Below, piece by piece: positions 1-64,000 of a stretch of 64,000 bases of DNA. Made by a program: the position numbers and the translations under genes. Under the pieces are notes generated by a model. That model ran no database searches, was not told where the DNA came from, and saw only the letters and a list, made by a program, of their open reading frames with translations. The DNA is from Aquibium oceanicum. Its GTDB lineage: Bacteria; Pseudomonadota; Alphaproteobacteria; Rhizobiales; Rhizobiaceae. The stretch spans positions 620,001-684,000 of the forward strand of contig NZ_CP018171.1 of NCBI RefSeq assembly GCF_001889605.1. The letters run 5' to 3'. Every line of letters begins with the position of its first letter. The first letter of the stretch is position 1.

Positions 1-204
1 CGGGCGTGTTCCGGCCCCCGTCCGGACCGGAGCTGCCCCGCGAGGGGATGGCCGGGATGGCCGGGGGGAAAACGCCGCCGGCGCATGGCAGCGCGTCGAA
101 ACACAAAAAGAAACGGACGCGATGCCATGCGCCGTCTCCCGACTGGAAAACCCCGGCCTGAAGGCGCGGGAACGCGCCCGCGCGCCACGACGAAAGGACG
201 AGTG

Positions 205-531
205 ATGGCAAGGAAATCGCGACAGCCCAGATGGACCCCGAACCCCGAATGCGAGGCCGCCTTCGAGCGCATCACGCGGAACGCGCACCAGTGCGCGGCG
301 CTCCTGTGGGGCGAGAAACCCTGCGAGAACCCTGAAGAGGAGGCTTCCGGCCGCGCGCTGATGCTGGCCATGGCCATGGGCTACTTCCTCTGCCGCATCG
401 ACCCGAAGGACGCCCTGGCGCTGTATTCCGGCAAGGGCAGCTTCGCCGATTTCGACTACAAGCCCTATCCGCCCGGCTATCGGGTGAAGGACGGCCTCTT
501 CAGCGGCCCCACGATCGCGCCGATGCAGTGA
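205..531 (+). CDS. Hypothetical protein, 108 aa
   Basis: I do not recognise this protein. The reading frame is open from position 85, but the ATG at 205 is preferred because an AAAGGA ribosome-binding site lies just upstream and the residues before it are Arg-rich and look untranslated. The product is soluble, has Cys residues near positions 22, 31 and 53, and ends in a Pro/Gly/Tyr-rich tail. No signal peptide or membrane segment is visible. It converges on the aconitase X small subunit with a 61-base gap. Confidence 0.55.
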   Translation: MARKSRQPRWTPNPECEAAFERITRNAHQCAALLWGEKPCENPEEEASGRALMLAMAMGYFLCRIDPKDALALYSGKGSFADFDYKPYPPGYRVKDGLFSGPTIAPMQ

Positions 532-592
532 ACCGTCGCGCGGAGAGGGGTACTTTCTGACGGGTTGAGAGCGCATCCAAAGACAAAGCGCT

Positions 593-1009
593 CTAAGTGC
601 CCGCCTCCAGCGCCCCCTCGGCACTGACGGCGACCGTCGTCCCGGCAAAGCGCTCGTGAAGCGTCCGGTCGAGCCGCAGCGCCGGCGGCGCCGGCCAGCC
701 CATCTCGCCCGCCACGATCAGGCCCAGCAGCAGGATCGCGTCCGGCTCGTGCAGGACGATCGCCGCCGGCGCCCGGCCGGCGTGGACGAGTTCGAGCAGC
801 ACGGCCGACGCCGAGGACGAGCCGATCGTGCCCGGCAGGAAGAGCACGCGCCCGGCGACGCTTTCGCCGTGCTGCGGGTGGCGCACGTCGGCGATGGTTC
901 CGGTCTTCGGATCGACCCCGCCCCAGAAGCTGATCGGCGCCGAAAGCACCAGCGCCGGCCCGCCCGCCGCCGCGCCGGCCACCAGCACCTCGCCCCGCGC
1001 CGGGCTCAC
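593..1009 (-). CDS. Aconitase X swivel domain, small subunit (DUF126)
   Basis: At 138 aa this matches the DUF126 swivelling domain that is the small subunit of split bacterial aconitase X. It has the typical Gly/Ala-rich start, the GGVDPKTG segment and the LPGTIGSSSAS loop. Its ATG overlaps the stop of the large-subunit gene by four bases (ATGA), so the two are translationally coupled. Characterised two-subunit AcnX enzymes dehydrate cis-3-hydroxy-L-proline; that substrate is known for the family and only inferred here. No hydroxyproline gene lies next to it to strengthen the assignment. Confidence 0.85.
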   Translation of the reverse strand: MSPARGEVLVAGAAAGGPALVLSAPISFWGGVDPKTGTIADVRHPQHGESVAGRVLFLPGTIGSSSASAVLLELVHAGRAPAAIVLHEPDAILLLGLIVAGEMGWPAPPALRLDRTLHERFAGTTVAVSAEGALEAGT

Positions 1010-2262
1010 GCGTCAAGCTCCCGCAGCACCGGCCGCCCCGCCACCGCGCTCTCCACGCAGTCGGCCAGCGACGCGTAGAGCACCGCGTACCCGGTATTGC
1101 CCGGCGCGTATTGGGCGAACTTTCCCGAATTCGTCATCAAAACGCCGCCCGCCACCTCCGCCATGATCGGCGTCACCACCACGCAGGTGTCGGCCACGAT
1201 CACCACCCCCGCCCGTTCGAGTGCAACGCGCCGTTCGGGGCCGGAGGCGTCGAGCGCGTGCCGACCGGTGCAGGCGAAGAGCGGCACGGCAAGCTTTCGG
1301 CCTGCCACCAACCGCTCCAGCGCCTCCAGTTCGCGCGGCGAAAGATGCGGACTGCCGATCGCCACCGCGTCGATCCTGTCCGCCCTCTCAGCCGTCGACA
1401 GCCGCCGCTGCGCGTCGAGCGCCATGGCCGGCGTGACCGCGATGACCTGCTCCGGTGGCTGCCCGCCCAGCGCCGCCTCGAGGTCCGGCGCCTCCGGCGT
1501 CACGCCCGCGATATGGAACAGCCCCACCGCCCCCGTCGAAGCCGCCGCCGCCCCGAAGGCCTTCAGCGCATCCTCGCCCGGGTGGCCGGCAATCCCCGTG
1601 ACGACACCTACGGCGTTCCCGACCATGCGCCCGAAAAGACTGCCCAACACCGGCCACGCGATCTCCGAGGCGAGGAACGCGGGGGGTAGCGCCGAAACAT
1701 CGAACACGATCCTCGCCCGCCGGTTCTCCACCCGATGCAGCCCGTTATCCGGCGCCCGTCCCGTGATCGCGCAGGCGATGTCGAGAAAATCGCCGTACCG
1801 GTTCGTGCGCGCCCCGAGAACGGAGTTGCAGAACACGACGGCGTTGGATTCCCCCCAGGCGACGTCGGTGCCCTTCTCCGGCCGATGCCCGGCCTGGTAA
1901 GGCGCGCAGGTCCAGGAGGGTTCGCAGCCGAGGTCGCGATACGCCCGCATCATCCGCCGCGCCATCTCGCGCTCGGTCCCTTCGAGCCGCACGCGGCAGC
2001 TGCCGGTGAGATCCAGCGCCCCGACGTTCAGCGTCGCCCGCACCGCAACCTTCGCCCCGCCGGCCACCAGTTTTTCCGCGAACAGGGTCCCGGAATCGCC
2101 ATGGTACAGCGCCCCGTCGATATGGGCCGACCGGACCGGAATCAGCCGCGTCGCGCCGATCAGCCGGGCGCTCTCGGCCAGGATGCGCATGGCCATCGAC
2201 GCGCCGTCGCCATCCCGGCCGGCCGCGATCGCGCGCTCCTCGTCGGTGAGCTGCAGCGCCAC
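1006..2262 (-). CDS. Aconitase X catalytic domain, large subunit (DUF521)
   Basis: This is the catalytic large subunit of split aconitase X, 418 aa if translation starts at the GTG at 2262. That start lies four bases after the stop of the upstream moeB-like gene; starts further upstream would run into moeB. Family features include the YHGDSGTLFAEKL segment near the N-terminus, the CNSVLGARTNRYGD motif in the middle and the TNSGKFAQYAPGN motif near the C-terminus. The protein is probably an Fe-S dehydratase that works with the adjacent small subunit. Its substrate, perhaps cis-3-hydroxy-L-proline, is inference. The tight spacing places it at the end of the dnaN-recF-moeB unit. Confidence 0.85.
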   Translation of the reverse strand: MALQLTDEERAIAAGRDGDGASMAMRILAESARLIGATRLIPVRSAHIDGALYHGDSGTLFAEKLVAGGAKVAVRATLNVGALDLTGSCRVRLEGTEREMARRMMRAYRDLGCEPSWTCAPYQAGHRPEKGTDVAWGESNAVVFCNSVLGARTNRYGDFLDIACAITGRAPDNGLHRVENRRARIVFDVSALPPAFLASEIAWPVLGSLFGRMVGNAVGVVTGIAGHPGEDALKAFGAAAASTGAVGLFHIAGVTPEAPDLEAALGGQPPEQVIAVTPAMALDAQRRLSTAERADRIDAVAIGSPHLSPRELEALERLVAGRKLAVPLFACTGRHALDASGPERRVALERAGVVIVADTCVVVTPIMAEVAGGVLMTNSGKFAQYAPGNTGYAVLYASLADCVESAVAGRPVLRELDA

Positions 2263-2266
2263 GCCC

Positions 2267-3046
2267 CTACTCGGCCGCCTCGCGCCGGGCACGGTAGCGC
2301 ATCACGTCGAAGCGCGCGCCGAGCGCGTCGTAGAGAAGCAGCCGGCCGATCAGCGGCTCGCCGATGCCGGCGATGAGCTTGATGGCCTCCATCGCCTGCA
2401 GCGTCCCCATCACGCCCGTCAGCGCGCCGAGCACGCCAGCTTCCGCGCAGGAGGGCACCAGCCCCGCCGGGGGCGGTTCGGGAAAGAGGTCGCGATACGA
2501 GGGCAGGGGCTCCCCCTCCGGCCCGTTCTCGAAGGGCTTCAGCACCGTCAGCGACCCGTCGAAACGCCCCACCGCCGCCGCCACCAGCGGCTTGCCCGCC
2601 GCCGCGCAGGCGTCCGCGACCAGATAGCGGGTATCGAAATTGTCCGAACCGTCGATGACGAGATCGTAGGCCGAGACAAGCTCGGCGGCGTTACCGGCAT
2701 CGAGACGGACATGATGCCGCTCTACTGCCACATGCGGATTGATCCGGCCGATGGTCTCCGCCGCGCTGTCGACCTTGGCCTTGCCGACCGCCCTGGTGTC
2801 GTGGATCACCTGTCTTTGCAGGTTGGACACCGAGACGATGTCGTCGTCGACGATGCCGAGCGTGCCGACCCCGGCGGCGGCGAGATATTCCAGCACCGGG
2901 GCGCCGAGGCCGCCGGCGCCGATCACCAGCACGCGGGCGCGCTTGAGCTTCTGCTGGCCCGGCCCGCCGATTTCCGGCAGCACGATGTGGCGCGCATAGC
3001 GCTCCAGTTCCTCAGGCGTCAGCGGGTCAGGGCGGCTCTCGTTCAT
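2267..3046 (-). CDS. moeB: MoeB/ThiF/HesA-family adenylyltransferase
   Basis: This 259-aa E1-like enzyme adenylates the C-terminal Gly-Gly of a sulfur-carrier protein (MoaD or ThiS type). The nucleotide loop GAGGLG is at residues 43-48, the IDGSDNFDTR segment that contacts ATP and metal is near 131-140, and a conserved Cys is at 200 in PSCAEAG. The paired CxxC zinc motifs of E. coli MoeB are absent, and there is no C-terminal rhodanese domain. The partner carrier cannot be told from the sequence. The gene lies 31 bases after recF and four bases before the aconitase X genes, in a likely common operon. Confidence 0.85.
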   Translation of the reverse strand: MNESRPDPLTPEELERYARHIVLPEIGGPGQQKLKRARVLVIGAGGLGAPVLEYLAAAGVGTLGIVDDDIVSVSNLQRQVIHDTRAVGKAKVDSAAETIGRINPHVAVERHHVRLDAGNAAELVSAYDLVIDGSDNFDTRYLVADACAAAGKPLVAAAVGRFDGSLTVLKPFENGPEGEPLPSYRDLFPEPPPAGLVPSCAEAGVLGALTGVMGTLQAMEAIKLIAGIGEPLIGRLLLYDALGARFDVMRYRARREAAE

Positions 3047-3077
3047 GCCGGGATCATACGCCGCGGCACGCGGAAAG

Positions 3078-4253
3078 TCAGCCGGCCTCGTCGGCGCGGA
3101 TCGTGCCTCCCGACACGGTCAGAAACTGTGCCCGTCCGTCGAGCGCGGAGAAGAGGTCGCGTTCGGTGCCGGTCATGAAGACCTGGCAGCCCAGGTCTTC
3201 CAGGATGTCAAAAAGCGCGGCGCGGCGGCCCCGGTCGAAATGCGCGGCGATCTCGTCGAGCAGGAGCACCGGCGCCATCCCCGCGATCTCGCCGGTCAGC
3301 CGCGCATGCGACAGCACGAGCCCGACCAGCAGCGCCTTCTGCTCGCCGGTGGAGCAGAGCTCGGCGGGCATGTCCTTGGGGCGGTGGCGGGCGAGGAGGT
3401 CTGAGCGGTGCGGACCTTCGAGCGTGCGGCCGGCGGCGCGGTCGCGTTCGCGTCCCTCCGCCAGGCGGCGGCGAAAGTCTTCCTCGGCGTCGAGAGACGC
3501 GCTCGCGGCAAGCGCTTCCTCCAGGGGGCCGGAAAGCGCCAGGTCGGCCTTCGGGAAAGGACCGGTGTCGGGCGCCCGCTCGATCATGGCCTTGAGCAGC
3601 CGCACCATCTCGAAGCGTGCCGCGGCGATGGCGGCGCCGGTCTCCGCCATCTGCGCCTCGATGGCCTCGAACCAGGCTTCGTTTCTTGATCCCTCCGCCA
3701 GCAGGCGGTTGCGCCCGCGCATCGCCTTCTCGTAGTCGAGCGCGCGGCGGCCATGGGCGGGGTCGATGGTCAGCACGAGCCTGTCGAGGAAGCGCCTGCG
3801 GTCGGAGGCCGGACCGGTGAAGAGCCCGTCCATAGCCGGCGTCAGCCACATCACGCGCAGCCATTCCAGCATCTCGTCGGCCGATCGTGCGGTCGCGCCG
3901 TTGATGCGGACCTTGCGCCCCCCGTCCCCCTCGGCTGCGATTTCGCCCGCGCCGGTGCCGATTTCGGCCTCGCCCGACGGACCTTCGATCCGCGCATGGA
4001 TGGCGAAGCCCCCGGGAGCGGCCTCGCGAACCAGGTCCGCATAGGGTGCCCGGCGAAGCCCGCGGCCGGGCGAAAGCAGGGAGATCGCTTCCAGGAGATT
4101 GGTCTTGCCCGCGCCGTTTTCGCCCGACAGCACGACGGCGCCCGGAGCGAAATCGGCGGCGAGGCTGGCGTAGTTGCGAAAGTTCGTCAGCTTGAGCCGG
4201 CCGATCGCGGCCCGGCGAGGCCGGCCGGCGGCTTCGCGATCCTCGTCGGCCAC
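3078..4253 (-). CDS. recF: DNA replication and repair protein RecF
   Basis: RecF is an SMC-like ATPase that binds DNA at gaps and helps load RecA through RecOR. The 391-aa product has the Walker A motif GENGAGKT around residue 50, the family segment KLTNFRNY just before it, and an ABC-type signature and Walker B region near the C-terminus (STGEQKALLVGL, then LLLDEIAAHFD). The first 15 residues extend beyond the usual N-terminus, so a start slightly downstream is possible. The ATG lies four bases after dnaN, so the two are surely cotranscribed. Confidence 0.95.
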   Translation of the reverse strand: MADEDREAAGRPRRAAIGRLKLTNFRNYASLAADFAPGAVVLSGENGAGKTNLLEAISLLSPGRGLRRAPYADLVREAAPGGFAIHARIEGPSGEAEIGTGAGEIAAEGDGGRKVRINGATARSADEMLEWLRVMWLTPAMDGLFTGPASDRRRFLDRLVLTIDPAHGRRALDYEKAMRGRNRLLAEGSRNEAWFEAIEAQMAETGAAIAAARFEMVRLLKAMIERAPDTGPFPKADLALSGPLEEALAASASLDAEEDFRRRLAEGRERDRAAGRTLEGPHRSDLLARHRPKDMPAELCSTGEQKALLVGLVLSHARLTGEIAGMAPVLLLDEIAAHFDRGRRAALFDILEDLGCQVFMTGTERDLFSALDGRAQFLTVSGGTIRADEAG

Positions 4254-4257
4254 CGCC

Positions 4258-5376
4258 TCAGACGCGCATCGGCATCAGGACGTAGAGCGCCTGTTCATCC
4301 GCGAGATCGGTGATGAGCGTCGGAGAGCCGGCATCGGCGAGCATGAATTGCGCCTCCGATCCGTTGAGTTGCGCCGCCACGTCGAGGAGATAACGCGCAT
4401 TGAAGCCGATCTCGACGGGATCGGAATCGTAGTCGGCCGCGATTTCCTCGACCGCGCTGCCGGAATCGGGATTGTTGACCGTCAGTGTGACCTGGCCGTC
4501 GGCGATCGACAGCTTGACCGCGCGGCCGCGCTCGGAGGAGATGGTGGAGACGCGGTCGACGGCCGCCGCGAAGCTCTGGCGATCGATCACGAGCTTCTTG
4601 TCGTTGCCCGACGGGATGACCCGCTGGTAATCCGGGAAGGTGCCGTCGATGAGCTTCGAGGTGAGTACGACGCTGCCGATGGTCAGCCGGATCTTGGTGT
4701 CGGACAGCTCCACGACCACCTTCACGTCCGGATTGTCGACGAGTTTCTGGAGTTCGCTGACCGTCTTGCGCGGGATGATGATGCCCGGCATGCCTTCCGA
4801 ACCGGCAGGCGCCTCGATCTCGGCGCGCGCCAGTCGGTGGCCGTCCGTCGCGACGGAACGCAGCATGAGCTTCCCGCCGCTCTCGTGCGTGTGCAGGAAG
4901 ATGCCGTTGAGATAGTAGCGGGTCTCCTCGGTCGAGATCGCGAACTGGGTCTTGTCGATCAGGCCCTTCAGGGCCGGCGCCTCGAGGCGGAAGATGTGGG
5001 AGAAGGAGCCCGCGGTCAGTTCCGGGAAGTCGGACTGCGGCAGGCACTGCAGCTTGAAGCTCGACCGGCCCGAGATCACCGACATGGAGTGGCCTTCCGG
5101 ATCGGTCTTCAGCATCACCTCGGCACCGTCCGGCAGCTTGCGCACGATGTCGTAGAGCAGATGCGCAGGGACCGTCGTCGCTCCCGCCTGTTCGATCTGC
5201 GCGGGCGTCGCCTCCGTCACCTCGAGATCGAGATCGGTCGCCTTCAGCTCCAGGACCGCGCCGTCGGCCTTCAGCAGCACGTTCGACAGGATCGGGATCG
5301 TGTTGCGCCGTTCGACCACGCGATGCACGTGGTTGAGCGACTTGAGCAGGTTGGAACGTTCGAGTGTGACGCGCAT
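4258..5376 (-). CDS. dnaN: DNA polymerase III beta sliding clamp
   Basis: The 372-aa product is the full-length replication sliding clamp. It begins with MRVTLERSNLLKSL and ends with the typical YVLMPMRV tail, which forms part of the peptide-binding groove. The three clamp folds occupy roughly residues 1-125, 126-250 and 251-372. It lies 191 bases after dnaA and four bases before recF, the classic dnaA-dnaN-recF order. No strong terminator is visible between dnaA and dnaN, but the gap can hold a separate dnaN promoter. Confidence 0.97.
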   Translation of the reverse strand: MRVTLERSNLLKSLNHVHRVVERRNTIPILSNVLLKADGAVLELKATDLDLEVTEATPAQIEQAGATTVPAHLLYDIVRKLPDGAEVMLKTDPEGHSMSVISGRSSFKLQCLPQSDFPELTAGSFSHIFRLEAPALKGLIDKTQFAISTEETRYYLNGIFLHTHESGGKLMLRSVATDGHRLARAEIEAPAGSEGMPGIIIPRKTVSELQKLVDNPDVKVVVELSDTKIRLTIGSVVLTSKLIDGTFPDYQRVIPSGNDKKLVIDRQSFAAAVDRVSTISSERGRAVKLSIADGQVTLTVNNPDSGSAVEEIAADYDSDPVEIGFNARYLLDVAAQLNGSEAQFMLADAGSPTLITDLADEQALYVLMPMRV

Positions 5377-5567
5377 GACGGACCGGTCTCGTGATCAGGG
5401 ATGCTTCGAGCGCGAAGCGCAGAAACGAACGGCCCGAAACGGGCCGACAACGAGGGGCAAAATGACAGGAAAAGCGCGGCAAAGGCAAGCCCGCGCGAGG
5501 GCTACGCCCCCTTCGCGCGGGCATTCCCGGGGGAAAAGCGCCCCGGTCCGCCGCCCCGCGCGACCGG

Positions 5568-7106
5568 TCAGGCCGCCTGGTCGTTTATGAGCCTGCGCAG
5601 CAGCTCCAGTTCCTGCTCCAGCTTCTCGTCGGTGCCCGAGAGACCTTCGATCTTTCGCACCGCATGCAGCACGGTCGTATGGTCGCGTCCGCCGAACCGC
5701 CGCCCGATCTCGGGAAGGGAGCGCGGGGTCATCACCTTCGACAGATACATCGCCACCTGACGCGGCTTGACGATCGTGCGGGTGCGCCGGTTCGAGAGCA
5801 GCTCGGTCTTGGATACGTTGTAGTGGCGCGCCACGATGCGCTGGATATCCTCGATCCGCACCCGCTTCGGTTCGCCCGACCGGAACATGTGGCCGAGCAG
5901 TTCGTCGATGCGGTCGATCGTCAGCTGTGGTTCGAACGACTGCCGAAACAGCAACTGGTTGAAGGCGCCCTCGAGTTCGCGGCCGCTGCCGGTGACGGTG
6001 CGAGCGACGTGCTCCAGGATCTCGTCGGGAATTGCCAGCGACTGGTCTTCCGAGCGGGCCGCTTCCAGACGCTGCTTCAGCATGGACAGGCGCATGGCCA
6101 TGTCCGGCGCCGACATTTCGAGCGAGACCCCGCCCTGCAGACGCGACCGGACGCGCGGTTCCAGCGATTCCAGATCAGACGCGGGACGGTCGGCAGCGAC
6201 CACGACCTGTTTGGCGCTGTCGAGCAGCATGTTGATGAGATGGCAGAACTCGTGCTGGATCGACTTGCCCTGCAGGAACTGCATGTCGTCGATGATGAGC
6301 AGGTCGATGTCGCGAAGCTGTTCCTTCAGCGTCAGGGCATTGTTGTCGCGGATCGCGGTGGCGAAACGCCACATGAAGTACTCCGCCGTCAGGTAGACGA
6401 CACGCGAGCCGGGGCGCCGCGCCAGCGACTCGGCGGCGATCGCCTGGAGCAGGTGCGTCTTGCCGAGCCCCACGGAGGCGTGGATGAAGAGCGGATTGAA
6501 GCGGATCGAGGTGGATGCATTCTCCGCCACCGTCCGCGCGGCGGCGAAGGCCACGCGGTTCGAGGGACCGTCCACGAAACTGTCGAACGTGTAGCGTCCG
6601 TCCAGCGGCGACCCGAGGATGCTCTGCCGAGGGGCGTTGTCTTTTATCGGGGCGCGGGGCTGCGCCTGCTTCGGTGCCGCCAGGACACCGTTGCCCAATG
6701 CCGTCTGGGGATTGCGCGTGGCCGGCTTGGCCGGGGCCGGCTCGGCCTCGATCAGTCCGCGGGTCGACCTGGCAGCGGTACGGACGACGATTTCAAGCCG
6801 CAGGATCTCGGGCTGTTCCTTCTTCCAGAGCTCGGTGATGAGGGACAGATAGTGATTGTTGATCCAGGAGCGCAGGAACGCCGTGGGTACCGATAGCCTG
6901 ACAACGCCGCGCGAAGCTTCCGCAAGCTTCATGCGTCCGAACCAGCTCGAATAGACGTCCGCGCCGAGGCGCGCCTGCAACTGAGCCCGCAACTTGTCAA
7001 AGATGGAGTCTGCTTCCGAAGCTCCGCCGCGCATCGTGCCTTCTCCGCCGTTGTTGACAATGAAAGGAAGCCCCGCCTGTGCCCCCGTTTCAATTCCGCC
7101 GTACAT
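5568..7106 (-). CDS. dnaA: Chromosomal replication initiator protein DnaA
   Basis: DnaA is the ATP-dependent initiator that opens the origin. The ATG at 7106 is preferred over that at 7124 because a GAGG ribosome-binding site lies about seven bases before it, giving 512 aa. Domain I is near residues 30-105 and a Pro/Ala-rich linker follows. The AAA+ domain has Walker A (VGLGKTH) and Walker B ([10 protein letters not shown]). The C-terminal DNA-binding domain ends with the DnaA signature [16 protein letters not shown]. The gene is read from the long gap behind rpsT, an arrangement usual in Hyphomicrobiales, where the origin itself often lies elsewhere, near hemE. Confidence 0.97.
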
Positions 7107-7393
7107 GTCCTCGTTCCTTTTCATTGATCAAAGCTGCCCTCTCGCTCGCAACGGAACGGTCGCGAACGTCCTCGATTTTATCAGGCGGCCGCAGGCCGCA
7201 CTCCTCGCTACACGTCCCCATTTCCTGCCGCCCCATTCGGGACGGCACGTCCCACTCCAGGCGCTCACGCGCCTTGGTCCCCAGTTTTCGGACAGCGCAA
7301 GGACCCCGCCCTGGCGCATACGCCAGGAGACACACGTCCTCACCTTACGCTGGACACGACGCTGACCGCCGCCTCAAACGGGCAAAACTCTAG

Positions 7394-7424
7394 CGCTCAC
7401 CGGTTTCAATCCGGCGTGTGAGCG
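7394..7424. repeat. Inverted repeat in the dnaA leader region
   Basis: CGCTCAC at 7394-7400 is mirrored by GTGAGCG at 7418-7424, with partly complementary CCGG tetramers inside (7400-7403 and 7411-7414). The repeat sits about 290 bases upstream of the dnaA start. It could be a protein-binding site or an RNA hairpin in the dnaA leader; the sequence alone does not say which. Confidence 0.45.
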
Positions 7425-7881
7425 GTTCGAATTTTCCTGGGTATTAAGGGCCGCAGCCCTGTCCCGTTTGATGCTTAGACCTTAGAAAATGCGCTTCCGA
7501 GAGGCAAGGCCGCTTCATCGGTTTTTTACGGATATGGCGTAGCCGAGAGGTTGAAATCGGAGCCCTGAACTCAACCGTTCGGATAATTGCTTTGTGAATC
7601 AAACTGTTCCGAAACCGGGCATTTTGCGTAAGCGGCTATTAAAGAAATGATAATTTTCTGCTTGACATAATTAATTCACGCTAGCGTGAGGCTGCTGATG
7701 AACAAGCTGTGGACATCCCCGCGCAAGCTGTTGTTTTTGCTCCAGAAATCGTGAGCGCCGCTTTGCGGTTGCAAGGGTCCGTTTCCCCACGCCGGTCTGC
7801 AGGACGGTTATGCCGGCAAACGAAAAGCGTCCCGTTTTTCGCAATGCACTATGATGCCATGGGCAAGCCATTGGAGGCAAA

Positions 7882-7909
7882 CGAAAAGCCCGGCGTTGCC
7901 GCCGGGCTT
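7882..7909 (-). terminator. Rho-independent terminator of rpsT
   Basis: Read on the minus strand, a perfect 10-base stem (arms at 7886-7895 and 7900-7909, four-base loop) is followed by TTTTCGTTT. It lies 32 bases past the rpsT stop and should separate rpsT from dnaA transcription. Confidence 0.85.
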
Positions 7910-7941
7910 CATCAAGAATTGCTTAGCCGTATGACGTTGCG

Positions 7942-8208
7942 TCAGGCGCCGAGAGCCTTCACGCGCTGTGCCAGACGGGACACTTTCCGCGAGGCGGTGT
8001 TCCTGTGCAGGACGCCCTTCGTCGCGGCGCGCATCAGCTCCGGCTGAGCGTCCCTGAAAGCCGTCTCGGCCGCCGTCTTGTCTCCGGAAGCGATTGCTTC
8101 CTCGACCTTGCGCACGAAGGTGCGCACGCGCGAACGGCGGTTCTTGTTCATTTCGGTCCGGCGGGCGATCTTGCGCGTAGCCTTCTTGGCCGAGCTCGTA
8201 TTGGCCAT
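7942..8208 (-). CDS. rpsT: 30S ribosomal protein S20
   Basis: The 88-aa product beginning [17 protein letters not shown] is ribosomal protein S20, which binds 16S rRNA in the body of the small subunit. It is very basic and ends in the usual Ala/Leu/Val helix. The ATG at 8208 is chosen because AGAGAGG lies upstream and the protein then has the standard length; an in-frame upstream ATG would add 11 residues unlike the family. It is followed by a strong terminator. Confidence 0.96.
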
Positions 8209-8504
8209 GGTGCCTCTCTCGTTTTGCCAGGGTCGCGCCACTCCGATGCCGGCAGGCGCGAAAACAAACGGGCGGCCGGATGGGCCGCCTCAGTCGTGCG
8301 GGCTTATAGTCGAGCTTCGGCGATGCGTCAACGCCTTCCGGCGGTGAAATACGAGAGTTTCACGGGCCCGATCGAGTCCTACCAACGGACGGTCGATCGT
8401 GCCGGGAGTCTCACCGACGAGGCTCCGATGAGGCGACGGAATGCTCCTCGCTCCGGGGAGCGGTGACGACTTTTATTATATGAGTTCGCCAGCGACCGCA
8501 GCCG

Positions 8505-9005
8505 TCAATCGCTCTCGCCTTCGATGGAGGGCACCGAAACGCCGGCCATCTCGGCGGCAAGCAGCCGCGCCGCGCCGGCGCGAGCGAACCGCATCAGGAG
8601 GGACTTGCGGGTGGCCGGCGCCAGCCGGTGTTCGGGAGCGTCGCGGACCACTTCCGCGCCGTAGCCGTCCGACAGGATGAAGCCGCACTCCTCCGGGAAG
8701 ATCGAGGCCGGGACCTCCGGATGGGTGGCGAAGAAGAAGCGATCTGAGTGAAGCCGGTACTCCGGCCATTTCCGGTCGACGCGGAAATCCTCCACCGAGG
8801 ACTTGATCTCTATGATCCATATCTCGGCATTGCGGGTGATCGCGATCAGGTCGGCCCGTCGGCCGGATGCAAGCGAAAGCTCCGGCAGGACGTGCGCGTT
8901 CATCTGCAACAGCATGCGCTGGACGCCGCGCCGGACCAGAAGCGCGCGTTCCGACTGACGGCCGTCGACGAGGGGATTGAGGGGAATCGGCGAGACGATG
9001 GGCAT
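8505..9005 (-). CDS. mmcB: MmcB-family DNA repair protein
   Basis: The 166-aa product fits the MmcB family (PF06319), known in Caulobacter for tolerance of mitomycin C damage and linked with error-prone SOS repair. Visible features are the RRGVQRMLLQM start, SLASGRRADLIAI, and EIWIIEIKSSVEDFRVDRKWPEY split across two neighbouring segments. The D...E-x-K pattern resembles a PD-(D/E)xK nuclease-like fold. The ATG at 9005 matches the family start; the frame stays open upstream to 9230 but that part is low-quality coding sequence. It stands alone upstream of rpsT. Confidence 0.85.
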   Translation of the reverse strand: MPIVSPIPLNPLVDGRQSERALLVRRGVQRMLLQMNAHVLPELSLASGRRADLIAITRNAEIWIIEIKSSVEDFRVDRKWPEYRLHSDRFFFATHPEVPASIFPEECGFILSDGYGAEVVRDAPEHRLAPATRKSLLMRFARAGAARLLAAEMAGVSVPSIEGESD

Positions 9006-9268
9006 CGGCGCAGAATGCCACCATCGGGTTCGAAGCGAAACCTTCCGTCCAGCAGGTGCAAAAAGGCTCCTGCCATAGCGGCGGTCGCGAGGCCGGTCGG
9101 GGCTCCGGGGAACGAAGATGTTGCCGAACTGCAATAATTGTGGCTGAATTCCGCCCGTGGGGACGCGCCGGTGCCGATGAGGCTTGGCAAAATCAAGGTA
9201 AACTGCCGTTAAGATTTCGGACCTAATCATGGCTCGAATCGGGCAGGGCCTTCAATCGGGAACGAAGC

Positions 9269-9889
9269 ATGAGAACAAGAGCAATCGTCGTCGCGGCGGG
9301 GTTGGCACTGGCGACGGCACTCGCGGGCTGCACGTCCGACGGCACCATCAGCATGTTTTCCTCCTCGTACGGATCGAAGAAGGATTCCGGCTACCAGCTG
9401 CCGTCCATTCCCATCTCCAAGGTGCCGCGGAAGTATCATCGGCAGACCGTCCGCTACGACACGAAGGAGAAGCCGGGTACCATCATCGTCGATACCAACG
9501 AGAAGTTCCTCTATCTCGTCATGCCGGAAGGCAAGGCGATGCGCTACGGCATCGGCGTCGGGCGCGAGGGCTTCGAGTGGAAAGGCACGGCGCGCGTGGC
9601 CATGAAGCGCGAGTGGCCGACCTGGACCCCGCCCTCCGAGATGATAGGCCGGCAGCCGGAACTTGCAAAATGGCGCGGCGGCATGCCGCCCGGTCTGATG
9701 AACCCACTCGGCGCGCGGGCGCTCTACCTGTTCAACAAGAATGGCGACACCGGATACCGCCTCCACGGCACGCCGGAATGGAATTCCATCGGGCAGGCGA
9801 TGTCTTCGGGATGCATCCGGCTGATCAACCAGGACATCATCGACCTCTACGAGCGCGCGGAGAACGGCGCCAAGGTCATCGTTCTCTAA
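9269..9889 (+). CDS. L,D-transpeptidase (YkuD family) lipoprotein
   Basis: The 206-aa product has a lipoprotein signal with lipobox LAGC (Cys21), so it is probably anchored in an envelope membrane facing the periplasm. The YkuD catalytic domain covers about residues 70-205 and holds the signature with His166 and Cys182 (HGTPEW, then SSGCIRL). Such enzymes make 3-3 peptidoglycan cross-links or attach proteins to peptidoglycan. The gene is monocistronic, and two hairpins follow it at 9900-9964. Confidence 0.92.
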   Translation: MRTRAIVVAAGLALATALAGCTSDGTISMFSSSYGSKKDSGYQLPSIPISKVPRKYHRQTVRYDTKEKPGTIIVDTNEKFLYLVMPEGKAMRYGIGVGREGFEWKGTARVAMKREWPTWTPPSEMIGRQPELAKWRGGMPPGLMNPLGARALYLFNKNGDTGYRLHGTPEWNSIGQAMSSGCIRLINQDIIDLYERAENGAKVIVL

Positions 9890-9899
9890 AGAAGAGCGC

Positions 9900-9964
9900 G
9901 GGTCGCCCCATCGCGGCGGCGACCCTTCGATCGTGCCCGGATCCGGCAAAGGCCCGGCACGATC
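9900..9964 (+). terminator. Two hairpins after the L,D-transpeptidase gene
   Basis: An 8-base stem (GGGTCGCC at 9900-9907 with GGCGACCC at 9918-9925) is followed by a 9-base stem (GATCGTGCC at 9929-9937 with GGCACGATC at 9956-9964). Neither has a clear T-run, so termination here may be weak, Rho-dependent or absent. Confidence 0.45.
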
Positions 9965-10056
9965 ACACCACCTGACGGGTTATTAAGCGCATTCCGGTCG
10001 GAACAGTTTGCGGGCGCGGTGTATTGCGTCCTGTGAACAGCCACGGGAGTGCTCAG

Positions 10057-11652
10057 ATGCCGGACCAGATCTGGTGGAAGCGCGGGATCGTCTACCAGAT
10101 CTACCCGCGATCCTTTCAGGACACCAACGGAGACGGGATCGGCGACCTGGAAGGCATTCGCCGCCGGCTCGACTATCTTGCCTGGCTCGGTGTCGAGGCC
10201 ATCTGGATTTCGCCCTTCTATCCCTCGCCCATGGCCGATTTCGGCTACGACGTGTGCGACTATCGCGGCGTCGATCCGATGTTCGGGACGATGGAGGACT
10301 TCGAGCGGCTGGTTGAAGACGCGCACGCCCGCGACCTCAAGGTTATCCTCGACTTCGTGCCGAACCACACTTCCGAGGAACATCCCTGGTTCCGGCAAAG
10401 CCGGCAGTCGCGCGACAACGACAGGCGCGACTGGTACATCTGGCGCGATCCCGCTCCCAACGGAGGGCCGCCCAACAACTGGATCAGCAATTTCGGCGGC
10501 TCCGCGTGGCAATGGGACGAAGCCACTGGACAATACTACTACCACGCCTTCCTGAAGGAGCAGCCGGACCTCAACTGGCGCAACCGCGAGGTTCGCGAGG
10601 CGATGTACGATGCCATGCGCTTCTGGCTCGACCGCGGTGTCGACGGGTTCCGCGTCGACGTCATCTGGCATCTCATCAAGGACGCGGAGTTCCGCGGCAA
10701 CCCGCCCAACCCCTCCTTCCAGCCAAGCCAGGCGGAGATCAACCGTTTTCTTCAGGTGCATTCGGCCGATCAGCCGGAGGTGCACGAGGTGATCGCCGAG
10801 ATGCGGTCGGTTCTGCAGGAGTATCCGGAGCGGGTGCTGATCGGCGAGATCTACCTGCCGCTCGAAAGGCTCGTTGCCTATTACGGCGAGGACCTGAAGG
10901 GCGCGCACCTGCCGTTCAACTTCCAGCTTCTCCAGGCCAGCTGGCGCGCGGAGGAGATCGCCAGGCTGATCGTCGAATACGAGGACAAGCTCCCCGATGG
11001 CGGCTGGCCGAACTGGGTGCTCGGCAACCACGATCAGAAGCGGATCGCCGCGCGCGTGGGGCTGGAACAGGCGCGGCTTGCCGGCATGCTGCTCCTGACC
11101 CTACGCGGGACACCCACCATGTACTACGGCGACGAGATCGGCCTCGGCGAGGTGCAGATCCCGCCGGAGGCCGTGCAGGACCCGTGGGAGAAGAACGAGC
11201 CGGGCCTCGGCGTCGGCCGAGATCCCGCGCGCACCCCGATGCAGTGGGAGGACGGGGCCAACGCTGGCTTCACGGCAGGAAAGCCCTGGCTGCCGCTCGC
11301 AGCCGATAATGGCGATTGCAACGTCGCCTGCCTTCGTGATGACAAGAACTCGATTCTGTCGCTTTATCATCAGCTGATCCATTTCCGGCAGAGACACCCC
11401 GCGCTGAGCGTCGGCTCCTTCGAACTCAGTGGTGCCGAGGGCAACGTGCTGGCCTTCGAGCGCCGCCACGGCGACGAACGCTTCCGGATCGTGCTGAACT
11501 TCAGCAAGGAGAACCGCTCCTGCGCGATCCCTCGGGGATCGAAGGCACGTATCGTGCTGTCCACGGCTCTCGACCGCACAGGCGAGGAACTGGATGGATC
11601 GGTCGAGCTGCGGCCGAACGAGGGCATCCTGGCGACCCTCGAGCGCGACTGA
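10057..11652 (+). CDS. GH13 alpha-glucosidase
   Basis: The 531-aa enzyme is of the oligo-1,6-glucosidase/alpha-glucosidase type of glycoside hydrolase family 13, hydrolysing short alpha-glucosides such as maltose, isomaltose or sucrose. It has the opening WWKRGIVYQIYPRSF, nucleophile Asp201 in GFRVD, acid/base Glu264 in IGEIY and transition-state Asp326 in NHDQKR. No signal peptide is present, so it acts in the cytoplasm. The ATG at 10057 follows a GGGAG ribosome-binding site. A second GH13 enzyme follows 86 bases later. Unlike rhizobial agl loci, no sugar ABC transporter is adjacent. Confidence 0.92.
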   Translation: MPDQIWWKRGIVYQIYPRSFQDTNGDGIGDLEGIRRRLDYLAWLGVEAIWISPFYPSPMADFGYDVCDYRGVDPMFGTMEDFERLVEDAHARDLKVILDFVPNHTSEEHPWFRQSRQSRDNDRRDWYIWRDPAPNGGPPNNWISNFGGSAWQWDEATGQYYYHAFLKEQPDLNWRNREVREAMYDAMRFWLDRGVDGFRVDVIWHLIKDAEFRGNPPNPSFQPSQAEINRFLQVHSADQPEVHEVIAEMRSVLQEYPERVLIGEIYLPLERLVAYYGEDLKGAHLPFNFQLLQASWRAEEIARLIVEYEDKLPDGGWPNWVLGNHDQKRIAARVGLEQARLAGMLLLTLRGTPTMYYGDEIGLGEVQIPPEAVQDPWEKNEPGLGVGRDPARTPMQWEDGANAGFTAGKPWLPLAADNGDCNVACLRDDKNSILSLYHQLIHFRQRHPALSVGSFELSGAEGNVLAFERRHGDERFRIVLNFSKENRSCAIPRGSKARIVLSTALDRTGEELDGSVELRPNEGILATLERD

Positions 11653-11738
11653 CCGACAAAGAGCCATCCCATCTGCTGTCGGAACGTGACCGCGCGGGAA
11701 CCGTTGTCATGCCACATTGAAACGGGACGGGTTTGCCG

Positions 11739-13373
11739 ATGCTGGACCTCTGGTACAAGAACGCGGTCATCTATTGCGTCGACGCGGACGCCTTCATGGA
11801 TTCCAACGGCGACGGGGTCGGCGACTTCAAGGGCCTCGCCGACCGGCTCGACTACATCGAATCGCTCGGCGCCACCTGCATCTGGCTGCTGCCCTTCTAT
11901 CCGAGCCCCAACCGGGACAACGGCTACGACATCACGGATTTCTACGGCGTCGACCCTCGCCTCGGATCGCTGGGGGATTTCGTCGCCTTCACGCGCGCGG
12001 CGCACGACAGAGGGATGCGGGTCCTCGTCGATCTGGTCGTGAACCACACCTCGATCGACCACCCCTGGTTCCAGAGCGCGCGCAGCGACCCGAATTCTCC
12101 CTACCGGGACTGGTACGTCTGGTCGGATGAGAAGCCGGAGAACATCCACGACGGCGTGGTCTTCCCGGGCGTGCAGGAGGCGATCTGGACGTACGATCGC
12201 AAGGCGAAGAGCTGGTACCTTCATCGGTTCTACAAACATCAGGCTGATCTCAACACCGCCAATCCCGAGGTGCGGGAAGAGATCGACAAGATCATGGGCT
12301 TCTGGCTCCAGCTCGGGGTCTCGGGCTTCCGCATGGACGCGGTCCCGTTCCTGATCGAGTACAAGGGGCTGAAAGAGCGTCCGAAGGAGGATCCGGCGGA
12401 CTATCTGTCGGATTTGCGCCGGCTGCTGTCCTGGCGTCGCGCGGAATCCGTCCTGCTTGCCGAGGCGAACGTCACCATGAAGGAGGTGACCGACTATTTC
12501 GGCAAAGATGGAAACCGCATCCAAATGGTCTTCAACTTCATGCTGAACCAGCACATGTTCCTCGGCTTCGTCCGCAAGGATGCCGAGCCCATCCGGCGGG
12601 TTCTCGCCATGATGCCGGACCTGTCGATCGAGGGGCAGTGGGGCACGTTCCTGCGCAACCACGACGAACTCGATCTCGGGCGCCTGTCCAACCTGGAACG
12701 CCAGGAGGTCTTCAATGCGATGGCGCCCGATCCGGGCATGATCGTCTACGATCGCGGCATCCGGCGGCGCCTGGCGCCGATGCTCGACGGGGACCAGCGC
12801 CGGCTCCGGCTCGCCTACAGCCTGATGTTCTCGCTGCCGGGTACGCCCGTCATCTGGTACGGCGAGGAGATCGGCATGGGCGAGAACCTCGATCTCAAGG
12901 AGCGCGAGGCGGTCCGCACGCCCTTGCAGTGGTCGTCCCGGCCGAATGGCGGCTTCTCCGTCTGCCCCGGGGAGGACCTCGTCCGCGAGATGAAGGAAGA
13001 TGGCGAGTACGGCTACGCGAAGGTCAACATCGACGCCCAGAACAATGCCCCCGATTCGCTGCTCAACTTCATCCGCGGCCTGATAAGGGCGCGGCGGGCG
13101 GTGCCCGATATCGGCTGGGGGAAGTGGGAGGTCCTGGAGCTCGATTCACGGCTGCTGGGACTGCGGTGCTCCTGGCGCGGCAACGAAATCATCACGATCC
13201 ACAACCTGTCGGACCAGAACGTCGAAGCCAGGATAGAGGGGAAGGACGAAGGCGAGCCGCTGGTGCCGATCCTGAGCGGAAGCGGCGGACGTGAACCGGT
13301 CACCTGTGGCGAGAAGTTCAGCCTGGGACCCTACGATTTCGTGTGGCTGCGCCCCGACGAGGACCGTCGCTGA
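11739..13373 (+). CDS. GH13 trehalose synthase/alpha-amylase-like enzyme
   Basis: The 544-aa GH13 protein starts with LWYKNAVIYCVD, the pattern of trehalose synthase (maltose alpha-D-glucosyltransferase). The catalytic triad is Asp200 (GFRMD), Glu242 (LLAEAN) and Asp309 (RNHDEL). It lacks the maltokinase domain fused to some TreS proteins. It probably interconverts maltose and trehalose or acts on related alpha-glucosides in the cytoplasm; the exact reaction is not settled by sequence. A TTG at 11733 is an alternative start. The adjacent alpha-glucosidase suggests joint use of maltose or trehalose. Confidence 0.85.
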   Translation: MLDLWYKNAVIYCVDADAFMDSNGDGVGDFKGLADRLDYIESLGATCIWLLPFYPSPNRDNGYDITDFYGVDPRLGSLGDFVAFTRAAHDRGMRVLVDLVVNHTSIDHPWFQSARSDPNSPYRDWYVWSDEKPENIHDGVVFPGVQEAIWTYDRKAKSWYLHRFYKHQADLNTANPEVREEIDKIMGFWLQLGVSGFRMDAVPFLIEYKGLKERPKEDPADYLSDLRRLLSWRRAESVLLAEANVTMKEVTDYFGKDGNRIQMVFNFMLNQHMFLGFVRKDAEPIRRVLAMMPDLSIEGQWGTFLRNHDELDLGRLSNLERQEVFNAMAPDPGMIVYDRGIRRRLAPMLDGDQRRLRLAYSLMFSLPGTPVIWYGEEIGMGENLDLKEREAVRTPLQWSSRPNGGFSVCPGEDLVREMKEDGEYGYAKVNIDAQNNAPDSLLNFIRGLIRARRAVPDIGWGKWEVLELDSRLLGLRCSWRGNEIITIHNLSDQNVEARIEGKDEGEPLVPILSGSGGREPVTCGEKFSLGPYDFVWLRPDEDRR

Positions 13374-13400
13374 GCCCGCGGTCGCAGCCCCAAGACCCAG

Positions 13401-13559
13401 CTATTTGCGCAGCACCACCCAGATAGCGTGGATGATGCCGGGAATGTAGCCCAGCAACGTCAGCAGGATGTTGAGCCAGAAGTGCAGCCCGAGCCCGACC
13501 TGGAGGAAAACCCCGAGTGGAGGGAGGATGACGGCTGCCAGTATCCTGATGACGTCCAT
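13401..13559 (-). CDS. YqaE/Pmp3-family membrane peptide
   Basis: This 52-aa hydrophobic protein has the Pmp3/YqaE pattern: a first membrane segment with ILPPLGVFLQVGLG, then FWLNILLTLLGYIPGIIHAIWV as the second. Family members are stress-induced peptides that affect membrane potential. The ATG at 13559 is chosen by family length; the frame is open upstream to 13622. It converges on the GH13 gene with a 27-base gap. Confidence 0.9.
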   Translation of the reverse strand: MDVIRILAAVILPPLGVFLQVGLGLHFWLNILLTLLGYIPGIIHAIWVVLRK

Positions 13560-13734
13560 GATGGGCTGCTCCCTCGCTTTCGACTGCCGAACAACCGCCC
13601 GCGGCGCAAACGGTTCCCGCACAACGACAGCCTTGCGCCGTTGCGCGGGGGGACACGGACCGGCGGATGCGATGATGGCGATAGCGTCGGAAGGCCGGGA
13701 CGGCGCTGTCCGCCGTCCCGCGAAGGGCGAATGG

Positions 13735-14511
13735 TCAGCCGTACCAGGGACCCATCACCACTTCGGTCTCGGCTTCCGACTCCCGGACCTGCTCGGCGAA
13801 GGCCTGGGGATCGCTGTCGCGATAGTGATAGGGGTAGACATATTGCGGCGCGAACTCGGCAACGGCCGAGGCTGCCTGGTCGACATCCATCGTGTAGGGC
13901 AGGTTCATGGGGACGAAGGCGATGAAGATGTCCTCCAGCGCACGCATCTCGGGAATGTCTTCCGTATCGCCGGCAATGTAAACGCGCCGCCCGTCGATCG
14001 AGAGCACGTAGCCATTGTCGCGCCCCTTCGGATGGTACTGGAGGCGATCCTCGGTGGTGTTGTGGGCGGGGATCGCCGCGATTTCCATTCCCTCCACCGT
14101 GGTGCTCTCGCCGTTCCCGATCGCGGTGGCCTTCGATTTCAGGTCCTCCGGAAGCATGTCGTAGACGGCCGGGTTTGTCACGAGGCGCGTATTCTCGGTG
14201 ACGATCCCGGAGAGCGTTTCCGCGTCGAAGTGGTCGCCATGCTCGTGGGTGATGAGGATGAGGTCGGGCTCCGGTTGCCCCTCATAAGCCGCCGCACCCC
14301 CGACGGGGTCATTGTAGATCGTCATGGCGGGCGTGGTCATGACGAAGGAGGCGTGGGAGATCGGATGGATTGTGATCTGGCCGCTCTCGGTGTCATAGGT
14401 GTCGCCTTCGCCGTCCTGCGCCCGCGCCGCGTAGGGCATGATCGTGGTCGCGCCGATCGTCGCTAGGCCGGTAAGTCCGAGCATGAGCGTTCCGCGTCGG
14501 GTGATGTGCAT
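13735..14511 (-). CDS. Exported MBL-fold metallo-hydrolase (UlaG-like)
   Basis: The 258-aa protein starts with a twin-arginine-like signal (TRRGTLMLGLTGL) and a cleavage region near residue 32, so it is probably exported to the periplasm. The metallo-beta-lactamase fold shows the metal motif HEHGDH (His89, His91, Asp93, His94) and later metal residues in IPAHNT, AGDTED and PYHY. The substrate is unknown. The frame is open upstream, but the ATG at 14511 gives a proper signal peptide. It is divergent from the EAL gene. Confidence 0.85.
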   Translation of the reverse strand: MHITRRGTLMLGLTGLATIGATTIMPYAARAQDGEGDTYDTESGQITIHPISHASFVMTTPAMTIYNDPVGGAAAYEGQPEPDLILITHEHGDHFDAETLSGIVTENTRLVTNPAVYDMLPEDLKSKATAIGNGESTTVEGMEIAAIPAHNTTEDRLQYHPKGRDNGYVLSIDGRRVYIAGDTEDIPEMRALEDIFIAFVPMNLPYTMDVDQAASAVAEFAPQYVYPYHYRDSDPQAFAEQVRESEAETEVVMGPWYG

Positions 14512-14778
14512 GGCGTTCTCCGTAGCTTGATATCGAGGGACGTTTGCCGGTTGACGCCGTTCCCCATCGTGAATGGTAGGGAGTGATCGACAGGCGGCGA
14601 CCACATGGCGTTCAACTCTTCATGAACGTGTCGTGATCGAAGTTTTTTCTCGGTCGCCGACAACGAGAGCCGGGGAAATGTTTCCGCAGCTCGGCATGAG
14701 TTCAATCACAGCGAGAAAATTACATAAGTTAACTCCGTTTTGAGCATTTGGGATCAGGCTGATCGAAGGGGAATTTCG

Positions 14779-16383
14779 ATGGCCAAGCTCGCCGGCATCT
14801 TCATTTCGACACGCAACCTGAAGCTGATCGGGATCGCCGTCTGGTTCGCCGCCTTTGTCGGCACCGCCTTGGTGCTGGCGGCGTTCAGCTACATGCAGGT
14901 CCGGGAAGCGATGCGGCAGGACGCCGAAGCGGGCCTCGAGCAGTTTGTCCGCCTCGACGAAAGCATCCGCGCCGCGTTCCAGGCACTCCGCGCGGATATC
15001 GCCGACGCGCCGTGTTCGGCGGGGTTCCAGCTGCACATGAGGAAGGTGGCCTATCTCCCGGACGGCCTCAACGAGTTCTTCTACGCGCCCGGGGGCATTG
15101 TCGAATGCTCAGTCAACGTGGAGCGTTTTGCCCAGCCGGTGCCGCTCGGCGAACCCGACTTCGCGACCGCGGACGGGAAGAGCTTCTGGATCGATCGCGA
15201 CATCAGTTTCGCTGGACTGCCGGGCATGGTCGGCACCATCGTCCTCCATGATCGGTTTGCCGCCGTGGTTCCGCGCCAGGAGATGAAGCTTCCGTTGCCG
15301 GCCTGGATGAAGGCCGAGGCGGTGCTGGTAGCGCCGAACGGTCGCTGGTGGCATCGCAGCGGAAACGAATGGGTTCACCAGGACGAACAGCTTTCGAAAC
15401 GCCGCGGATGGACGGATGGCCTGTTCGCGGTGCGCCAGAAGGTCTGCGTGACAGAGGGGTTCCACTGCATCTCGATGCGCGCGGCGGTCGCCGAACTGGC
15501 TGCGCACTACAAGCTTCCGGTGGCGGTGCTTCTCGTCCTAGCAGGCACGATCGCCAGTTGGATTACGCGGCTCGCTCTCAGGTTCATGCGCCGCTTATGG
15601 TCCTTCGAGGCGCGCTTCCTGCGCCATCTCGACGAAAACTCGATCGTTTGTGCCTACCAGCCGATCATCGAGGTGAAGACGGGCGCGGTCATCGGCTGCG
15701 AAGTGCTCGCCCGCTGGCGCGACATCGACGATGCGATCGTCTATCCGGACCGCTTCCTGCCTCTCGTGCAGAAACACGAACTCACGTCGCGGTTCACCCG
15801 ACTCGTCATCGAGAAGGCATACCGCGACCTCACCGCGGCCTCGTTCGACGGGCAGCGTCTCCAGGTGAACTTCAACGTCTTCCCGCGTGATCTCGATGCC
15901 GCCGCGCTCGTGCGCACCTTCTCCATCTTCGACGACGCACGAGACCGGTTCGAACTCGTGCTCGAGATCGTCGAGTGCGACCACGTCGACCTGGCAAAGG
16001 GGCAGTCGCATATCCGCGCGCTCCGCCGGGCCGGTTTCAAGGTCTACATGGACGACTTTGGGACCGGATACTCCACGCTGAAGCATCTGGCGGAACTCGA
16101 CGTGGACGGCGTTAAGCTGGACCGATCCTTCGCCATGGCGCCCACCGGCAGCATCATGTCCGAAATGCTCCGTCACGCCATAGACATGGTGCATGCCGCA
16201 GGCAGGAAGATCGTCGTGGAAGGCGTCGAGACGGCCGAACGGCTGGCGCAGCTTGAGGCGGACACGGCACGCGTGGACTTCGCACAGGGCTATTTCATCG
16301 CGCGGCCACTGGATCTGGAGCGCTTTTCGCGCTTCGTGCTCGACAGATCCTTCGAGGCCGTTCCTCAGCGAAACGCCGCCTGA
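14779..16383 (+). CDS. CSS-motif EAL-domain c-di-GMP phosphodiesterase
   Basis: The 534-aa inner-membrane protein has a first membrane helix at about 15-36, a periplasmic CSS-type sensor with Cys79-Ser80 and Cys110-Ser111, a second helix near 243-262 and a cytoplasmic EAL domain from about 285. The EAL signature appears as EVLAR, and the later motifs [20 protein letters not shown] and QGYFIARP are present, so it is probably an active phosphodiesterase. In characterised members the CSS disulfide controls activity through the periplasmic Dsb system. A GAAGGGGA ribosome-binding site supports the ATG at 14779. Confidence 0.9.
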
Positions 16384-16459
16384 CGAGCCGGCCCTCCCGT
16401 ATCCATTTCCCATGTTTCGCGCTATAGACCGCGCCCAGAACCCGAACTGCGCGGCACTG

Positions 16460-19255
16460 ATGGCGAAGACAGCCCTGAAACTGGATGAAATGATCGATGG
16501 TGAGGCACTCCGGCGCGAGTTGACCGCACTGACCCTTGCAGACAGCGGCGACGGATCGACGCCCGAGATACGCGCCTCGGTTCTTCAGAAGCTGCGCGAG
16601 ACACTGGCGGCAGGCCATCGCAAAGCCGAGGCGATGTTGATGGAAGACGGCGGCGGAACGGCTTGCGCCGCCCGGCTGTCGCATCTCATGGACGAGGTCA
16701 TTCGCGCCCTCTACGACTTCGCCGTCACCCACGTCTACCGCTCCAAGAACCCGTCCGCCGGAGAGCGCATGACCGTCGTCGCGGTGGGCGGATACGGCCG
16801 CGGGACCCTGGCGCCGGGTTCAGACATCGACCTGCTTTTCCTGCTGCCCTACAAGCAGACACCGTGGGGCGAGCAGGTGGTCGAATACCTGCTCTACATG
16901 CTGTGGGACCTCGGGCTGAAGGTCGGCCATGCGACTCGCAACATCGACGAATGCGTGCGTCTTTCGCGCACCGACATCACGATCCGGACCGCCGTGCTCG
17001 AGGCGCGCTACCTCTGGGGCGATACGGGCCTGTTCGACGAACTCGTGAAGCGCTTCGACAAGGAGGTCGTCAGTTCCACGGGCGCCGAATACGTCCAGGC
17101 GAAGCTCGCGGAGCGCGACGAGCGGCACCGCAAGGTCGGCGCCAGCCGCTATCTCGTCGAGCCCAACGTGAAGGACGGCAAGGGCGGGCTGCGCGACCTG
17201 CACACGCTGTTCTGGATCGCGAAGTACTACTATCGCGTCCGCACCGGCGAGGAACTCGTCGAGAAGGGCGTCTTCACGCGCAAGGAATACCTTCAGTTCC
17301 GTAAAGCGGAGGATTTCCTCTGGGCGGTGCGCTGCCACCTCCACTTCCAGACGGGGAAGGCGGAGGAGCGCCTGCATTTCGACATCCAGCGCGATATCGC
17401 CGAAAGGCTCGGCTATACGAGCCATCCCGGCCTATCGGCGGTCGAGCGCTTCATGAAGCACTATTTCCTCGTCGCCAAGGAAGTGGGTGATCTGACCCGG
17501 ATCTTCTGCGCCGCGCTCGAGGAAGAGCAGGCCAAGCACGTGCCGGGGTTCAACCGCCTTCTTCAAAGCTTCCAGCGCAGGCGGCGCAAGCTCGCCGGCA
17601 CGTCGGACTTCATCGTCGACAACGACCGTATCAACATCGCCGACGACGGGGTTTTCGAGCGCGATCCGGTCAATCTGCTGCGCCTGTTCTGGTTCGCCGA
17701 CAAGCACGGGCTCGAGTTCCATCCCGATGCGCTCAAACTTGTCACTCGTTCGTTGAAGCTGATCGACCGCGATCTCCGCCGCGACCGGGAGGCGAACCGG
17801 CTGTTCATGGACGTGATGACGTCCGGCCGGAATCCGGAGCTGAACCTAAGGCGCCTGAACGAGGCAGGGGTGCTCGGGAAACTGATCCCCGATTTCGGCA
17901 AGATCGTCGCGATGATGCAGTTCAACATGTACCACCACTACACGGTGGACGAACATCTCTTGCGCTGCATCGGCGTGCTGGCCGAGATCGAGCGGGGCGA
18001 CGGCGAAAAGGCCCATCCCCTCGCCCACAAGCTGATGCCCGGCCTGAAGCCGCAGCGCGAGATACTCTATACCGCCCTGCTCCTGCACGACATCGCCAAG
18101 GGCCGGCCGGAGGATCATTCGGAAGCGGGTGCCAAGATCGCCCGCAAGCTTTGCCCGCACATGGGATTCTCGGCTGCCGAGACCGAAACCATCGCCTGGC
18201 TGGTGGAGCACCATCTCCTGATGTCGATGACGGCGCAGACGCGCGACCTCAACGACCGCAAGACCATCGACGACTTCGCCGACGTCGTGCAGTCGGTCGA
18301 GCGGCTGAAGATGCTGCTCGTACTGACGGTCTGCGACATACGCGGGGTCGGGCCGGGGGTCTGGAACGGGTGGAAAGGACAATTGCTGCGCACCCTCTAC
18401 TACGAGACCGAACTCCTGCTCACCGGCGGTTTTTCGGAAGTCTCGCGCGCCAAGCGGGCCGAACAGGCGCGGGAGCAACTCGCCGAAGCGCTCTCGGGCT
18501 GGCCGGAGCGGGAGCGCGACAACATTCTCAAGCTTCACTACGACAACTATCTGCTGACGATGGATCTGGAAGATCAGGTCCGGGACGCGGAGTTCATCCG
18601 GGAGGCGGACGCCAACGGAAAGGTGTTCAGCGCTGGCGTGACGATGCGCGCGTTCGAAGCCGTGACCGAGATCACGGTGCTTACGCCCGACCATCCGCGC
18701 CTGCTTTCGGTCGTCGCTGGCGCCTGTGCCGCGGCCGGCGCCAACATCGTCGATGCGCAGATTTTCACCACCACGGACGGCCGCGCTCTGGATACCATCC
18801 TCATCGGCCGCGAGTTCGACCGCGACGAGGACGAACAGCGCCGCGGGGTGCGCGTCGGGCGGCTCATCGAGGACGTGCTTTCGGGCCGTAGCGAGCTGCC
18901 CGAGATGATCGAGAAGCGCGCCAGGCCGAAGCGCGGCCACAAGACGTTCCGCATCGAGCCGCGGGCCGAAATACGCAACACGCTCTCGAATCGCTTCTCG
19001 GTGATAGAGGTCGAGGGGCTGGACCGGCCGGGATTGCTGTCAGAGATAACCGGGGCGATCTCCGATCTTTCACTCGACATCACCTCGGCGCACATCACCA
19101 CCTTCGGCGAAAAGGTGATCGACACCTTCTACGTGACGGACCTGACCGGCCAGAAGGTCGAGAACCCGACCCGGCAGGAGGCGATCCGCGACAGGCTCAT
19201 TGCCACGCTCGGCGGTCCCAGCCGGGCGCAGAAGCTGAAGCTCGCCGCCGAATGA
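16460..19255 (+). CDS. glnD: Bifunctional PII uridylyltransferase/uridylyl-removing enzyme GlnD
   Basis: GlnD senses glutamine and adds UMP to, or removes it from, PII proteins, controlling nitrogen assimilation. The 931-aa protein has a nucleotidyltransferase domain with [17 protein letters not shown] at about 109-125, the GlnD linker region ([14 protein letters not shown]), an HD domain with LLHDIAKG for UMP removal, and two ACT domains in the last 180 residues. The start is uncertain: ATG at 16460 fits rhizobial homologues, ATG at 16412 is possible, and neither has a strong ribosome-binding site. It lies 76 bases after the EAL gene and 43 before murJ. Confidence 0.96.
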
Positions 19256-19298
19256 TCCAACTGGTCCGGCGCTTGGCCGCGGAAGGCGGTAAAAGGTC

Positions 19299-20879
19299 AT
19301 GAGTCTCGTCGGCAAGTTCGCCAGCGTCGGCGGCGCGACGATGGCAAGCCGCGTTCTCGGCTTCGTGCGCGAGGCGCTGATCGGGGCCGCCCTCGGCGCC
19401 GGTCCGGTCGCGGATGCCTTCTATGCCGCCTTCCGCTTTCCCAACCTCTTCCGACGGCTCTTCGCCGAAGGCGCGTTCAACACCGCCTTCATCCCGCTCT
19501 TCGCAAAGGAGCTGGAAGCGGACGGGATGAACGGCGCGCGCCGTTTTGCGGAAGAGGTGCTGTCGGTGCTGGTCGTCGCGCTGCTGGTCCTTTCCGTCAT
19601 CGCCATCTTCTTCATGCCCGCCCTCGTCGGGACGATCGTCGCGCCGGCCTTCGCCGACACGCCGGAAAAGTTCGACCTCACGGTCCTGATGACCCGCATC
19701 ATGTTCCCGTATCTCTTCTGCATGTCGCTGGTGGCGATGCTGTCGGGGATCCTGAACTCGATGCGCCGGTATTTCCTGGCGGCCATCGTGCCGGTGCTCC
19801 TCAACGTCATCCTGTCGGTGGTGCTGGTCGCGGCGCTCTACGCCGGGGTCGAATCGCGCACCACGGGCATCTGGCTCGCCTGGGGCGTCCTCGCGTCCGG
19901 CATCGCGCAGCTCTTGTTCCTGATCATGGGCGTAGGGCGCGAGGGCTACTCCATGGGCTTCCGCCGCCCCCGCATGACGCCCAAGGTCAACCGCCTGCTG
20001 CTCCTGATGGGACCGGCCATGCTGACCGGCGGCGTGACGCAGATCAACCTGCTCGTCGGGCAGATCATCGCCTCGGCGCAGGACGGGGCCATCGCGCTGC
20101 TCAACTATGCCGACCGCATCAACCAGCTGCCGCTCGGCGTCATCGGCATCGCCGTGGGAGTGGTACTGCTGCCGGAGCTCTCGCGTGCCCTGAAGGCGGG
20201 CGACGAGAAGGACGCGCAGCACCTGCAGAACCGCTCGCTGGAATTCGCGCTCGGCCTGACTTTCCCAGCTGCCGTCGGCTTCCTGGTCATGCCGGGGCCG
20301 ATCGTCAGCCTGCTCTACGAACGCGGCGCCTTCACCGAGCAGACCACGCAGCTGACGGCCGCCGCACTCGCCGCATTCGCCGCCGGCCTACCGGCCTATG
20401 TCCTCATCAAGGTCTTCTCGCCTGGCTTCTTCGCGCGCGAGGACATGAAGACGCCGATGTGGTTCTCGATGATCGCGGTGGCGGTGAACATCGCCGGCAG
20501 CCTGGCGCTGTTCCCGTTCTACGGCCATGTCGGCCTCGCGGCCGCGACGTCGCTCTCGGCCTGGATCAACGTGATCCTGCTCGCCGCCACGCTGTGGCGC
20601 CGCGACGCCTTCCGGCCGTCGCCGGCGACGCTGCGGCGGTCGGGCCTGATCGTATTCGCAGGCTTGGTCATGGGCGCCGCGCTCTGGGTGCTACAGGTGA
20701 CGCTGGCACCGTGGCTCGACGGCCCGCTCTTGGTCCGCCTGGCAACCGTGCTCGGCATCATCGCCGCCGGGGCGATCGTCTATTTCGGGATCGTGATTGC
20801 GACAGGGGCGCTGGATGGAAAGCAGATCGCGGGGATGCTGCGACGACGGAAGGTCAAAGGACGACTTCCAGGTCCGTGA
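19299..20879 (+). CDS. murJ: Lipid II flippase MurJ
   Basis: The 526-aa polytopic membrane protein moves the peptidoglycan precursor lipid II across the inner membrane. Its start, LVGKFASVGGATMASRVLGFVRE, split here over two motifs, is the MurJ/MviN pattern, followed by GPVADAFYAAFRFPNLFRR and RLFAEGAFNTAF. About 14 membrane segments are evident. glnD-murJ-trpS is a common alphaproteobacterial order, here broken by vapBC. The 3' end overlaps the vapC stop by 26 bases on the opposite strand. Confidence 0.95.
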   Translation: MSLVGKFASVGGATMASRVLGFVREALIGAALGAGPVADAFYAAFRFPNLFRRLFAEGAFNTAFIPLFAKELEADGMNGARRFAEEVLSVLVVALLVLSVIAIFFMPALVGTIVAPAFADTPEKFDLTVLMTRIMFPYLFCMSLVAMLSGILNSMRRYFLAAIVPVLLNVILSVVLVAALYAGVESRTTGIWLAWGVLASGIAQLLFLIMGVGREGYSMGFRRPRMTPKVNRLLLLMGPAMLTGGVTQINLLVGQIIASAQDGAIALLNYADRINQLPLGVIGIAVGVVLLPELSRALKAGDEKDAQHLQNRSLEFALGLTFPAAVGFLVMPGPIVSLLYERGAFTEQTTQLTAAALAAFAAGLPAYVLIKVFSPGFFAREDMKTPMWFSMIAVAVNIAGSLALFPFYGHVGLAAATSLSAWINVILLAATLWRRDAFRPSPATLRRSGLIVFAGLVMGAALWVLQVTLAPWLDGPLLVRLATVLGIIAAGAIVYFGIVIATGALDGKQIAGMLRRRKVKGRLPGP

Positions 20880-21258
20880 ATCGGAACTCGTCCGCGGTCG
20901 ATAGGATCGGGATTCCGTGGTGTTTCGCGCAGGCGTAATGGAAGCAGTCTCCCAGATTGAGGCGTCGCCGGCCGCTGCCGAAACGTTCCGCAGCCTCGAC
21001 GGCAAGGAGGGCAACCTCGTCGGCGGGAGGAAGATCGATCAGGTCGATGCCACGTTCGTCCATGAAACGGCGGACCAGACCAGCTGCCTGGGTGGGGGCA
21101 ATTCCGAACTTCCGCGGATTTGCGAGCGCCATTGCCGCCTCCCAGACCGCGATGGGCGAGGTACTGCGGGTCTCAGCAGACGCAATGGCCTCGGCGCATC
21201 TCGCGGCCTCCTGCTCGTCGCTCAGGATCGCTATGATCGCCGCGGCATCGACAAACAT
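20854..21258 (-). CDS. vapC: VapC-type PIN-domain ribonuclease toxin
   Basis: This 134-aa PIN-domain protein is the toxin of a type II toxin-antitoxin pair. The acidic active-site residues Asp4 (FVDAAAI), Glu40 (VWEAAMAL), Asp104 (NLGDCFHYACA) and Asp123 (STADEF) are in place. Family members are Mg-dependent RNases that cut tRNA or rRNA. The ATG overlaps the vapB stop by one base (TGATG). Its 3' end runs 26 bases into the end of murJ on the other strand. Confidence 0.9.
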   Translation of the reverse strand: MFVDAAAIIAILSDEQEAARCAEAIASAETRSTSPIAVWEAAMALANPRKFGIAPTQAAGLVRRFMDERGIDLIDLPPADEVALLAVEAAERFGSGRRRLNLGDCFHYACAKHHGIPILSTADEFRFTDLEVVL

Positions 21259-21503
21259 CAGGAGTCGCCGGAAAGGTCGTCGAAGAACGATTGCGGCAGG
21301 GGGGTGCGTGCCTGGTCGGTGAGTTTGATACCGAACTCGGCGCGCAGCCGCGCCGCAGTCTCCATCGGCGTTTCCTGCTCCCGACGGCGTTCGATCGCTT
21401 CGCGCATCGCCATGATGACGGCTTCCGAAAGTCCGATCCCTTCCATCTCCGCGAGCCTGCGCGTCAGGCGATCCGCTTCCTTGTTGGTGATGTTGATGGA
21501 CAT
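21258..21503 (-). CDS. vapB: VapB-type antitoxin (Rv0623-like)
   Basis: The 81-aa protein begins MSINITNKEADRLTRRLAE, matching the Rv0623-like/PSK family of short DNA-binding antitoxins. The N-terminal half should bind the operator, and the C-terminal part (after about residue 55) should wrap the VapC active site. It is cotranscribed with vapC. The promoter should lie in the 163 bases between this start and trpS, where the sequence is relatively AT-rich. Confidence 0.88.
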   Translation of the reverse strand: MSINITNKEADRLTRRLAEMEGIGLSEAVIMAMREAIERRREQETPMETAARLRAEFGIKLTDQARTPLPQSFFDDLSGDS

Positions 21504-21666
21504 TGGTTGACCCTACCGTGTAGAGGGGAACATGTAGATAAAGCTGGCAACAGTCAATTCTCGTCATCGCAGCGAGGACGCTCTTGCGCGTCTCCACGCC
21601 TTGCCCCATAAGCCCGCTCGATTTTCGCCGCGCGCGAAACGGCCCTCCACAAGCCACGAGGAAACT

Positions 21667-22734
21667 ATGTCCGCCTTCAAGCCGCTCGTCTTCTCCGGCG
21701 TCCAGCCGACCGGAAACCTCCATCTCGGAAACTATCTCGGTGCGATCCGCAAGTTCGTGGCGCTGCAGGAGACGCATGACTGCATCTATTGCGTCGTCGA
21801 CCTGCATTCGATCACGGCGCAGCTCGTCCATGACGATCTGGTCGAACAGACGCGGTCCATCACCGCGGCGTTTCTCGCCTCGGGCATCGATCCGAAGAAG
21901 CACATCGTCTTCAACCAGAGCCGCGTGCCGCAGCACGCCGAACTCGCCTGGATCTTCAACTGCGTGGCGCGTATCGGCTGGATGAACCGGATGACGCAGT
22001 TCAAGGACAAGGCCGGTAAGGACCGCGAGAACGCCTCGCTGGGCCTGCTCGCCTATCCGAGCCTGATGGCGGCCGACATCCTGGTCTACCGCGCGACCCA
22101 TGTGCCCGTCGGCGACGACCAGAAGCAGCACCTGGAACTGACACGCGACATCGCGGCGAAGTTCAACAACGACTTCTCCGCCAGGATCGCTTCGCTCGGC
22201 CTGGGCGTCGAGATGGAAATGGGCGAGGAGACGGTGAACGGCTTCTTCCCGTTGACCGAACCGCTGATCGAAGGCCCGGCCACGCGTGTCATGAGCCTGC
22301 GCGACGGGTCGAAGAAGATGTCGAAGTCGGACCCGTCGGACCTGTCGCGCATCAATCTGACAGACGATGCGGACACGATTTCCAAGAAGATCAGGAAGGC
22401 CAAGACCGATCCCGAGCCGTTGCCGTCCGAACTCGACGGATTGAAGGAGCGTCCGGAAGCCGAGAACCTCGTCGGCATCTACGCCGCGCTTTCGGAACGG
22501 TCGCGAGAGGACGTGATCGCCGAATTCGGCGGCCAGCAGTTCTCGGCCTTCAAGCCGGCGCTCGCAGACCTTGCTGTCGACCGGCTCGCCCCGATCGCCG
22601 CGGAGATGCGGCGCATATCGGCCGACCGGGCCTTCGTCGACAGCGTCCTTAGGGACGGCGGCGAGCGTGCCGGCGCGAAGGCGGAGGCCACGATGAAGGG
22701 CGTGCGCGAGATCATCGGCCTGCTGGCGGATTGA
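21667..22734 (+). CDS. trpS: Tryptophanyl-tRNA synthetase
   Basis: TrpS charges tRNA-Trp. The 355-aa protein is a class I synthetase with the HIGH-type motif [12 protein letters not shown] near residue 15 and the KMSKS loop ([10 protein letters not shown]) near residue 220. The ATG at 21667 follows GAGGAAA and gives the conserved N-terminus [12 protein letters not shown]; an upstream in-frame ATG at 21601 would add 22 unconserved residues. Length is normal for the family. Confidence 0.96.
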
Positions 22735-22824
22735 GACCGCGACAGGAGAGTTCCCGCGGGCAGCTTGCGGCTGCCCGACCGCGATGGCAGATTGCGGCCT
22801 TCGTCAACAGTGCGGGATGACTGA

Positions 22825-23316
22825 ATGGTCTCGAAACGACTGAGCCGGGAAGCCGGCCACCGGCGCAAGTTCCTTGCCATCGTGGACGACACGCCCGAAT
22901 GCGAGCGGGCCGTGGCCTACGCATCGCGCCGCGCGGTGAGCACCGGCGGAGCGCTCGTCCTTCTCTTCGTCATCGAACCGGGCGATTTCCAGCAATGGTT
23001 CGGCGTCGAGAAGATCATGCGCGAGGAGGCGAACGCGACGGCGTCTGCGGCGCTGGACGCGGCGGCGTCAAAAGTGCGGGAACGGTCGGGCATAGAAGCC
23101 GAGCTCGTCATCCGCGAAGGCGATCCATCGGAAGAGATCCACGCACTCATCGAGGAAGACCAGGACATAGCGATCCTCATCCTCGCCGCGGGCTCCTCCA
23201 AGGAGGGGCCGGGCCCCCTCGTCTCGTCGATTTCGGGCAAGGGAGTGTCGTTCCAGATCCCGGTGACGGTGGTTCCCGCGAACCTGACCGACGAGGATAT
23301 CGACAGCCTCGCCTGA
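22825..23316 (+). CDS. Universal stress protein
   Basis: The 163-aa UspA-fold protein has the opening strand KFLAIVDDTPECERAV, the middle segment VIREGDPSEEIHALIEE, and a C-terminal LILAAGSS... nucleotide loop. UspA proteins bind ATP or act in stress survival; the specific role is not visible. It lies between trpS and nfuA, and nfuA has its own promoter, so it is probably a separate unit. Confidence 0.85.
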   Translation: MVSKRLSREAGHRRKFLAIVDDTPECERAVAYASRRAVSTGGALVLLFVIEPGDFQQWFGVEKIMREEANATASAALDAAASKVRERSGIEAELVIREGDPSEEIHALIEEDQDIAILILAAGSSKEGPGPLVSSISGKGVSFQIPVTVVPANLTDEDIDSLA

Positions 23317-23358
23317 AAAGCCATTCCGCTTATGCGACTCAACGCGGTTCGGAATTGC

Positions 23359-23387
23359 TTGATAAGGGCGCCCGTTGCGCCTATTTA
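23359..23387 (+). promoter_or_regulatory. Putative nfuA promoter
   Basis: TTGATA (23359-23364) is followed after 17 bases by TATTTA (23382-23387), giving a predicted start near 23394 and a leader of about 30 bases before the nfuA ATG. The -10 hexamer overlaps the Irr-like palindrome. Confidence 0.6.
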
Positions 23388-23400
23388 GAACTATTCAAAA
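23384..23400. promoter_or_regulatory. Irr iron control element (ICE) before nfuA
   Basis: TTTAGAA-N3-TTCAAAA differs by one base from the rhizobial Irr element TTTAGAA-N3-TTCTAAA. It overlaps the predicted -10 box, so bound Irr should block transcription when iron or haem is low. A perfect copy with the same central CTA lies at 57931-57947. Confidence 0.7.
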
Positions 23401-23423
23401 CTACAGAGGCAGGAGATCCCGCC

Positions 23424-23993
23424 ATGTTCATCCAGACGGAAGCCACGCCGAACCCGGCGACGCTCAAGTTCCTGCCGGGGAAGGTCGTCCTCAACGAGGG
23501 AACCGCAGATTTCCGCGATGCCGACAGTGCCCGCGTAGCCTCGCCGCTCGCTGCCCGCATCTTCGACGTTCCGGGCGTGACCGGCGTCTTCTTCGGCTAT
23601 GACTTCGTCACCGTCACCAAGGACGGACCGGAATGGCAGCATCTGAAGCCCGCGATCCTGGGCTCCATCATGGAGCATTTCATGTCCGGCGCACCGGTCA
23701 TGGCCACGCCCGAAAGCACCGGCGACGCGGAGAGCGGCGAAGAATTCTATGACAAGGCGGACTCGGAGATCGTCGTCACGATCAAGGAGCTTCTCGACAC
23801 GCGCGTGCGGCCGGCCGTTGCCCAGGATGGCGGCGACATTACCTTCCGCGGCTTCGAGAACGGCACGGTCTTCCTGCACATGAAGGGTGCCTGCGCCGGC
23901 TGCCCATCGTCCACGGCGACGCTGAAGCACGGCATCCAGAACCTGCTCCGGCACTTCGTCCCGGAAGTCCAGCAGGTCGAACAGGTCGTCTGA
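23424..23993 (+). CDS. nfuA: NfuA-type Fe-S cluster carrier (NifU-like)
   Basis: The 189-aa protein has an N-terminal Nfu domain (MFIQTEATPNPATLKFLPG) and a C-terminal NifU-like domain from about residue 112 with the cluster-binding CAGC motif (Cys157 and Cys160). It accepts and delivers [4Fe-4S] clusters in the cytoplasm. The ATG at 23424 follows GGCAGGAG. An Irr-type element overlaps its promoter, linking it to iron status. A strong terminator follows at 24026. Confidence 0.93.
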   Translation: MFIQTEATPNPATLKFLPGKVVLNEGTADFRDADSARVASPLAARIFDVPGVTGVFFGYDFVTVTKDGPEWQHLKPAILGSIMEHFMSGAPVMATPESTGDAESGEEFYDKADSEIVVTIKELLDTRVRPAVAQDGGDITFRGFENGTVFLHMKGACAGCPSSTATLKHGIQNLLRHFVPEVQQVEQVV

Positions 23994-24025
23994 TCAGGCT
24001 TTTTTGCTTTACGGCGAATGTGGAA

Positions 24026-24058
24026 CGAGCGGGCCCTTTCGGGCCCGCTCGCATTTTT
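24026..24058 (+). terminator. Rho-independent terminator of nfuA
   Basis: An 11-base perfect stem (24026-24036 with 24041-24051, loop TTTC) is followed by CATTTTT. It lies 32 bases after the nfuA stop and between convergent genes. Confidence 0.88.
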
Positions 24059-24092
24059 GACCTACTCTCGTCGTCCGGTTGGACGCTGGCCC

Positions 24093-24752
24093 TCAGGCCG
24101 CCGGCTGCTTCGTCTTCCTGAGGTAGGGCAGGATGGTGTCGAAGGAGCCGAAGCGGTTTTTCGCATCCTCGTTCGAGACCGCGGCGGTGATGATGACGTC
24201 CTCGCCGAACTTCCAGTCGGCCGGGGTGGCGACCTGATGCTTGGCAGTCAGCTGGATCGAATCGATCGCGCGCAGGATCTCCGAGAAGTTCCGGCCCGTG
24301 GTCATCGGATAGCTCAGCACGAGCTTGATTTTCTTGTCCGGTCCGATGACGAACACGGAACGCACGGTCGCGTTGTCGGCCGGCGTGCGGCCCTCCGAAC
24401 TCTCGCCCGCACCAGCGGGCAGCATGTCGTAGAGCTTCGCGACCTTCAGGTCCTTGTCGCCGATGAGCGGGTAGTTGACCGAATGGCCCGTCGCGACCTG
24501 TATGTCTTCCTTCCACTTCGCGTGGCTCTCGACCGGATCGACCGAGATGCCGATGATCTTCACGCCACGCTTCTCGAATTCGGGAGCGTAGCCGGCCATC
24601 GATCCGAGTTCGGTCGTGCAGACGGGGGTGAAGTTCTTCGGGTGGGAGAACAGGACCGCCCAGCCGTCGCCGATCCAGTCGTGGAAGTTGATGGTTCCCT
24701 GCGTGGTCTCGGCGGTGAAGTCCGGCGCGGTATCGTTGATGCGAAGGCCCAT
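24093..24752 (-). CDS. 1-Cys peroxiredoxin (Prx6 type)
   Basis: The 219-aa peroxidase reduces hydrogen peroxide and alkyl hydroperoxides in the cytoplasm. The catalytic motif FSHPKNFTPVCTTELG holds the peroxidatic Cys45. There is no second resolving Cys in the usual C-terminal position, and the long C-terminal domain from about 165 is typical of the Prx6 group. The ATG at 24752 gives the family start MGLRINDTAPDF. A perfect 8-base hairpin lies just upstream (24774-24791), in what would be its leader. It is convergent with nfuA. Confidence 0.93.
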   Translation of the reverse strand: MGLRINDTAPDFTAETTQGTINFHDWIGDGWAVLFSHPKNFTPVCTTELGSMAGYAPEFEKRGVKIIGISVDPVESHAKWKEDIQVATGHSVNYPLIGDKDLKVAKLYDMLPAGAGESSEGRTPADNATVRSVFVIGPDKKIKLVLSYPMTTGRNFSEILRAIDSIQLTAKHQVATPADWKFGEDVIITAAVSNEDAKNRFGSFDTILPYLRKTKQPAA

Positions 24753-25024
24753 GATGGCTTCTCCTTCTGTGAAGGGCCGCCTCGGCGGCCCGGATGGATC
24801 AGCGAGGAGGATAGCGCTTTCGACGAAGCCTGCGAGGCAGCCAAAGCCGGAATTCGGCATGGAAGAGGACAGTATTCCGGTCGGAAGGCTCGAAAGAGAA
24901 CCTTTTTGCGGAGACTGCCGACCGAAGTCTCCAGACGCAACTGCCGCCTGCTCCAGACCATGCAAGCGGCGCGTCCGGAAGGACGCATCGGCGGGCGGCA
25001 TGGCCTCGATGGCATTGAGACGAG

Positions 25025-25435
25025 CTACCAGCCGAACTGGATGGTGGCGCCGGTGCGCCCGCTGCCATTTTGGACGGCGTGGCCGCTGGTGTTCCTGCCG
25101 AACTGGAACAGGCCGTAGGCGTTGCGGTTGCCGTTCTGCCGGACGGTTCCGTTGTGGCCGTTGCCTTCCTGATGGACGATACCGAGATTGCCGCCGCCGT
25201 TCTGGAGCAGGCCGGCGACGTTTCCGGAGCCGCGCTGCTTGATGCCGCCGTTCTTGATACCGTTGTAGAGAGAATACATCTGCAGACCCGCGCGCAGGGC
25301 TTGCGCATCCCGTGCATTTCCGGGTGCGATGTGGAACGAGACCGAGCCACCCGCCGAAGCCGGGACAGTGAGACCCGCGGTGGCGATGGTGAGGGCCACG
25401 AGGCTTGCCGCGGCGGTCTTGATCAGCTTGGTCAT
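25025..25435 (-). CDS. Curlin-repeat protein
   Basis: The 136-aa protein has a signal peptide (residues 1-28, ending ASAGG) and then about six curlin-like repeats with regularly spaced Gln, Asn and Gly (LLQNGGGNLG, VRQNGNRNAYG, AVQNGSGRTG). Such repeats stack into a beta-helix in amyloid fibres outside the cell. It could be the nucleator (CsgB-like) or a minor subunit, because its repeats are few and its N-terminal segment is longer. It is the last gene of the csg-like cluster on this strand, 216 bases from csgH. Confidence 0.8.
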   Translation of the reverse strand: MTKLIKTAAASLVALTIATAGLTVPASAGGSVSFHIAPGNARDAQALRAGLQMYSLYNGIKNGGIKQRGSGNVAGLLQNGGGNLGIVHQEGNGHNGTVRQNGNRNAYGLFQFGRNTSGHAVQNGSGRTGATIQFGW

Positions 25436-25601
25436 AGTCTCTCTCCTGGATTTGACTTCGCTCTTTGCGGCTGTCAGTCCTTGTCCAGCCGATGAGGAGA
25501 GTTTGACGTGTTGCCGCTGAACCGTGCCGGAACCATGCATTCAGCGGGCGTTCAGGGGCGCGGACACCTTCGTCGCACTGCCGCGGATGCGCGACGCAAA
25601 A

Positions 25602-25626
25602 GGGGCCCCGGCGGATGCCGGAGCCC
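25602..25626 (-). terminator. Rho-independent terminator after csgH
   Basis: On the minus strand a 10-base stem (arms 25617-25626 and 25603-25612, one G-U pair) is followed by CTTTTGC. It lies 25 bases after the csgH stop, so the downstream curlin gene needs read-through or its own promoter. Confidence 0.7.
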
Positions 25627-25651
25627 TCGTGCAGAAAGAGCAAGTTGAAGT

Positions 25652-26053
25652 TCAGGTGGCTCCGCCGACGCGCTCGTCGCAGCGATAGGTCTTGCCGCCG
25701 GCGGTGACTTCGAGGCGGGCATCGTAGATCGAGCCGTGACTGCCGAGCATCACCTCGCTGAGGGTCGTGGGGCTGCCGGCCTTCGCGGAGAAGTCGCCGC
25801 CCTGCGAGATGTCGGAACTGCCCGATCCACCGGCGCTCTCCACCCGGAAGGTGTAGGACCCGCTGACGGCCTTGTCGGCGCGCACGACGCCTTGCAGCGT
25901 CACCATGCCGCCAGAAGTGATCGCCTGGATTTCGCAGCGGACCGGGCCACTGGAGGAACCGGCCTGTCCGGCGCCGACCGATGTGGCGGCCGCGCCGGCC
26001 CCCAGCAGGAGCGTGGCGGCGGGAATGAGCATGCGTCTGCCTGTTGAAAACAT
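25652..26053 (-). CDS. csgH: CsgH-type curli assembly protein
   Basis: The 133-aa secreted protein matches CsgH, the alphaproteobacterial periplasmic protein that restrains amyloid formation by curlin. A signal peptide covers about residues 1-31. The mature part is a beta-rich domain starting PVRCEIQAITSGGMVTLQG, with Cys40 and Cys125 (YRCDE) placed to form a disulfide. The ATG at 26053 gives a proper signal peptide. It lies between two curlin genes, as expected. No csgG, csgE or csgF is in the window. Confidence 0.85.
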   Translation of the reverse strand: MFSTGRRMLIPAATLLLGAGAAATSVGAGQAGSSSGPVRCEIQAITSGGMVTLQGVVRADKAVSGSYTFRVESAGGSGSSDISQGGDFSAKAGSPTTLSEVMLGSHGSIYDARLEVTAGGKTYRCDERVGGAT

Positions 26054-26132
26054 CGTCTTTTCTCCTTCGTCATCGAGGAAAGCCGGGGAAAGCCGCTCGC
26101 TTCCCCCGGCCGGTGAAGCCTTGCTCGGACGA

Positions 26133-26567
26133 TCACGGGCAGGTCTGGACGAATGCCGCCACGTTGCCGTTGCCGCCCTGCGAAACGTTGGCGTTGCAGC
26201 CGTTTCCGACCTGTACGCCGGCGGCGATGTTGCCGTTGCCGTCCTGGGTGATGATCGCGTTGTGGTTGTTGCCAAACTGGCCGACGCCGGCGGCGTTGGC
26301 CCTGCCGCGCTGCCAGGTGTCGGCGTAGTTGTTGTAGCCCTCCTGGCCGATTGCGGAGAGGTTGCGCCGGCCTGTCTGGTTGGCGATGCCGGTGTTGCGG
26401 CCGCCATTCTGGTAGAGGCCGATCTGGTTGCGCTTGCCGGTCTGGGCGCCGCCGGCCGCATGGCCCCAGCCGTACTGCTGGATCTTGACCTGGTTGGCCA
26501 TGGCGGGGACCGAAACGATGCCCATGACGGCGGCGACGGCGGTGGTGATGAAGAACTTGCGGGTCAT
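26133..26567 (-). CDS. Curlin (CsgA-like major fibre subunit)
   Basis: The 144-aa secreted protein has a signal peptide (1-24, ending AMA) followed by about eight curlin repeats with Gln/Asn/Gly spacing (LYQNGGRNTG, IGQEGYNNYAD, VGQFGNNHNA, ITQDGNGNIA, VSQGGNGNVA). It should polymerise into an extracellular amyloid. Two Cys residues, Cys124 in NGCNAN and Cys143 in the final TCP, are unusual for a curlin. It is the first gene of the cluster and is divergent from the malonyl-CoA synthetase. Confidence 0.87.
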   Translation of the reverse strand: MTRKFFITTAVAAVMGIVSVPAMANQVKIQQYGWGHAAGGAQTGKRNQIGLYQNGGRNTGIANQTGRRNLSAIGQEGYNNYADTWQRGRANAAGVGQFGNNHNAIITQDGNGNIAAGVQVGNGCNANVSQGGNGNVAAFVQTCP

Positions 26568-26811
26568 CTCGATTTCCTCTTCTCGTTGGGGCGGTCGTTG
26601 CCGCTTGCTGACGGTTCGAGTTCTAGGGGAGCGGTCCGGAACCCGACCTGAACCGGCCGTTCAGATTGGGTTCAGTGGAAAATGACCCGCAGCCACCCTT
26701 CGAGAACCGCGGGCGATAGGCGCTGCCTTTCCAAGGGCCGCGTTCCTGCTGTAGGTCTTTCGGCCATCATGGAGCGGTGCCGGAAAGTGCCGGACGCTGG
26801 GGGAGACGAGA

Positions 26812-28332
26812 ATGACGAACCACATGTTCGGTGCCATCCGGAATGCCGCCACGGAGTTCGGTGCGCTCTTCGTGGAAACGACCGACGGGCGGCGCTGGAC
26901 CTATGGCGACATGATCGCGGAATCCGGCCGCCTTGCCGAAAGGCTCGTCGAACGCGGGGTGCAGCCCGGCGACCGGGTTGCCGCGCAGACCGAAAAGAGC
27001 GTCGAGGCGCTGATGCTCTACCTCGCCTGTCTCCGGGCCGGCGCCGTCTATCTGCCGCTCAATCCCGCCTATACGCTGCCGGAACTCGGGTACTTCGTCG
27101 GCGACGCGGAGCCGCGACTGCTCGTGGTGGCGCCGGAAAAGGCTGCCGGCGCGCGTGAGGTCGCCGATCGCCACGGCGCGCATCTGGACACGCTCGACGC
27201 CAATGGCGGGGGTTCACTGCTGGAGGGGCTGGAGGCGACATCCGGCGATTTCAGCGACGTCGCGCGGGGCGCCGACGACCTCGCGGCAATCCTCTACACC
27301 TCCGGCACGACCGGCCGATCCAAGGGGGCGATGCTGACGCACGACAACCTTCTGTCGAATGCCGTCACCCTCGTCGACTACTGGGGCTTCACGTCGGACG
27401 ACCATCTCATCCATGCGCTGCCGATCTTCCACACGCACGGCCTGTTCGTCGCGTCGAATGTGGTGCTGCTGTCGGGCGGGTCGATGATGTTCCTGCAAAA
27501 ATTCGATCCCGAAGAGGTGCTGCGCCTCATGCCGGCTGCCACGACGATGATGGGCGTTCCCACCTTCTATACGCGGCTCCTCCAGCATCCGGGCCTGAAC
27601 CGCGAGACGGCGGCGGGGATGCGGCTCTTCACGTCGGGATCCGCGCCGTTGCTGGCCGAGACGCATCGGCAGTTTAAGGAGAGGACCGGTCACGCGATCC
27701 TCGAGCGCTACGGCATGACAGAGACGAACATGAACACCTCAAATCCCTATGACGGCGACCGGATCGCCGGGACGGTGGGCTTCCCGCTGCCCGGCGTCGA
27801 CCTGCGCATCGTCGATCCGGAGAGCGGCGCGGCGGTACCGCAGGGCGAGACGGGCATGATCGAGGTTAAGGGTCCCAACGTCTTCAAGGGCTATTGGCGC
27901 ATGCCGGAGAAAACTGCTTCGGAGTTCCGCGACGACGGCTTCTTCGTCACCGGCGACTTGGGCATCGTCGACGGGCGCGGCTACGTCCAGATCGTCGGGC
28001 GCGGCAAGGACCTCGTCATTTCGGGTGGCTACAACGTCTATCCGAAGGAAGTCGAGACCGAGATCGACCAGCTTCCAGGCGTAGTGGAGAGCGCGGTGAT
28101 CGGCGTTCCGCATCCCGACTTCGGCGAAGGGGTGACCGCGGTCGTGGTGAAGGAGGCGGGGGCGTCGATCGACGAGGCGTCGGTCGTCGCGAGCCTACAG
28201 AACAGGCTGGCACGCTACAAGCAGCCGAAGCGGGTGATCTTCGTCGCGGACCTGCCGCGCAATACGATGGGCAAGGTGCAGAAGAACGTGCTGCGCGAGG
28301 AGTATGCCGCGATCTACGAAAAGGCGCGGTAG
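26812..28332 (+). CDS. matB: Malonyl-CoA synthetase (MatB type)
   Basis: The 506-aa adenylate-forming enzyme activates malonate to malonyl-CoA with ATP and CoA. It has the AMP-binding loop YTSGTTGRSKGAML, the motif GRGKDLVISGGYNVYPKE and the C-terminal catalytic Lys segment PRNTMGKVQKN. The protein aligns in outline with rhizobial MatB from its first residues (MFGAIRNAA), but matA (malonyl-CoA decarboxylase) and a malonate transporter are not adjacent, so another short dicarboxylate remains possible. GGGGGAGACGAG precedes the ATG. It converges on regA with 21 bases between. Confidence 0.85.
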   Translation: MTNHMFGAIRNAATEFGALFVETTDGRRWTYGDMIAESGRLAERLVERGVQPGDRVAAQTEKSVEALMLYLACLRAGAVYLPLNPAYTLPELGYFVGDAEPRLLVVAPEKAAGAREVADRHGAHLDTLDANGGGSLLEGLEATSGDFSDVARGADDLAAILYTSGTTGRSKGAMLTHDNLLSNAVTLVDYWGFTSDDHLIHALPIFHTHGLFVASNVVLLSGGSMMFLQKFDPEEVLRLMPAATTMMGVPTFYTRLLQHPGLNRETAAGMRLFTSGSAPLLAETHRQFKERTGHAILERYGMTETNMNTSNPYDGDRIAGTVGFPLPGVDLRIVDPESGAAVPQGETGMIEVKGPNVFKGYWRMPEKTASEFRDDGFFVTGDLGIVDGRGYVQIVGRGKDLVISGGYNVYPKEVETEIDQLPGVVESAVIGVPHPDFGEGVTAVVVKEAGASIDEASVVASLQNRLARYKQPKRVIFVADLPRNTMGKVQKNVLREEYAAIYEKAR

Positions 28333-28353
28333 GGACGACCGCCCGCGAAGGCT

Positions 28354-28908
28354 TCAGCGCGGCGCGCGCTTGGCCAGGATGCGCTGCAGCGTGCGGCGGT
28401 GCATGTTGAGCCGGCGCGCGGTCTCGGAAACGTTGCGGTCGCACATCTCGTAGACGCGCTGGATGTGTTCCCAGCGCACGCGGTCGGCCGACATCGGGTT
28501 TTCCGGCGGCTCGATCTTCTCGCCCTTGGTGCGGGTGAGAGCCGCATAGACCTCGTCCGCATCGGCTGGCTTGGCGAGATAGTCGATCGCGCCGAGCTTC
28601 ACGGCCGTCACCGCCGTTGCGATGTTGCCGTAACCGGTGAGGATCACCGTGCGCGAATCCGCACGCTTCTCGCGGATGGCCGAGACCACGTCGAGGCCGT
28701 TGCCGTCGCCCAGCCGCATGTCGACCACCGCGTAGGCGGGCGCTGCCGTCTTCACCTTGGCCTGCGCCTCCTCCACGCTCTCGGCCGTCTCCACCTCGAA
28801 GCCGCGGCTTTCCATGGCGCGGGCGAGGCGGGTGAGGAACGGTTTGTCGTCGTCGACGATCAGGAGCGAGCGATCCTCGCCGAGTGCGTCGTCTGTTTCT
28901 GCGGTCAT
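28354..28908 (-). CDS. regA: Redox response regulator RegA/ActR
   Basis: The 184-aa regulator has a receiver domain with phospho-acceptor Asp63 (VVDMRLG) and Lys in YLAKP, then a short Pro-containing linker and a Fis-type helix-turn-helix at the C-terminus (NVSETARRLNMHRRTLQRIL). RegA/ActR/PrrA proteins control respiration, carbon and nitrogen metabolism and acid tolerance in response to redox state. It is preceded by its kinase regB with a 69-base gap. Confidence 0.95.
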   Translation of the reverse strand: MTAETDDALGEDRSLLIVDDDKPFLTRLARAMESRGFEVETAESVEEAQAKVKTAAPAYAVVDMRLGDGNGLDVVSAIREKRADSRTVILTGYGNIATAVTAVKLGAIDYLAKPADADEVYAALTRTKGEKIEPPENPMSADRVRWEHIQRVYEMCDRNVSETARRLNMHRRTLQRILAKRAPR

Positions 28909-28977
28909 GATGTCGTCATCCGGGAAGCTTCGCCCCTTATGTATTCAAAAAAAGCTCTATGTCCATTCGGGCGGGCG

Positions 28978-30300
28978 TCATCCGGCCGCCTCCGCCAGCC
29001 CGCCTTGGCTCAGGAAGACCTCGCGCGGCCAGGTGACCTCGACCTCGGCGCCCTGTCCGGGTGCCGAGCCGTTGCGGAAGGCCACCGCTGCGCCGGATCG
29101 TTCGAGCAGCGTCTTGGCGATGAAGACGCCGAGACCCAGGCCGCCGCCGCCTTCGACCTGCGCGCCGGAGCGGGTGGTCATGTAGGGTTCGCCGATGCGG
29201 TCCATGATCTCCGGTGGAAATCCCGGCCCGTCGTCGCTGACATGAATCCTGACGCGGTCCTGGTCCCAATCCCATCGGATGGCTACGCTCTCGCGGGCGA
29301 AGTCGACGGCGTTCTCGACGAGATTGCCGAGCCCGTAGATGACGCCCGGATTGCGCCGGCCGACGGGCTCAGGCCCGATCATCTTTCCTGGCTTCAGGTG
29401 AATCTCGATGCCGAAATCGCGGTGGGGCGCGATGACGTCCTCGATCAGCGAGGTGAGCGGCAGCCTCGCAAGGTGTTCCTCGCTCTGCGACGACAGGCTG
29501 GTCAGCCGCTTCAGGATCTCCTTGCAGCGCTCGCTCTGGGAGCGGAGCAGGGCGATGTCCTCGTGCAGCTTGGGATCGTCCGCAAGCGCGAGCTGCATCT
29601 CCTTCGCCACGAGCGCGATGGTGGCGAGCGGCGTGCCGAGTTCGTGGGCGGCCGCCGCCGCGAGCCCGTCGAGCGCGGAGAGATGCTGTTCGCGTTGCAG
29701 GACGAGTTCGGTCGCCGACAGCGCCGCCGCGAGTTGGCGCGCCTCCTCGGCCACCCGCCAGGCGTAGATCGCAGTGAAGGCGATAGTGGACAGGATCGCC
29801 ATCCAGACGCCGGTCACATAGAGGAAGGGAACAGCCAGCCCCGAGGCTTCGTACCAGGGGAGCGGAAGATGGTATACCGCCAGCAGCGAAGCCGCCGCGC
29901 CGACGATTAGCCCCAGCAAAGCCGTGTACATCAGCGGCAGCGAGGTCGCCGAGATGACGACCGGGACGATCATCAGGATGGCGAAGGGGTTGGCCAGGCC
30001 GCCGGTCAGGTAGAGAAGCCCGGCCAACTGCAGCGCATCGACGACGAGGATCGCCAGCGCGGCCACCGGCTGGAGGCGATGCGTCGCCGGATAGCGGAAG
30101 GCCAGAAAGAGATTGATCCACGCCGAAGCGGCGATGAGCGCGAAGCAGGCGGCGACAGGGGTCGTGAACTCGAACCAGTAGGCCACCACGAGGATGGCCG
30201 CGCTCTGGCCGATGATCGCCAGCCAGCGGAGCCTGATCAGCGTGTTGAGGCGAAGCCGCCTGCTCTGCTGGTAGTCGAGTGTCCGAGGATCTTTCGGCAT
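28978..30300 (-). CDS. regB: Redox sensor histidine kinase RegB/ActS
   Basis: The 440-aa kinase has six membrane segments in residues 25-185, with the quinone-linked heptapeptide GGLANPF at 100-106. The H-box contains His219 (AAHELGTPLA), and Cys259 (SERCKEIL) sits where the redox-active Cys of RegB is found. The ATPase domain shows NLVENAVDFA, DDGPGFPPE and GLGVFIAKTL. The ATG at 30300 matches the family; the frame is open further upstream. It should phosphorylate RegA, encoded just downstream. Confidence 0.95.
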   Translation of the reverse strand: MPKDPRTLDYQQSRRLRLNTLIRLRWLAIIGQSAAILVVAYWFEFTTPVAACFALIAASAWINLFLAFRYPATHRLQPVAALAILVVDALQLAGLLYLTGGLANPFAILMIVPVVISATSLPLMYTALLGLIVGAAASLLAVYHLPLPWYEASGLAVPFLYVTGVWMAILSTIAFTAIYAWRVAEEARQLAAALSATELVLQREQHLSALDGLAAAAAHELGTPLATIALVAKEMQLALADDPKLHEDIALLRSQSERCKEILKRLTSLSSQSEEHLARLPLTSLIEDVIAPHRDFGIEIHLKPGKMIGPEPVGRRNPGVIYGLGNLVENAVDFARESVAIRWDWDQDRVRIHVSDDGPGFPPEIMDRIGEPYMTTRSGAQVEGGGGLGLGVFIAKTLLERSGAAVAFRNGSAPGQGAEVEVTWPREVFLSQGGLAEAAG

Positions 30301-30389
30301 CGGGAAGCTATACTGCCTTTCCGGTCCGGATTGAAACGATCTCCCCGGGAAACGTCGCCACTGGAATGTCATCGGTCTGTTATCCGTCG

Positions 30390-32855
30390 TCAGGTGCCAC
30401 GGGGCTTGGCGCGCGACGTTGCCTGCGCTTCCAGCGGGTTTTCGGGCCACACGTGCCGAGGGTAGCGGCCGCGCATGTCGGACCGCACGTCGGCCCACGA
30501 GCCACGCCAGAACCCCGGCAGGTCGCGCGTGGTCTGGATCGGGCGATGCGCTGGCGAAAGAAGTTCGACGGTGAGCGGCACCGTGCCGCCGGCGATCGAG
30601 GGATGCCGGTCCAGCCCGAACAGTTCCTGCACGCGGATCGACAGCACCGGATGCTCGCCTTCGTAGCCGATGGGCACGCGGCTGCCGCTCGGCGCTTCGA
30701 AATGGGTCGGCGCGAGGTCGTCGATCCGCCGCTGGAGATCGTAGGGAACCAGCGACCGCAGCCCATCGCAGAGCGCCTGCTCAGGCAGGGCGGCAAGCTT
30801 CGCCTCGCCGCGCAGGAAGGGGAGGAGCCAGGTATCTAGCACCGAGAACAGTGCATCGTCGGCCATGTCTGGCCATGGCGGGCCCAGGCCCTCGAAGAGC
30901 CATCCGAGCCGGTGCCGCAACGCCGTCGACGGCCTTCCCCAGGGAAGAATGGCCAGCCCGTTCTCGCGGATTGCGTCGAGCACCGCCCGGTCGGCCTCTT
31001 CTCCGCGCGGAGCGGGCAGGAGGCGTTCCGACAGGACTATCGCGCCGAGCCGCGCCGTCTCCCGGACCCGCACCGCCTTCTTCTCCGGATCAAAGCTCGA
31101 CCGGATCTGGCGCTCGATCCGGTGCGAGAGTTTCTGCCTGATGTCGGCTTCACTCACGACGGCGGCCGAGACGATGCGGGCGTTCTGCGCCTTCCCCTGC
31201 AAGTCCGCCACGACCAGGAACTCCTGCCCGGCGAGTGGGTCCGTCTCGTCGACGACGGCGCCCCTGCCATTGGCGAGCACGAAGCGGCCGCGCGCGCCGC
31301 GGGCCCTGGCGACACGGTCAGGCCATGCGTCGAGAAGGAGGGCGCCGACGCTCGCGCCAGCGGACACGTCGGACCGGGCGGATAAGGACGTACCGGCCAG
31401 GCGCCGGGCAAAGGATCGTGCGCCGTCGGCGCGGGGGCCGCGTTCGGTGCGGAATCGGGACAGGCGCGTCTCGAGATCGGCGCTGTTGCCGCCCAGGCCC
31501 CGTTCCGTCATCAGGACGGCGAGTTCTGCGGCGATAAAGGCTTCACCCCGGCCCGCGGCTTTGGCGACCATGTGAGCCAGCCGTACGGGCAGGGCCAGCC
31601 GGCGCATTGCCTTGCCGTCCGCCGTGATGCGGCCGTCCCCGTCGATCGCGCCAAGATCGAGGAGGAGCGTCCGGGCCTCCGCAAGCCCCGCCTTGGGCGG
31701 CGGGTCGAGGAAGGAGAGCGTTTGCACGTCGGAAACGCCGAAGGCGGCGCCATCGAGCACGAGGCCGGAAAGATCCGCCTCGAGGATTTCAGGCGGGGTG
31801 AAGGCCGGCAGCGCCGCCGTCTGCTCGGCGCGCCACAGACGGATCGCGATTCCGGGGCTGGTGCGGCCGGCGCGGCCCGCGCGCTGGTCGGCCGAGGCGC
31901 GGGAGACCCGCACCGTCTCGAGCCGGGTCAGGCCGGTCGCCGGCTCGTATCTCGGCAGGCGGGACAGGCCGCTGTCGACGACCACCCGCACCCCATCGAT
32001 GGTGATGGACGTTTCGGCGATCGACGTCGCGAGAACCACCTTTCGCCGCCCCGCCGGCGCGGGGCGGATCGCGGCGTCTTGCGCGCGGCTTTCCATGTTG
32101 CCGAAGAGCGCGATGACGTCGGTATCGGCGGCGACCTTGCCGGCCAGCCGCTCCGCCGTCCGTTCGATCTCGCGCTGGCCGGGCAGGAAGGCCAGTACGC
32201 TGCCCTGCTCGCCGGCCAGCGCGCCGCGGATCGCCTGCGCGATGGCGTCCTCGACCGGTGTTTCGGGCGGGCGTTCCTGGTAGCGGATGTCGACGGGGAA
32301 GCTGCGGCCGGCGCTTTCGATCACCGGCGCATCGCCGAGCAGGCGCGAGACGCGCGCGCCGTCGAGCGTGGCCGACATGACCAGGAGCCGCAGGTCCGGC
32401 CGAAGTGCGCCCTGCACGTCGAGCGCAAGCGCGAGGCCGAAGTCGCCGTCCAGCGAACGCTCGTGGAACTCGTCGAAGAGTACGGCCGCTATGCCCGGCA
32501 GTTCGGGATCGTCGAGGATCATGCGCGAAAGGATGCCTTCGGTGACGACGAGGATCCTGGTGTCTCGGGAGGTGCGGCTTTCCATCCGCATCGCGTAGCC
32601 TACCGTGCGGCCGACCTCTTCGCCGATGAGTTCCGCCATGCGTCGGGCGGCGGCGCGCGCGGCGAGGCGGCGTGGCTCCAGGAGCAGGATCGTGCCGTCG
32701 CCGCGCCAGGCTTCGTCCATGAGGGCGAGAGGCACGAGCGTGGTCTTTCCCGCCCCCGGCGGCGCGACCAGAACGGCGGCATTGCCGTCGGCGAGTGCCG
32801 TGAGCAGCCCCGGCAGCGCCTCGCTTACGGGCAGACGAGGCAGACCGTCCTTCAT
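30390..32855 (-). CDS. hrpB: ATP-dependent helicase HrpB
   Basis: The 821-aa DExH-box helicase has Walker A APPGAGKTT near residue 40, the HrpB-type box DEFHER, motif III SATLDG and motif VI DQRAGRAGRT, then the helicase-associated domain and the HrpB C-terminal domain, where PLTVELLSPAHRPIQTTRD is typical. The cellular role of HrpB is poorly defined (RNA processing in some bacteria). Its ATG overlaps the stop of the ynjD-like ATPase by one base, so it is translationally coupled to the transporter. Confidence 0.93.
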   Translation of the reverse strand: MKDGLPRLPVSEALPGLLTALADGNAAVLVAPPGAGKTTLVPLALMDEAWRGDGTILLLEPRRLAARAAARRMAELIGEEVGRTVGYAMRMESRTSRDTRILVVTEGILSRMILDDPELPGIAAVLFDEFHERSLDGDFGLALALDVQGALRPDLRLLVMSATLDGARVSRLLGDAPVIESAGRSFPVDIRYQERPPETPVEDAIAQAIRGALAGEQGSVLAFLPGQREIERTAERLAGKVAADTDVIALFGNMESRAQDAAIRPAPAGRRKVVLATSIAETSITIDGVRVVVDSGLSRLPRYEPATGLTRLETVRVSRASADQRAGRAGRTSPGIAIRLWRAEQTAALPAFTPPEILEADLSGLVLDGAAFGVSDVQTLSFLDPPPKAGLAEARTLLLDLGAIDGDGRITADGKAMRRLALPVRLAHMVAKAAGRGEAFIAAELAVLMTERGLGGNSADLETRLSRFRTERGPRADGARSFARRLAGTSLSARSDVSAGASVGALLLDAWPDRVARARGARGRFVLANGRGAVVDETDPLAGQEFLVVADLQGKAQNARIVSAAVVSEADIRQKLSHRIERQIRSSFDPEKKAVRVRETARLGAIVLSERLLPAPRGEEADRAVLDAIRENGLAILPWGRPSTALRHRLGWLFEGLGPPWPDMADDALFSVLDTWLLPFLRGEAKLAALPEQALCDGLRSLVPYDLQRRIDDLAPTHFEAPSGSRVPIGYEGEHPVLSIRVQELFGLDRHPSIAGGTVPLTVELLSPAHRPIQTTRDLPGFWRGSWADVRSDMRGRYPRHVWPENPLEAQATSRAKPRGT

Positions 32856-33493
32856 CAGCCGCCGATCCGCACGACGGGACCGCCCGCGGCCTGCGCATCC
32901 GCCTCGTCATGCGTCACCAGAAGGACGGGAAGCCCGCGCTCCCGCGCCTTGGAGAAGACCAGCCTGCGCATCTGCTGGCGAAGTTCGGTATCCAGCTTCG
33001 AGAACGGCTCGTCGAGAAGCAGCGTCCTCGGCGCGGACAGGAGAACGCGCGCCAGCGCCACTCGCGCTTTCTGGCCCCCCGACAGCGTGTCGGGATCGCG
33101 GTCTTCCATGCCATCGAGCTCCACGCCCGCCAGCGCTTCCCTGGCCAGTCTCATCCGTTCGGACTTTCCCCGGAGTGCGGCGGGGATGGCAAACAGCAGA
33201 TTTCCGGCCACGGACATGTGCGGGAAGAGCAGCGGATCCTGGAAGAGGATGCCGACATGGCGGTCTTCGGGAGGGAGCGCGGTGAGGTCGACGTCGCCGG
33301 CACGGACCCGGCCGCTGGCCTCGAAGACCCGGTCGAGAAAACCGCCGACATAGGCGAGCAGCGTGGACTTGCCCGAGCCGGAGGGTCCCATGATGGTCAG
33401 TACCTCGCCGGGCTCGACGGCATGCGTGATCGAGATCAGCATGCGCCCGCCGAGCGCGATCGTCACGCCTTCCAGTCTCAGTCCGTCTCCCAT
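32855..33493 (-). CDS. ynjD: ABC transporter ATPase (YnjD-like)
   Basis: The 212-aa ATPase has Walker A GPSGSGKST, signature LSGGQKARVALAR, Walker B LLLDEPFSKLD and switch His in LLVTHDEADA. It is shorter than most importers' ATPases and fits the thiamine/YnjD group. It follows the permease by 12 bases and forms a YnjBCD-type importer with it and the binding protein. Confidence 0.9.
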   Translation of the reverse strand: MGDGLRLEGVTIALGGRMLISITHAVEPGEVLTIMGPSGSGKSTLLAYVGGFLDRVFEASGRVRAGDVDLTALPPEDRHVGILFQDPLLFPHMSVAGNLLFAIPAALRGKSERMRLAREALAGVELDGMEDRDPDTLSGGQKARVALARVLLSAPRTLLLDEPFSKLDTELRQQMRRLVFSKARERGLPVLLVTHDEADAQAAGGPVVRIGG

Positions 33494-33505
33494 TCGCCCT
33501 GCCGA

Positions 33506-35182
33506 TCAGACCCGCATCGCACGGAAGCGCCGGAATAGCAGCGCCGGGACGAGAGTGGCAACGACAAAGCCCATCATGGGAAGGACCATCTGGAGGAAGG
33601 CGTAGACCCCGATGACGCGCCGATTGCCGCCCGATGCGAGCGTCACGGCTTCGGTCGTGATCGTCGTCAGACGCCCGGCGCCGATCAGCACCGTCGGCAG
33701 GTAGAGGCCGACCGAGACGGCAAAGCCAACCGCCATCGCGGTGAGCAAGGGGCGCGTCAGCATGGGGAGGCGCACGGCGAGGAAGGTCTTCAGCCGAGAC
33801 TTGCCGAGCCCGGCCGCGATCGCCTCGTAGCGGCGGTCGTAGGCGCGCCACGGGTCGGAGAGCGACAGGAAGACGTAGGGCATGACGAAGACGAGGTGCG
33901 CGAGGATGAGCGCAGGCAGGCCGGCGACGGCGCCGGAGAGCAAGAACAGAAGCTGCAAGCCGAACAGGAAGGCCACCTGCGGCACCAGAAGTGGGAGGTA
34001 GATCAGCAGCGCCGAGCCGCGGCCGATCCTGCCGGTCTCGTCCTCCCGAAGCAGGCAGAGCAGGGTGATGGCGAACGCGATCAGGGTGGAGACGAGCCCG
34101 GCGATCACCGTTGTGGCGAGTGGTGCGAGGATGCGCGGCAGGGCGGTGGTCCAGTTGCGCAGGCTGAAGCCGCGCGGCAACGCGTCGGGGAACTGCCATA
34201 GACCGGCGACCGACCAGATGGCGAGCGTCGCCAGCCCGGCGAAGACCGTAGCGGCCGAGGCGAGCATCGCCACGAGCGCGACGGTCCTGACGAGGCGATC
34301 CCGCACGCACCGTCGGCCGGCGGCTGCGAGGCGGTCGCGGAACGCGGCGCCGATGTGCTCAATCACGATCCAGAGCAGGATTGCGAGGGCGGAGACGGCG
34401 AGTTGCAGCAGGGCTCCGGCGGAGGCGAGGAAGCGCATGGAGAGATCGGGATCGTTCATCCATTCCACCAGCCGCGCCGCAAGGGTTGGTGGCGCGGACG
34501 GGCCGAGGATGATGGCGACGGCGACCACCGAGGAGGCGAAGGCGATGACGGCGAAGACCGGCAGCCTGATCTGTCGATAGATCGGCGGCCAGACGCAGAA
34601 CAGGAAGCCGGCGACGCGGCCATAGCCGAGCGAGGCGACGAGCATGCGGGTGCGCGCCAGCGGCACCTGCGGCAGGGCGGCAAGCGTGACCAGGAGCAGG
34701 AACGGGACTTCCTTCACCACCAGCCCGGCGATCATCGACAGGCCCATGGGATCGTTCACGATGAGCCAGTCCGGCGGGCGGGTCCAGCCGGTCAGTTCCG
34801 GCGAGACGAGGCGGGCGAGGAAGCCGCTGGGAGCGATGAGGAAGGCGAGCCCGAAGGCCGCCGCCGCATGCGGCACCGACAGGAGCGGCGAGATGACGTG
34901 CTGGATGCGGGAAAACAGCGGCGTGCCGGCCCATGCGGCGACGAAGAGCATCACGACGATCAGGGAGAGCGTCGCGGCCGCAAGGCCTGCGAAGAGGCTG
35001 AGAAGGGCCGAGTGCGCAATGCCGGGTGCCGCGGCGAGTTCGCGCAGCGGCGCGAGCGAGAATGCCGTACCCCCGAGCGCCGGCAGATAGCCGAAGGCGG
35101 GCAGGATCGTTCCCGCCAGCCCGGCGAGGATCGGTCCCGAAAGAAGCAGGACCGCCAGCGGCGGCCCGACGCGGGTCAGCAA
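33506..35182 (-). CDS. ynjC: Duplicated ABC permease (YnjC/ThiP-like)
   Basis: The 558-aa inner-membrane protein holds two fused permease halves of about six helices each, as in ThiP, FbpB and YnjC. EAA-loop-like segments are SLGYGRVAGFLFCVWPP in the first half and AAGLGKSRLKTFLAVRLP in the second. The start at TTG 35182 is chosen because AGGGGAGGA lies just upstream; starts further upstream would overlap the binding-protein gene. The substrate is unknown; the family handles thiamine, iron or other small ligands. Confidence 0.88.
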   Translation of the reverse strand: MLTRVGPPLAVLLLSGPILAGLAGTILPAFGYLPALGGTAFSLAPLRELAAAPGIAHSALLSLFAGLAAATLSLIVVMLFVAAWAGTPLFSRIQHVISPLLSVPHAAAAFGLAFLIAPSGFLARLVSPELTGWTRPPDWLIVNDPMGLSMIAGLVVKEVPFLLLVTLAALPQVPLARTRMLVASLGYGRVAGFLFCVWPPIYRQIRLPVFAVIAFASSVVAVAIILGPSAPPTLAARLVEWMNDPDLSMRFLASAGALLQLAVSALAILLWIVIEHIGAAFRDRLAAAGRRCVRDRLVRTVALVAMLASAATVFAGLATLAIWSVAGLWQFPDALPRGFSLRNWTTALPRILAPLATTVIAGLVSTLIAFAITLLCLLREDETGRIGRGSALLIYLPLLVPQVAFLFGLQLLFLLSGAVAGLPALILAHLVFVMPYVFLSLSDPWRAYDRRYEAIAAGLGKSRLKTFLAVRLPMLTRPLLTAMAVGFAVSVGLYLPTVLIGAGRLTTITTEAVTLASGGNRRVIGVYAFLQMVLPMMGFVVATLVPALLFRRFRAMRV

Positions 35183-35222
35183 GCCCGATCCTCCCCTATG
35201 CAGGGAGAAGGACCGGTTTTCG

Positions 35223-36443
35223 TCAATTGCCGACGCCGTAACGCCGCTTCCACTCGCCTTCCAGGCGTTCCAGCCAGGTGGGGTGCGGTTCGTCGATCGC
35301 CGGGCCGAGTTCGTTCGGCCGCAAGGTCGCGACGCCGAGGTCGAGCGCCTCGAAACGGGCGCGGTCGGCTGCGTCGAGCTTGTCCATGGCGAGCACGGTC
35401 GGGTCGCCCCAGACCTTCGGATCCTGCTTGCGCGCCTGCGCTTCCGGCGAGATGAGGAAGTTCGCGGCCACCAGCGCGCCGGCCTTGGAGGCGGCATTGT
35501 AGGGGATGGCGACGAAGTGCGTGTTGGACAGCGTGCCTTCCGGGAAGGTGAAGGAGCGGACCGTGTCGGGCAGCTCGCCGTTGGCGATCGCGCTGGAGGC
35601 TTCGGAAGGGTTGAAGGCGAAGATGATGTCCATCTCACCATCGGCGAGCATCTGCTTCATAGCCGGATAGTTCTGCGGATAGGCGCGGCCGGACCGCCAC
35701 ATGAGCGGATGGAGCTCGTCGAGATAGGCAAAGAGCGGCGCAACCGTCTTGTCGAACGTTGCATCGATCACCGGTGCGAGCAGAACGGACCGGTCTTCGA
35801 CCAGTTCGGAGAGGATCTGTTTGAGGAAGGACGAGCCGATGAAATCCGGCGGCTGCGGGTAGGAGAACCGCCCGGGATTGGCCTTTGACCAATCGAGCAG
35901 CGAGCGCGCATTCGTCGGCAGGGTGTCGGGGTCGGTGCGCGCCTGGTCGTAGAAGAACACCAGCTTGGCCATGCCCCAGGGGCTTTCGAGACCCTCGACG
36001 GGAATGGTGAAGTCGGTGCGGATCGTCGGCTTGTTCTCGATGTCGACATACTGCCAATCCGGCAGCACCTCCGCCCAGCCGGGGGAGAACAGGAGGCCCT
36101 GTTCCTTCATCGAGGCGAAATTCTCGCCGTTGATCCAGATGAGGTCGACCGAACCGCCCTCGTCCTTGCCCGCGGCCTTCTCCGCCACGACCTTGGCGAC
36201 GGCGTTGGCGGTGTCGTCGAGCTTCACGTGGACGAGTGCGACCCCGTAGCGCTGCTTCAGTTCCTCGCCGGCCCATTCGATGTAGGCATTGATGTTTTCC
36301 GAGCCGCCCCAAGCGTTCCAGTAGACGGTCTCGCCCTTCGCCTCGGCGAGAACAGCGTCCCAGTCTTTGGGGTTCGGATCGGCCGCAAGGGCCGTTAGCG
36401 TCATGGAGGCGAGGGAGATGGCAGTCAGAAGCAGTGTCTTCAC
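35223..36443 (-). CDS. ynjB: ABC transporter solute-binding protein (YnjB-like)
   Basis: The 406-aa periplasmic protein starts at GTG 36443 after GAGGACAAG and has a signal peptide ending near residue 20 (TALAAD). Segments such as YWNAWGGSENINAYIEWAGEEL (two adjoining motifs), DLIWINGENFASMKEQGLLF and YDQARTDPDTLPT are characteristic of E. coli YnjB. The ligand of YnjB is not established. It is the first gene of the transporter-hrpB operon. Confidence 0.9.
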   Translation of the reverse strand: MKTLLLTAISLASMTLTALAADPNPKDWDAVLAEAKGETVYWNAWGGSENINAYIEWAGEELKQRYGVALVHVKLDDTANAVAKVVAEKAAGKDEGGSVDLIWINGENFASMKEQGLLFSPGWAEVLPDWQYVDIENKPTIRTDFTIPVEGLESPWGMAKLVFFYDQARTDPDTLPTNARSLLDWSKANPGRFSYPQPPDFIGSSFLKQILSELVEDRSVLLAPVIDATFDKTVAPLFAYLDELHPLMWRSGRAYPQNYPAMKQMLADGEMDIIFAFNPSEASSAIANGELPDTVRSFTFPEGTLSNTHFVAIPYNAASKAGALVAANFLISPEAQARKQDPKVWGDPTVLAMDKLDAADRARFEALDLGVATLRPNELGPAIDEPHPTWLERLEGEWKRRYGVGN

Positions 36444-36596
36444 GCTTGTCCTCCTGGACGGAATTCCTTTGCCGGATTGAGCATGCGGGGGCGAAACGGG
36501 TCAATCGTGCCGGGGACACGCGGCGTCACTTCACCGTGACTCGGTCGTGAGCCCGATGTACACCGCGAGACGAAGGATCTGGAGGCAAAAAACCGC

Positions 36597-36800
36597 ATGC
36601 AGGGATCGGGGCAGGCTTTCTTTCGCCCGCGGTGGCGGCGCATCGCCATCGTCGCCGCATGCGGCGGCTGGGCGACCCTGGAGTGGGTGGGCGGGCAGCA
36701 GGGCTGGGCCGCGATCGCCGCGGCGGTGACCGTCTACGGCGTTTGGAGCTTCTTCATCGCCTGGAAGGACCCGCCGCCGGGATCGTCGGAAAACTCCTGA
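36597..36800 (+). CDS. Small hypothetical membrane protein, 67 aa
   Basis: I do not recognise this protein. It is 67 aa, with a basic N-terminus (FFRPRWRR), two hydrophobic stretches (about 16-28 and 36-56, Trp-rich) and a polar Pro/Ser tail, as in a small two-helix membrane protein. No good ribosome-binding site precedes the ATG. It is divergent from ynjB and convergent with phnF. Confidence 0.5.
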   Translation: MQGSGQAFFRPRWRRIAIVAACGGWATLEWVGGQQGWAAIAAAVTVYGVWSFFIAWKDPPPGSSENS

Positions 36801-36810
36801 GAAGGACAGC

Positions 36811-37554
36811 TCAGCCGATTACCGAAAGTTCCACGCGGTCGGCGGCGAACCTGGTTTCGGAGAACTGGACGGGCCGCCCCTGTGTGTCGACGTTGAGGGC
36901 GACCGCAACCAGCACGATCGCGCCGGGGGCCAGCTTCAGGTCGGCCAGATCGGCACCCTCGGCATGACGGGCCGAGACGACGGTGGACTTGCGGAAGTAG
37001 TCGTCGACGCCATGGTCGCGCAGGGCGAGGGTTACCGAACCCGACGCGGCGAAGGCATCGGCAATGCCCGAGAAACGCTCCGCTTCGAACCAGCTGGTCG
37101 CCCGCGACACCGGCCGGCCGTCAGCCTCGCTCAGCGTCTCAAGCCTGATCACCGGGCTGCCGGGCGCGATGCCGAGCGCATCCGCGATCCGCTGGTCCGC
37201 TTCTTCGCGCGCATGCGCCAGAAGATGGCCGCGCCGGTCGCGCGCCTGGTCGCGAAGTCCTTCCGAGAAGCGGGTGCGGGCGGAGATCGGATAGGTGAAC
37301 CGGCGGCGGCGCTGGATGAAGGTCCCGCGCCCCTGTTCAGCGCGGAGCACGCCTTCCTGCACGAGGGCAGCGATGGCGCTACGAACCGTGTGGCGGTTGA
37401 TGCCGAACCTTTCGGCCAGAACGGTTTCCGGAGGCAGGCGGCCGTCGCCCTCGTAGTCACCCGCGCCAATACCCTGGCGGATGCGGTCGGCGACCTGGCG
37501 CCAGAGCGCGATGCCGGTTTTCCTCTCCATCGGCCTGACGGCTTTCGCCTGCAT
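36811..37554 (-). CDS. phnF: Phosphonate operon regulator PhnF (GntR/HutC family)
   Basis: The 247-aa regulator has an N-terminal winged helix (RLPPETVLAERFGINRHTVRSAIAALVQEGVL) presented in two overlapping motifs, and a C-terminal UTRA ligand-binding domain from about residue 95. PhnF proteins repress phosphonate genes until ligand binds. It is divergent from phnGHI, with 97 bases between the starts that contain a PHO box and a perfect palindrome at 37617-37636. Confidence 0.93.
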   Translation of the reverse strand: MQAKAVRPMERKTGIALWRQVADRIRQGIGAGDYEGDGRLPPETVLAERFGINRHTVRSAIAALVQEGVLRAEQGRGTFIQRRRRFTYPISARTRFSEGLRDQARDRRGHLLAHAREEADQRIADALGIAPGSPVIRLETLSEADGRPVSRATSWFEAERFSGIADAFAASGSVTLALRDHGVDDYFRKSTVVSARHAEGADLADLKLAPGAIVLVAVALNVDTQGRPVQFSETRFAADRVELSVIG

Positions 37555-37564
37555 GGGATCCCCT

Positions 37565-37582
37565 CTGTCACGCGCCCGTCAT
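37565..37582 (+). promoter_or_regulatory. PHO box before phnGHI
   Basis: Direct repeats CTGTCAC (37565-37571) and CCGTCAT (37576-37582) are spaced by four bases, the 11-base period of PhoB sites (consensus CTGTCAT twice). The box lies 70 bases before the phnG ATG, so PhoB probably activates the operon under phosphate starvation. Confidence 0.75.
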
Positions 37583-37616
37583 GGACAATCGATAGAAGAG
37601 GGTATATGTTGTCTAC

Positions 37617-37636
37617 TTGTCTATATCAATAGACAA
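37617..37636. promoter_or_regulatory. Putative PhnF operator
   Basis: A perfect 20-base palindrome, TTGTCTAT and ATAGACAA around ATCA, sits 16 bases before the phnG ATG; a further half-site, TTGTCTA, occurs at 37609-37615. The GTCTA core fits GntR/HutC regulators. Its place downstream of the PHO box suggests a roadblock repressor site. Confidence 0.75.
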
Positions 37637-37651
37637 ATACGACGAGAGGCG

Positions 37652-38122
37652 ATGGTGACCGAGAGAAGCCGCGAGAGAAACGAGAACGCCCGCCGCCGGG
37701 AGGCCATGGCCACGCTCGCCGCGGCACCCGGCGACCTGCTGTCGAAGGTCTGGCGCGAAACGGGCATCGAGGTCGAGGCCAAGGCCCTGCGGGGACCCGA
37801 AACGGGGCTGGTGACGCTGCGCGGCCGCATCGGCGGCGGCGGCGGGCCCTTCAATTTCGGCGAGGCGACCGTGACGCGCGCGACCGTCAAGCTGCCCACT
37901 GGCGAGATCGGACACGCCTATGCGCTCGGGTCCGATACCGAGAAGGCCCGCATATCGGCGACCGTCGATGCGCTGTGGCAGCGCGCGGAGCACCGCGCCG
38001 GGATCGAGGCTGGGGTTCTCGCACCGCTGCGCGCCGGGCTTGCCGAGGCCGATGCCAGGCAAAGGGCAGAAACCGCGGCGACGAAGGTCGATTTCTTCAC
38101 CATGGTGAGAGGCGAAGACTGA
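37652..38122 (+). CDS. phnG: C-P lyase subunit PhnG
   Basis: PhnG is a core subunit of the C-P lyase complex (with H, I and J). The 156-aa protein shows GLVTLRGRIGGGGGPFNFGE, then the motif VTRATVKL and the C-terminal KVDFFTMVRGED, all typical of the family. GAGAGGCG precedes the ATG at 37652. The stop overlaps the phnH start by one base. Confidence 0.95.
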   Translation: MVTERSRERNENARRREAMATLAAAPGDLLSKVWRETGIEVEAKALRGPETGLVTLRGRIGGGGGPFNFGEATVTRATVKLPTGEIGHAYALGSDTEKARISATVDALWQRAEHRAGIEAGVLAPLRAGLAEADARQRAETAATKVDFFTMVRGED

Positions 38123-38748
38123 TGGAACGCCCAATGCCTTCATTCGAGGCCGTGCCGGTGGAGGGCGGGTTCGACAATCCGCCGCTCGCCTCGCAGTCGG
38201 TGTTCCGCGCAATCATGGATGCCATGGCCAAGCCGGGATCGATCCGTCCTTGCGCACCTCTGGCCCGGCCGCCCGCAACGCTGTCGGCAACCGCGGCCGC
38301 GGTCGCGCTGACGCTCTGCGACCACGACACGCCTCTCTGGCTCGATCCGGCCCTGGAAGCGGCCGCGGATGTTCGGGGCTGGCTCGGCTTCCACTGCGGG
38401 TCTCCGCTCGTGCGCGTGCCGGCGGAGGCGTATTTCGCGCTGGTCGCCAATCCTGCGGAACTGATCGCGCTGGAGAATTTCTCGCAGGGGACGCAGGAGT
38501 ACCCCGACCGGTCGACGACGCTGATCCTCCAAGTAGAGAGCCTTTCCGAAGGTCGCGCACTCCTGCTCGAGGGACCCGGCATCGAGACCAGCGCGAGCCT
38601 CGCGCCCGCTCCGCTTCCCCGGCACTTCTGCGAGCAGTGGCGGCAGAACAATGCCCGCTTCCCGCGCGGCGTCGACCTGATCCTGGCCGCGCCGGAGGGC
38701 ATCGCCTGCCTGCCCCGCACCACGCGCATCCGCGCAACGGAAGGCTGA
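38122..38748 (+). CDS. phnH: C-P lyase subunit PhnH
   Basis: The 208-aa protein is the PhnH subunit of the C-P lyase core. Family features are FRAIMDAMAKPGSI near residue 30, LTLCDHDTPLWLD and NFPRG-like FPRGVDLIL near the C-terminus. It is translationally coupled to phnG (TGATG) and lies four bases before phnI. Confidence 0.95.
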   Translation: MERPMPSFEAVPVEGGFDNPPLASQSVFRAIMDAMAKPGSIRPCAPLARPPATLSATAAAVALTLCDHDTPLWLDPALEAAADVRGWLGFHCGSPLVRVPAEAYFALVANPAELIALENFSQGTQEYPDRSTTLILQVESLSEGRALLLEGPGIETSASLAPAPLPRHFCEQWRQNNARFPRGVDLILAAPEGIACLPRTTRIRATEG

Positions 38749-38752
38749 CCCC

Positions 38753-39862
38753 ATGTATGTCGCCGTCAAGGGTGGCGAAGCCGCCATCGCCAATGCCCAC
38801 CGCCTGCTTGCCGACCGCCGTCGCGGCGACCGGCAGGTGCCGGGGCTGCGGCTCGACCAGATCGTCGAGCAACTGGCGCTCGCCGTGGACCGGGTGATGG
38901 CGGAAGGGTCGCTCTACGATCGCGAACTCGCGGCACTCGCCATCCGGCAAGCTCGCGGCGACATGATCGAGGCGATCTTCCTGCTGCGTGCCTACAGGAC
39001 GACCCTGCCGCGCTTCGGTTATTCGCGCCCGGTCGACACGGCGGCCATGCTGGTCGAGCGGCGCGTGTCGGCGACCTACAAGGACCTGCCCGGCGGGCAG
39101 GTGCTGGGGCCGACCTTCGACTACACGCACCGGCTGCTCGATCCCGAACTCGCGACGGATTTGCCGGTCGACGAGCCGGCGTTGCGCGAGACGGAAAGGG
39201 AGCCGATGCCGCGCGTGACGGAAATTCTGGCCGGCGAGGGGCTGATCGAGCCCGACGGGGCGATGCCGTCGGAGAAGGAGCCAGGCGACATCACCCGCAA
39301 GCCGGCGGAATATCCCATGCAGCGCGACGTCCGCCTGCAGGCGCTTTCGCGCGGCGACGAGGGGTTTCTGCTGGCGCTCGCCTATTCCACGCAGCGCGGC
39401 TACGGCCGTTCGCATCCCTTCGTCGGCGAAATCCGGATCGGCGAGGTCGAGCTCGAGTTTGATGTGCCGGAACTGCCCTTCCCGGTCTCGCTAGGCCGCA
39501 TCCGCGTGACCGAGTGCCAGATGGTGAACCAGTTCAAGGGCTCGATGAAGGCGCCGCCGCAATTCACCCGAGGCTACGGGCTGGTCATGGGCCAGTCCGA
39601 GCGCAAGGCCATGGCCATGTCGCTCTGCGACCGGGCGCTGAGGGCAAGCGAGTTCGGCGAGGATCTGGTGGCGCCGGCGCAGGACGAGGAATTCGTCATC
39701 GCCCATTCCGACAACGTCCAGGCAACCGGCTTCGTCGAGCACCTGAAACTGCCGCACTACGTCGACTTCCAGGCCGAACTCGACCTTGTGCGCCGCATGC
39801 GCCGGGAATTCGAGGAGCGCGGCGGCGGCGAGACGGGCGAGCGGAAGGAAGCCGCGGAATGA
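38753..39862 (+). CDS. phnI: C-P lyase subunit PhnI
   Basis: PhnI (369 aa) catalyses the nucleosidase step that couples phosphonate to the ribose of ATP, together with G, H and L. The start MYVAVKGGEAAIANAH is diagnostic, as are ATYKDLPGGQVLGPTFDYTHR (two adjoining motifs) and the central QGSMKAPPQFTRGYGL-type segment (here KGSMKAPPQFTRGYG). It ends 14 bases before the antisense hicB stop, where phnJ would normally follow. Confidence 0.96.
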   Translation: MYVAVKGGEAAIANAHRLLADRRRGDRQVPGLRLDQIVEQLALAVDRVMAEGSLYDRELAALAIRQARGDMIEAIFLLRAYRTTLPRFGYSRPVDTAAMLVERRVSATYKDLPGGQVLGPTFDYTHRLLDPELATDLPVDEPALRETEREPMPRVTEILAGEGLIEPDGAMPSEKEPGDITRKPAEYPMQRDVRLQALSRGDEGFLLALAYSTQRGYGRSHPFVGEIRIGEVELEFDVPELPFPVSLGRIRVTECQMVNQFKGSMKAPPQFTRGYGLVMGQSERKAMAMSLCDRALRASEFGEDLVAPAQDEEFVIAHSDNVQATGFVEHLKLPHYVDFQAELDLVRRMRREFEERGGGETGERKEAAE

Positions 39863-39876
39863 GTGGCGTGCGGATA

Positions 39877-40308
39877 TCAGGCGGCGTCTATCAGCCGACG
39901 CCGCGCGGCGTCCGCAAGGAACGCGGAACGGGACTGGCCCGACGCCTTGGCCGCCCGATCGATTGCCTCGACGAGAGTCTCGTCCATCGAAATGTTGAGC
40001 CGGACTGCGCGTCCGGGAAGATCGATGGGTACCATCGCGATCACGGCGCCTTCGGCATCTTCACGGAATACGGGATCGTTCCGAAGATCGGAAAGTCGGC
40101 GAACCAGCGGAATGGGGTCGCCGTCCGCGATCATGCCGGCGACATGGAAGGCCAGCGCCTCGCCTCCGCGCCGGATTGCTTCGTCCTCGCTACGGCCCGT
40201 GGCGATGCATCCGGGGAAATCGGGAAAGGAAACGCCAAACACGCCATCTTCATGATGGATCAGAGCGTAAGCATAATCGGTCGTGGGTCGCACCATCGCC
40301 TTAGCCAT
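39877..40308 (-). CDS. hicB: HicB-type antitoxin
   Basis: The 143-aa protein has an N-terminal HicB partial RNase-H-like domain (YAYALIHHEDGVFGVSFPDF, PGCIATG) and a C-terminal ribbon-helix-helix segment from about residue 105 (VRLNISMDETLVEAIDRAAKASG, two motifs) that should bind the operator. It follows hicA by six bases and should neutralise it. The pair lies antisense inside the phn operon. Confidence 0.9.
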   Translation of the reverse strand: MAKAMVRPTTDYAYALIHHEDGVFGVSFPDFPGCIATGRSEDEAIRRGGEALAFHVAGMIADGDPIPLVRRLSDLRNDPVFREDAEGAVIAMVPIDLPGRAVRLNISMDETLVEAIDRAAKASGQSRSAFLADAARRRLIDAA

Positions 40309-40314
40309 TCGTTG

Positions 40315-40521
40315 TCACCATTCCCATCCCGCCTGCCGGTAGATGGACCTGAGGGTTCCCGTGGGAATCGGGTCCGCTCCCATGTCCAGGGTCACCTTCC
40401 CGGGCTTTTCCCGGTGGACATACTGCACGTGATCGCCGGGTCCCTTGCGCTTGACGACCCAGCCGTCGCCGCGAAGCTTGGCGGCGATTTCCCTCGGCGT
40501 TCGATTGGCCTTCCGCGGCAT
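40315..40521 (-). CDS. hicA: HicA-type mRNA interferase toxin
   Basis: The 68-aa protein has a double-stranded RNA-binding-like fold with the catalytic His31 in GPGDHVQYVH, the HicA/YcfA signature. Such toxins cut mRNA independently of translation. The ATG at 40521 gives the usual length; the frame extends upstream to 40557. It precedes hicB, the usual hicAB order, and has its own promoter candidate at 40547-40575. Confidence 0.9.
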   Translation of the reverse strand: MPRKANRTPREIAAKLRGDGWVVKRKGPGDHVQYVHREKPGKVTLDMGADPIPTGTLRSIYRQAGWEW

Positions 40522-40546
40522 CGTCGCTCCAGCACCCTCTTGCGCA

Positions 40547-40575
40547 ACATTACACAACTTTTTCTGCGGTCACAA
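40547..40575 (-). promoter_or_regulatory. Putative hicAB promoter
   Basis: On the minus strand TTGTGA (40575-40570) and TAATGT (40552-40547) are spaced by 17 bases, about 25 bases upstream of the hicA ATG. Two ACAAC-containing half-sites on the plus strand (40552-40558 and 40570-40576) may serve as the HicB operator. Confidence 0.5.
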
Positions 40576-40631
40576 CGTTATGCGTCAGGTCGAGCCTTGG
40601 CAGCACTCCCAGGAAAGGCGGGATTGACGAC

Positions 40632-41507
40632 ATGAACGAGCAACCCGCCCTCGCCACCTACAACTTCGCCTATCTCGACGAGCAGACGAAGCGCATGATC
40701 CGCCGGGCGATCCTGAAGGGGATCGCCATTCCCGGCTACCAGGTGCCGTTCGCCAGCCGCGAGATGCCGATGCCCTATGGCTGGGGCACCGGCGGGGTGC
40801 AGGTGACCGCCTCGATCGTCGGACCCGACGACGTACTCAAGGTCATCGACCAGGGCGCGGACGACACGACCAACGCGGTCTCGATCCGCGCCTTCTTCCG
40901 GAAGGTAGCGGATGTCGAGACGACCACCCACACGGCAGAAGCGACGATCATCCAGACGCGCCACCGCATCCCCGAGCGGCCGCTGACGGAGGGACAGGTG
41001 CTGGTCTACCAGGTGCCAATCCCCGAGCCCCTGAGGTTCCTCGAGCCGCGCGAGACCGAGACGCGGAAGATGCATGCGCTCCAGGAATACGGGCTCATGC
41101 ACGTCAAGCTCTACGAGGACATCGCCCGCAACGGGCACATCGCGACGACCTACGCCTATCCGGTCAAGGTGGAGGGTCGCTACGTGATGGACCCTTCGCC
41201 GACGCCGAAATTCGACAATCCGAAGATGCACATGTCGGCCGCCCTTCAGCTCTTCGGCGCGGGCCGCGAGCAGCGCATCTATGCCATCCCGCCCTACACG
41301 CAGGTGGTCAGCCTGGACTTCGAGGATCATCCATTCGAGATCCAGAGATTCGACCGCCCCTGTGCGCTCTGCGGCGCCGAGGGCGTCTATCTTGACGAGG
41401 TGATCCTCGACGATCGCGGCGGACGGATGTTCGTGTGCTCCGACACGGATCATTGCGAGGAGAGACGGCTTTCCTCTCCCGCCAGGGAGGAGGAGAAGGA
41501 GCCATGA
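40632..41507 (+). CDS. phnJ: C-P lyase catalytic subunit PhnJ
   Basis: PhnJ (291 aa) is the radical-SAM-type enzyme that breaks the C-P bond of ribosyl phosphonates. The cluster ligands Cys244, Cys247, Cys269 and Cys275 have the same spacing as in E. coli PhnJ, and Gly35 corresponds by the same offset to the E. coli radical Gly32. It is separated from phnI by 769 bases holding hicAB. The stop overlaps phnK by four bases (ATGA). Confidence 0.96.
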   Translation: MNEQPALATYNFAYLDEQTKRMIRRAILKGIAIPGYQVPFASREMPMPYGWGTGGVQVTASIVGPDDVLKVIDQGADDTTNAVSIRAFFRKVADVETTTHTAEATIIQTRHRIPERPLTEGQVLVYQVPIPEPLRFLEPRETETRKMHALQEYGLMHVKLYEDIARNGHIATTYAYPVKVEGRYVMDPSPTPKFDNPKMHMSAALQLFGAGREQRIYAIPPYTQVVSLDFEDHPFEIQRFDRPCALCGAEGVYLDEVILDDRGGRMFVCSDTDHCEERRLSSPAREEEKEP

Positions 41508-42283
41508 TCAACGACACGCCCCTTCTCCGCGTCTCCTCCGTCTCCAAATCCTACGGGCAGCGGATCGGTTGCCAGGACGTCTCGTTCGAGCTCTGGCCGG
41601 GAGAGGTGCTGGCCGTGGTCGGTGAATCCGGCTCCGGCAAGACAACACTGCTCAACTGCATCTCGACGCGCCTGCTGCCGACATCCGGCACGGTCTCCTA
41701 CCGGATGCGCGGCGGGGACTGGCGCGAACTGTATCGTATGAGCGAGGCCGAGCGGCGTTTCCTGATGCGCACCGACTGGGGCTTCGTGCATCAGAACCCC
41801 GCCGACGGGCTGCGTATGACAGTTTCGGCCGGGGCGAATGTCGGCGAGCGGCTGATGGCGGTGGGCGACCGGCACTACGGCAACATCCGCGCCACCGCGC
41901 TCGACTGGCTGGGCCGCGTCGAGATCGAGGCGGACCGGATCGACGACGAGCCGCGCGCCTTTTCCGGCGGCATGCGCCAGCGTCTCCAGATCGCGCGCAA
42001 CCTCGTCACCGGGCCGCGCCTGGTCTTCATGGACGAGCCGACCGGCGGCCTCGACGTCTCCGTGCAGGCGCGGCTGCTCGATCTTCTGCGGGGGCTGGTC
42101 ACGGATCTCGGGCTGGCGGCGATCGTGGTCACGCACGATCTCGCCGTTGCGCGGCTCTTGTCGCATCGCATGATGGTCATGAAGGACGGACGCGTGGTCG
42201 AGACGGGCCTCACCGACCGGGTGCTGGACGATCCGCGCGAGGCCTACACGCAGCTGCTCGTTTCCTCCATCCTGCAGGTGTGA
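41504..42283 (+). CDS. phnK: C-P lyase ATPase PhnK
   Basis: PhnK is an ABC-type ATPase that binds the C-P lyase core rather than a membrane transporter. The 259-aa protein has Walker A GESGSGKTT, the PhnK-typical WGFVHQNPADGLRM, signature FSGGMRQRLQIAR and Walker B RLVFMDEPTGGLD. GGAGAAGGAG precedes the ATG, which overlaps phnJ. Confidence 0.95.
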   Translation: MINDTPLLRVSSVSKSYGQRIGCQDVSFELWPGEVLAVVGESGSGKTTLLNCISTRLLPTSGTVSYRMRGGDWRELYRMSEAERRFLMRTDWGFVHQNPADGLRMTVSAGANVGERLMAVGDRHYGNIRATALDWLGRVEIEADRIDDEPRAFSGGMRQRLQIARNLVTGPRLVFMDEPTGGLDVSVQARLLDLLRGLVTDLGLAAIVVTHDLAVARLLSHRMMVMKDGRVVETGLTDRVLDDPREAYTQLLVSSILQV

Positions 42284-42285
42284 CG

Positions 42286-42993
42286 ATGCCTACGCCCCTC
42301 GTCGTTTCGGAAGTCTCCAAGAGCTTCACCATGCACCTGCGCGGCGGCCTGCGGCTGCGGGTGGTGGAGAACGTGTCCTTCGCGCTCAAGGCCGGCGAAT
42401 GCGCCGTTCTCGGCGGGCCTTCGGGCGCCGGCAAGAGCTCGGTCATCAAGATGCTCTACGGCAACTACGCCGTGGATTCGGGCCAGATCATCGTCCAGCA
42501 CGACGGACACCTGATCGATCTCGCCTCGGCTTCCCCCAGAACGGTGCTCGCCGTGCGCCGCCATACGATCGGCTATGTCAGCCAGTTCCTGAGAACCGTT
42601 CCGCGCGTTTCCGCGGTCGACGTCGTGGCCGAACCGCTCGCGGTCAGGGGAGTTGATCGGGAGAAGGCGCGCGCGAGGGCGCGGGAACTGCTCGCCCGGC
42701 TGAACCTGCCCGAAATGCTCTGGTCGCTGCCGCCCGCGACGTTTTCCGGAGGCGAGCAGCAGCGGGTCAACATCGCGCGGGGTTTCATCACCGATCATCC
42801 GGTGCTCCTGCTGGACGAGCCGACCGCCTCTCTGGACGCCAGGAACCGCGCCGTCGTGATGGAGATGATCGGCGAGAAGAGGGCGGCCGGCGTGGCGCTG
42901 CTCGGCATCTTCCATGATCAGGACGTGCGCGACGCGGTCGCCGACGCCGTTATCGACGTCACCCGCTTCGCGCCGGGAAGGGCGGCGGCATGA
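42286..42993 (+). CDS. phnL: C-P lyase ATPase PhnL
   Basis: The 235-aa ABC-type ATPase belongs with PhnGHI in forming the ribosyl-triphosphonate intermediate. Walker A is GGPSGAGKSS, the signature FSGGEQQRVNIAR and Walker B LLLDEPTASLD. The ATG at 42286 is chosen; a GTG at 42280 overlapping the phnK stop is an alternative. Its stop overlaps the next gene by four bases. Confidence 0.94.
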   Translation: MPTPLVVSEVSKSFTMHLRGGLRLRVVENVSFALKAGECAVLGGPSGAGKSSVIKMLYGNYAVDSGQIIVQHDGHLIDLASASPRTVLAVRRHTIGYVSQFLRTVPRVSAVDVVAEPLAVRGVDREKARARARELLARLNLPEMLWSLPPATFSGGEQQRVNIARGFITDHPVLLLDEPTASLDARNRAVVMEMIGEKRAAGVALLGIFHDQDVRDAVADAVIDVTRFAPGRAAA

Positions 42994-43607
42994 GCACCAG
43001 GCTTTCCGTCGAACCCCTGGTCCATCCCACCGCCGAGGTTAGTGACACGACGCTCGGCCGCTACACCGAGGTTGCCGAACGCTGCCGCATCAGCGAGAGC
43101 GTGATCGGCGACTACTCCTACGTGATGCAGGACTGCGGCGTCTGGTGCGCCGGGATCGGCAAATTCTCCAACATCGCCGCCGCGGTGCGCATCAACGCGA
43201 CCAACCATCCGACCTGGCGGCCGACGCTGCACCACTTCACCTACCGCGCCTCCGACTACTGGGAAGACGCCGGCCACGAGGAAGCCTTCTTCGAATGGCG
43301 GCGCGACAACAGGGTGACGATCGGCCACGACACCTGGCTCGGGCATGGCTCGACCATCCTGCCGGGCGTCACCGTCGGCGACGGGGCGGTGATCGGCGCC
43401 GGAGCCGTCGTGTCGAAGGATGTCGCACCTTACACGATCGTCGGTGGCGTTCCGGCAAAGCCGATCCGCGCGCGCTTCGATCGCAGGACGGCGGAACGCT
43501 ACCAGGCGCTGGCCTGGTGGAACTGGAATCACGAGCGGCTTCGCATGGCACTCGAGGACTTTCGCGCGCTTTCGGCCGAAGCCTTTCTTGAAAAGCACAG
43601 CGGCTGA
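42990..43607 (+). CDS. Phosphonate-locus hexapeptide-repeat acyltransferase
   Basis: The 205-aa protein has left-handed beta-helix repeats (IGHDTWLGHGSTILPGVTVGDG, read as successive hexapeptides) with a catalytic-loop His in INATNHPTWRPTLHHFTY. It fits the phosphonate-associated transferase hexapeptide family found in rhizobial phn operons. It may acetylate aminoalkylphosphonates, replacing the unrelated PhnO of E. coli; that role is inferred from position. The ATG overlaps the phnL stop (ATGA). Confidence 0.9.
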   Translation: MSTRLSVEPLVHPTAEVSDTTLGRYTEVAERCRISESVIGDYSYVMQDCGVWCAGIGKFSNIAAAVRINATNHPTWRPTLHHFTYRASDYWEDAGHEEAFFEWRRDNRVTIGHDTWLGHGSTILPGVTVGDGAVIGAGAVVSKDVAPYTIVGGVPAKPIRARFDRRTAERYQALAWWNWNHERLRMALEDFRALSAEAFLEKHSG

Positions 43608-43631
43608 CTGTCTGCGCCTCGCGGCTGTGGA

Positions 43632-43660
43632 CTGTAACGAAACCGTCATCCGCCTGACAT
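43632..43660 (+). promoter_or_regulatory. Triple PHO-box repeat before phnCDEE
   Basis: Three direct repeats, CTGTAAC (43632-43638), CCGTCAT (43643-43649) and CTGACAT (43654-43660), follow one another with an exact 11-base period, as in PhoB sites. The array ends 69 bases before the phnC ATG and should make the transporter operon phosphate-regulated. Confidence 0.75.
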
Positions 43661-43729
43661 TCCCGCTTCATCCAACTTCGATACCCGGTTCTCCCGTAGA
43701 CGCGAAAAAGCGCGACAACGGGGAGCCGT

Positions 43730-44572
<843 letters not shown>

Positions 44573-44654
44573 CGGGCGGGATCGCGTCGCCCGCGTAACG
44601 GGCCCCACGAAATCGAAGCAGCCGGCGCCAGCCGGACCAACAGGAGAGACATCG

Positions 44655-45566
44655 ATGTTCAAAAAGGCACTGATGGGCGCCGTCGCGCTCGCCGCCCTTG
44701 CAGTCGGTTCGGCGCAGGCCGAGGATCTGAAGGACTTCCGCATCGGCATTCTGGGCGGCGAGAACGAAGCCGACCGCCTGCGCAATTTCCAGTGCATGGT
44801 CGACAAGCTTCCGGACGTTCTCGGCGTCGAGAAGGTTTCGCTGTTCCCGGCGGCCGACTATGACGGCGTGATCCAGGGTCTGCTCGGCGGCACGCTCGAC
44901 TACGCCGAGCTCGGCGCTTCGGGCTACGCCAAGGTCTATCTGGAGAACCCGGAAGCGGTCGACCCGATTCTGACGACGATCCAGACCGATGGTTCCACCG
45001 GCTATCACTCCGTCATGGTTGCCCGAGCCGATTCCGGCCTCACGTCGCTCGAGGACCTCAAGGGCAAGAAGCTCGGCTTCGCCGATCCGGACTCCACCTC
45101 CGGCTATCTCGTTCCGGTCGTCACGCTGCCGAAGGATCTCGGCGGCGTCGCGGTGAAGGACTATTTCGCCGAGACCGGCTTCGGCGGCGGTCATGAGAAC
45201 CTCGTCCTCGAAGTCGTCAAGGGCACTTTCGACGCGGGCACGACCTGGGCCTCGGGCGTCGGCGATTTCAAGGACGGCTACACGTCCGGCAACCTGCGTA
45301 AGATGGTCGACAAGGGCATCCTCGACATGGACGATCTCGTCGAGATCTGGAAGTCGCCGCTGATCCCGAACGGCCCAATCGTCGTGCGCACGTCGATGAA
45401 CGACGATACGAAGACCAAGTTCAAGGACTTCATGCTGGCGCTGCCCGACAGCGACCCGGCCTGCTTCTCCGCCATCCAGGGCGGCGACTTCAAGGGCTAC
45501 ACGGAAGTGACTCCGGCCTTCTACCAGCCGATCATCGACGCCCGTAAGGCGCAGATCGGCTCGTAA
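44655..45566 (+). CDS. phnD: Phosphonate-binding protein PhnD
   Basis: The 303-aa periplasmic protein has a signal peptide ending AQAED near residue 23 and the PhnD pattern DFRIGILGGENEADRLRN, YAELGASGYAKVY and GFADPDSTSGYLVP, where STSG helps bind the phosphonate group. CAGGAGAG precedes the ATG. A strong hairpin after it (45581-45614) may protect its mRNA. Confidence 0.95.
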   Translation: MFKKALMGAVALAALAVGSAQAEDLKDFRIGILGGENEADRLRNFQCMVDKLPDVLGVEKVSLFPAADYDGVIQGLLGGTLDYAELGASGYAKVYLENPEAVDPILTTIQTDGSTGYHSVMVARADSGLTSLEDLKGKKLGFADPDSTSGYLVPVVTLPKDLGGVAVKDYFAETGFGGGHENLVLEVVKGTFDAGTTWASGVGDFKDGYTSGNLRKMVDKGILDMDDLVEIWKSPLIPNGPIVVRTSMNDDTKTKFKDFMLALPDSDPACFSAIQGGDFKGYTEVTPAFYQPIIDARKAQIGS

Positions 45567-45580
45567 GCATCAGACAACCG

Positions 45581-45614
45581 GACGCGCCGCCCGCCGACTG
45601 GCTGGCGGCGCGTC
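45581..45614 (+). other. Hairpin between phnD and phnE
   Basis: A perfect 11-base GC-rich stem (GACGCGCCGCC at 45581-45591 with GGCGGCGCGTC at 45604-45614) lies between the binding-protein and permease genes and lacks a T-run. Such elements commonly stabilise upstream binding-protein mRNA or reduce read-through into permease genes. Confidence 0.6.
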
Positions 45615-45652
45615 TTGCATGTTCACAGCAGGCATTCTCAGGGCGGGATCGA

Positions 45653-46621
45653 ATGACGGCCACCATGACGGCGACGCCGCTTTCGCAGACGGGCCAGCTC
45701 GTCGAGCGCCACTGGCGGGAATTGGCGGGTCGCCGCCGCATGTATACCCTGCTCGGGTTCGGGGTCTTCGTCGCCGCCATGACGGCGTCGCTCTGGTTCG
45801 CGAACGAGACCAACGCCGGAAAATTCTTCGACCGGCTGCCCTACTTCTTCGATTTCATTTCCATGCTCGTCCCGCGCGACGGCTGGGAAGTCTGGCGGGC
45901 GATGTTCGATCTGCCGTCGCCCCATTTCGACGGAAGCCTGAAGTTCAACTATCCGGAAGGGCGGGTCTACCTGACGGAGACGATCTATCTTCCCGAATAT
46001 TTCTACAAGATGATCGAGACGCTGAACATCGCGGCGGTCTCGACGCTGATCGGTTTCGGCGCGGGGTTCCTGCTCTGCTTTCTGGCGGCGCGCAATCTCG
46101 TCGCGAACCGTTTCCTGCGCTTCTTCGTGCGCCGCTTCATGGAGATCCTGCGCGCCTTTCCCGAAATCGTCATCGCCGGCTTCTTCCTCGCGATCTTCTC
46201 GCTGGGCGCGGTACCCGCGATGATCGCGGTGTCGATCCACACGATCGGCGCCCTGGGGAAGATGTTCTTCGAGGTGGTCGAGAATGCCGACATGCGCCCG
46301 GATGAGGGCCTGCGCGCGGCGGGGGGCAACTGGACCGAGCGGGTGTGGTTCGGCATCGTGCCGCAGGTCATGCCGAACTTCCTGAGCTACGGACTGCTGC
46401 GGTTCGAGATCAACGTGCGCGCCTCGACAATCATCGGCGCGGTTGGCGGCGGTGGCATCGGCGAGGCGCTGAGGCTGTCGATCAGCCGCGGCCACGAGGC
46501 CAAGACGCTCGCCATCGTGCTTCTGCTGTTTACCACCATCGTCCTGGTCGACCAGTTCTCCGCCTGGCTGCGCAAGCGTCTGGTGGGGTCCCAGGCCTTC
46601 GAGTTCGGCCGGGGAGCCTGA
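45653..46621 (+). CDS. phnE: Phosphonate ABC permease PhnE (first copy)
   Basis: The 322-aa inner-membrane protein has an N-terminal helix near 30-48, a periplasmic stretch, and a five-to-six-helix permease core from about residue 110. The permease loop is ENADMRPDEGLRAAGGNWTERV, followed by VRASTIIGAVGGGGIGEAL, a phosphonate-permease motif. It pairs with the second PhnE encoded four bases downstream. Confidence 0.93.
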   Translation: MTATMTATPLSQTGQLVERHWRELAGRRRMYTLLGFGVFVAAMTASLWFANETNAGKFFDRLPYFFDFISMLVPRDGWEVWRAMFDLPSPHFDGSLKFNYPEGRVYLTETIYLPEYFYKMIETLNIAAVSTLIGFGAGFLLCFLAARNLVANRFLRFFVRRFMEILRAFPEIVIAGFFLAIFSLGAVPAMIAVSIHTIGALGKMFFEVVENADMRPDEGLRAAGGNWTERVWFGIVPQVMPNFLSYGLLRFEINVRASTIIGAVGGGGIGEALRLSISRGHEAKTLAIVLLLFTTIVLVDQFSAWLRKRLVGSQAFEFGRGA

Positions 46622-46625
46622 GACC

Positions 46626-48158
46626 ATGGCGCTTCTGTCCGCCGCCGAGACCGGCGATATCGCCGCGCGCCACCCGGCGCTCTTCAAGCGCTCCTTCGCG
46701 CAGCGGTTCACCGGTTCGCTGGTTGCCGCCGGGATCGCGCTCTACCTCGTCTTCGTCTGGTGGTTCTTCTCCATCGGTGCGGTCTTCTCGAACGGCAACT
46801 GGGACATCGCCGGCAACTATCTCGCCGACTGGGTTTCCTACGAGGTTCGGCCCGACGTGGAGTTCGAAGAAAACCATCTGGTGATCTCCTATCCGCGCTT
46901 CTCTCCGCTCGGAGAGGACCCGCAGCCGGACTGGGTGACAACCGAACGCGCCGTCGTCGAGCGCGCAGTCAGCGGCCCCGACACCTCGAAGGGTTCGGGT
47001 GGCGGCCAGAACAGTTCGTTCGGCAGCCTGCTCGGGCCGGTCGGGGGAGATCCGGCACCTGCCGCGGAGCCAGATCTTCTGCCGACGCCCGATGCGGCGA
47101 AGCAAGAGCCGAGAACGATCCGCGGAGAGGAGATCGTCCGGACCGTCGTCGAGATCGGCCCGACCGCTGCGATCGATATCCGCCCCGGACGCGTCACCGT
47201 CACGCGCGGGCCGGAAATCCTCGACATCGATATCGTCCGCGACGAAAGCGTGGTCGCAAGCGCTCCGCTGCCGGCCTGGGCCCAGCAGCGCGCGCCCGGC
47301 GGCAAGATCATCGTCGGCTTCGGTTTCTCGGGACGCGCCGAGATCGAGAGCGACGAGGTCAAGATCCGGCACCGTTTCTGGGGCTGGGAGAACTTCGTTT
47401 TCGACACGAACTCGCCCTTCTGGGGCAGATCCTTCGGAGAAGTCGTGTCGCTGATCGTGGCGGGACCGAGGCTGGTGCCCGAAACGTCCAACTTCGCCCT
47501 TGCTGTGAACAACATCCTCTACAATGCCGAATGGCAGCATGCCGACGTCTGGATCAAGCTGCTGCAGACCATCGTCATGGCCTTCGTCGGGACTGTCTTC
47601 GCCTCGCTGCTGGCATTTCCGCTGGCCTTCGCGGCGGCGCGCAACATCACGCCGAACTTCTTCGCCAACCAGGTCTTCAAGCGCCTGTTCGACTTCTTGC
47701 GGTCCGTCGACATGCTGATCTGGGCGCTGTTCTTCACCCGTGCCTTCGGTCCGGGTCCGCTCGCGGGCATATCGGCGATCTTCTTCACCGACACGGGCAC
47801 CTTCGGAAAGCTCTATTCCGAGACGCTCGAAAACATCGACGACAAGCAGCGCGAGGGCGTCCGCTCGGTCGGGGCCGCACCGGCGGTGGTGCAGCGCTAC
47901 GGCGTCCTGCCGCAGGTGCTTCCGGTGTTTCTCAGCCAGTCCCTGTACTTCTGGGAATCGAACACACGGTCCGCCACCATCATCGGCGCCGTCGGCGCCG
48001 GCGGCATCGGCCTGAAGCTGTGGGAGGCGATGCGCACGAACCAAGACTGGGAAAACGTCGCCTACATGGTCGTGTTGATCCTGATCGTGGTCTTCGTCTT
48101 CGACAACATCTCGAACTTTTTCCGCCAGCGCCTGATGGAAGGCTCCTCCCGCCATTGA
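46626..48158 (+). CDS. phnE: Phosphonate ABC permease PhnE (second copy, long insert)
   Basis: The 510-aa permease has a first membrane helix at about 32-54, then a long predicted periplasmic segment (about 60-300) with a Gly/Ser/Pro-rich low-complexity part near 115-150, and the permease core in the last 200 residues, with EGVRSVGAAPAVVQRYG and RSATIIGAVGAGGIGLKL. The insert makes it far longer than the first copy. Long second PhnE proteins occur in rhizobia, but the insert's function is unknown. Confidence 0.92.
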   Translation: MALLSAAETGDIAARHPALFKRSFAQRFTGSLVAAGIALYLVFVWWFFSIGAVFSNGNWDIAGNYLADWVSYEVRPDVEFEENHLVISYPRFSPLGEDPQPDWVTTERAVVERAVSGPDTSKGSGGGQNSSFGSLLGPVGGDPAPAAEPDLLPTPDAAKQEPRTIRGEEIVRTVVEIGPTAAIDIRPGRVTVTRGPEILDIDIVRDESVVASAPLPAWAQQRAPGGKIIVGFGFSGRAEIESDEVKIRHRFWGWENFVFDTNSPFWGRSFGEVVSLIVAGPRLVPETSNFALAVNNILYNAEWQHADVWIKLLQTIVMAFVGTVFASLLAFPLAFAAARNITPNFFANQVFKRLFDFLRSVDMLIWALFFTRAFGPGPLAGISAIFFTDTGTFGKLYSETLENIDDKQREGVRSVGAAPAVVQRYGVLPQVLPVFLSQSLYFWESNTRSATIIGAVGAGGIGLKLWEAMRTNQDWENVAYMVVLILIVVFVFDNISNFFRQRLMEGSSRH

Positions 48159-48262
48159 TGACTTTTCCGGACCGATTTGCTATCTCGCCGTAGCCGTCGG
48201 CGGCTTCGTCATTCTGTCACGAAAATCGCCTATCCCGTCGCCCTCGGCGAGGACAGTTCCCC

Positions 48263-48970
48263 ATGCGCTATGCCATCTATTTCACGCCGCCTCATGACGA
48301 TCCGCTGACGCGCGCCGCGGCGCGCTGGCTGGCCCGCGATCCCTTCACGGGCACGTCGGTGCCGGCGCCTTCGGTGCCCGGCCTCTCGGCGGAGGAACTC
48401 GCCTATCACACGGCGTCGGCGCGGCGCTACGGCTTCCACGCCACGCTCAAGGCGCCGTTCGCGCTCGCGCCCGCCAAGACCGAAGCCTCTCTGCTCGCCG
48501 CCTTCGACACGTTTGCGGCAAGCGTCGATCCGGTCTACCTGCCGGCCATGAAGCTGAGGCGGATCAGCGGCTTCTTCGCGCTGACGCCGGCCGAGCGCAG
48601 CCCGGCGCTGGACCGGCTGGCGAGCGACATCGTCGTGGCGTTCGATCGCTTCCGCGCGCCCATGACCGACGCCGACATCGCCCGGCGCAATCCCGAATCG
48701 CTGCGGCCGGCCGAACTGAAGCACCTCCACCAGTGGGGCTACCCGTACGTCTTCGAATCCTTCTTCTTCCACATGACGCTTTCCGGGCGTATTGCCGAAG
48801 CCGATACCCCGCGCTTCACCCAGGCCGTGGAAGCCTTCTTCGGCCCTCTGCTGGGCGAGCCGCTCGACATCGCATCGCTTGCCCTCTTCGTGGAGAGGGA
48901 ACCCGGGGCGCCCTTCACCGTGCTGGCGCACCGCCCGCTGGGGCAGATGCAGCAACGAAAGTCCGCCTGA
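48263..48970 (+). CDS. DUF1045 phosphonate-locus protein, 2H phosphoesterase-like
   Basis: The 235-aa protein belongs to DUF1045, found almost only in phn loci. It contains two HxT motifs of the 2H phosphoesterase superfamily: His59-Ala-Thr61 (FHATLKAPF) and His170-Met-Thr172 (FHMTLSG). That fold opens cyclic phosphodiesters. No phnP is present, so it could hydrolyse the cyclic ribose phosphate made by PhnJ; this is inference. It is directly followed by phnM (stop and start abut). Confidence 0.88.
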   Translation: MRYAIYFTPPHDDPLTRAAARWLARDPFTGTSVPAPSVPGLSAEELAYHTASARRYGFHATLKAPFALAPAKTEASLLAAFDTFAASVDPVYLPAMKLRRISGFFALTPAERSPALDRLASDIVVAFDRFRAPMTDADIARRNPESLRPAELKHLHQWGYPYVFESFFFHMTLSGRIAEADTPRFTQAVEAFFGPLLGEPLDIASLALFVEREPGAPFTVLAHRPLGQMQQRKSA

Positions 48971-50110
48971 ATGACCACCGAAACCGTATTGTCCAATGCC
49001 AGGATCGTTCTCGCCGACGAGATCGTCGACGGGTCGGTCGTCATCCGCGACGGACTTATCGCGGACGTCTCGCCGGGCAATGCGGCGTCTGGCGAGGATT
49101 TTGGTGGCGACTACCTGATCCCCGGGCTGGTCGAACTCCACACCGACCACCTCGAAGGTCATTACGCGCCGCGCCCCAAGGTCCGCTGGAACCCGCTCGC
49201 CGCAGTGCTGGCGCATGATGCGCAGGTTGCGACCTCTGGCATCACGACGGTGTTCGACGCCTTGCGCGTCGGTCTCGACGAGGATTCCGACATCACCGCC
49301 GGCGACATGCGCCACCTGGCCGATGCGATCGAGGATGGGGTGCGGAAGGACCGCCTGCGCGCCGACCATTTCCTTCACCTGCGCTGCGAGGTTTCTGCCG
49401 ACGACTGCCTGGAAGGATTCGCGCTGTTCGACGGCGACGAGCGCGTCAGGCTCGTCTCTCTGATGGACCATGCACCGGGCCAGCGCCAGTTCGTGAATCT
49501 GGAAAACTATGCGTCCTACTATCAGGGCAAGCTGAAGCTCTCCGACGAGGCGTTCAACAGGTTTTGTGAAAAGCGGATGGGGGAGTCGGCGCGAAACTCC
49601 TCGCGCCACCGGGTCGCGCTCTCGCAGGCGTGCCGGTCGCGCGGCATCGTGCTGGCGAGCCACGACGATGCCACGACGGAGCATGTCGACGAGGCGATCG
49701 AGCAGGGCATCGTCGTCGCCGAGTTCCCGACGACCCTCGAGGCGGCGAGCGCGTCCAAGCGCGCCGGCATGGGCGTGCTGATGGGCGCGCCCAACGTCGT
49801 ACGCGGCGGATCGCATTCCGGCAACGTGTCGGCCCGCGAACTCGCCGAGCGCGGCTGTCTGGACATTCTTTCATCGGACTACATTCCCTTCAGCCTGATC
49901 CAGTCTGCATTCTTCCTCGGCGAGGTGGTGGACCAGATCTCGCTGCCGCAGGCCGTCGCGATGGTTTCGAAAAACCCCGCCGCGGCGACGGGACTGGACG
50001 ATCGGGGCGAGATCGCCATCGGCAAGCGGGCCGACCTCGTGCGCGTGCGCGTCGACGAACACATTCCCGTCGTGCGCTCGGTCTGGCGGGAAGGCCGCCG
50101 CGTCGCTTGA
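48971..50110 (+). CDS. phnM: Ribosyl-alkylphosphonate triphosphate diphosphatase PhnM
   Basis: PhnM removes pyrophosphate from the 5-triphosphate of the ribosyl phosphonate, giving the PhnJ substrate. The 379-aa amidohydrolase-family protein has the metal site region LIPGLVELHTDHLEGH, the internal RLVSLMDHAPGQRQF segment, LASHDDATTEHV and the late DYIPFSL. Its stop overlaps the phnN start by one base. Confidence 0.95.
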   Translation: MTTETVLSNARIVLADEIVDGSVVIRDGLIADVSPGNAASGEDFGGDYLIPGLVELHTDHLEGHYAPRPKVRWNPLAAVLAHDAQVATSGITTVFDALRVGLDEDSDITAGDMRHLADAIEDGVRKDRLRADHFLHLRCEVSADDCLEGFALFDGDERVRLVSLMDHAPGQRQFVNLENYASYYQGKLKLSDEAFNRFCEKRMGESARNSSRHRVALSQACRSRGIVLASHDDATTEHVDEAIEQGIVVAEFPTTLEAASASKRAGMGVLMGAPNVVRGGSHSGNVSARELAERGCLDILSSDYIPFSLIQSAFFLGEVVDQISLPQAVAMVSKNPAAATGLDDRGEIAIGKRADLVRVRVDEHIPVVRSVWREGRRVA

Positions 50111-50742
50111 TGGAAGGATCGGTTTCACGCGGCCGGAACGGTCCCGACGCGCGCGAGCGTCAGGGCGCATTCGTCGCCGTGGTCGGACCCAGCGGCGCCG
50201 GCAAGGACACGCTGATCGCCTATGCCAAGGTCCGGCTTTCGGAGAAGGGTCTGGACCGGTTTCATTTCGTGCGGCGCGTCATCACCCGGACGGCGGACGG
50301 ATCGACCGAAGACCACGACACGCTGTCGCCGCTGGCATTCGAACGGGCGGAAGCCGACGGCGCCTTCGCGCTGTCCTGGGAGGCGCACGGCCTGCGCTAC
50401 GGCCTGCCCGCGGGCGTCGACCGGCACATCTCCGCCGGCGATACGGTGGTTGCCAACCTGTCGCGCAAGGCGATCCCGGCGCTGCGGACGCGCTACCGCA
50501 ACGTCTCCGTCGTGGCCGTCGTCGCCAGCAAGGCGACGCTTTCCGCCCGCCTGATTGCGCGGGGCCGCGAAAGCGCGGAGGAGGTGGCTGCGCGGCTTTC
50601 TCGCAGCACGGAGACGGACCTAGGTATCTCCGGCGCATTCGCCACGATCGCCAATGATGGGACGATCGCGGAGGCGGGCGAGGCGCTGATTTCCGCCATC
50701 GAGGCCGCCGCCGAACTCTCGATGGCGCCGCTGGATCTCTGA
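50110..50742 (+). CDS. phnN: Ribose 1,5-bisphosphokinase PhnN
   Basis: PhnN phosphorylates ribose 1,5-bisphosphate to PRPP, ending the C-P lyase pathway. The 210-aa guanylate-kinase-like protein has Walker A GPSGAGKDT near residue 27 and the segments FVRRVITRTADG, SWEAHGLRYGLP and ARGRES. The start at 50110 (TGATG) is taken because upstream in-frame sequence lies inside phnM. It converges on the DUF1513 gene with 14 bases between. Confidence 0.93.
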   Translation: MEGSVSRGRNGPDARERQGAFVAVVGPSGAGKDTLIAYAKVRLSEKGLDRFHFVRRVITRTADGSTEDHDTLSPLAFERAEADGAFALSWEAHGLRYGLPAGVDRHISAGDTVVANLSRKAIPALRTRYRNVSVVAVVASKATLSARLIARGRESAEEVAARLSRSTETDLGISGAFATIANDGTIAEAGEALISAIEAAAELSMAPLDL

Positions 50743-50756
50743 GATACTTCGGCGCG

Positions 50757-51866
50757 TCAGCCAATCCGCAGGATGTGGTTGTCCCAGACGTATTCCGGCA
50801 GCGTCCGGTCGTCGTCCGACGCGGGGCAGACGACGCGGCCTTCGCCGGTCGTTGCGAGGTAATCAGCGCCGTCCGGCGCAAGTCCGCAGACTTCCGTCAT
50901 GTCGCGCCGAGCGACGATCTTCCTCGTCGAGGTTTCGATGACGGCCATCTGGTTGCCTTGCGGGGAGGAGACCGCGACGGTGCCACTGTCGCCATTGGCC
51001 GCGACCGAACCGATATAGTTGCGGAAGCCGGCGAGCACGTCCGGAGGCATATCGACGAGGTTGAGTTCCTCGCCGGGACGCGCGGTTCCGACCAGCGGCG
51101 GCTGGTCGAGCGCCGGCCCCTCGTACTGGCAGCCGAACCAGACCGATCCCGCATTGTCGATCGCCATGTGCCGGATCGACAGCTTGTGCAGGGCGGACGG
51201 AAGCTTGTGCTTTTCGAAGAGATCGCCCGTCTCGCGGTCGATGAAGACGAGCGAAGGCTGCATCGTGGCGATTTTCAGCTTGGCGCGGCCGAAATCCGGA
51301 TGCGTCTCGATGCCGCCATTGGCGATCGCCAGCGTCTTCCCGTCCGGCATGAGAAGCAGTTCGTGGGGGTCCATGCCGTGCGTGGGAAACTCGCCGATGC
51401 GGCTGAAGCCGTCGGTCGCGTCGTAGATGCCGATCATTCCTGCCGCGGCGTCGAAATCGTTTTCCGTCGCGTAGAGCAGCCGCCCGTCGGGCGAGAAGAC
51501 GCCGTGGCCGAAGAAGTGCCTGCCGGCGGCGCTGGCGATCGTCACCGGCTCGCCGCGGCCGGTATGGTCGAACACGACCGCGAAGGTGCCCGGCCTTCGC
51601 GCGAAGGCGACGGAGCGGCGGGTGACGGGATCAAAGGTGACGTCGTGCCCGCGGTTCGGAAGGTCTAGGCGGTGCAGTATTTCGCCACGCTCCGAGAGAA
51701 CCGCGATGCCGTAGCGCTCGTCGCGATCGACGAAGGCGGTGGCGAAGACCGCGTCGGCGGAAAGCGCCGCCATCGCTGCTTCAGGAGCGAGGCTCGCGAG
51801 GAACCCGGCACCGGCCGCCTTGAGGAAGAAGCGGCGGTTGATCAGTCCCTGCTTCGGCGCCCGCAC
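50757..51866 (-). CDS. DUF1513 Tat-exported beta-propeller-like protein
   Basis: The 369-aa protein has a clear twin-arginine signal (NRRFFLKAAGAG), so it is exported folded to the periplasm. The rest shows WD/YVTN-like repeats (FSPDGRLLYATEND, LMPDGKTLAIANGG, SSPQGNQMAVIET), suggesting a beta-propeller. The family belongs to the COG3487-3490 set of iron-regulated periplasmic proteins; its biochemical role is unknown. It is the last gene of the iron block, two bases after the second imelysin. Confidence 0.88.
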   Translation of the reverse strand: MRAPKQGLINRRFFLKAAGAGFLASLAPEAAMAALSADAVFATAFVDRDERYGIAVLSERGEILHRLDLPNRGHDVTFDPVTRRSVAFARRPGTFAVVFDHTGRGEPVTIASAAGRHFFGHGVFSPDGRLLYATENDFDAAAGMIGIYDATDGFSRIGEFPTHGMDPHELLLMPDGKTLAIANGGIETHPDFGRAKLKIATMQPSLVFIDRETGDLFEKHKLPSALHKLSIRHMAIDNAGSVWFGCQYEGPALDQPPLVGTARPGEELNLVDMPPDVLAGFRNYIGSVAANGDSGTVAVSSPQGNQMAVIETSTRKIVARRDMTEVCGLAPDGADYLATTGEGRVVCPASDDDRTLPEYVWDNHILRIG

Positions 51867-51868
51867 GA

Positions 51869-52951
51869 TCAGTCTCCGTCGAGTGAGGAAAAGCCCGCTG
51901 TCAGTCCGTATTCGCCGCTCAGCTGGCGGCCCACGAGGTCCGACAGCCCGGAGGTGACGATACGCACGTAGTCGAGCTTCGCCCGCCGGTCCGGGTCGGC
52001 GAGGATGTCGGCGATGGGGTCGTCATCGAGCGCGGCAAGCGCGCGGTCGGCATTGGCGAGTTCGAACCGGATGGAGTCAGGGATCCAGCGCTTGTCTTCG
52101 GCAAGATGTTCCTCAAGCCCGGCCGCGTCCAGAAGTCCGCCGACGGAGCGGAGGTTCGATCGGATGGCGGGGATCGTCTGCCGGGAGCGCCAGAACAGCG
52201 CCTGCTTCGGCTGGTCGTCGCCCGGCACCTCGGCGAGGAAACCGTTGATGCGCACGTCGCGAACCAACTCGAGGCCGTGGATGGCGATGTCGATCAGGTC
52301 CGACAGGGACTCCTCGCCGCTGCGGTAGAGCGGATTGTCCGCGCCGGGCTCAGTCCATAGCCGGGAGATACCGTCGTCGTCGGTCCAGCCGGCGCTGAGC
52401 TGACTCGCGGTCTCGTCCAGATTGGCGGTCACCGTCCGTGCATAGTCGCAACGGAAGCCGGCCTGATCCGCCAGGTCGTCGCTGCCGGTCCCGAACAGCG
52501 AAAACTCCAGCGCGCCGAAACCCTGCACGGCGACGCTCTTCTGCACCAGCGTGTCGAGGCTGGTGGCGGACGCGTCCTCGGTGGCGAGGATGCCCTGCAC
52601 TTGCTTGAGGCCGATGCTGCGGCGGTCCGGCCAGTAGAAGATCCGTTCGAGCCGGTTGTCCTGCGTCACCGGTCCGAAGCGGACGAGTTCGATACCGGCC
52701 CAGGCCTGCACGGCCTCGTCGAAACCGGCGCGGGCCGCTTCTAGCGTTTCCGCGGACGGCTCCTGGCAGAGGGTTTCGACCCGCTCGTGCAACGCGTCCG
52801 CCGCTGTCGCGAAGGCCCGGTAGGCGGGCTGGATGTAGCCGTGGAGAGCGCCGGCCACCATTTCAACGGCGCCGTCCGGGGATTGCGCGTACGCGGGCAC
52901 GGAGAAGACCGGCCCGAAACAGGCCAAGGCAACCAGGAAACGCAGACGCAT
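51869..52951 (-). CDS. Imelysin-family periplasmic protein (second copy)
   Basis: The 360-aa exported protein has a signal peptide ending AYAQS near residue 22 and an all-helical imelysin fold (VQAWAGIELVRFGP, HGLELVRDVRINGFL). At the position of the family GxHxxE motif it reads GFGALE (144-149), with His replaced by Gly146, so metal binding there is doubtful. It is coupled to the di-heme gene upstream (TGATG). Confidence 0.88.
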   Translation of the reverse strand: MRLRFLVALACFGPVFSVPAYAQSPDGAVEMVAGALHGYIQPAYRAFATAADALHERVETLCQEPSAETLEAARAGFDEAVQAWAGIELVRFGPVTQDNRLERIFYWPDRRSIGLKQVQGILATEDASATSLDTLVQKSVAVQGFGALEFSLFGTGSDDLADQAGFRCDYARTVTANLDETASQLSAGWTDDDGISRLWTEPGADNPLYRSGEESLSDLIDIAIHGLELVRDVRINGFLAEVPGDDQPKQALFWRSRQTIPAIRSNLRSVGGLLDAAGLEEHLAEDKRWIPDSIRFELANADRALAALDDDPIADILADPDRRAKLDYVRIVTSGLSDLVGRQLSGEYGLTAGFSSLDGD

Positions 52952-54534
52952 CAGAGAGACTCCAGAAACCGGATCAATGCCTCGCGGTCCTGTTTCGACA
53001 GGGCCTTGAAGCCGTCGCGTGCCGCTTCCGCTTCGCCGCCGTGCCACAGGATGGCCTCGGTGAGGTTTCGTGCCCGCCCGTCGTGCAGGAAGAAGGTGTG
53101 GCCGTTCACGGTCTCGGTGAGGCCGATGCCCCAGAGCGGCGGTGTGCGCCATTCGCTGCCGCGCGCGTCTCCCACCGGCTGCCAGTCGGCGAGGCCGACG
53201 CCCATGTCGTGCAGCAGGAAGTCGGAATAGGGCCAGATGAGCTGGAACGCCTGCGCCTTGTTCGGGGCGTCGCGCCTGGTGACGAATTTCGGCGTGTGGC
53301 AGCCGCCGCAGCCGAGCGAATAGAAGACGTCCTTGCCGTGCAGGACCTGCGGATCGTCGACGTCGCGGCGCGCCGGCACCGCCAGGTTCTGCGAATAGAA
53401 GGTCACCAGATCGAGCACCGGATCGGGCGCCTCGGTGTCGCCCAGACGCTCCTGCACGCCGCTCGCCGCTGCGAGGCAATCGGTCTGGGATTCGGTGCAT
53501 TCACCCCAGGAGTTTGGCACGTCGGGGGTCGAGATGCCGATGTCGCCGGCGAAGGCGTTCGCCGCCTGCTGCCGGATCGAGGCGGTCTGCGCCTTCCAGC
53601 CAAAGCGGCCGAGCGTCAGCTGTCCAGCCGCATCGCGTACCACGTTCGGCCGTCCGGAGATGCCGTCGCCGTCGGCATCGTCGGGGTCGGCCAGCGCCAG
53701 GATGTCGGCCGGGTGGATCTGCTCGACGAGGCCGAGCCCGATCATCGGCGGCGTGACGCGCGGCGACAGCGTCGTGCTGACGTTCATCGGGCCGTAGGCG
53801 AGGTCGGTGACCGAGTATTCCGGCCGCCGCAGCGAAACCACCGTGCCGTCGCCGAGGGTCACCGGAACCTCTTCGTAGGTGACCGCGACCTTGCCTTCCG
53901 ACTTGAGACCTGGGACCGCCAGGTCCTGCAACTGGCCGCCATAGACCGGGTCCGGCAGGTTGAGGATCTGCTTGTCCCTGAGGAGAGCCTGCTCTTCGGC
54001 CGTCCTTGGCGCCCGCGACAGGCGAAGGAACATGGACGACGCGTCGCCCTCGGTCGGCGGATGGCCGCGGCCGTCCTTGAGATGGCAGCTTTGGCAGGCG
54101 CGCGCGTTGAACAGCGGCCCCAGCCCGTCGGAGGCCTGGGTCGAGGAGGGCGAGGAGACCCACAGCTTGCGGAACAGGGCGTTGCCGAGCTTGAACGTCT
54201 CTTCTTCGGCGAAGGTGAGGTTGGCCGAGAAGTTCGAGAAGGCGTCGGCGTTGACGAGCTTGCGCGAGGTCGCCGCGCCGCCCTGCATGTTCTCGAACTT
54301 TTCCGGTGCGGAGAAGTCGTCAGTCGGGCGCGTCACCCTCTCGACGCGGGCGATGTCCTCGGCGGAAAGATCGTCGCGCGTCGAAGGGATCGCGGCGATC
54401 TCGGCGGCGAAGGCGCTCGCCGCGACCGCGAAGGCGGTAGCGGCCAGGGTCAGGCCGGTTGCTGCGGGAGAAACCCCGATGCGGCGCGATAAGGAAGGGC
54501 GCATGCGGCGCGCGAATGATCTCAGGGGCCGCAT
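52951..54534 (-). CDS. Di-heme c-type oxidoreductase (DUF1111, COG3488)
   Basis: The 527-aa periplasmic protein has a signal peptide near residues 20-44 and two haem c attachment sites: Cys147-Cys150-His151 (CQSCH) and Cys409-Cys412-His413 (CGGCH), plus an Asp-rich calcium-like loop DPDDADGDG. The family, often labelled thiol oxidoreductase, is related to di-haem peroxidases. In this setting it could change the redox state of iron; that is inference. An ATG at 54504 is an alternative start. Confidence 0.9.
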   Translation of the reverse strand: MRPLRSFARRMRPSLSRRIGVSPAATGLTLAATAFAVAASAFAAEIAAIPSTRDDLSAEDIARVERVTRPTDDFSAPEKFENMQGGAATSRKLVNADAFSNFSANLTFAEEETFKLGNALFRKLWVSSPSSTQASDGLGPLFNARACQSCHLKDGRGHPPTEGDASSMFLRLSRAPRTAEEQALLRDKQILNLPDPVYGGQLQDLAVPGLKSEGKVAVTYEEVPVTLGDGTVVSLRRPEYSVTDLAYGPMNVSTTLSPRVTPPMIGLGLVEQIHPADILALADPDDADGDGISGRPNVVRDAAGQLTLGRFGWKAQTASIRQQAANAFAGDIGISTPDVPNSWGECTESQTDCLAAASGVQERLGDTEAPDPVLDLVTFYSQNLAVPARRDVDDPQVLHGKDVFYSLGCGGCHTPKFVTRRDAPNKAQAFQLIWPYSDFLLHDMGVGLADWQPVGDARGSEWRTPPLWGIGLTETVNGHTFFLHDGRARNLTEAILWHGGEAEAARDGFKALSKQDREALIRFLESL

Positions 54535-54545
54535 GCGCTCACGTC

Positions 54546-55031
54546 CTAGTCCTCTTCGCCGGCGTTCCCGGCGTTCAGGAGGCCGTACTTTTCCTCGCCG
54601 AGCGACTTCATCAGGTCGAGTTGCGTCTCGAGGAAGTCGATGTGGCCTTCCTCGTCCGTCAGCAGTTCCTCGAACAGTTTCATGGTGACGTAGTCGCCGA
54701 GTTCCTGGCAGATCTCGCGTGACTTCTTGTAGGACGTGCGGGCGTCGTATTCGCCGGCGAGGTCCGATTCCAGCACTTCCCTGACGTTCTCGCCGATCCT
54801 GAGCGGCCCGACCGACTGGAGGTTCGGATGGCCTTCGAGAAAGATGATGCGCGCGACCAGCTTATCGGCGTGATGCATCTCCTCGATCGATTCCTCGCGC
54901 TCCTTCTTGGCGAGCTTGATGTAACCCCAGTCTTCCAGCAGACGATAGTGAAGCCAGTATTGGTTGACGGCACCGAGTTCCAGAAACAGGGCCTCGTTAA
55001 GCCGCTCTATGATTTGTGGTTCGCCCTTCAT
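54546..55031 (-). CDS. bfr: Bacterioferritin
   Basis: The 161-aa iron-storage protein has the complete ferroxidase site Glu18, Glu51, His54, Glu94, Glu127 and His130, and Met52 that ligates haem between subunits. It forms a 24-subunit shell that oxidises and stores iron. Its start overlaps the end of bfd by 35 bases. Placement inside an iron-uptake-like block is notable. Confidence 0.96.
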
Positions 55032-55308
55032 GACGCCTGCTCCCGTATTGACCGCGCAATCCGCGTACGCGGTCTAGGTGTGAAACGATTTCCACGGCGT
55101 TCGCCTCCGAACGCGTGTGGTAGTCCTCGGTGACCCGGATGATCGTTTCCACCACATTTGGGAAACAGCCGCAACAGCGTCCGCGCTTGGAAAGCGCGTG
55201 GTATACCTTCGCAGGCACGATCAGCTGCCACGGATCGGCGTCGAGCAGGCCGACGATGGTCCGTTCGATCTCCTTCTCGGTGATCATGTTGCAGTGACAG
55301 ACGAGCAT
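54997..55308 (-). CDS. bfd: Bacterioferritin-associated ferredoxin
   Basis: Bfd carries a [2Fe-2S] cluster and reduces Bfr to release iron. The ligands are Cys4 and Cys6 (MLVCHC) and Cys45 and Cys48 (RCCGC). At 103 aa it is longer than most Bfd proteins; a basic tail follows residue 80 and overlaps the start of bfr. Confidence 0.9.
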
Positions 55309-55315
55309 GGTGTTC

Positions 55316-56437
55316 CTATTTGCGGCTCGTGAACTCGAAACTCTTCGTCAACCTCAGTCCGATGATGTCGTAGTCCAGATCGGCCTCGCGCACGTGCGCA
55401 TAGCCGGCGCTGATGTCGATCCCGTTCTCGAACCCGTAGCCGGCGGAGACCTGGACGAGATGATCTCTCGTCGATCCGGCACCGGCGAAGTCGAGCCTGC
55501 GAACGGTTCCGGCGAGTTCGCCGTGCCAGGGACCGTTGGCGACGGAGAGCCCGACGGTGGTGTAGAGCGCATCGTCTCCCGCCAAGCCCGCGGCATCCGA
55601 GAAATAGGCGATCTCGCCGTTCAAGCCAAGAACCATGCCGCTCGCGAGCGCCGTCTCCTTGGCGAGGCCGGCCACGAACCCGTCCTCGTCGGCCGTTTCG
55701 GTGACGCCGGCCGAGAGGTGGCGGTAGCCGAGATTGTAGGAAAATCCGGGCAGTGCCTCGAGATCCGTGCCGTCGAGCGTGATGGAGAAGTTGTTCAGCT
55801 TCTCGGTGTTGCCGATCCCGCCATCGCCGATGCCCACCCTGCCGCGGCGGGTGAAGATCGAATCCGAGAGGAAGGTCGTGTCGACGAAGAAGACGTGACC
55901 GCCCAGCGTGTGCTTTCCGGCCGCCCCGGCGTCGAACTCGTAAGTCGCGCCGAAGCCGATTTGTTCGGAAAGCTCGTAGTCCTCGGCAAATTCGGTCCCG
56001 TAAACGCCCGGCGTGATGTCCCAGGCGGTGCCGAAGGCCGGGCCGAACTTCCCGGCGAAGAGCGTCGCGGCGCCGAGTTTCGCTTCGAGGTTCAACGTGT
56101 CGACGTAGAGACCGATGTCGCCGAAGGCCCGGTCCTTGAATGGCTCCGGATCGAGCACGGATTCGGCAGTCAGTCCGAAGTTGATCGCGAAGATCGGCGT
56201 CAGCCCGAGCTTCACCCCGAGTTCGCCGAGGAAATAGAGGTCGTCTACCTCCGCTCCGGGGTCGTCGGCGCGGAACACCCAATCGTTGCCGAGCTCCAGG
56301 TCCAGCGTCCCTTCGAGGTACGGATAGGTCTCCGCCACGACCGGGAGCTCCACGGGCTCGGCGAAAGCGCTGCCCGGCAGGAGCGTCCAGGCTGAAGCGA
56401 AAGCGGCCAGGAGTGACGTGGTGCGAAGCATGCTCAT
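55316..56437 (-). CDS. Predicted outer-membrane beta-barrel protein
   Basis: I do not recognise a named family. The 373-aa protein has a signal peptide (about 1-25, ending AFAEP) and then alternating hydrophobic/polar beta-strands rich in Gly, Tyr and Phe (LGYRHLSAGV, VQVSAGYGFENGIDISAGYAHV), as in porin-like barrels. The C-terminus ends in TKSFEFTSRK, not a final aromatic residue. Its position between irpA and bfd suggests passage of a metal or metal complex. The start at 56437 gives the best signal peptide. Confidence 0.7.
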   Translation of the reverse strand: MSMLRTTSLLAAFASAWTLLPGSAFAEPVELPVVAETYPYLEGTLDLELGNDWVFRADDPGAEVDDLYFLGELGVKLGLTPIFAINFGLTAESVLDPEPFKDRAFGDIGLYVDTLNLEAKLGAATLFAGKFGPAFGTAWDITPGVYGTEFAEDYELSEQIGFGATYEFDAGAAGKHTLGGHVFFVDTTFLSDSIFTRRGRVGIGDGGIGNTEKLNNFSITLDGTDLEALPGFSYNLGYRHLSAGVTETADEDGFVAGLAKETALASGMVLGLNGEIAYFSDAAGLAGDDALYTTVGLSVANGPWHGELAGTVRRLDFAGAGSTRDHLVQVSAGYGFENGIDISAGYAHVREADLDYDIIGLRLTKSFEFTSRK

Positions 56438-56469
56438 ATCCGAATGGTCCCCGATGAATTCAGTGATAC

Positions 56470-56487
56470 GTAACGTAATAACATTAC
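56470..56487. promoter_or_regulatory. Zur-like imperfect palindrome before the barrel gene
   Basis: On the minus strand, GTAATGTTATTACGTTAC matches its own reverse complement at 14 of 18 positions and resembles the TGTTAT-centred boxes of Zur-type (Fur-family) regulators. It lies 33 bases upstream of the barrel-protein ATG, within the 59-base gap after irpA. Confidence 0.4.
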
Positions 56488-56496
56488 AGCTCCTGC

Positions 56497-57783
56497 TCAC
56501 TGGAATACGGCGTCGGGATTGTCAAGGCTGTCGGACCCTTCGAAGGCAATGCCGTCGAGCTGCAGGGCGGCCACGGCCCGTTCGATGGAGCGGGTCTGGT
56601 CGATGAGCGCGTCGATCCCCGCCTGCACGGCGGCATTGCCCGCCTCGTTGCCCTCGCCGATCATCTGGTCGTAGGCCTCGCCGCCTTTCGCGCGCTCCTC
56701 CATGGCCTCCATGGCGGCCACGGTGGCGTCGAGCTTGCCGGAGAGTTCCTCGTCGAGCGCCGGGTCTACCTGCTTGACGAGATCGGACACCGAGGGGCCC
56801 TCGATCCTGGTGCCGTCGGTGCGCGCGTAGGCGGCGTGATAGACGTTGCGGATACCCACCACATCGTAGAGGTGGGAGATGTGCGTGTTGTCGGAGAAGC
56901 AGTCGTGCTCTTCCTCCGGATCGTGCAGCAGCAGGCCGAGCTTCATGCGCTCGCCGGCCAGTTCGCCGTAGGAGAGGGAGCCGAGCCCGGTGAGGATAGC
57001 GGCGACGCCCGCCTTGGGATCGCCTTCCAGGAGGTTCTGCCGCGCTTCTCCGCCCTCCTGCCAGTTGCCGACCATCTCCTCCAGGTCGGAAACGAGCAGG
57101 TCGGTCGCCGCGTCGAGATACTGCGCGCGGCGATCGCAGTGCCCGCCGGTGCAGTTCGCCGGGTCATAGTCGGTGTAGGGCCGCTCGCCGGCGCCGGCGC
57201 CTGTCCCGTTCAGGTCCTGGCCCCAGAGGAGGAATTCGATGGCGTGGTAGCCGGTGGCGACGTTCGCTTCGATATCGCCGGCTTCCTGCAGCGTGCCTGA
57301 AAGAAATTCGGGGGTGATCTCGCTGGCGTCCACCGCCGTTCCGCCGATCTCGATCGACGGATTGGCGATCACGTTGGCAGTGTAGAGCGCGTTGTCGTCG
57401 GATTCGGTGCCGTAGGCCGCATCCACGTAGTCGATGAGACCTTCGTCGAGCGGCCAGGCGTTCACGCGCCCTTCCCAGTCGTCCACGATCGGGTTGCCGA
57501 AGCGGTACGCCTCGGTCTGCTGATAGGGAATGCGGGACGCCTTCCAGGCGGTTCGCGCAGCTTCCAACGTCTCCTTCGACGGATTTGCGATCAGTGCATC
57601 GGCCGCTTCGTCCAGGGCCTTCGCGGCTGCGAGCGAATCCTCATACTTGGCCAGCGCGATATCGGAATAGGTCTGCAGCACCGGGCGGAAATCGGTCTGA
57701 GCATACGCCGCCGGCGAAAATACGATCGCGGCGACGGCGCAGACCGCCATGCGTCGCGGGGTCCGGGTTGCTGAGCTTGCCAT
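56497..57783 (-). CDS. irpA: IrpA-type imelysin, iron-regulated periplasmic protein
   Basis: The 428-aa exported protein has a signal peptide ending AYAQT near residue 29 and the imelysin motif GYHAIE (Gly178, His180, Glu183) in a duplicated helical fold. It includes CTGGHCDRRAQY, a two-Cys loop typical of the IrpA group (COG3487). Members are induced by iron limitation and thought to handle iron in the periplasm. GAGGAGGCG precedes the ATG. It is the first gene of the block and has an Irr element upstream. Confidence 0.93.
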   Translation of the reverse strand: MASSATRTPRRMAVCAVAAIVFSPAAYAQTDFRPVLQTYSDIALAKYEDSLAAAKALDEAADALIANPSKETLEAARTAWKASRIPYQQTEAYRFGNPIVDDWEGRVNAWPLDEGLIDYVDAAYGTESDDNALYTANVIANPSIEIGGTAVDASEITPEFLSGTLQEAGDIEANVATGYHAIEFLLWGQDLNGTGAGAGERPYTDYDPANCTGGHCDRRAQYLDAATDLLVSDLEEMVGNWQEGGEARQNLLEGDPKAGVAAILTGLGSLSYGELAGERMKLGLLLHDPEEEHDCFSDNTHISHLYDVVGIRNVYHAAYARTDGTRIEGPSVSDLVKQVDPALDEELSGKLDATVAAMEAMEERAKGGEAYDQMIGEGNEAGNAAVQAGIDALIDQTRSIERAVAALQLDGIAFEGSDSLDNPDAVFQ

Positions 57784-57863
57784 TGTCGCCTCCTCGAATG
57801 CCGTCTTGCTGGAACAGAGCGGTCGCGCGGTTGGGAGCGTCGCGCGTCAGCCCTTCGTCGCGA

Positions 57864-57893
57864 CATAAAGACTCTCCGGAGGACGCCTGTCAA
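57864..57893 (-). promoter_or_regulatory. Putative promoter of the irpA block
   Basis: On the minus strand TTGACA (57893-57888) and TTTATG (57869-57864) are spaced by 18 bases, giving a start near 57857, about 74 bases before the irpA ATG. The Irr element lies upstream of this promoter. Confidence 0.6.
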
Positions 57894-57930
57894 TTCGCGA
57901 AAGGGGGACAAAGTGCTTACAAATCAATAG

Positions 57931-57947
57931 TTTAGAACTATTCTAAA
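57931..57947. promoter_or_regulatory. Perfect Irr iron control element (ICE)
   Basis: TTTAGAA-CTA-TTCTAAA is a perfect palindrome identical to the rhizobial ICE consensus bound by Irr. Its centre lies about 82 bases upstream of the predicted irpA transcription start, a place suited to activation. Confidence 0.85.
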
Positions 57948-58026
57948 CTGACTTGAGCAGAAAAGTCATGTTATACGGGAGTTGCCGGCGAGAGCAGTCG
58001 ATCCGTTGAAGCACTGTTCCGCGCTC

Positions 58027-58506
58027 TTATGCCGCGCCGCCGGTCCGGATGACCATGGCGAGCGCCTCGGCGATCAGAGCGGGTTTTTCCTCACCCTCGA
58101 TCTCGATCGTGTTGAGCGACTTCATCAGGAACTGACCGACGCCCTTCGGTTCGAACGAAACAAGCTTCGATCGCATGCGCACACGCGAGCCCGCCCGCAC
58201 GGGAGTCAGGAAGCGGACCTTGTCCAGCCCGTAGTTCAACGTGGCTGCGACGTCTCGAGGACGGGCGTCGATCTCGTAGCTCATGACCGGAATGAGCGAG
58301 AGCGTGAGGTACCCGTGCGCGATCGTGGCGCCGAACGGGCTCTCGCGGCGGGCGCGTTCCACGTCGACATGGATCCACTGACGGTCATGCGTTGTTTCGG
58401 CGAACCGATCGATCATCTCCTGGTCGACGGTGATCCAGGACGAGATGCCGAGTTCCTGTCCGACCAGACCGGCCATGCTTTCGAACGTCAGGTCCTGTCT
58501 CGGCAT
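58027..58506 (-). CDS. MaoC-family hydratase
   Basis: The 159-aa protein has a single hotdog fold of the R-hydratase type with the hydratase motif residues Asp41 and His46 (HDRQWIHVD) and the segment PFGATIAHGYLTLSL. It probably hydrates a 2-enoyl-CoA; the chain length and pathway are unknown. It stands alone, with its 3' end facing the iron-block promoter. Confidence 0.9.
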   Translation of the reverse strand: MPRQDLTFESMAGLVGQELGISSWITVDQEMIDRFAETTHDRQWIHVDVERARRESPFGATIAHGYLTLSLIPVMSYEIDARPRDVAATLNYGLDKVRFLTPVRAGSRVRMRSKLVSFEPKGVGQFLMKSLNTIEIEGEEKPALIAEALAMVIRTGGAA

Positions 58507-58735
58507 TCCACATCTCCGCGTCGCGCTGCACCGGATGCGCGCCTTCTAGAATGCGTGCGGTGGGCTGGGAAGGGTTGAGCGCCGGATGGGGTTAATCACT
58601 ATGGCGTTCACGAAAAAGCTACGATTCGTCAGCACGGAAACGATCCTTACCGGCGCGATTCACCGGACATTCAGAATCGGCTGGTAGGATGAGCCTGTTT
58701 CGGAAGGGACTATCCGGACATCGGGACACGGGACA

Positions 58736-58894
58736 ATGACGTTCTTGAGCAGCATCTTCGGTTGCGCCTGCGCAATCCGCGAGTTCGTGATGCCTACCTA
58801 TCGGCCGGAGCGCTACTACATGCGCGGCCCTGGACCGGCCTGCGCACGTCGCCAGGGTCGCGTCGCCGCCGATTCGCGGGTGCGTTTCTCCTGA
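58736..58894 (+). CDS. Possible small protein, 52 aa
   Basis: In the 397 bases between the MaoC and cysK genes, an ATG at 58736 opens a 52-codon frame: an N-terminal part with FGCACAIREF, then VMPTYRPERYYMRG, ending RVRFS. The Cys-x-Cys and Tyr/Arg-rich centre are not typical of random high-GC frames, but there is only a weak purine-rich site before the start. I do not recognise it. Nothing else is seen in this gap. Confidence 0.3.
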   Translation: MTFLSSIFGCACAIREFVMPTYRPERYYMRGPGPACARRQGRVAADSRVRFS

Positions 58895-58903
58895 TCGGAT
58901 CGA

Positions 58904-59881
58904 TCAGCCGAGACCATCGAAGAGCGCGGTCGACAGGTAGCGCTCGGCGAAGGACGGGATGATGACGACCATGGTCTTGCCGGCGTTCTCGGCGCGGCTT
59001 CCCACGATCACCGCCGCCTGAAGCGCCGCGCCCGACGAGATTCCGACCGGCACCCCCTCGATCCTGGCAAGTAGCCGCGCATTGGCGAAGGCGTCTTCGT
59101 TGGAGACGGCGATCACCTCGTCGTAGACGGAGGTGTCGAGGATCTTCGGCGCGAACCCTGCACCAATGCCCTGGATCTTATGCGGTCCCGGCTGGCCGCC
59201 GGACAGAACCGGAGAGGCCTCCGGCTCGACGGCGACCACCTTCAGCCCCGGTCGGCGCTGCTTCAGCACCTGCCCGACGCCCGTGATAGTGCCGCCCGTC
59301 CCGATGCCTGACACGAAGATGTCGACCTCGCCGCCAGTGTCGTTCCAGATCTCCTCGGCGGTGGTCCTGCGGTGGATGTCCGGGTTCGCCGGATTCTCGA
59401 ACTGCTGCGGTATGACCGAGCCGGGGATGGTCGACTTGAGCTCCTCGGCCTTGGCGATCGCCCCCTTCATGCCTTTCGGGCCTTCGGTCAGCACGAGTTC
59501 GGCGCCGAGCAGCGCCAGCATCTTGCGGCGCTCGATGGACATGGTCTCCGGCATCGTCAGGATCAGGCGATAGCCCTTGGCCGCAGCCGCGAAGGCCAGC
59601 GCGATGCCGGTGTTGCCGGAGGTCGGCTCGATCAAAGTCGTCTCGCCCGGCTTGATGCGGCCATCTGCTTCCATGGCATCGATCATCGCGACGCCGATGC
59701 GATCCTTGACGCTGGCTATGGGGTTGAAGAACTCGAGCTTGGCGAGAAGGTTGGCGACGATGCCTTTTTCCTTCGCGAACTTGTCCAGCCGCACGATGGG
59801 CGTGTCGCCGATCGTTTCGGTGATGGAGGAGTAGATCCGCCCCCGTCCCGGCTTGCGTGCATTCTCGTTGGCGTCGCTCAT
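58904..59881 (-). CDS. cysK: Cysteine synthase A (O-acetylserine sulfhydrylase)
   Basis: CysK makes cysteine from O-acetylserine and sulfide. The 325-aa PLP enzyme has the lysine that binds the cofactor, Lys59, in NPIASVKDR, the substrate loop TSGNTG at 87-92 and the phosphate loop [19 protein letters not shown] precedes the ATG. The gene appears monocistronic. Confidence 0.95.
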
Positions 59882-60038
59882 GTCGTTCCTCCATCGACCC
59901 GCGGGAGGTCGTTCGACGCTACGAAACCCCAATGGCCGCTTTTCGGCAAGGAATAGTTTTCTACGGATGAGCGTCAAAGCGAAAGCGGCGCCGAGGGAAA
60001 ACCCCGACGCCGCATCCGCCGCCGCTGGAGTCGATCCG

Positions 60039-60602
60039 CTACTCCGCGGCGGAACGCTTTTCCGAAGTCCCCTCGACGGCCTCGACGATCGCCTCGACGA
60101 AGGCGTCGAGATCGCCGGGGTTGCGCGCGGTGATGAGATTGCCGTCGCGCACGGTTTCGGAATCTTCCCACTTCGCACCGGCATTGATCATGTCGGTCCT
60201 GATCGAGTGGTACGAGGTCGCACGCTTGCCCTTCACGAGGTCCGCCTCGATGAGCAGCCATGGCGCGTGGCAGACGGCCGCGACCGGCTTGCCGGCGCGG
60301 GCGAAGGCCTTCACGAAATCGATCGCCTTCTTCTCGACGCGCAGCAGATCGGGGTTGATCTGCCCGCCCGGCAGGACGATGGCGTCGTAGTCGGAGGCAT
60401 TAGCCTGATCCAGGACGCGATCAACGGTCACGGGCTCGCCCCAATCCTTCTTGTCCCACCCCTTGATCTCGCCGCTCTCCAGCGAGACGACGTCGACGGT
60501 TGCGCCCGCCTGCCGCAGTTTCGACAGCGGGACCTCGAGCTCGGACTGCTCGAAGCCGTTGGTGGCGAGGATCGCGATCCTCGATTGCGCGATGTCGGGC
60601 AT
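60039..60602 (-). CDS. DJ-1/PfpI-family protein
   Basis: The 187-aa class I glutamine amidotransferase-like protein has the nucleophile-elbow motif [10 protein letters not shown] near residue 107 and the early Glu in [12 protein letters not shown]. This group (YhbO/PfpI-like) has been linked with stress protection and glyoxalase or deglycase activity, which is debated. The function here is not fixed by context. Confidence 0.9.
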
Positions 60603-60680
60603 GATCTTGCTCCTGCTGAATGGTAACGCAGGAGAACGCCCCAGATGCGCTTTTGTTCGGTGCCCGTCGAGGAACAGTCG

Positions 60681-61493
60681 TCAGTCGGAAAACAGCGCCT
60701 GCAGACGGGCAAAGGAAGTGCCCTTGCGCGAGAAGTCGACTGTGCCCTCGTCCAGCATCTCCCGCGCCGCCGCCTCGACGGCGCCGAAGGCTGCGGTCGT
60801 AAGCTTCGAGCCGAGCGAAATACGTTTGGCGCCGGCTTCCGCGAGGTCGCGGACGGAAAATCCCGGAACCGCGAGGATGTTGACCGGCTTCGTGAGCGCC
60901 GAACAGACCGCCTTCACCTGATCGATGCTGGTGAGTCCGGGCGCGTAGAGCACGTCCGCTCCGGCCTCTTCGAAGGCTCTCAGGCGGCGGATCGTGTCGT
61001 CGAGATCGGACCGGTCGTGCAGGAAGTTCTCCGCTCGCGCCGTAAGCACGAAGTCGCGCCGAAGCGATCGTGCCGCTTCACTCGCCGCTGCCACACGCTC
61101 TACCGCATGCTGAAACTCGTAGATCGCGTTCGTTTCGTCGCCGGAAAAATCCTCGATCGAGCAGCCGGCGAGACCGGCGGCTTCGGCTGCGAACACCGTT
61201 TCGGCGGCGGAATCCGGCGTGTCGCCCTTTCCGTTCTCCAGATCGGCCGAGACGGGCAGGTCGGTGGCCGCGACGAGTTCCTTGCAATGCGCGATCATCT
61301 CGTCGAACGGGATGCCGCCGTCAGGCCGGCCGCGCGCAAAGGCATAGCCGGCGCTGGTGGTGGCCAGTGCCTTGAAGCCGAGCGAGGCGAGGAATTTCGC
61401 GGTGCCGACATCCCAGGGATTGGGAATGACGAACGCGTCCGCCGACGTATGCAGCGCGCGGAAGACCGCGCCGATGTCCCTGCTCTTGTCCAT
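60681..61493 (-). CDS. Isocitrate lyase/PEP mutase superfamily enzyme
   Basis: The 270-aa TIM-barrel protein has the metal and substrate segments ATTSAGYAFARG, VSADLENGKGD, GCSIEDFSGDE and LTARAENFL that mark the superfamily. It lacks the KKCGH catalytic loop of isocitrate and methylisocitrate lyases. Oxaloacetate hydrolysis or cleavage of a related 2-keto acid is possible. Despite the family name, nothing ties it to the phosphonate locus. Confidence 0.85.
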   Translation of the reverse strand: MDKSRDIGAVFRALHTSADAFVIPNPWDVGTAKFLASLGFKALATTSAGYAFARGRPDGGIPFDEMIAHCKELVAATDLPVSADLENGKGDTPDSAAETVFAAEAAGLAGCSIEDFSGDETNAIYEFQHAVERVAAASEAARSLRRDFVLTARAENFLHDRSDLDDTIRRLRAFEEAGADVLYAPGLTSIDQVKAVCSALTKPVNILAVPGFSVRDLAEAGAKRISLGSKLTTAAFGAVEAAAREMLDEGTVDFSRKGTSFARLQALFSD

Positions 61494-61529
61494 GGCCGTC
61501 CCTGAATCCGTGAACCCGCGGCCGCGATT

Positions 61530-62222
61530 TTATCCGCTCGCGCCGTGCCTCGCAAAGCCGGTCGGTTGGTCCAGGCCGATCATTCCTGACACCTGCCGCA
61601 TGTCGTCGAAAAGGATGCCGCCGGCCTTGGCCAGGCCGTCGCGGTCCGAAAGGGGATCGCCGCAATAGGCGTAGACGCGCATGCCTGCGGCGACACCGGC
61701 GATCGTGCCGGCCACCGCGTCCTCGATGACGATGCAATCGGCGGGCGCGAACCCCATCGTGTCGGCGGCGTGCAGGAAGAGGTCCGGACACGGCTTTCCG
61801 CGGGCGACCATGGTGGAACTGAACATCGCGTGCTCGAAACGAGGCAGAAGCCCGGTCGCTCCGAGAGTGATGTGCATCTTGGAAACCCGCGCCGAAGATG
61901 CCACGCAGTAGGGGATTCCGGCAGCGCGCAAAGTCTCGATGAGCGTTTCCACGTACGGAACGGCCTCGACGCCACTGGCGAAGAGTTCGGGCAGTCCGGC
62001 GTTCCAGCGGTCAACGAAATCGACACCCAGGTTGGTGCCGGTACCCTCGATCTCCTCCTGGACGGATCGCATGGACCGCCCGCAGAAGCGGCGGCGGCAT
62101 TCCTCGTAGGTTACCGGGAAACCGGCCTGCGTCAGCCATTCGGAGAGCTTGCGGTTGGCCAGCGTCTCGGTGTCGACGAGCACGCCGTCGCAGTCGAAGA
62201 TCACCAGGCCGGGTGGCCTCAT
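61530..62222 (-). CDS. HAD-superfamily sugar-phosphatase-like hydrolase
   Basis: The 230-aa protein has HAD motif [12 protein letters not shown] with the nucleophile Asp near residue 9, motif II VASSA, motif III Lys in [10 protein letters not shown] and motif [10 protein letters not shown]. This is the subfamily of sugar-phosphate phosphatases such as YieH. Its ATG overlaps the dut stop by four bases (ATGA), so the two are coupled. Confidence 0.9.
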
Positions 62223-62674
62223 CGGGCGCCCGTCGAGCCGAAGCCGCCCGCGCCGCGCGAGGTCTCCTGCGCCAGCGTGCGCTCCTCGATCGTCGCCTGG
62301 AGCACCGGCGCGATAACGAGTTGCGCGATACGCATGCCGCGGGTCACCGCGAAATCCGCGTCGCCTAGGTTTACAAGCAGCACCTGCACCTCGCCGCGAT
62401 AGTCGCTGTCGATGGTGCCGGGGGTGTTAAGGCAGGTGATGCCGTGCTTCAGCGCCAGCCCCGAGCGCGGCCGGACCTGGCCCTCGTGGCCAGCGGGGAT
62501 CTCGAAGATGAGACCGGTGGGCACGAGCGCACGGCGCCCAGGCAGGATGATGAGATTGCGGTCTTCGGGGATCGCGGCCCTCAGATCCATGCCGGCGGCG
62601 CCGGCGGTCTCGTAGGCCGGCAACGGGAGGCCTTGCGAATGCGGCAGGCGGACGATCGGCAGAACGATGGACAT
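62219..62674 (-). CDS. dut: Deoxyuridine 5'-triphosphate nucleotidohydrolase
   Basis: dUTPase turns dUTP into dUMP and pyrophosphate, keeping uracil out of DNA. The 151-aa trimeric-type protein has all five motifs: [38 protein letters not shown] and the glycine-rich [10 protein letters not shown] tail. It is divergent from the marR gene and coupled to the HAD gene downstream. Confidence 0.95.
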
Positions 62675-62734
62675 GGCGTCATTTGGCCGGGGGTCCTCCG
62701 CGCGTCAATAGCTTCGCGATGGATCGGCGTCCGC

Positions 62735-62751
62735 CATGCATGAAATGCATG
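62735..62751. promoter_or_regulatory. 17-base palindrome between dut and marR
   Basis: CATGCAT and ATGCATG flank GAA, a perfect inverted repeat 61 bases after (upstream of) the dut start. It shares the GCATG core with the palindrome beside marR and may be an upstream operator for that regulator. Confidence 0.45.
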
Positions 62752-62801
62752 TCTTGCCTGTGCCGCCGGCATGGCTCCCCAGTGGTAACTATCTTGAAAG
62801 G

Positions 62802-62813
62802 TAAGCATGCTTA
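62802..62813. promoter_or_regulatory. Putative MarR operator
   Basis: TAAGCATGCTTA is a perfect 12-base palindrome lying between a TTGAAA (62794-62799) and a TATATG (62817-62822) spaced by 17 bases. A regulator bound here would block the marR-emrA-like operon, as is usual for autoregulated MarR proteins. Confidence 0.6.
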
Positions 62814-62819
62814 TTATAT

Positions 62820-63341
62820 ATGGCGCTCATGAAAAACACTGACGGTACGGAAAGGCTCGGGTTCCTGATCCACGACGCGGCGCGCCTGTTGCGCAAGCGC
62901 TTCGAGGTGCGGGCGGCCGGCTATGGACTCTCTGCGGCCCAGTGGCGGCTACTGTTTCGTCTCGTCAAGGAAGAGGGCATGGCCCAGGCACGGCTCGCGG
63001 AACTGCTCGAGATCGAGCCCATCAGCGTTTCGCGCCTGCTCGACAGGATGGAAGAAGGCGGCTGGATCGAGCGCCGCCCGTCGCCGTCCGACCGCCGCGT
63101 GCGCGTGGTCTATCCGACGGGCAAGGCCCGCACGACCTTCGGCGCCGTGAAGGAGGTCGCCGGGACGATCTATCAGGAGGCGCTGGACGGAATGTCTTCG
63201 GCCGAAAGGAGCGCGTTGCTGCGCGGGCTGGAGACGATCCTCGCCAACCTGGCCGAGGGAGAGCCGGCGCGGTGCGAACAGGGTCCGGCCGCCAAGGTCG
63301 ACGAGCGGGTGCCGGAAGCAGTGGAAGGTACGAACGGATGA
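62820..63341 (+). CDS. MarR-family transcriptional regulator
   Basis: The 173-aa regulator has a winged helix (AQARLAELLEIEPISVSRLLDRMEEGG, read across two helices) followed by the wing IERRPSPSDRRVRVVYPT. It probably represses its own operon with the downstream membrane fusion protein until a drug or phenolic ligand binds. Two starts are possible, ATG at 62820 or 62829; neither has a ribosome-binding site, and the promoter position suggests a leaderless message from 62829. Confidence 0.92.
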   Translation: MALMKNTDGTERLGFLIHDAARLLRKRFEVRAAGYGLSAAQWRLLFRLVKEEGMAQARLAELLEIEPISVSRLLDRMEEGGWIERRPSPSDRRVRVVYPTGKARTTFGAVKEVAGTIYQEALDGMSSAERSALLRGLETILANLAEGEPARCEQGPAAKVDERVPEAVEGTNG

Positions 63342-64000
63342 ATGCCAGGACGAAGGCCGACGAGACGGCGGAAGAGATCGCGCTGAAGATGGACGAGGCC
63401 ACCGCGCCGCAGCCGCCCGAAGCACCCGCTCCGAAGAAGAGGCGGCGCGGACTGCGCCCTCTCCTGATGATCGCTGTGCCCGCCGCGCTCCTGGTGGGCG
63501 GCGGATACGTCTGGGTCACCGGCGGCCGCTATGAGGAGACGGAGAACGCCAACCTGCGCCAGGCGCGCATTTCGGTGACGGCCGAGGTGTCCGGCCGCGT
63601 CACCGAGGCCGACATTTCGGAGAACGAACACGTCAAGGCCGGCGACGTGCTCTTCGAGATCGATCCCGAACCCTACCGCATCGCGCTGGCGCAGGCGGAT
63701 GCCGCCCTCGCGGCGGCGCGGCTCGAGGTCGCGCAGTTGCGCGCCGGATACCAGAAGTCGCTCGCCGAGGCGGAGGTGGCCGGCGACGAGGTGGATTACC
63801 TGCAAAGCGAATTGCAGCGCCAGGAATCGCTTACCGACAAGGGCATCGGCACGAAGTCGGCACTCGATTCGGCGCGTCACGACCTCGCCAAGGCAAAGGA
63901 ACAATTTGCCGTCGCCCAGCAGGGGATAGCCAGCGCCAAGGCCGCGCTCGCGGGCAATCCGGACATCGAGACGGACGAGCATCCCGCAGTGATGGCCGCG
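63338..64000 (+). CDS. HlyD/EmrA-type membrane fusion protein (cut by window end)
   Basis: The first 221 residues are present. A Lys/Arg-rich cytoplasmic start is followed by a membrane helix at about 42-60, the biotinyl-lipoyl-like half ISVTAEVSGRVTEADI with NEHVKAGDVLFEID, and a coiled-coil hairpin from about 115 to the window end. It should be the periplasmic adaptor of an EmrAB-type drug efflux pump. It overlaps marR by four bases (ATGA); the transporter gene would lie beyond the window. Confidence 0.9.
   Translation, partial: MNARTKADETAEEIALKMDEATAPQPPEAPAPKKRRRGLRPLLMIAVPAALLVGGGYVWVTGGRYEETENANLRQARISVTAEVSGRVTEADISENEHVKAGDVLFEIDPEPYRIALAQADAALAAARLEVAQLRAGYQKSLAEAEVAGDEVDYLQSELQRQESLTDKGIGTKSALDSARHDLAKAKEQFAVAQQGIASAKAALAGNPDIETDEHPAVMAA

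Follow-up and report, generated by a model that had tools for sequence, protein, structure and literature searches.

The seven-gene block in the 64,000-nucleotide stretch of Aquibium oceanicum DNA analysed here (the window) belongs, judged from its genes, to the known iron-related operons that combine imelysins, a di-haem oxidoreductase (DHOR) and DUF1513, and resembles the Pseudomonas aeruginosa PA4370-PA4373 operon, whose PA4373 product we take to be a DUF1513 protein. We consider it fairly probable that this iron-responsive operon, controlled by Irr and probably by RirA, has gained bfd-bfr and an optional porin in this lineage and serves a TonB-independent route of iron entry. The new part is the porin family, not the core block.

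Table 1. Genes of the block and elements upstream of irpA, in window positions
Feature	Position	Strand	Evidence
DUF1513 protein	50757..51866	-	PF07433, 376.7 bits; twin-arginine motif (NRRFFL)
Imelysin 2	51869..52951	-	PF09375, 161.8 bits; GxxxxE only (GFGALE), no GxHxxE
DHOR, di-haem oxidoreductase	52951..54534	-	PF06537, 338.5 bits; two CxxCH motifs, residues 147 and 409
bfr, bacterioferritin	54546..55031	-	TIGR00754, 185.4 bits, cut-off 125.55
bfd-like [2Fe-2S] protein, divergent	54997..55308	-	PF04324 (Fer2_BFD) below cut-off, 19.8 bits against 26
Barrel gene, unnamed 16-strand porin-like protein (predicted)	55316..56437	-	ATG start; no family above cut-off
Acidic loop, strands 5-6 (predicted)	codons 55964..56053	-	barrel residues 129-158, most conserved 30-residue stretch
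irpA / imelysin 1	56497..57783	-	PF09375, 305 bits; GxHxxE (GYHAIE) at residue 178
Promoter candidate P2	57865..57893	-	TTGACA-N17-CTTTAT, downstream of Irr box
Presumed Irr box / iron control element, TTTAGAATAGTTCTAAA	57931..57947	-	14/14 to consensus
Promoter candidate P1	57940..57969	-	ATGACT-N18-TAGAAT, overlaps both boxes
Presumed RirA-type IRO box, candidate	57954..57968	-	TGA-N9-TCA; short consensus

The seven frames are all encoded on the minus strand, from 57783 down to 50757; the original prediction had placed them on one strand. Its family assignments stood for irpA, bfr, DHOR, the second imelysin and the DUF1513 protein, whereas Bfd scored only below the PF04324 cut-off; the Bfd cysteines, at residues 4, 6, 45, 46 and 48, fit a CxC...CxxC arrangement. 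In Pfam, both imelysins consist of an M75 domain only, and IrpA matched the solved chain 7xrx ('Insulin-cleaving metalloproteinase outer membrane protein') with 392 bits. PDB sequence searches with DHOR and with Bfd returned nothing useful. The twin-arginine motif agrees with the Tat export proposed for the DUF1513 protein; for the propeller-like fold also proposed, we found weak, short matches to 6-phosphogluconolactonases (best E 1.3e-4). Two gene starts were corrected. Imelysin 2 begins at the ATG at 52951, which shares one base with the DHOR stop codon (TGATG). An overlap of irpA and the barrel gene, which depends on a GTG start at 56500, was rejected, relatives supporting the ATG at 56437, which leaves 59 bases after irpA.

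Irrespective of the added genes, irpA, DHOR, the second imelysin and the DUF1513 gene form a four-gene core whose order is kept at 30 of the 34 loci examined in relatives, which bears out the view that these genes are not adjacent by chance. In the exceptions, the core is interrupted by about 4 kb (L053) or incomplete (L039, L060, L064). One locus, L042, has a 1.2 kb gap before the DUF1513 gene. Within the cluster, bfd-bfr marks one clade. Searches of the open-licence literature yielded no account of an imelysin together with DUF1513.

A closely similar core operon was published in 2011 (Xu et al., PMC3143127), which lowers the novelty suggested for the whole block. According to that source, PA4370-PA4373 has two imelysins, one with GxHxxE and the other with GxxxxE, together with a di-haem enzyme gene and iron-responsive control; the window shows the same motif pairing and the same genes on one strand, in an order conserved among relatives. 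It differs in having Irr- and RirA-type boxes where P. aeruginosa has Fur, and in the addition of the porin, bfd and bfr. Nor is the association of irpA with bfd and bfr new, since in Rhodobacter sphaeroides the same three genes bear consecutive locus tags (RSP_1548 to RSP_1546) and are reported to rise under low iron (PMC3413700), irpA and bfd also in a second source (PMC4176601); the excerpts of these two papers name no barrel there. The EfeUOB ferrous-iron transporter likewise combines an imelysin-type protein, a haem enzyme and a link to iron (excerpt of PMC3143127). In contrast to that system, both imelysins here are M75 only, without the cupredoxin plus M75 architecture of EfeO (NF041757 gave irpA 21.4 bits of 270), and PF03239 (EfeU/FTR1) had no match in the whole genome, although the same model matched 4 of 14 genomes used as a control. 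As originally noted, the block itself contains no inner-membrane permease.

The barrel protein and its relatives matched no Pfam or NCBIfam family above cut-off. Porin_4 (PF13609) reached 18.5 bits against a cut-off of 27 in 1 of 23 members. Other weak matches, to OMP_b-brl in Pfam and to PorV_fam and AcfA_fam_omp in NCBIfam (one member each), were set aside, and a PDB sequence search with the barrel profile gave one meaningless match. AlphaFold2, supplied with 22 relatives, predicted a 16-strand barrel at a mean pLDDT of 85.8 (only 33.5 without relatives), which supports the barrel-like outer-membrane protein originally proposed. In the predicted structure, a long loop (residues 132-158) joins strands 5 and 6, at the place where general 16-strand porins have an inward-folding one, and VIA-align placed the model close to Omp35, OmpK35, OmpF and PorB (Z about 24-25, up to 25.3; best row rmsd 2.8 over 293 residues). 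Compared to these porins, it shares only 8-14% identity, carries its own conserved acidic loop and belongs to no named family above cut-off. TonB-dependent receptors combine a plug domain with a 22-strand barrel; with 16 predicted strands and no plug or receptor match in Pfam, such an identity was rejected.

Within the genus, the barrel is present in the window and in one congener (G002) and was not found in three complete congeners (G001, G003, G004); it is an optional member of the operon. Although patchy within the genus, the 'inserted barrel' of the original prediction is not simply a very recent insertion: the succession irpA-barrel-DHOR is also seen in other families of the order (L092, L093, L095). 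By raw count, the barrel adjoins irpA in 6 of the order's 17 clear loci and in 9 of 29 loci of the class; the marginal matches in G196 and G311 (E ~9e-4; L108, L109) lie outside the 17, and a neighbour may have been missed where contigs are short (L078, L099, L104, L105) or the match lies near a contig end (L097, L098). Seven of the 10 genomes in the order sample with both a clear barrel and an imelysin have the two as neighbours. A census of 40 loci of the class, to which several genomes contribute two, used a ZnuA seed together with models for IrpA, the barrel, DHOR, imelysin 2, DUF1513, Bfd and Bfr; Pfam was applied to a selection of the other neighbours. Here the barrel directly follows a ZnuA-type gene in six loci (three of them Pfam-confirmed) and cbtA in one. 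Loci L067 and L197 have identical IrpA and probably represent one organism. The neighbourhood comparison thus upheld the recurrence of the irpA-barrel pairing but not a link to DUF1513: no barrel turned up at any of the 34 DUF1513 loci, and genome-level co-occurrence did not exceed expectation (DUF1513 in 9 of 18 genomes with a clear barrel vs 147 of 297 overall). In our searches of the open-licence literature, no description of the porin pairing was found, papers on imelysin with porin and iron being judged by their titles and the opening lines of their abstracts.

These distributions bear on the possibility that the barrel is no more than a general porin whose position near metal genes arose by chance and has no function. 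Such a reading, which we regard as unlikely, draws on the predicted fold, which is that of a general porin, on the three complete congeners that do without the barrel, and on the neighbourhoods themselves: 23 of the 40 class loci have no recognised metal gene near the barrel, and six of 10 Pfam-scanned neighbours were carboxymuconolactone decarboxylase, metallophosphatase, HXXEE, glycosyl hydrolase 4 or unmatched. It is countered by the adjoining of two unrelated periplasmic families and by the barrel tree, on which irpA adjacency needs 11 changes, at least 7 of them forced by starred branches, with both gene orders occurring across lineages. This number of changes, together with the two orders, indicates that irpA-barrel is not one inherited block, though adjacency is more clustered on the tree than under shuffled labels (7 of 500 shuffles came out as low); all trees were quick searches. 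We read the barrel as a metal-associated porin family with a putative transport role. More tentatively, it may represent an unnamed metal-ion porin family, probably of Alphaproteobacteria, that acts without TonB through a conserved acidic eyelet and is wired by operon to the periplasmic metal-binding system of each lineage, with imelysin serving iron, a ZnuA-type protein serving zinc or manganese and, at a single locus, CbtA serving cobalt.

Upstream of irpA, the sequence at 57931..57947, which we take to be an Irr box because it fits all 14 positions of the consensus, has no counterpart in 100 shuffles of the window, even allowing 2 mismatches. Perfect boxes number three in the 5.3 Mb genome, with none for the reversed pattern; the other two precede an ABC substrate-binding-protein gene and mbfA (NF045676, 574.4 bits, cut-off 450). 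An Irr box is also reported for R. sphaeroides mbfA (PMC3413700, in part). In relatives, a box of at least 12/14 was seen upstream of irpA in only 9 of 41 rows and is therefore not general. The genome encodes both regulators (IrrA and RirA equivalogs above cut-off; RirA 271.5 bits, cut-off 193), so that an Irr box upstream is accompanied by irr. The site at 57954..57968, a candidate RirA-type IRO box by its short consensus, keeps its TGA and TCA around a varied spacer in 4 relatives. In the window and these relatives, TGA-N9-TCA, the Irr box and TTGACA-N17-CTTTAT stand at near-fixed spacing. A Fur-box scan upstream of irpA gave at best 13/19, in 5 of 41 rows, few above shuffles. These data suggest that the operon is controlled by Irr and probably by RirA, and make the iron regulation expected of the block likely.

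The direction of Irr action is less readily assigned, because Irr represses or activates according to box position (PMC7762939, in part) and the two promoter candidates point opposite ways. The operon could be on when iron is plentiful, Irr acting as its low-iron repressor; the di-haem enzyme, imelysins and Bfr would then protect against iron and peroxide. The second hexamer of P1 sits inside the Irr box, the R. sphaeroides mbfA start site inside its box fits repression (PMC3413700, in part), and rhizobiales bfr is reported as Irr-repressed (PMC7762939). However, P2, 37 bases downstream of the box, recurs in 4 relatives, whereas P1 varies in spacing (18-19) and P1-type matches in the scanned stretch are by themselves at chance level (1 vs a shuffle mean of 0.8). 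The low-iron rise of R. sphaeroides irpA, bfd and bfr also speaks against Irr repression, which we judge unlikely.

For an operon activated under low iron, we propose the following route. RirA would lose its cluster, ending repression, and Irr would persist and activate from the upstream box. Hydrated or weakly chelated iron would enter the periplasm through the 16-strand porin with its acidic loop, without TonB. The imelysins would hold the metal or hand it on beside the di-haem enzyme, which would set its redox state. Import across the inner membrane would fall to a carrier encoded outside the block; a candidate is the ABC system with a perfect Irr box upstream of its binding-protein gene. 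Bfr would then store the iron and Bfd release it. In this scheme, the direction of regulation, the passage of metal, the redox role and the identity of the carrier are parts that we infer.

The full route from entry through capture and redox conversion to storage, as originally drawn from the block, goes further than the observations. The barrel is optional, and more than half of the examined barrel-family members adjoin no imelysin; 10 of 19 barrel-matching genomes, two of them marginal matches, lack an imelysin altogether. MauG-like di-haem enzymes modify a periplasmic protein or other substrate, and the imelysin/di-haem pair might do the same, transporting no iron and being only regulated by it. 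In favour of such a role, PIBO and IPPA, two imelysin-like proteins, showed no specific binding of ferric ion or haem in thermofluor tests (PMC3143127, in part), a result that also counts against the full route. Against it stand the ties to iron regulation and, in the window, to bfd-bfr, as well as the acidic metal sites described for M75 proteins (PMC9174327, in part), and we consider it unlikely.

Legionella LbtU is a porin-like siderophore barrel that works in TonB-independent iron uptake, and import of a ferric siderophore or other chelate in this manner, rather than of free metal ions, would suit the 16-strand fold and the place in an iron operon (LbtU and 'TonB-independent' occur together in published papers), but it is very unlikely, as the barrel's partners are metal-binding proteins, the ZnuA-type pairing and the one cbtA gene fit metal ions better than one siderophore, and NCBIfam, which may hold no LbtU model, gave no siderophore-porin match at E 0.01, only the weak matches noted above. 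The probabilities attached to these alternatives overlap and need not sum to one.

The crossing of the outer membrane by unchelated metal is usually ascribed to non-specific porins. If a porin family does recur beside different periplasmic metal-binding proteins, dedicated TonB-independent metal entry would become testable, and the poorly understood imelysin/di-haem/DUF1513 system would gain a possible partner in the outer membrane. A concrete test of how bfr might have entered an iron-starvation operon is offered by the Irr- and RirA-type boxes.

All seven genes of the predicted iron block indeed lie on one strand. Searches of Pfam and NCBIfam confirmed imelysin 1 (the irpA product), Bfr, the di-haem oxidoreductase (DHOR), imelysin 2 and DUF1513. 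Bfd is a divergent Fer2_BFD protein scoring under the Pfam cut-off, and the barrel, a predicted porin-like protein encoded between irpA and bfd, matched no family above cut-off in either collection. The start of the barrel gene was corrected from a GTG to an ATG, and the corrected imelysin 2 frame shares one base with the DHOR stop. A set of genes for a permease, a DUF1045 protein and an amidohydrolase, which we take to be probably a phosphonate cluster, converges on DUF1513 from the other strand.

Coordinates of the block and of related features (L, loci; G000, own genome)
Feature	Sequence	Position	Strand or orientation
Seven-gene block, frames	window	57783 to 50757	minus
Barrel start, ATG (corrected)	window	56437	minus
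Barrel start, GTG (replaced)	window	56500	minus
Imelysin 2 start, ATG (corrected)	window	52951	minus
DUF1513 end	window	50757	minus
Permease, DUF1045, amidohydrolase genes	window	46626-50742	plus
Last plus-strand frame, end	window	50742	plus
Perfect Irr box, irpA	window	57931-57947	
Irr box, 13/14	window	23384-23400	
irr (IrrA equivalog)	G000:C1	614426-614770	
L111, perfect Irr box, mbfA	G000:C1	around 1024750	
L112, perfect Irr box, ABC substrate-binding protein	G000:C1	around 3966127	
L115, one-mismatch Irr box, cysteine desulfurase	G000:C1	around 2397872	
Two imelysin-2 type genes	L059	10455-12712	operon-forward
DHOR in two adjacent frames	L043	9907-11408	operon-forward

DUF1513 matches were found in 35 of 61 genomes, own genome counted, and neighbourhoods were taken from the other 34. 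The expectation that the core genes are not randomly adjacent was borne out, since the order irpA-DHOR-imelysin 2-DUF1513 is kept on one strand in 30 of the 34 loci. These 30 include a locus with a 1.2 kb gap ahead of DUF1513 (L042), one with two imelysin-2 type genes in tandem ahead of DUF1513 (L059) and one with DHOR in two adjacent frames, reflecting either a split gene or a sequencing error (L043). At L053, approximately 4 kb separates irpA from DHOR; the core is incomplete at L039 and L060, both on short contigs, and at L064 irpA and DHOR were not found at threshold. IrpA matches a solved chain named insulin-cleaving metalloproteinase outer membrane protein with 392 bits. A closely similar operon, P. 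aeruginosa PA4370-PA4373, is already described (PMC3143127), and the block is a variant of this known operon. In the relative G044, which holds loci L039 and L105, imelysin matched four times, across three contigs; one match adjoins a barrel gene and two share a contig with the DUF1513 cluster.

Both bfd and bfr lie between irpA and DHOR in six of the 34 loci (L034, L035, L036, L040, L044 and L046). Only bfr was placed there at L062 and at L039, the latter with a 20-bit trace of bfd; L058 has bfd without bfr, and at L053 and L057 both genes are upstream and divergent. In an IrpA tree from a quick search, rows labelled with bfd and bfr downstream of irpA formed one group of 10 (SH-aLRT 86), two of which are identical. 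The association is not new, because the locus tags of irpA, bfd and bfr in R. sphaeroides are consecutive and the three genes rise 4.05-, 2.71- and 1.99-fold, respectively, in the wild type under iron limitation (PMC3413700). For irpA and bfd, a rise in iron-limited cells is also given in PMC4176601.

The window contains one perfect Irr box, scored against a 14-position consensus, and a site with one mismatch located 23 bases ahead of a gene presumably encoding a NifU C-terminal protein; 100 shuffles of the window gave none. The whole 5.3 Mb genome has three perfect and three one-mismatch sites, and none for the reversed pattern used as a control. A perfect box lies 14 bases ahead of mbfA (NF045676, 574.4 bits, cut-off 450), directly at the gene start, unlike the irpA box. 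Another precedes a gene for an ABC substrate-binding protein that reached no NCBIfam cut-off, and the bases 3' of this box resemble those 3' of the irpA box. The one-mismatch sites precede the NifU-like gene, a cysteine desulfurase gene (at approximately 110 bases) and a gene that we take to encode a PEP carboxykinase. IrrA (222.1 bits, cut-off 150) and RirA (271.5 bits, cut-off 193) are both encoded in the genome, irr approximately 5 kb before the window.

Directly before the irpA Irr box is TGA-N9-TCA, by its consensus presumably a candidate RirA-type operator, and 37 bases after the box is TTGACA-N17-CTTTAT. The three elements keep a near-fixed spacing in the window and at L067, L034, L035 and L036, and the sequence between them varies. 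L068 has a 12/14 Irr box, TGA-N9-TCA at a different distance and TTGACA without CTTTAT. At L040, L044 and L046 the box is present, but neither of its two companion elements occurs on the coding strand; at L040 and L044 it lies more than 500 bases ahead of the irpA frame. An Irr box of at least 12/14 was present in only nine of 41 rows within the stretch searched upstream of irpA, and in one of these (L045) the match is inside the frame. In the window, another promoter-like site overlaps the Irr box and TGA-N9-TCA. According to a review (PMC7762939), the position of the box decides whether Irr represses or activates, and bfr is Irr-repressed in rhizobiales. Since of the two promoters the one with better conservation lies downstream of the Irr box, we favor Irr-driven activation of the operon under low iron, a reading that the sequence does not settle.

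Metal would enter through the barrel, be held by the imelysins, undergo a redox change by the di-haem enzyme, be taken up by a carrier encoded elsewhere and be stored in Bfr. EfeU-type uptake is disfavored, since FTR1 had no match in the whole genome. Published binding tests on two imelysin-like proteins argue against a simple iron-binding role for them (PMC3143127), although acidic metal sites are described for M75 proteins (PMC9174327).

An AlphaFold2 model of the barrel with 22 relatives had 16 strands (pLDDT 85.8, pTM 0.80), whereas a model without relatives was useless. VIA-align put the barrel with the general porins, the highest Z being 25.3 (10% identity). Conservation peaks over 30 residues, 129-158 (73% versus 49% in the rest), around the predicted loop joining strands 5 and 6, which forms the constriction in such porins. 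Residues 132-158 carry a net charge of -2 to -7 in 23 of 23 members. This acidic loop is only suggestive, because ordinary porins have acidic loops too and the whole barrel protein is acidic.

In the order, 20 of 297 genomes matched the barrel (18 clearly, own genome counted); in the class it was 46 of 385 and in the phylum four of 398, two of the latter being the own genome and one of the same family. Further genus and family genomes gave 2/36; within the genus, G002 carries the barrel at the same place, and the barrel was not found in G001, G003 or G004. Close relatives were sought by a pattern-based scan of one genome for each of 84,980 species, which returned five loci. Two of these, on Mesorhizobium contigs, share the gene order up to the ends of the contigs, and the other three, on Rickettsiales contigs, do not have these neighbors. 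Judged by these named relatives and by Irr and RirA, the class is probably Alphaproteobacteria.

The co-occurrence anticipated for the barrel with irpA and DUF1513 held in part. Adjacency to irpA recurs, but by genome DUF1513 is no commoner with the barrel than expected (present in 9 of the 18 genomes with a clear barrel versus 147 of 297 overall). In the order, irpA adjoins the barrel in six of 17 clear loci, as irpA-barrel at L092, L093, L095 and L099, and as barrel-irpA at L096 and L105, the last with a small opposite frame between. Barrel-irpA was found in nine of 29 class loci; in the larger stretches, DHOR then follows in 8/8 and imelysin 2 in 5/8. Ten of 19 barrel-matching genomes lack any imelysin, and where genomes of the order hold a clear barrel as well as an imelysin, the two are side by side in seven of 10. 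On a 52-row barrel tree from a quick search, irpA adjacency, seen in 18 rows, requires 11 changes, of which starred branches force at least seven. Shuffled labels needed 15 on average, and seven of 500 shuffles required no more than the observed number; therefore, irpA adjacency is partly inherited, not one inherited block.

In six of the 40 larger loci (L157, L158, L160, L162, L164 and L167), the barrel begins 7-31 bases after the end of a ZnuA-type gene; PF01297 confirmed three of these ZnuA-type genes. An ABC-3 permease gene (L191) or a CbtA gene (L180, the same locus as L135) is just ahead of the barrel, and a divergent ZnuA gene is near it at L190. Metal partners total 17/40, eight of them irpA; 23/40 have none of irpA, ZnuA-type, ABC-3 permease or CbtA genes, and six of ten neighbors scanned with Pfam are not metal genes. 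From its neighbor genes, we infer that the porin may be linked to a metal. What is new here is the unnamed porin family, together with the way it recurs beside metal-binding systems that are unrelated to each other; the family is fairly described as a free agent, repeatedly recruited beside metal-binding genes.
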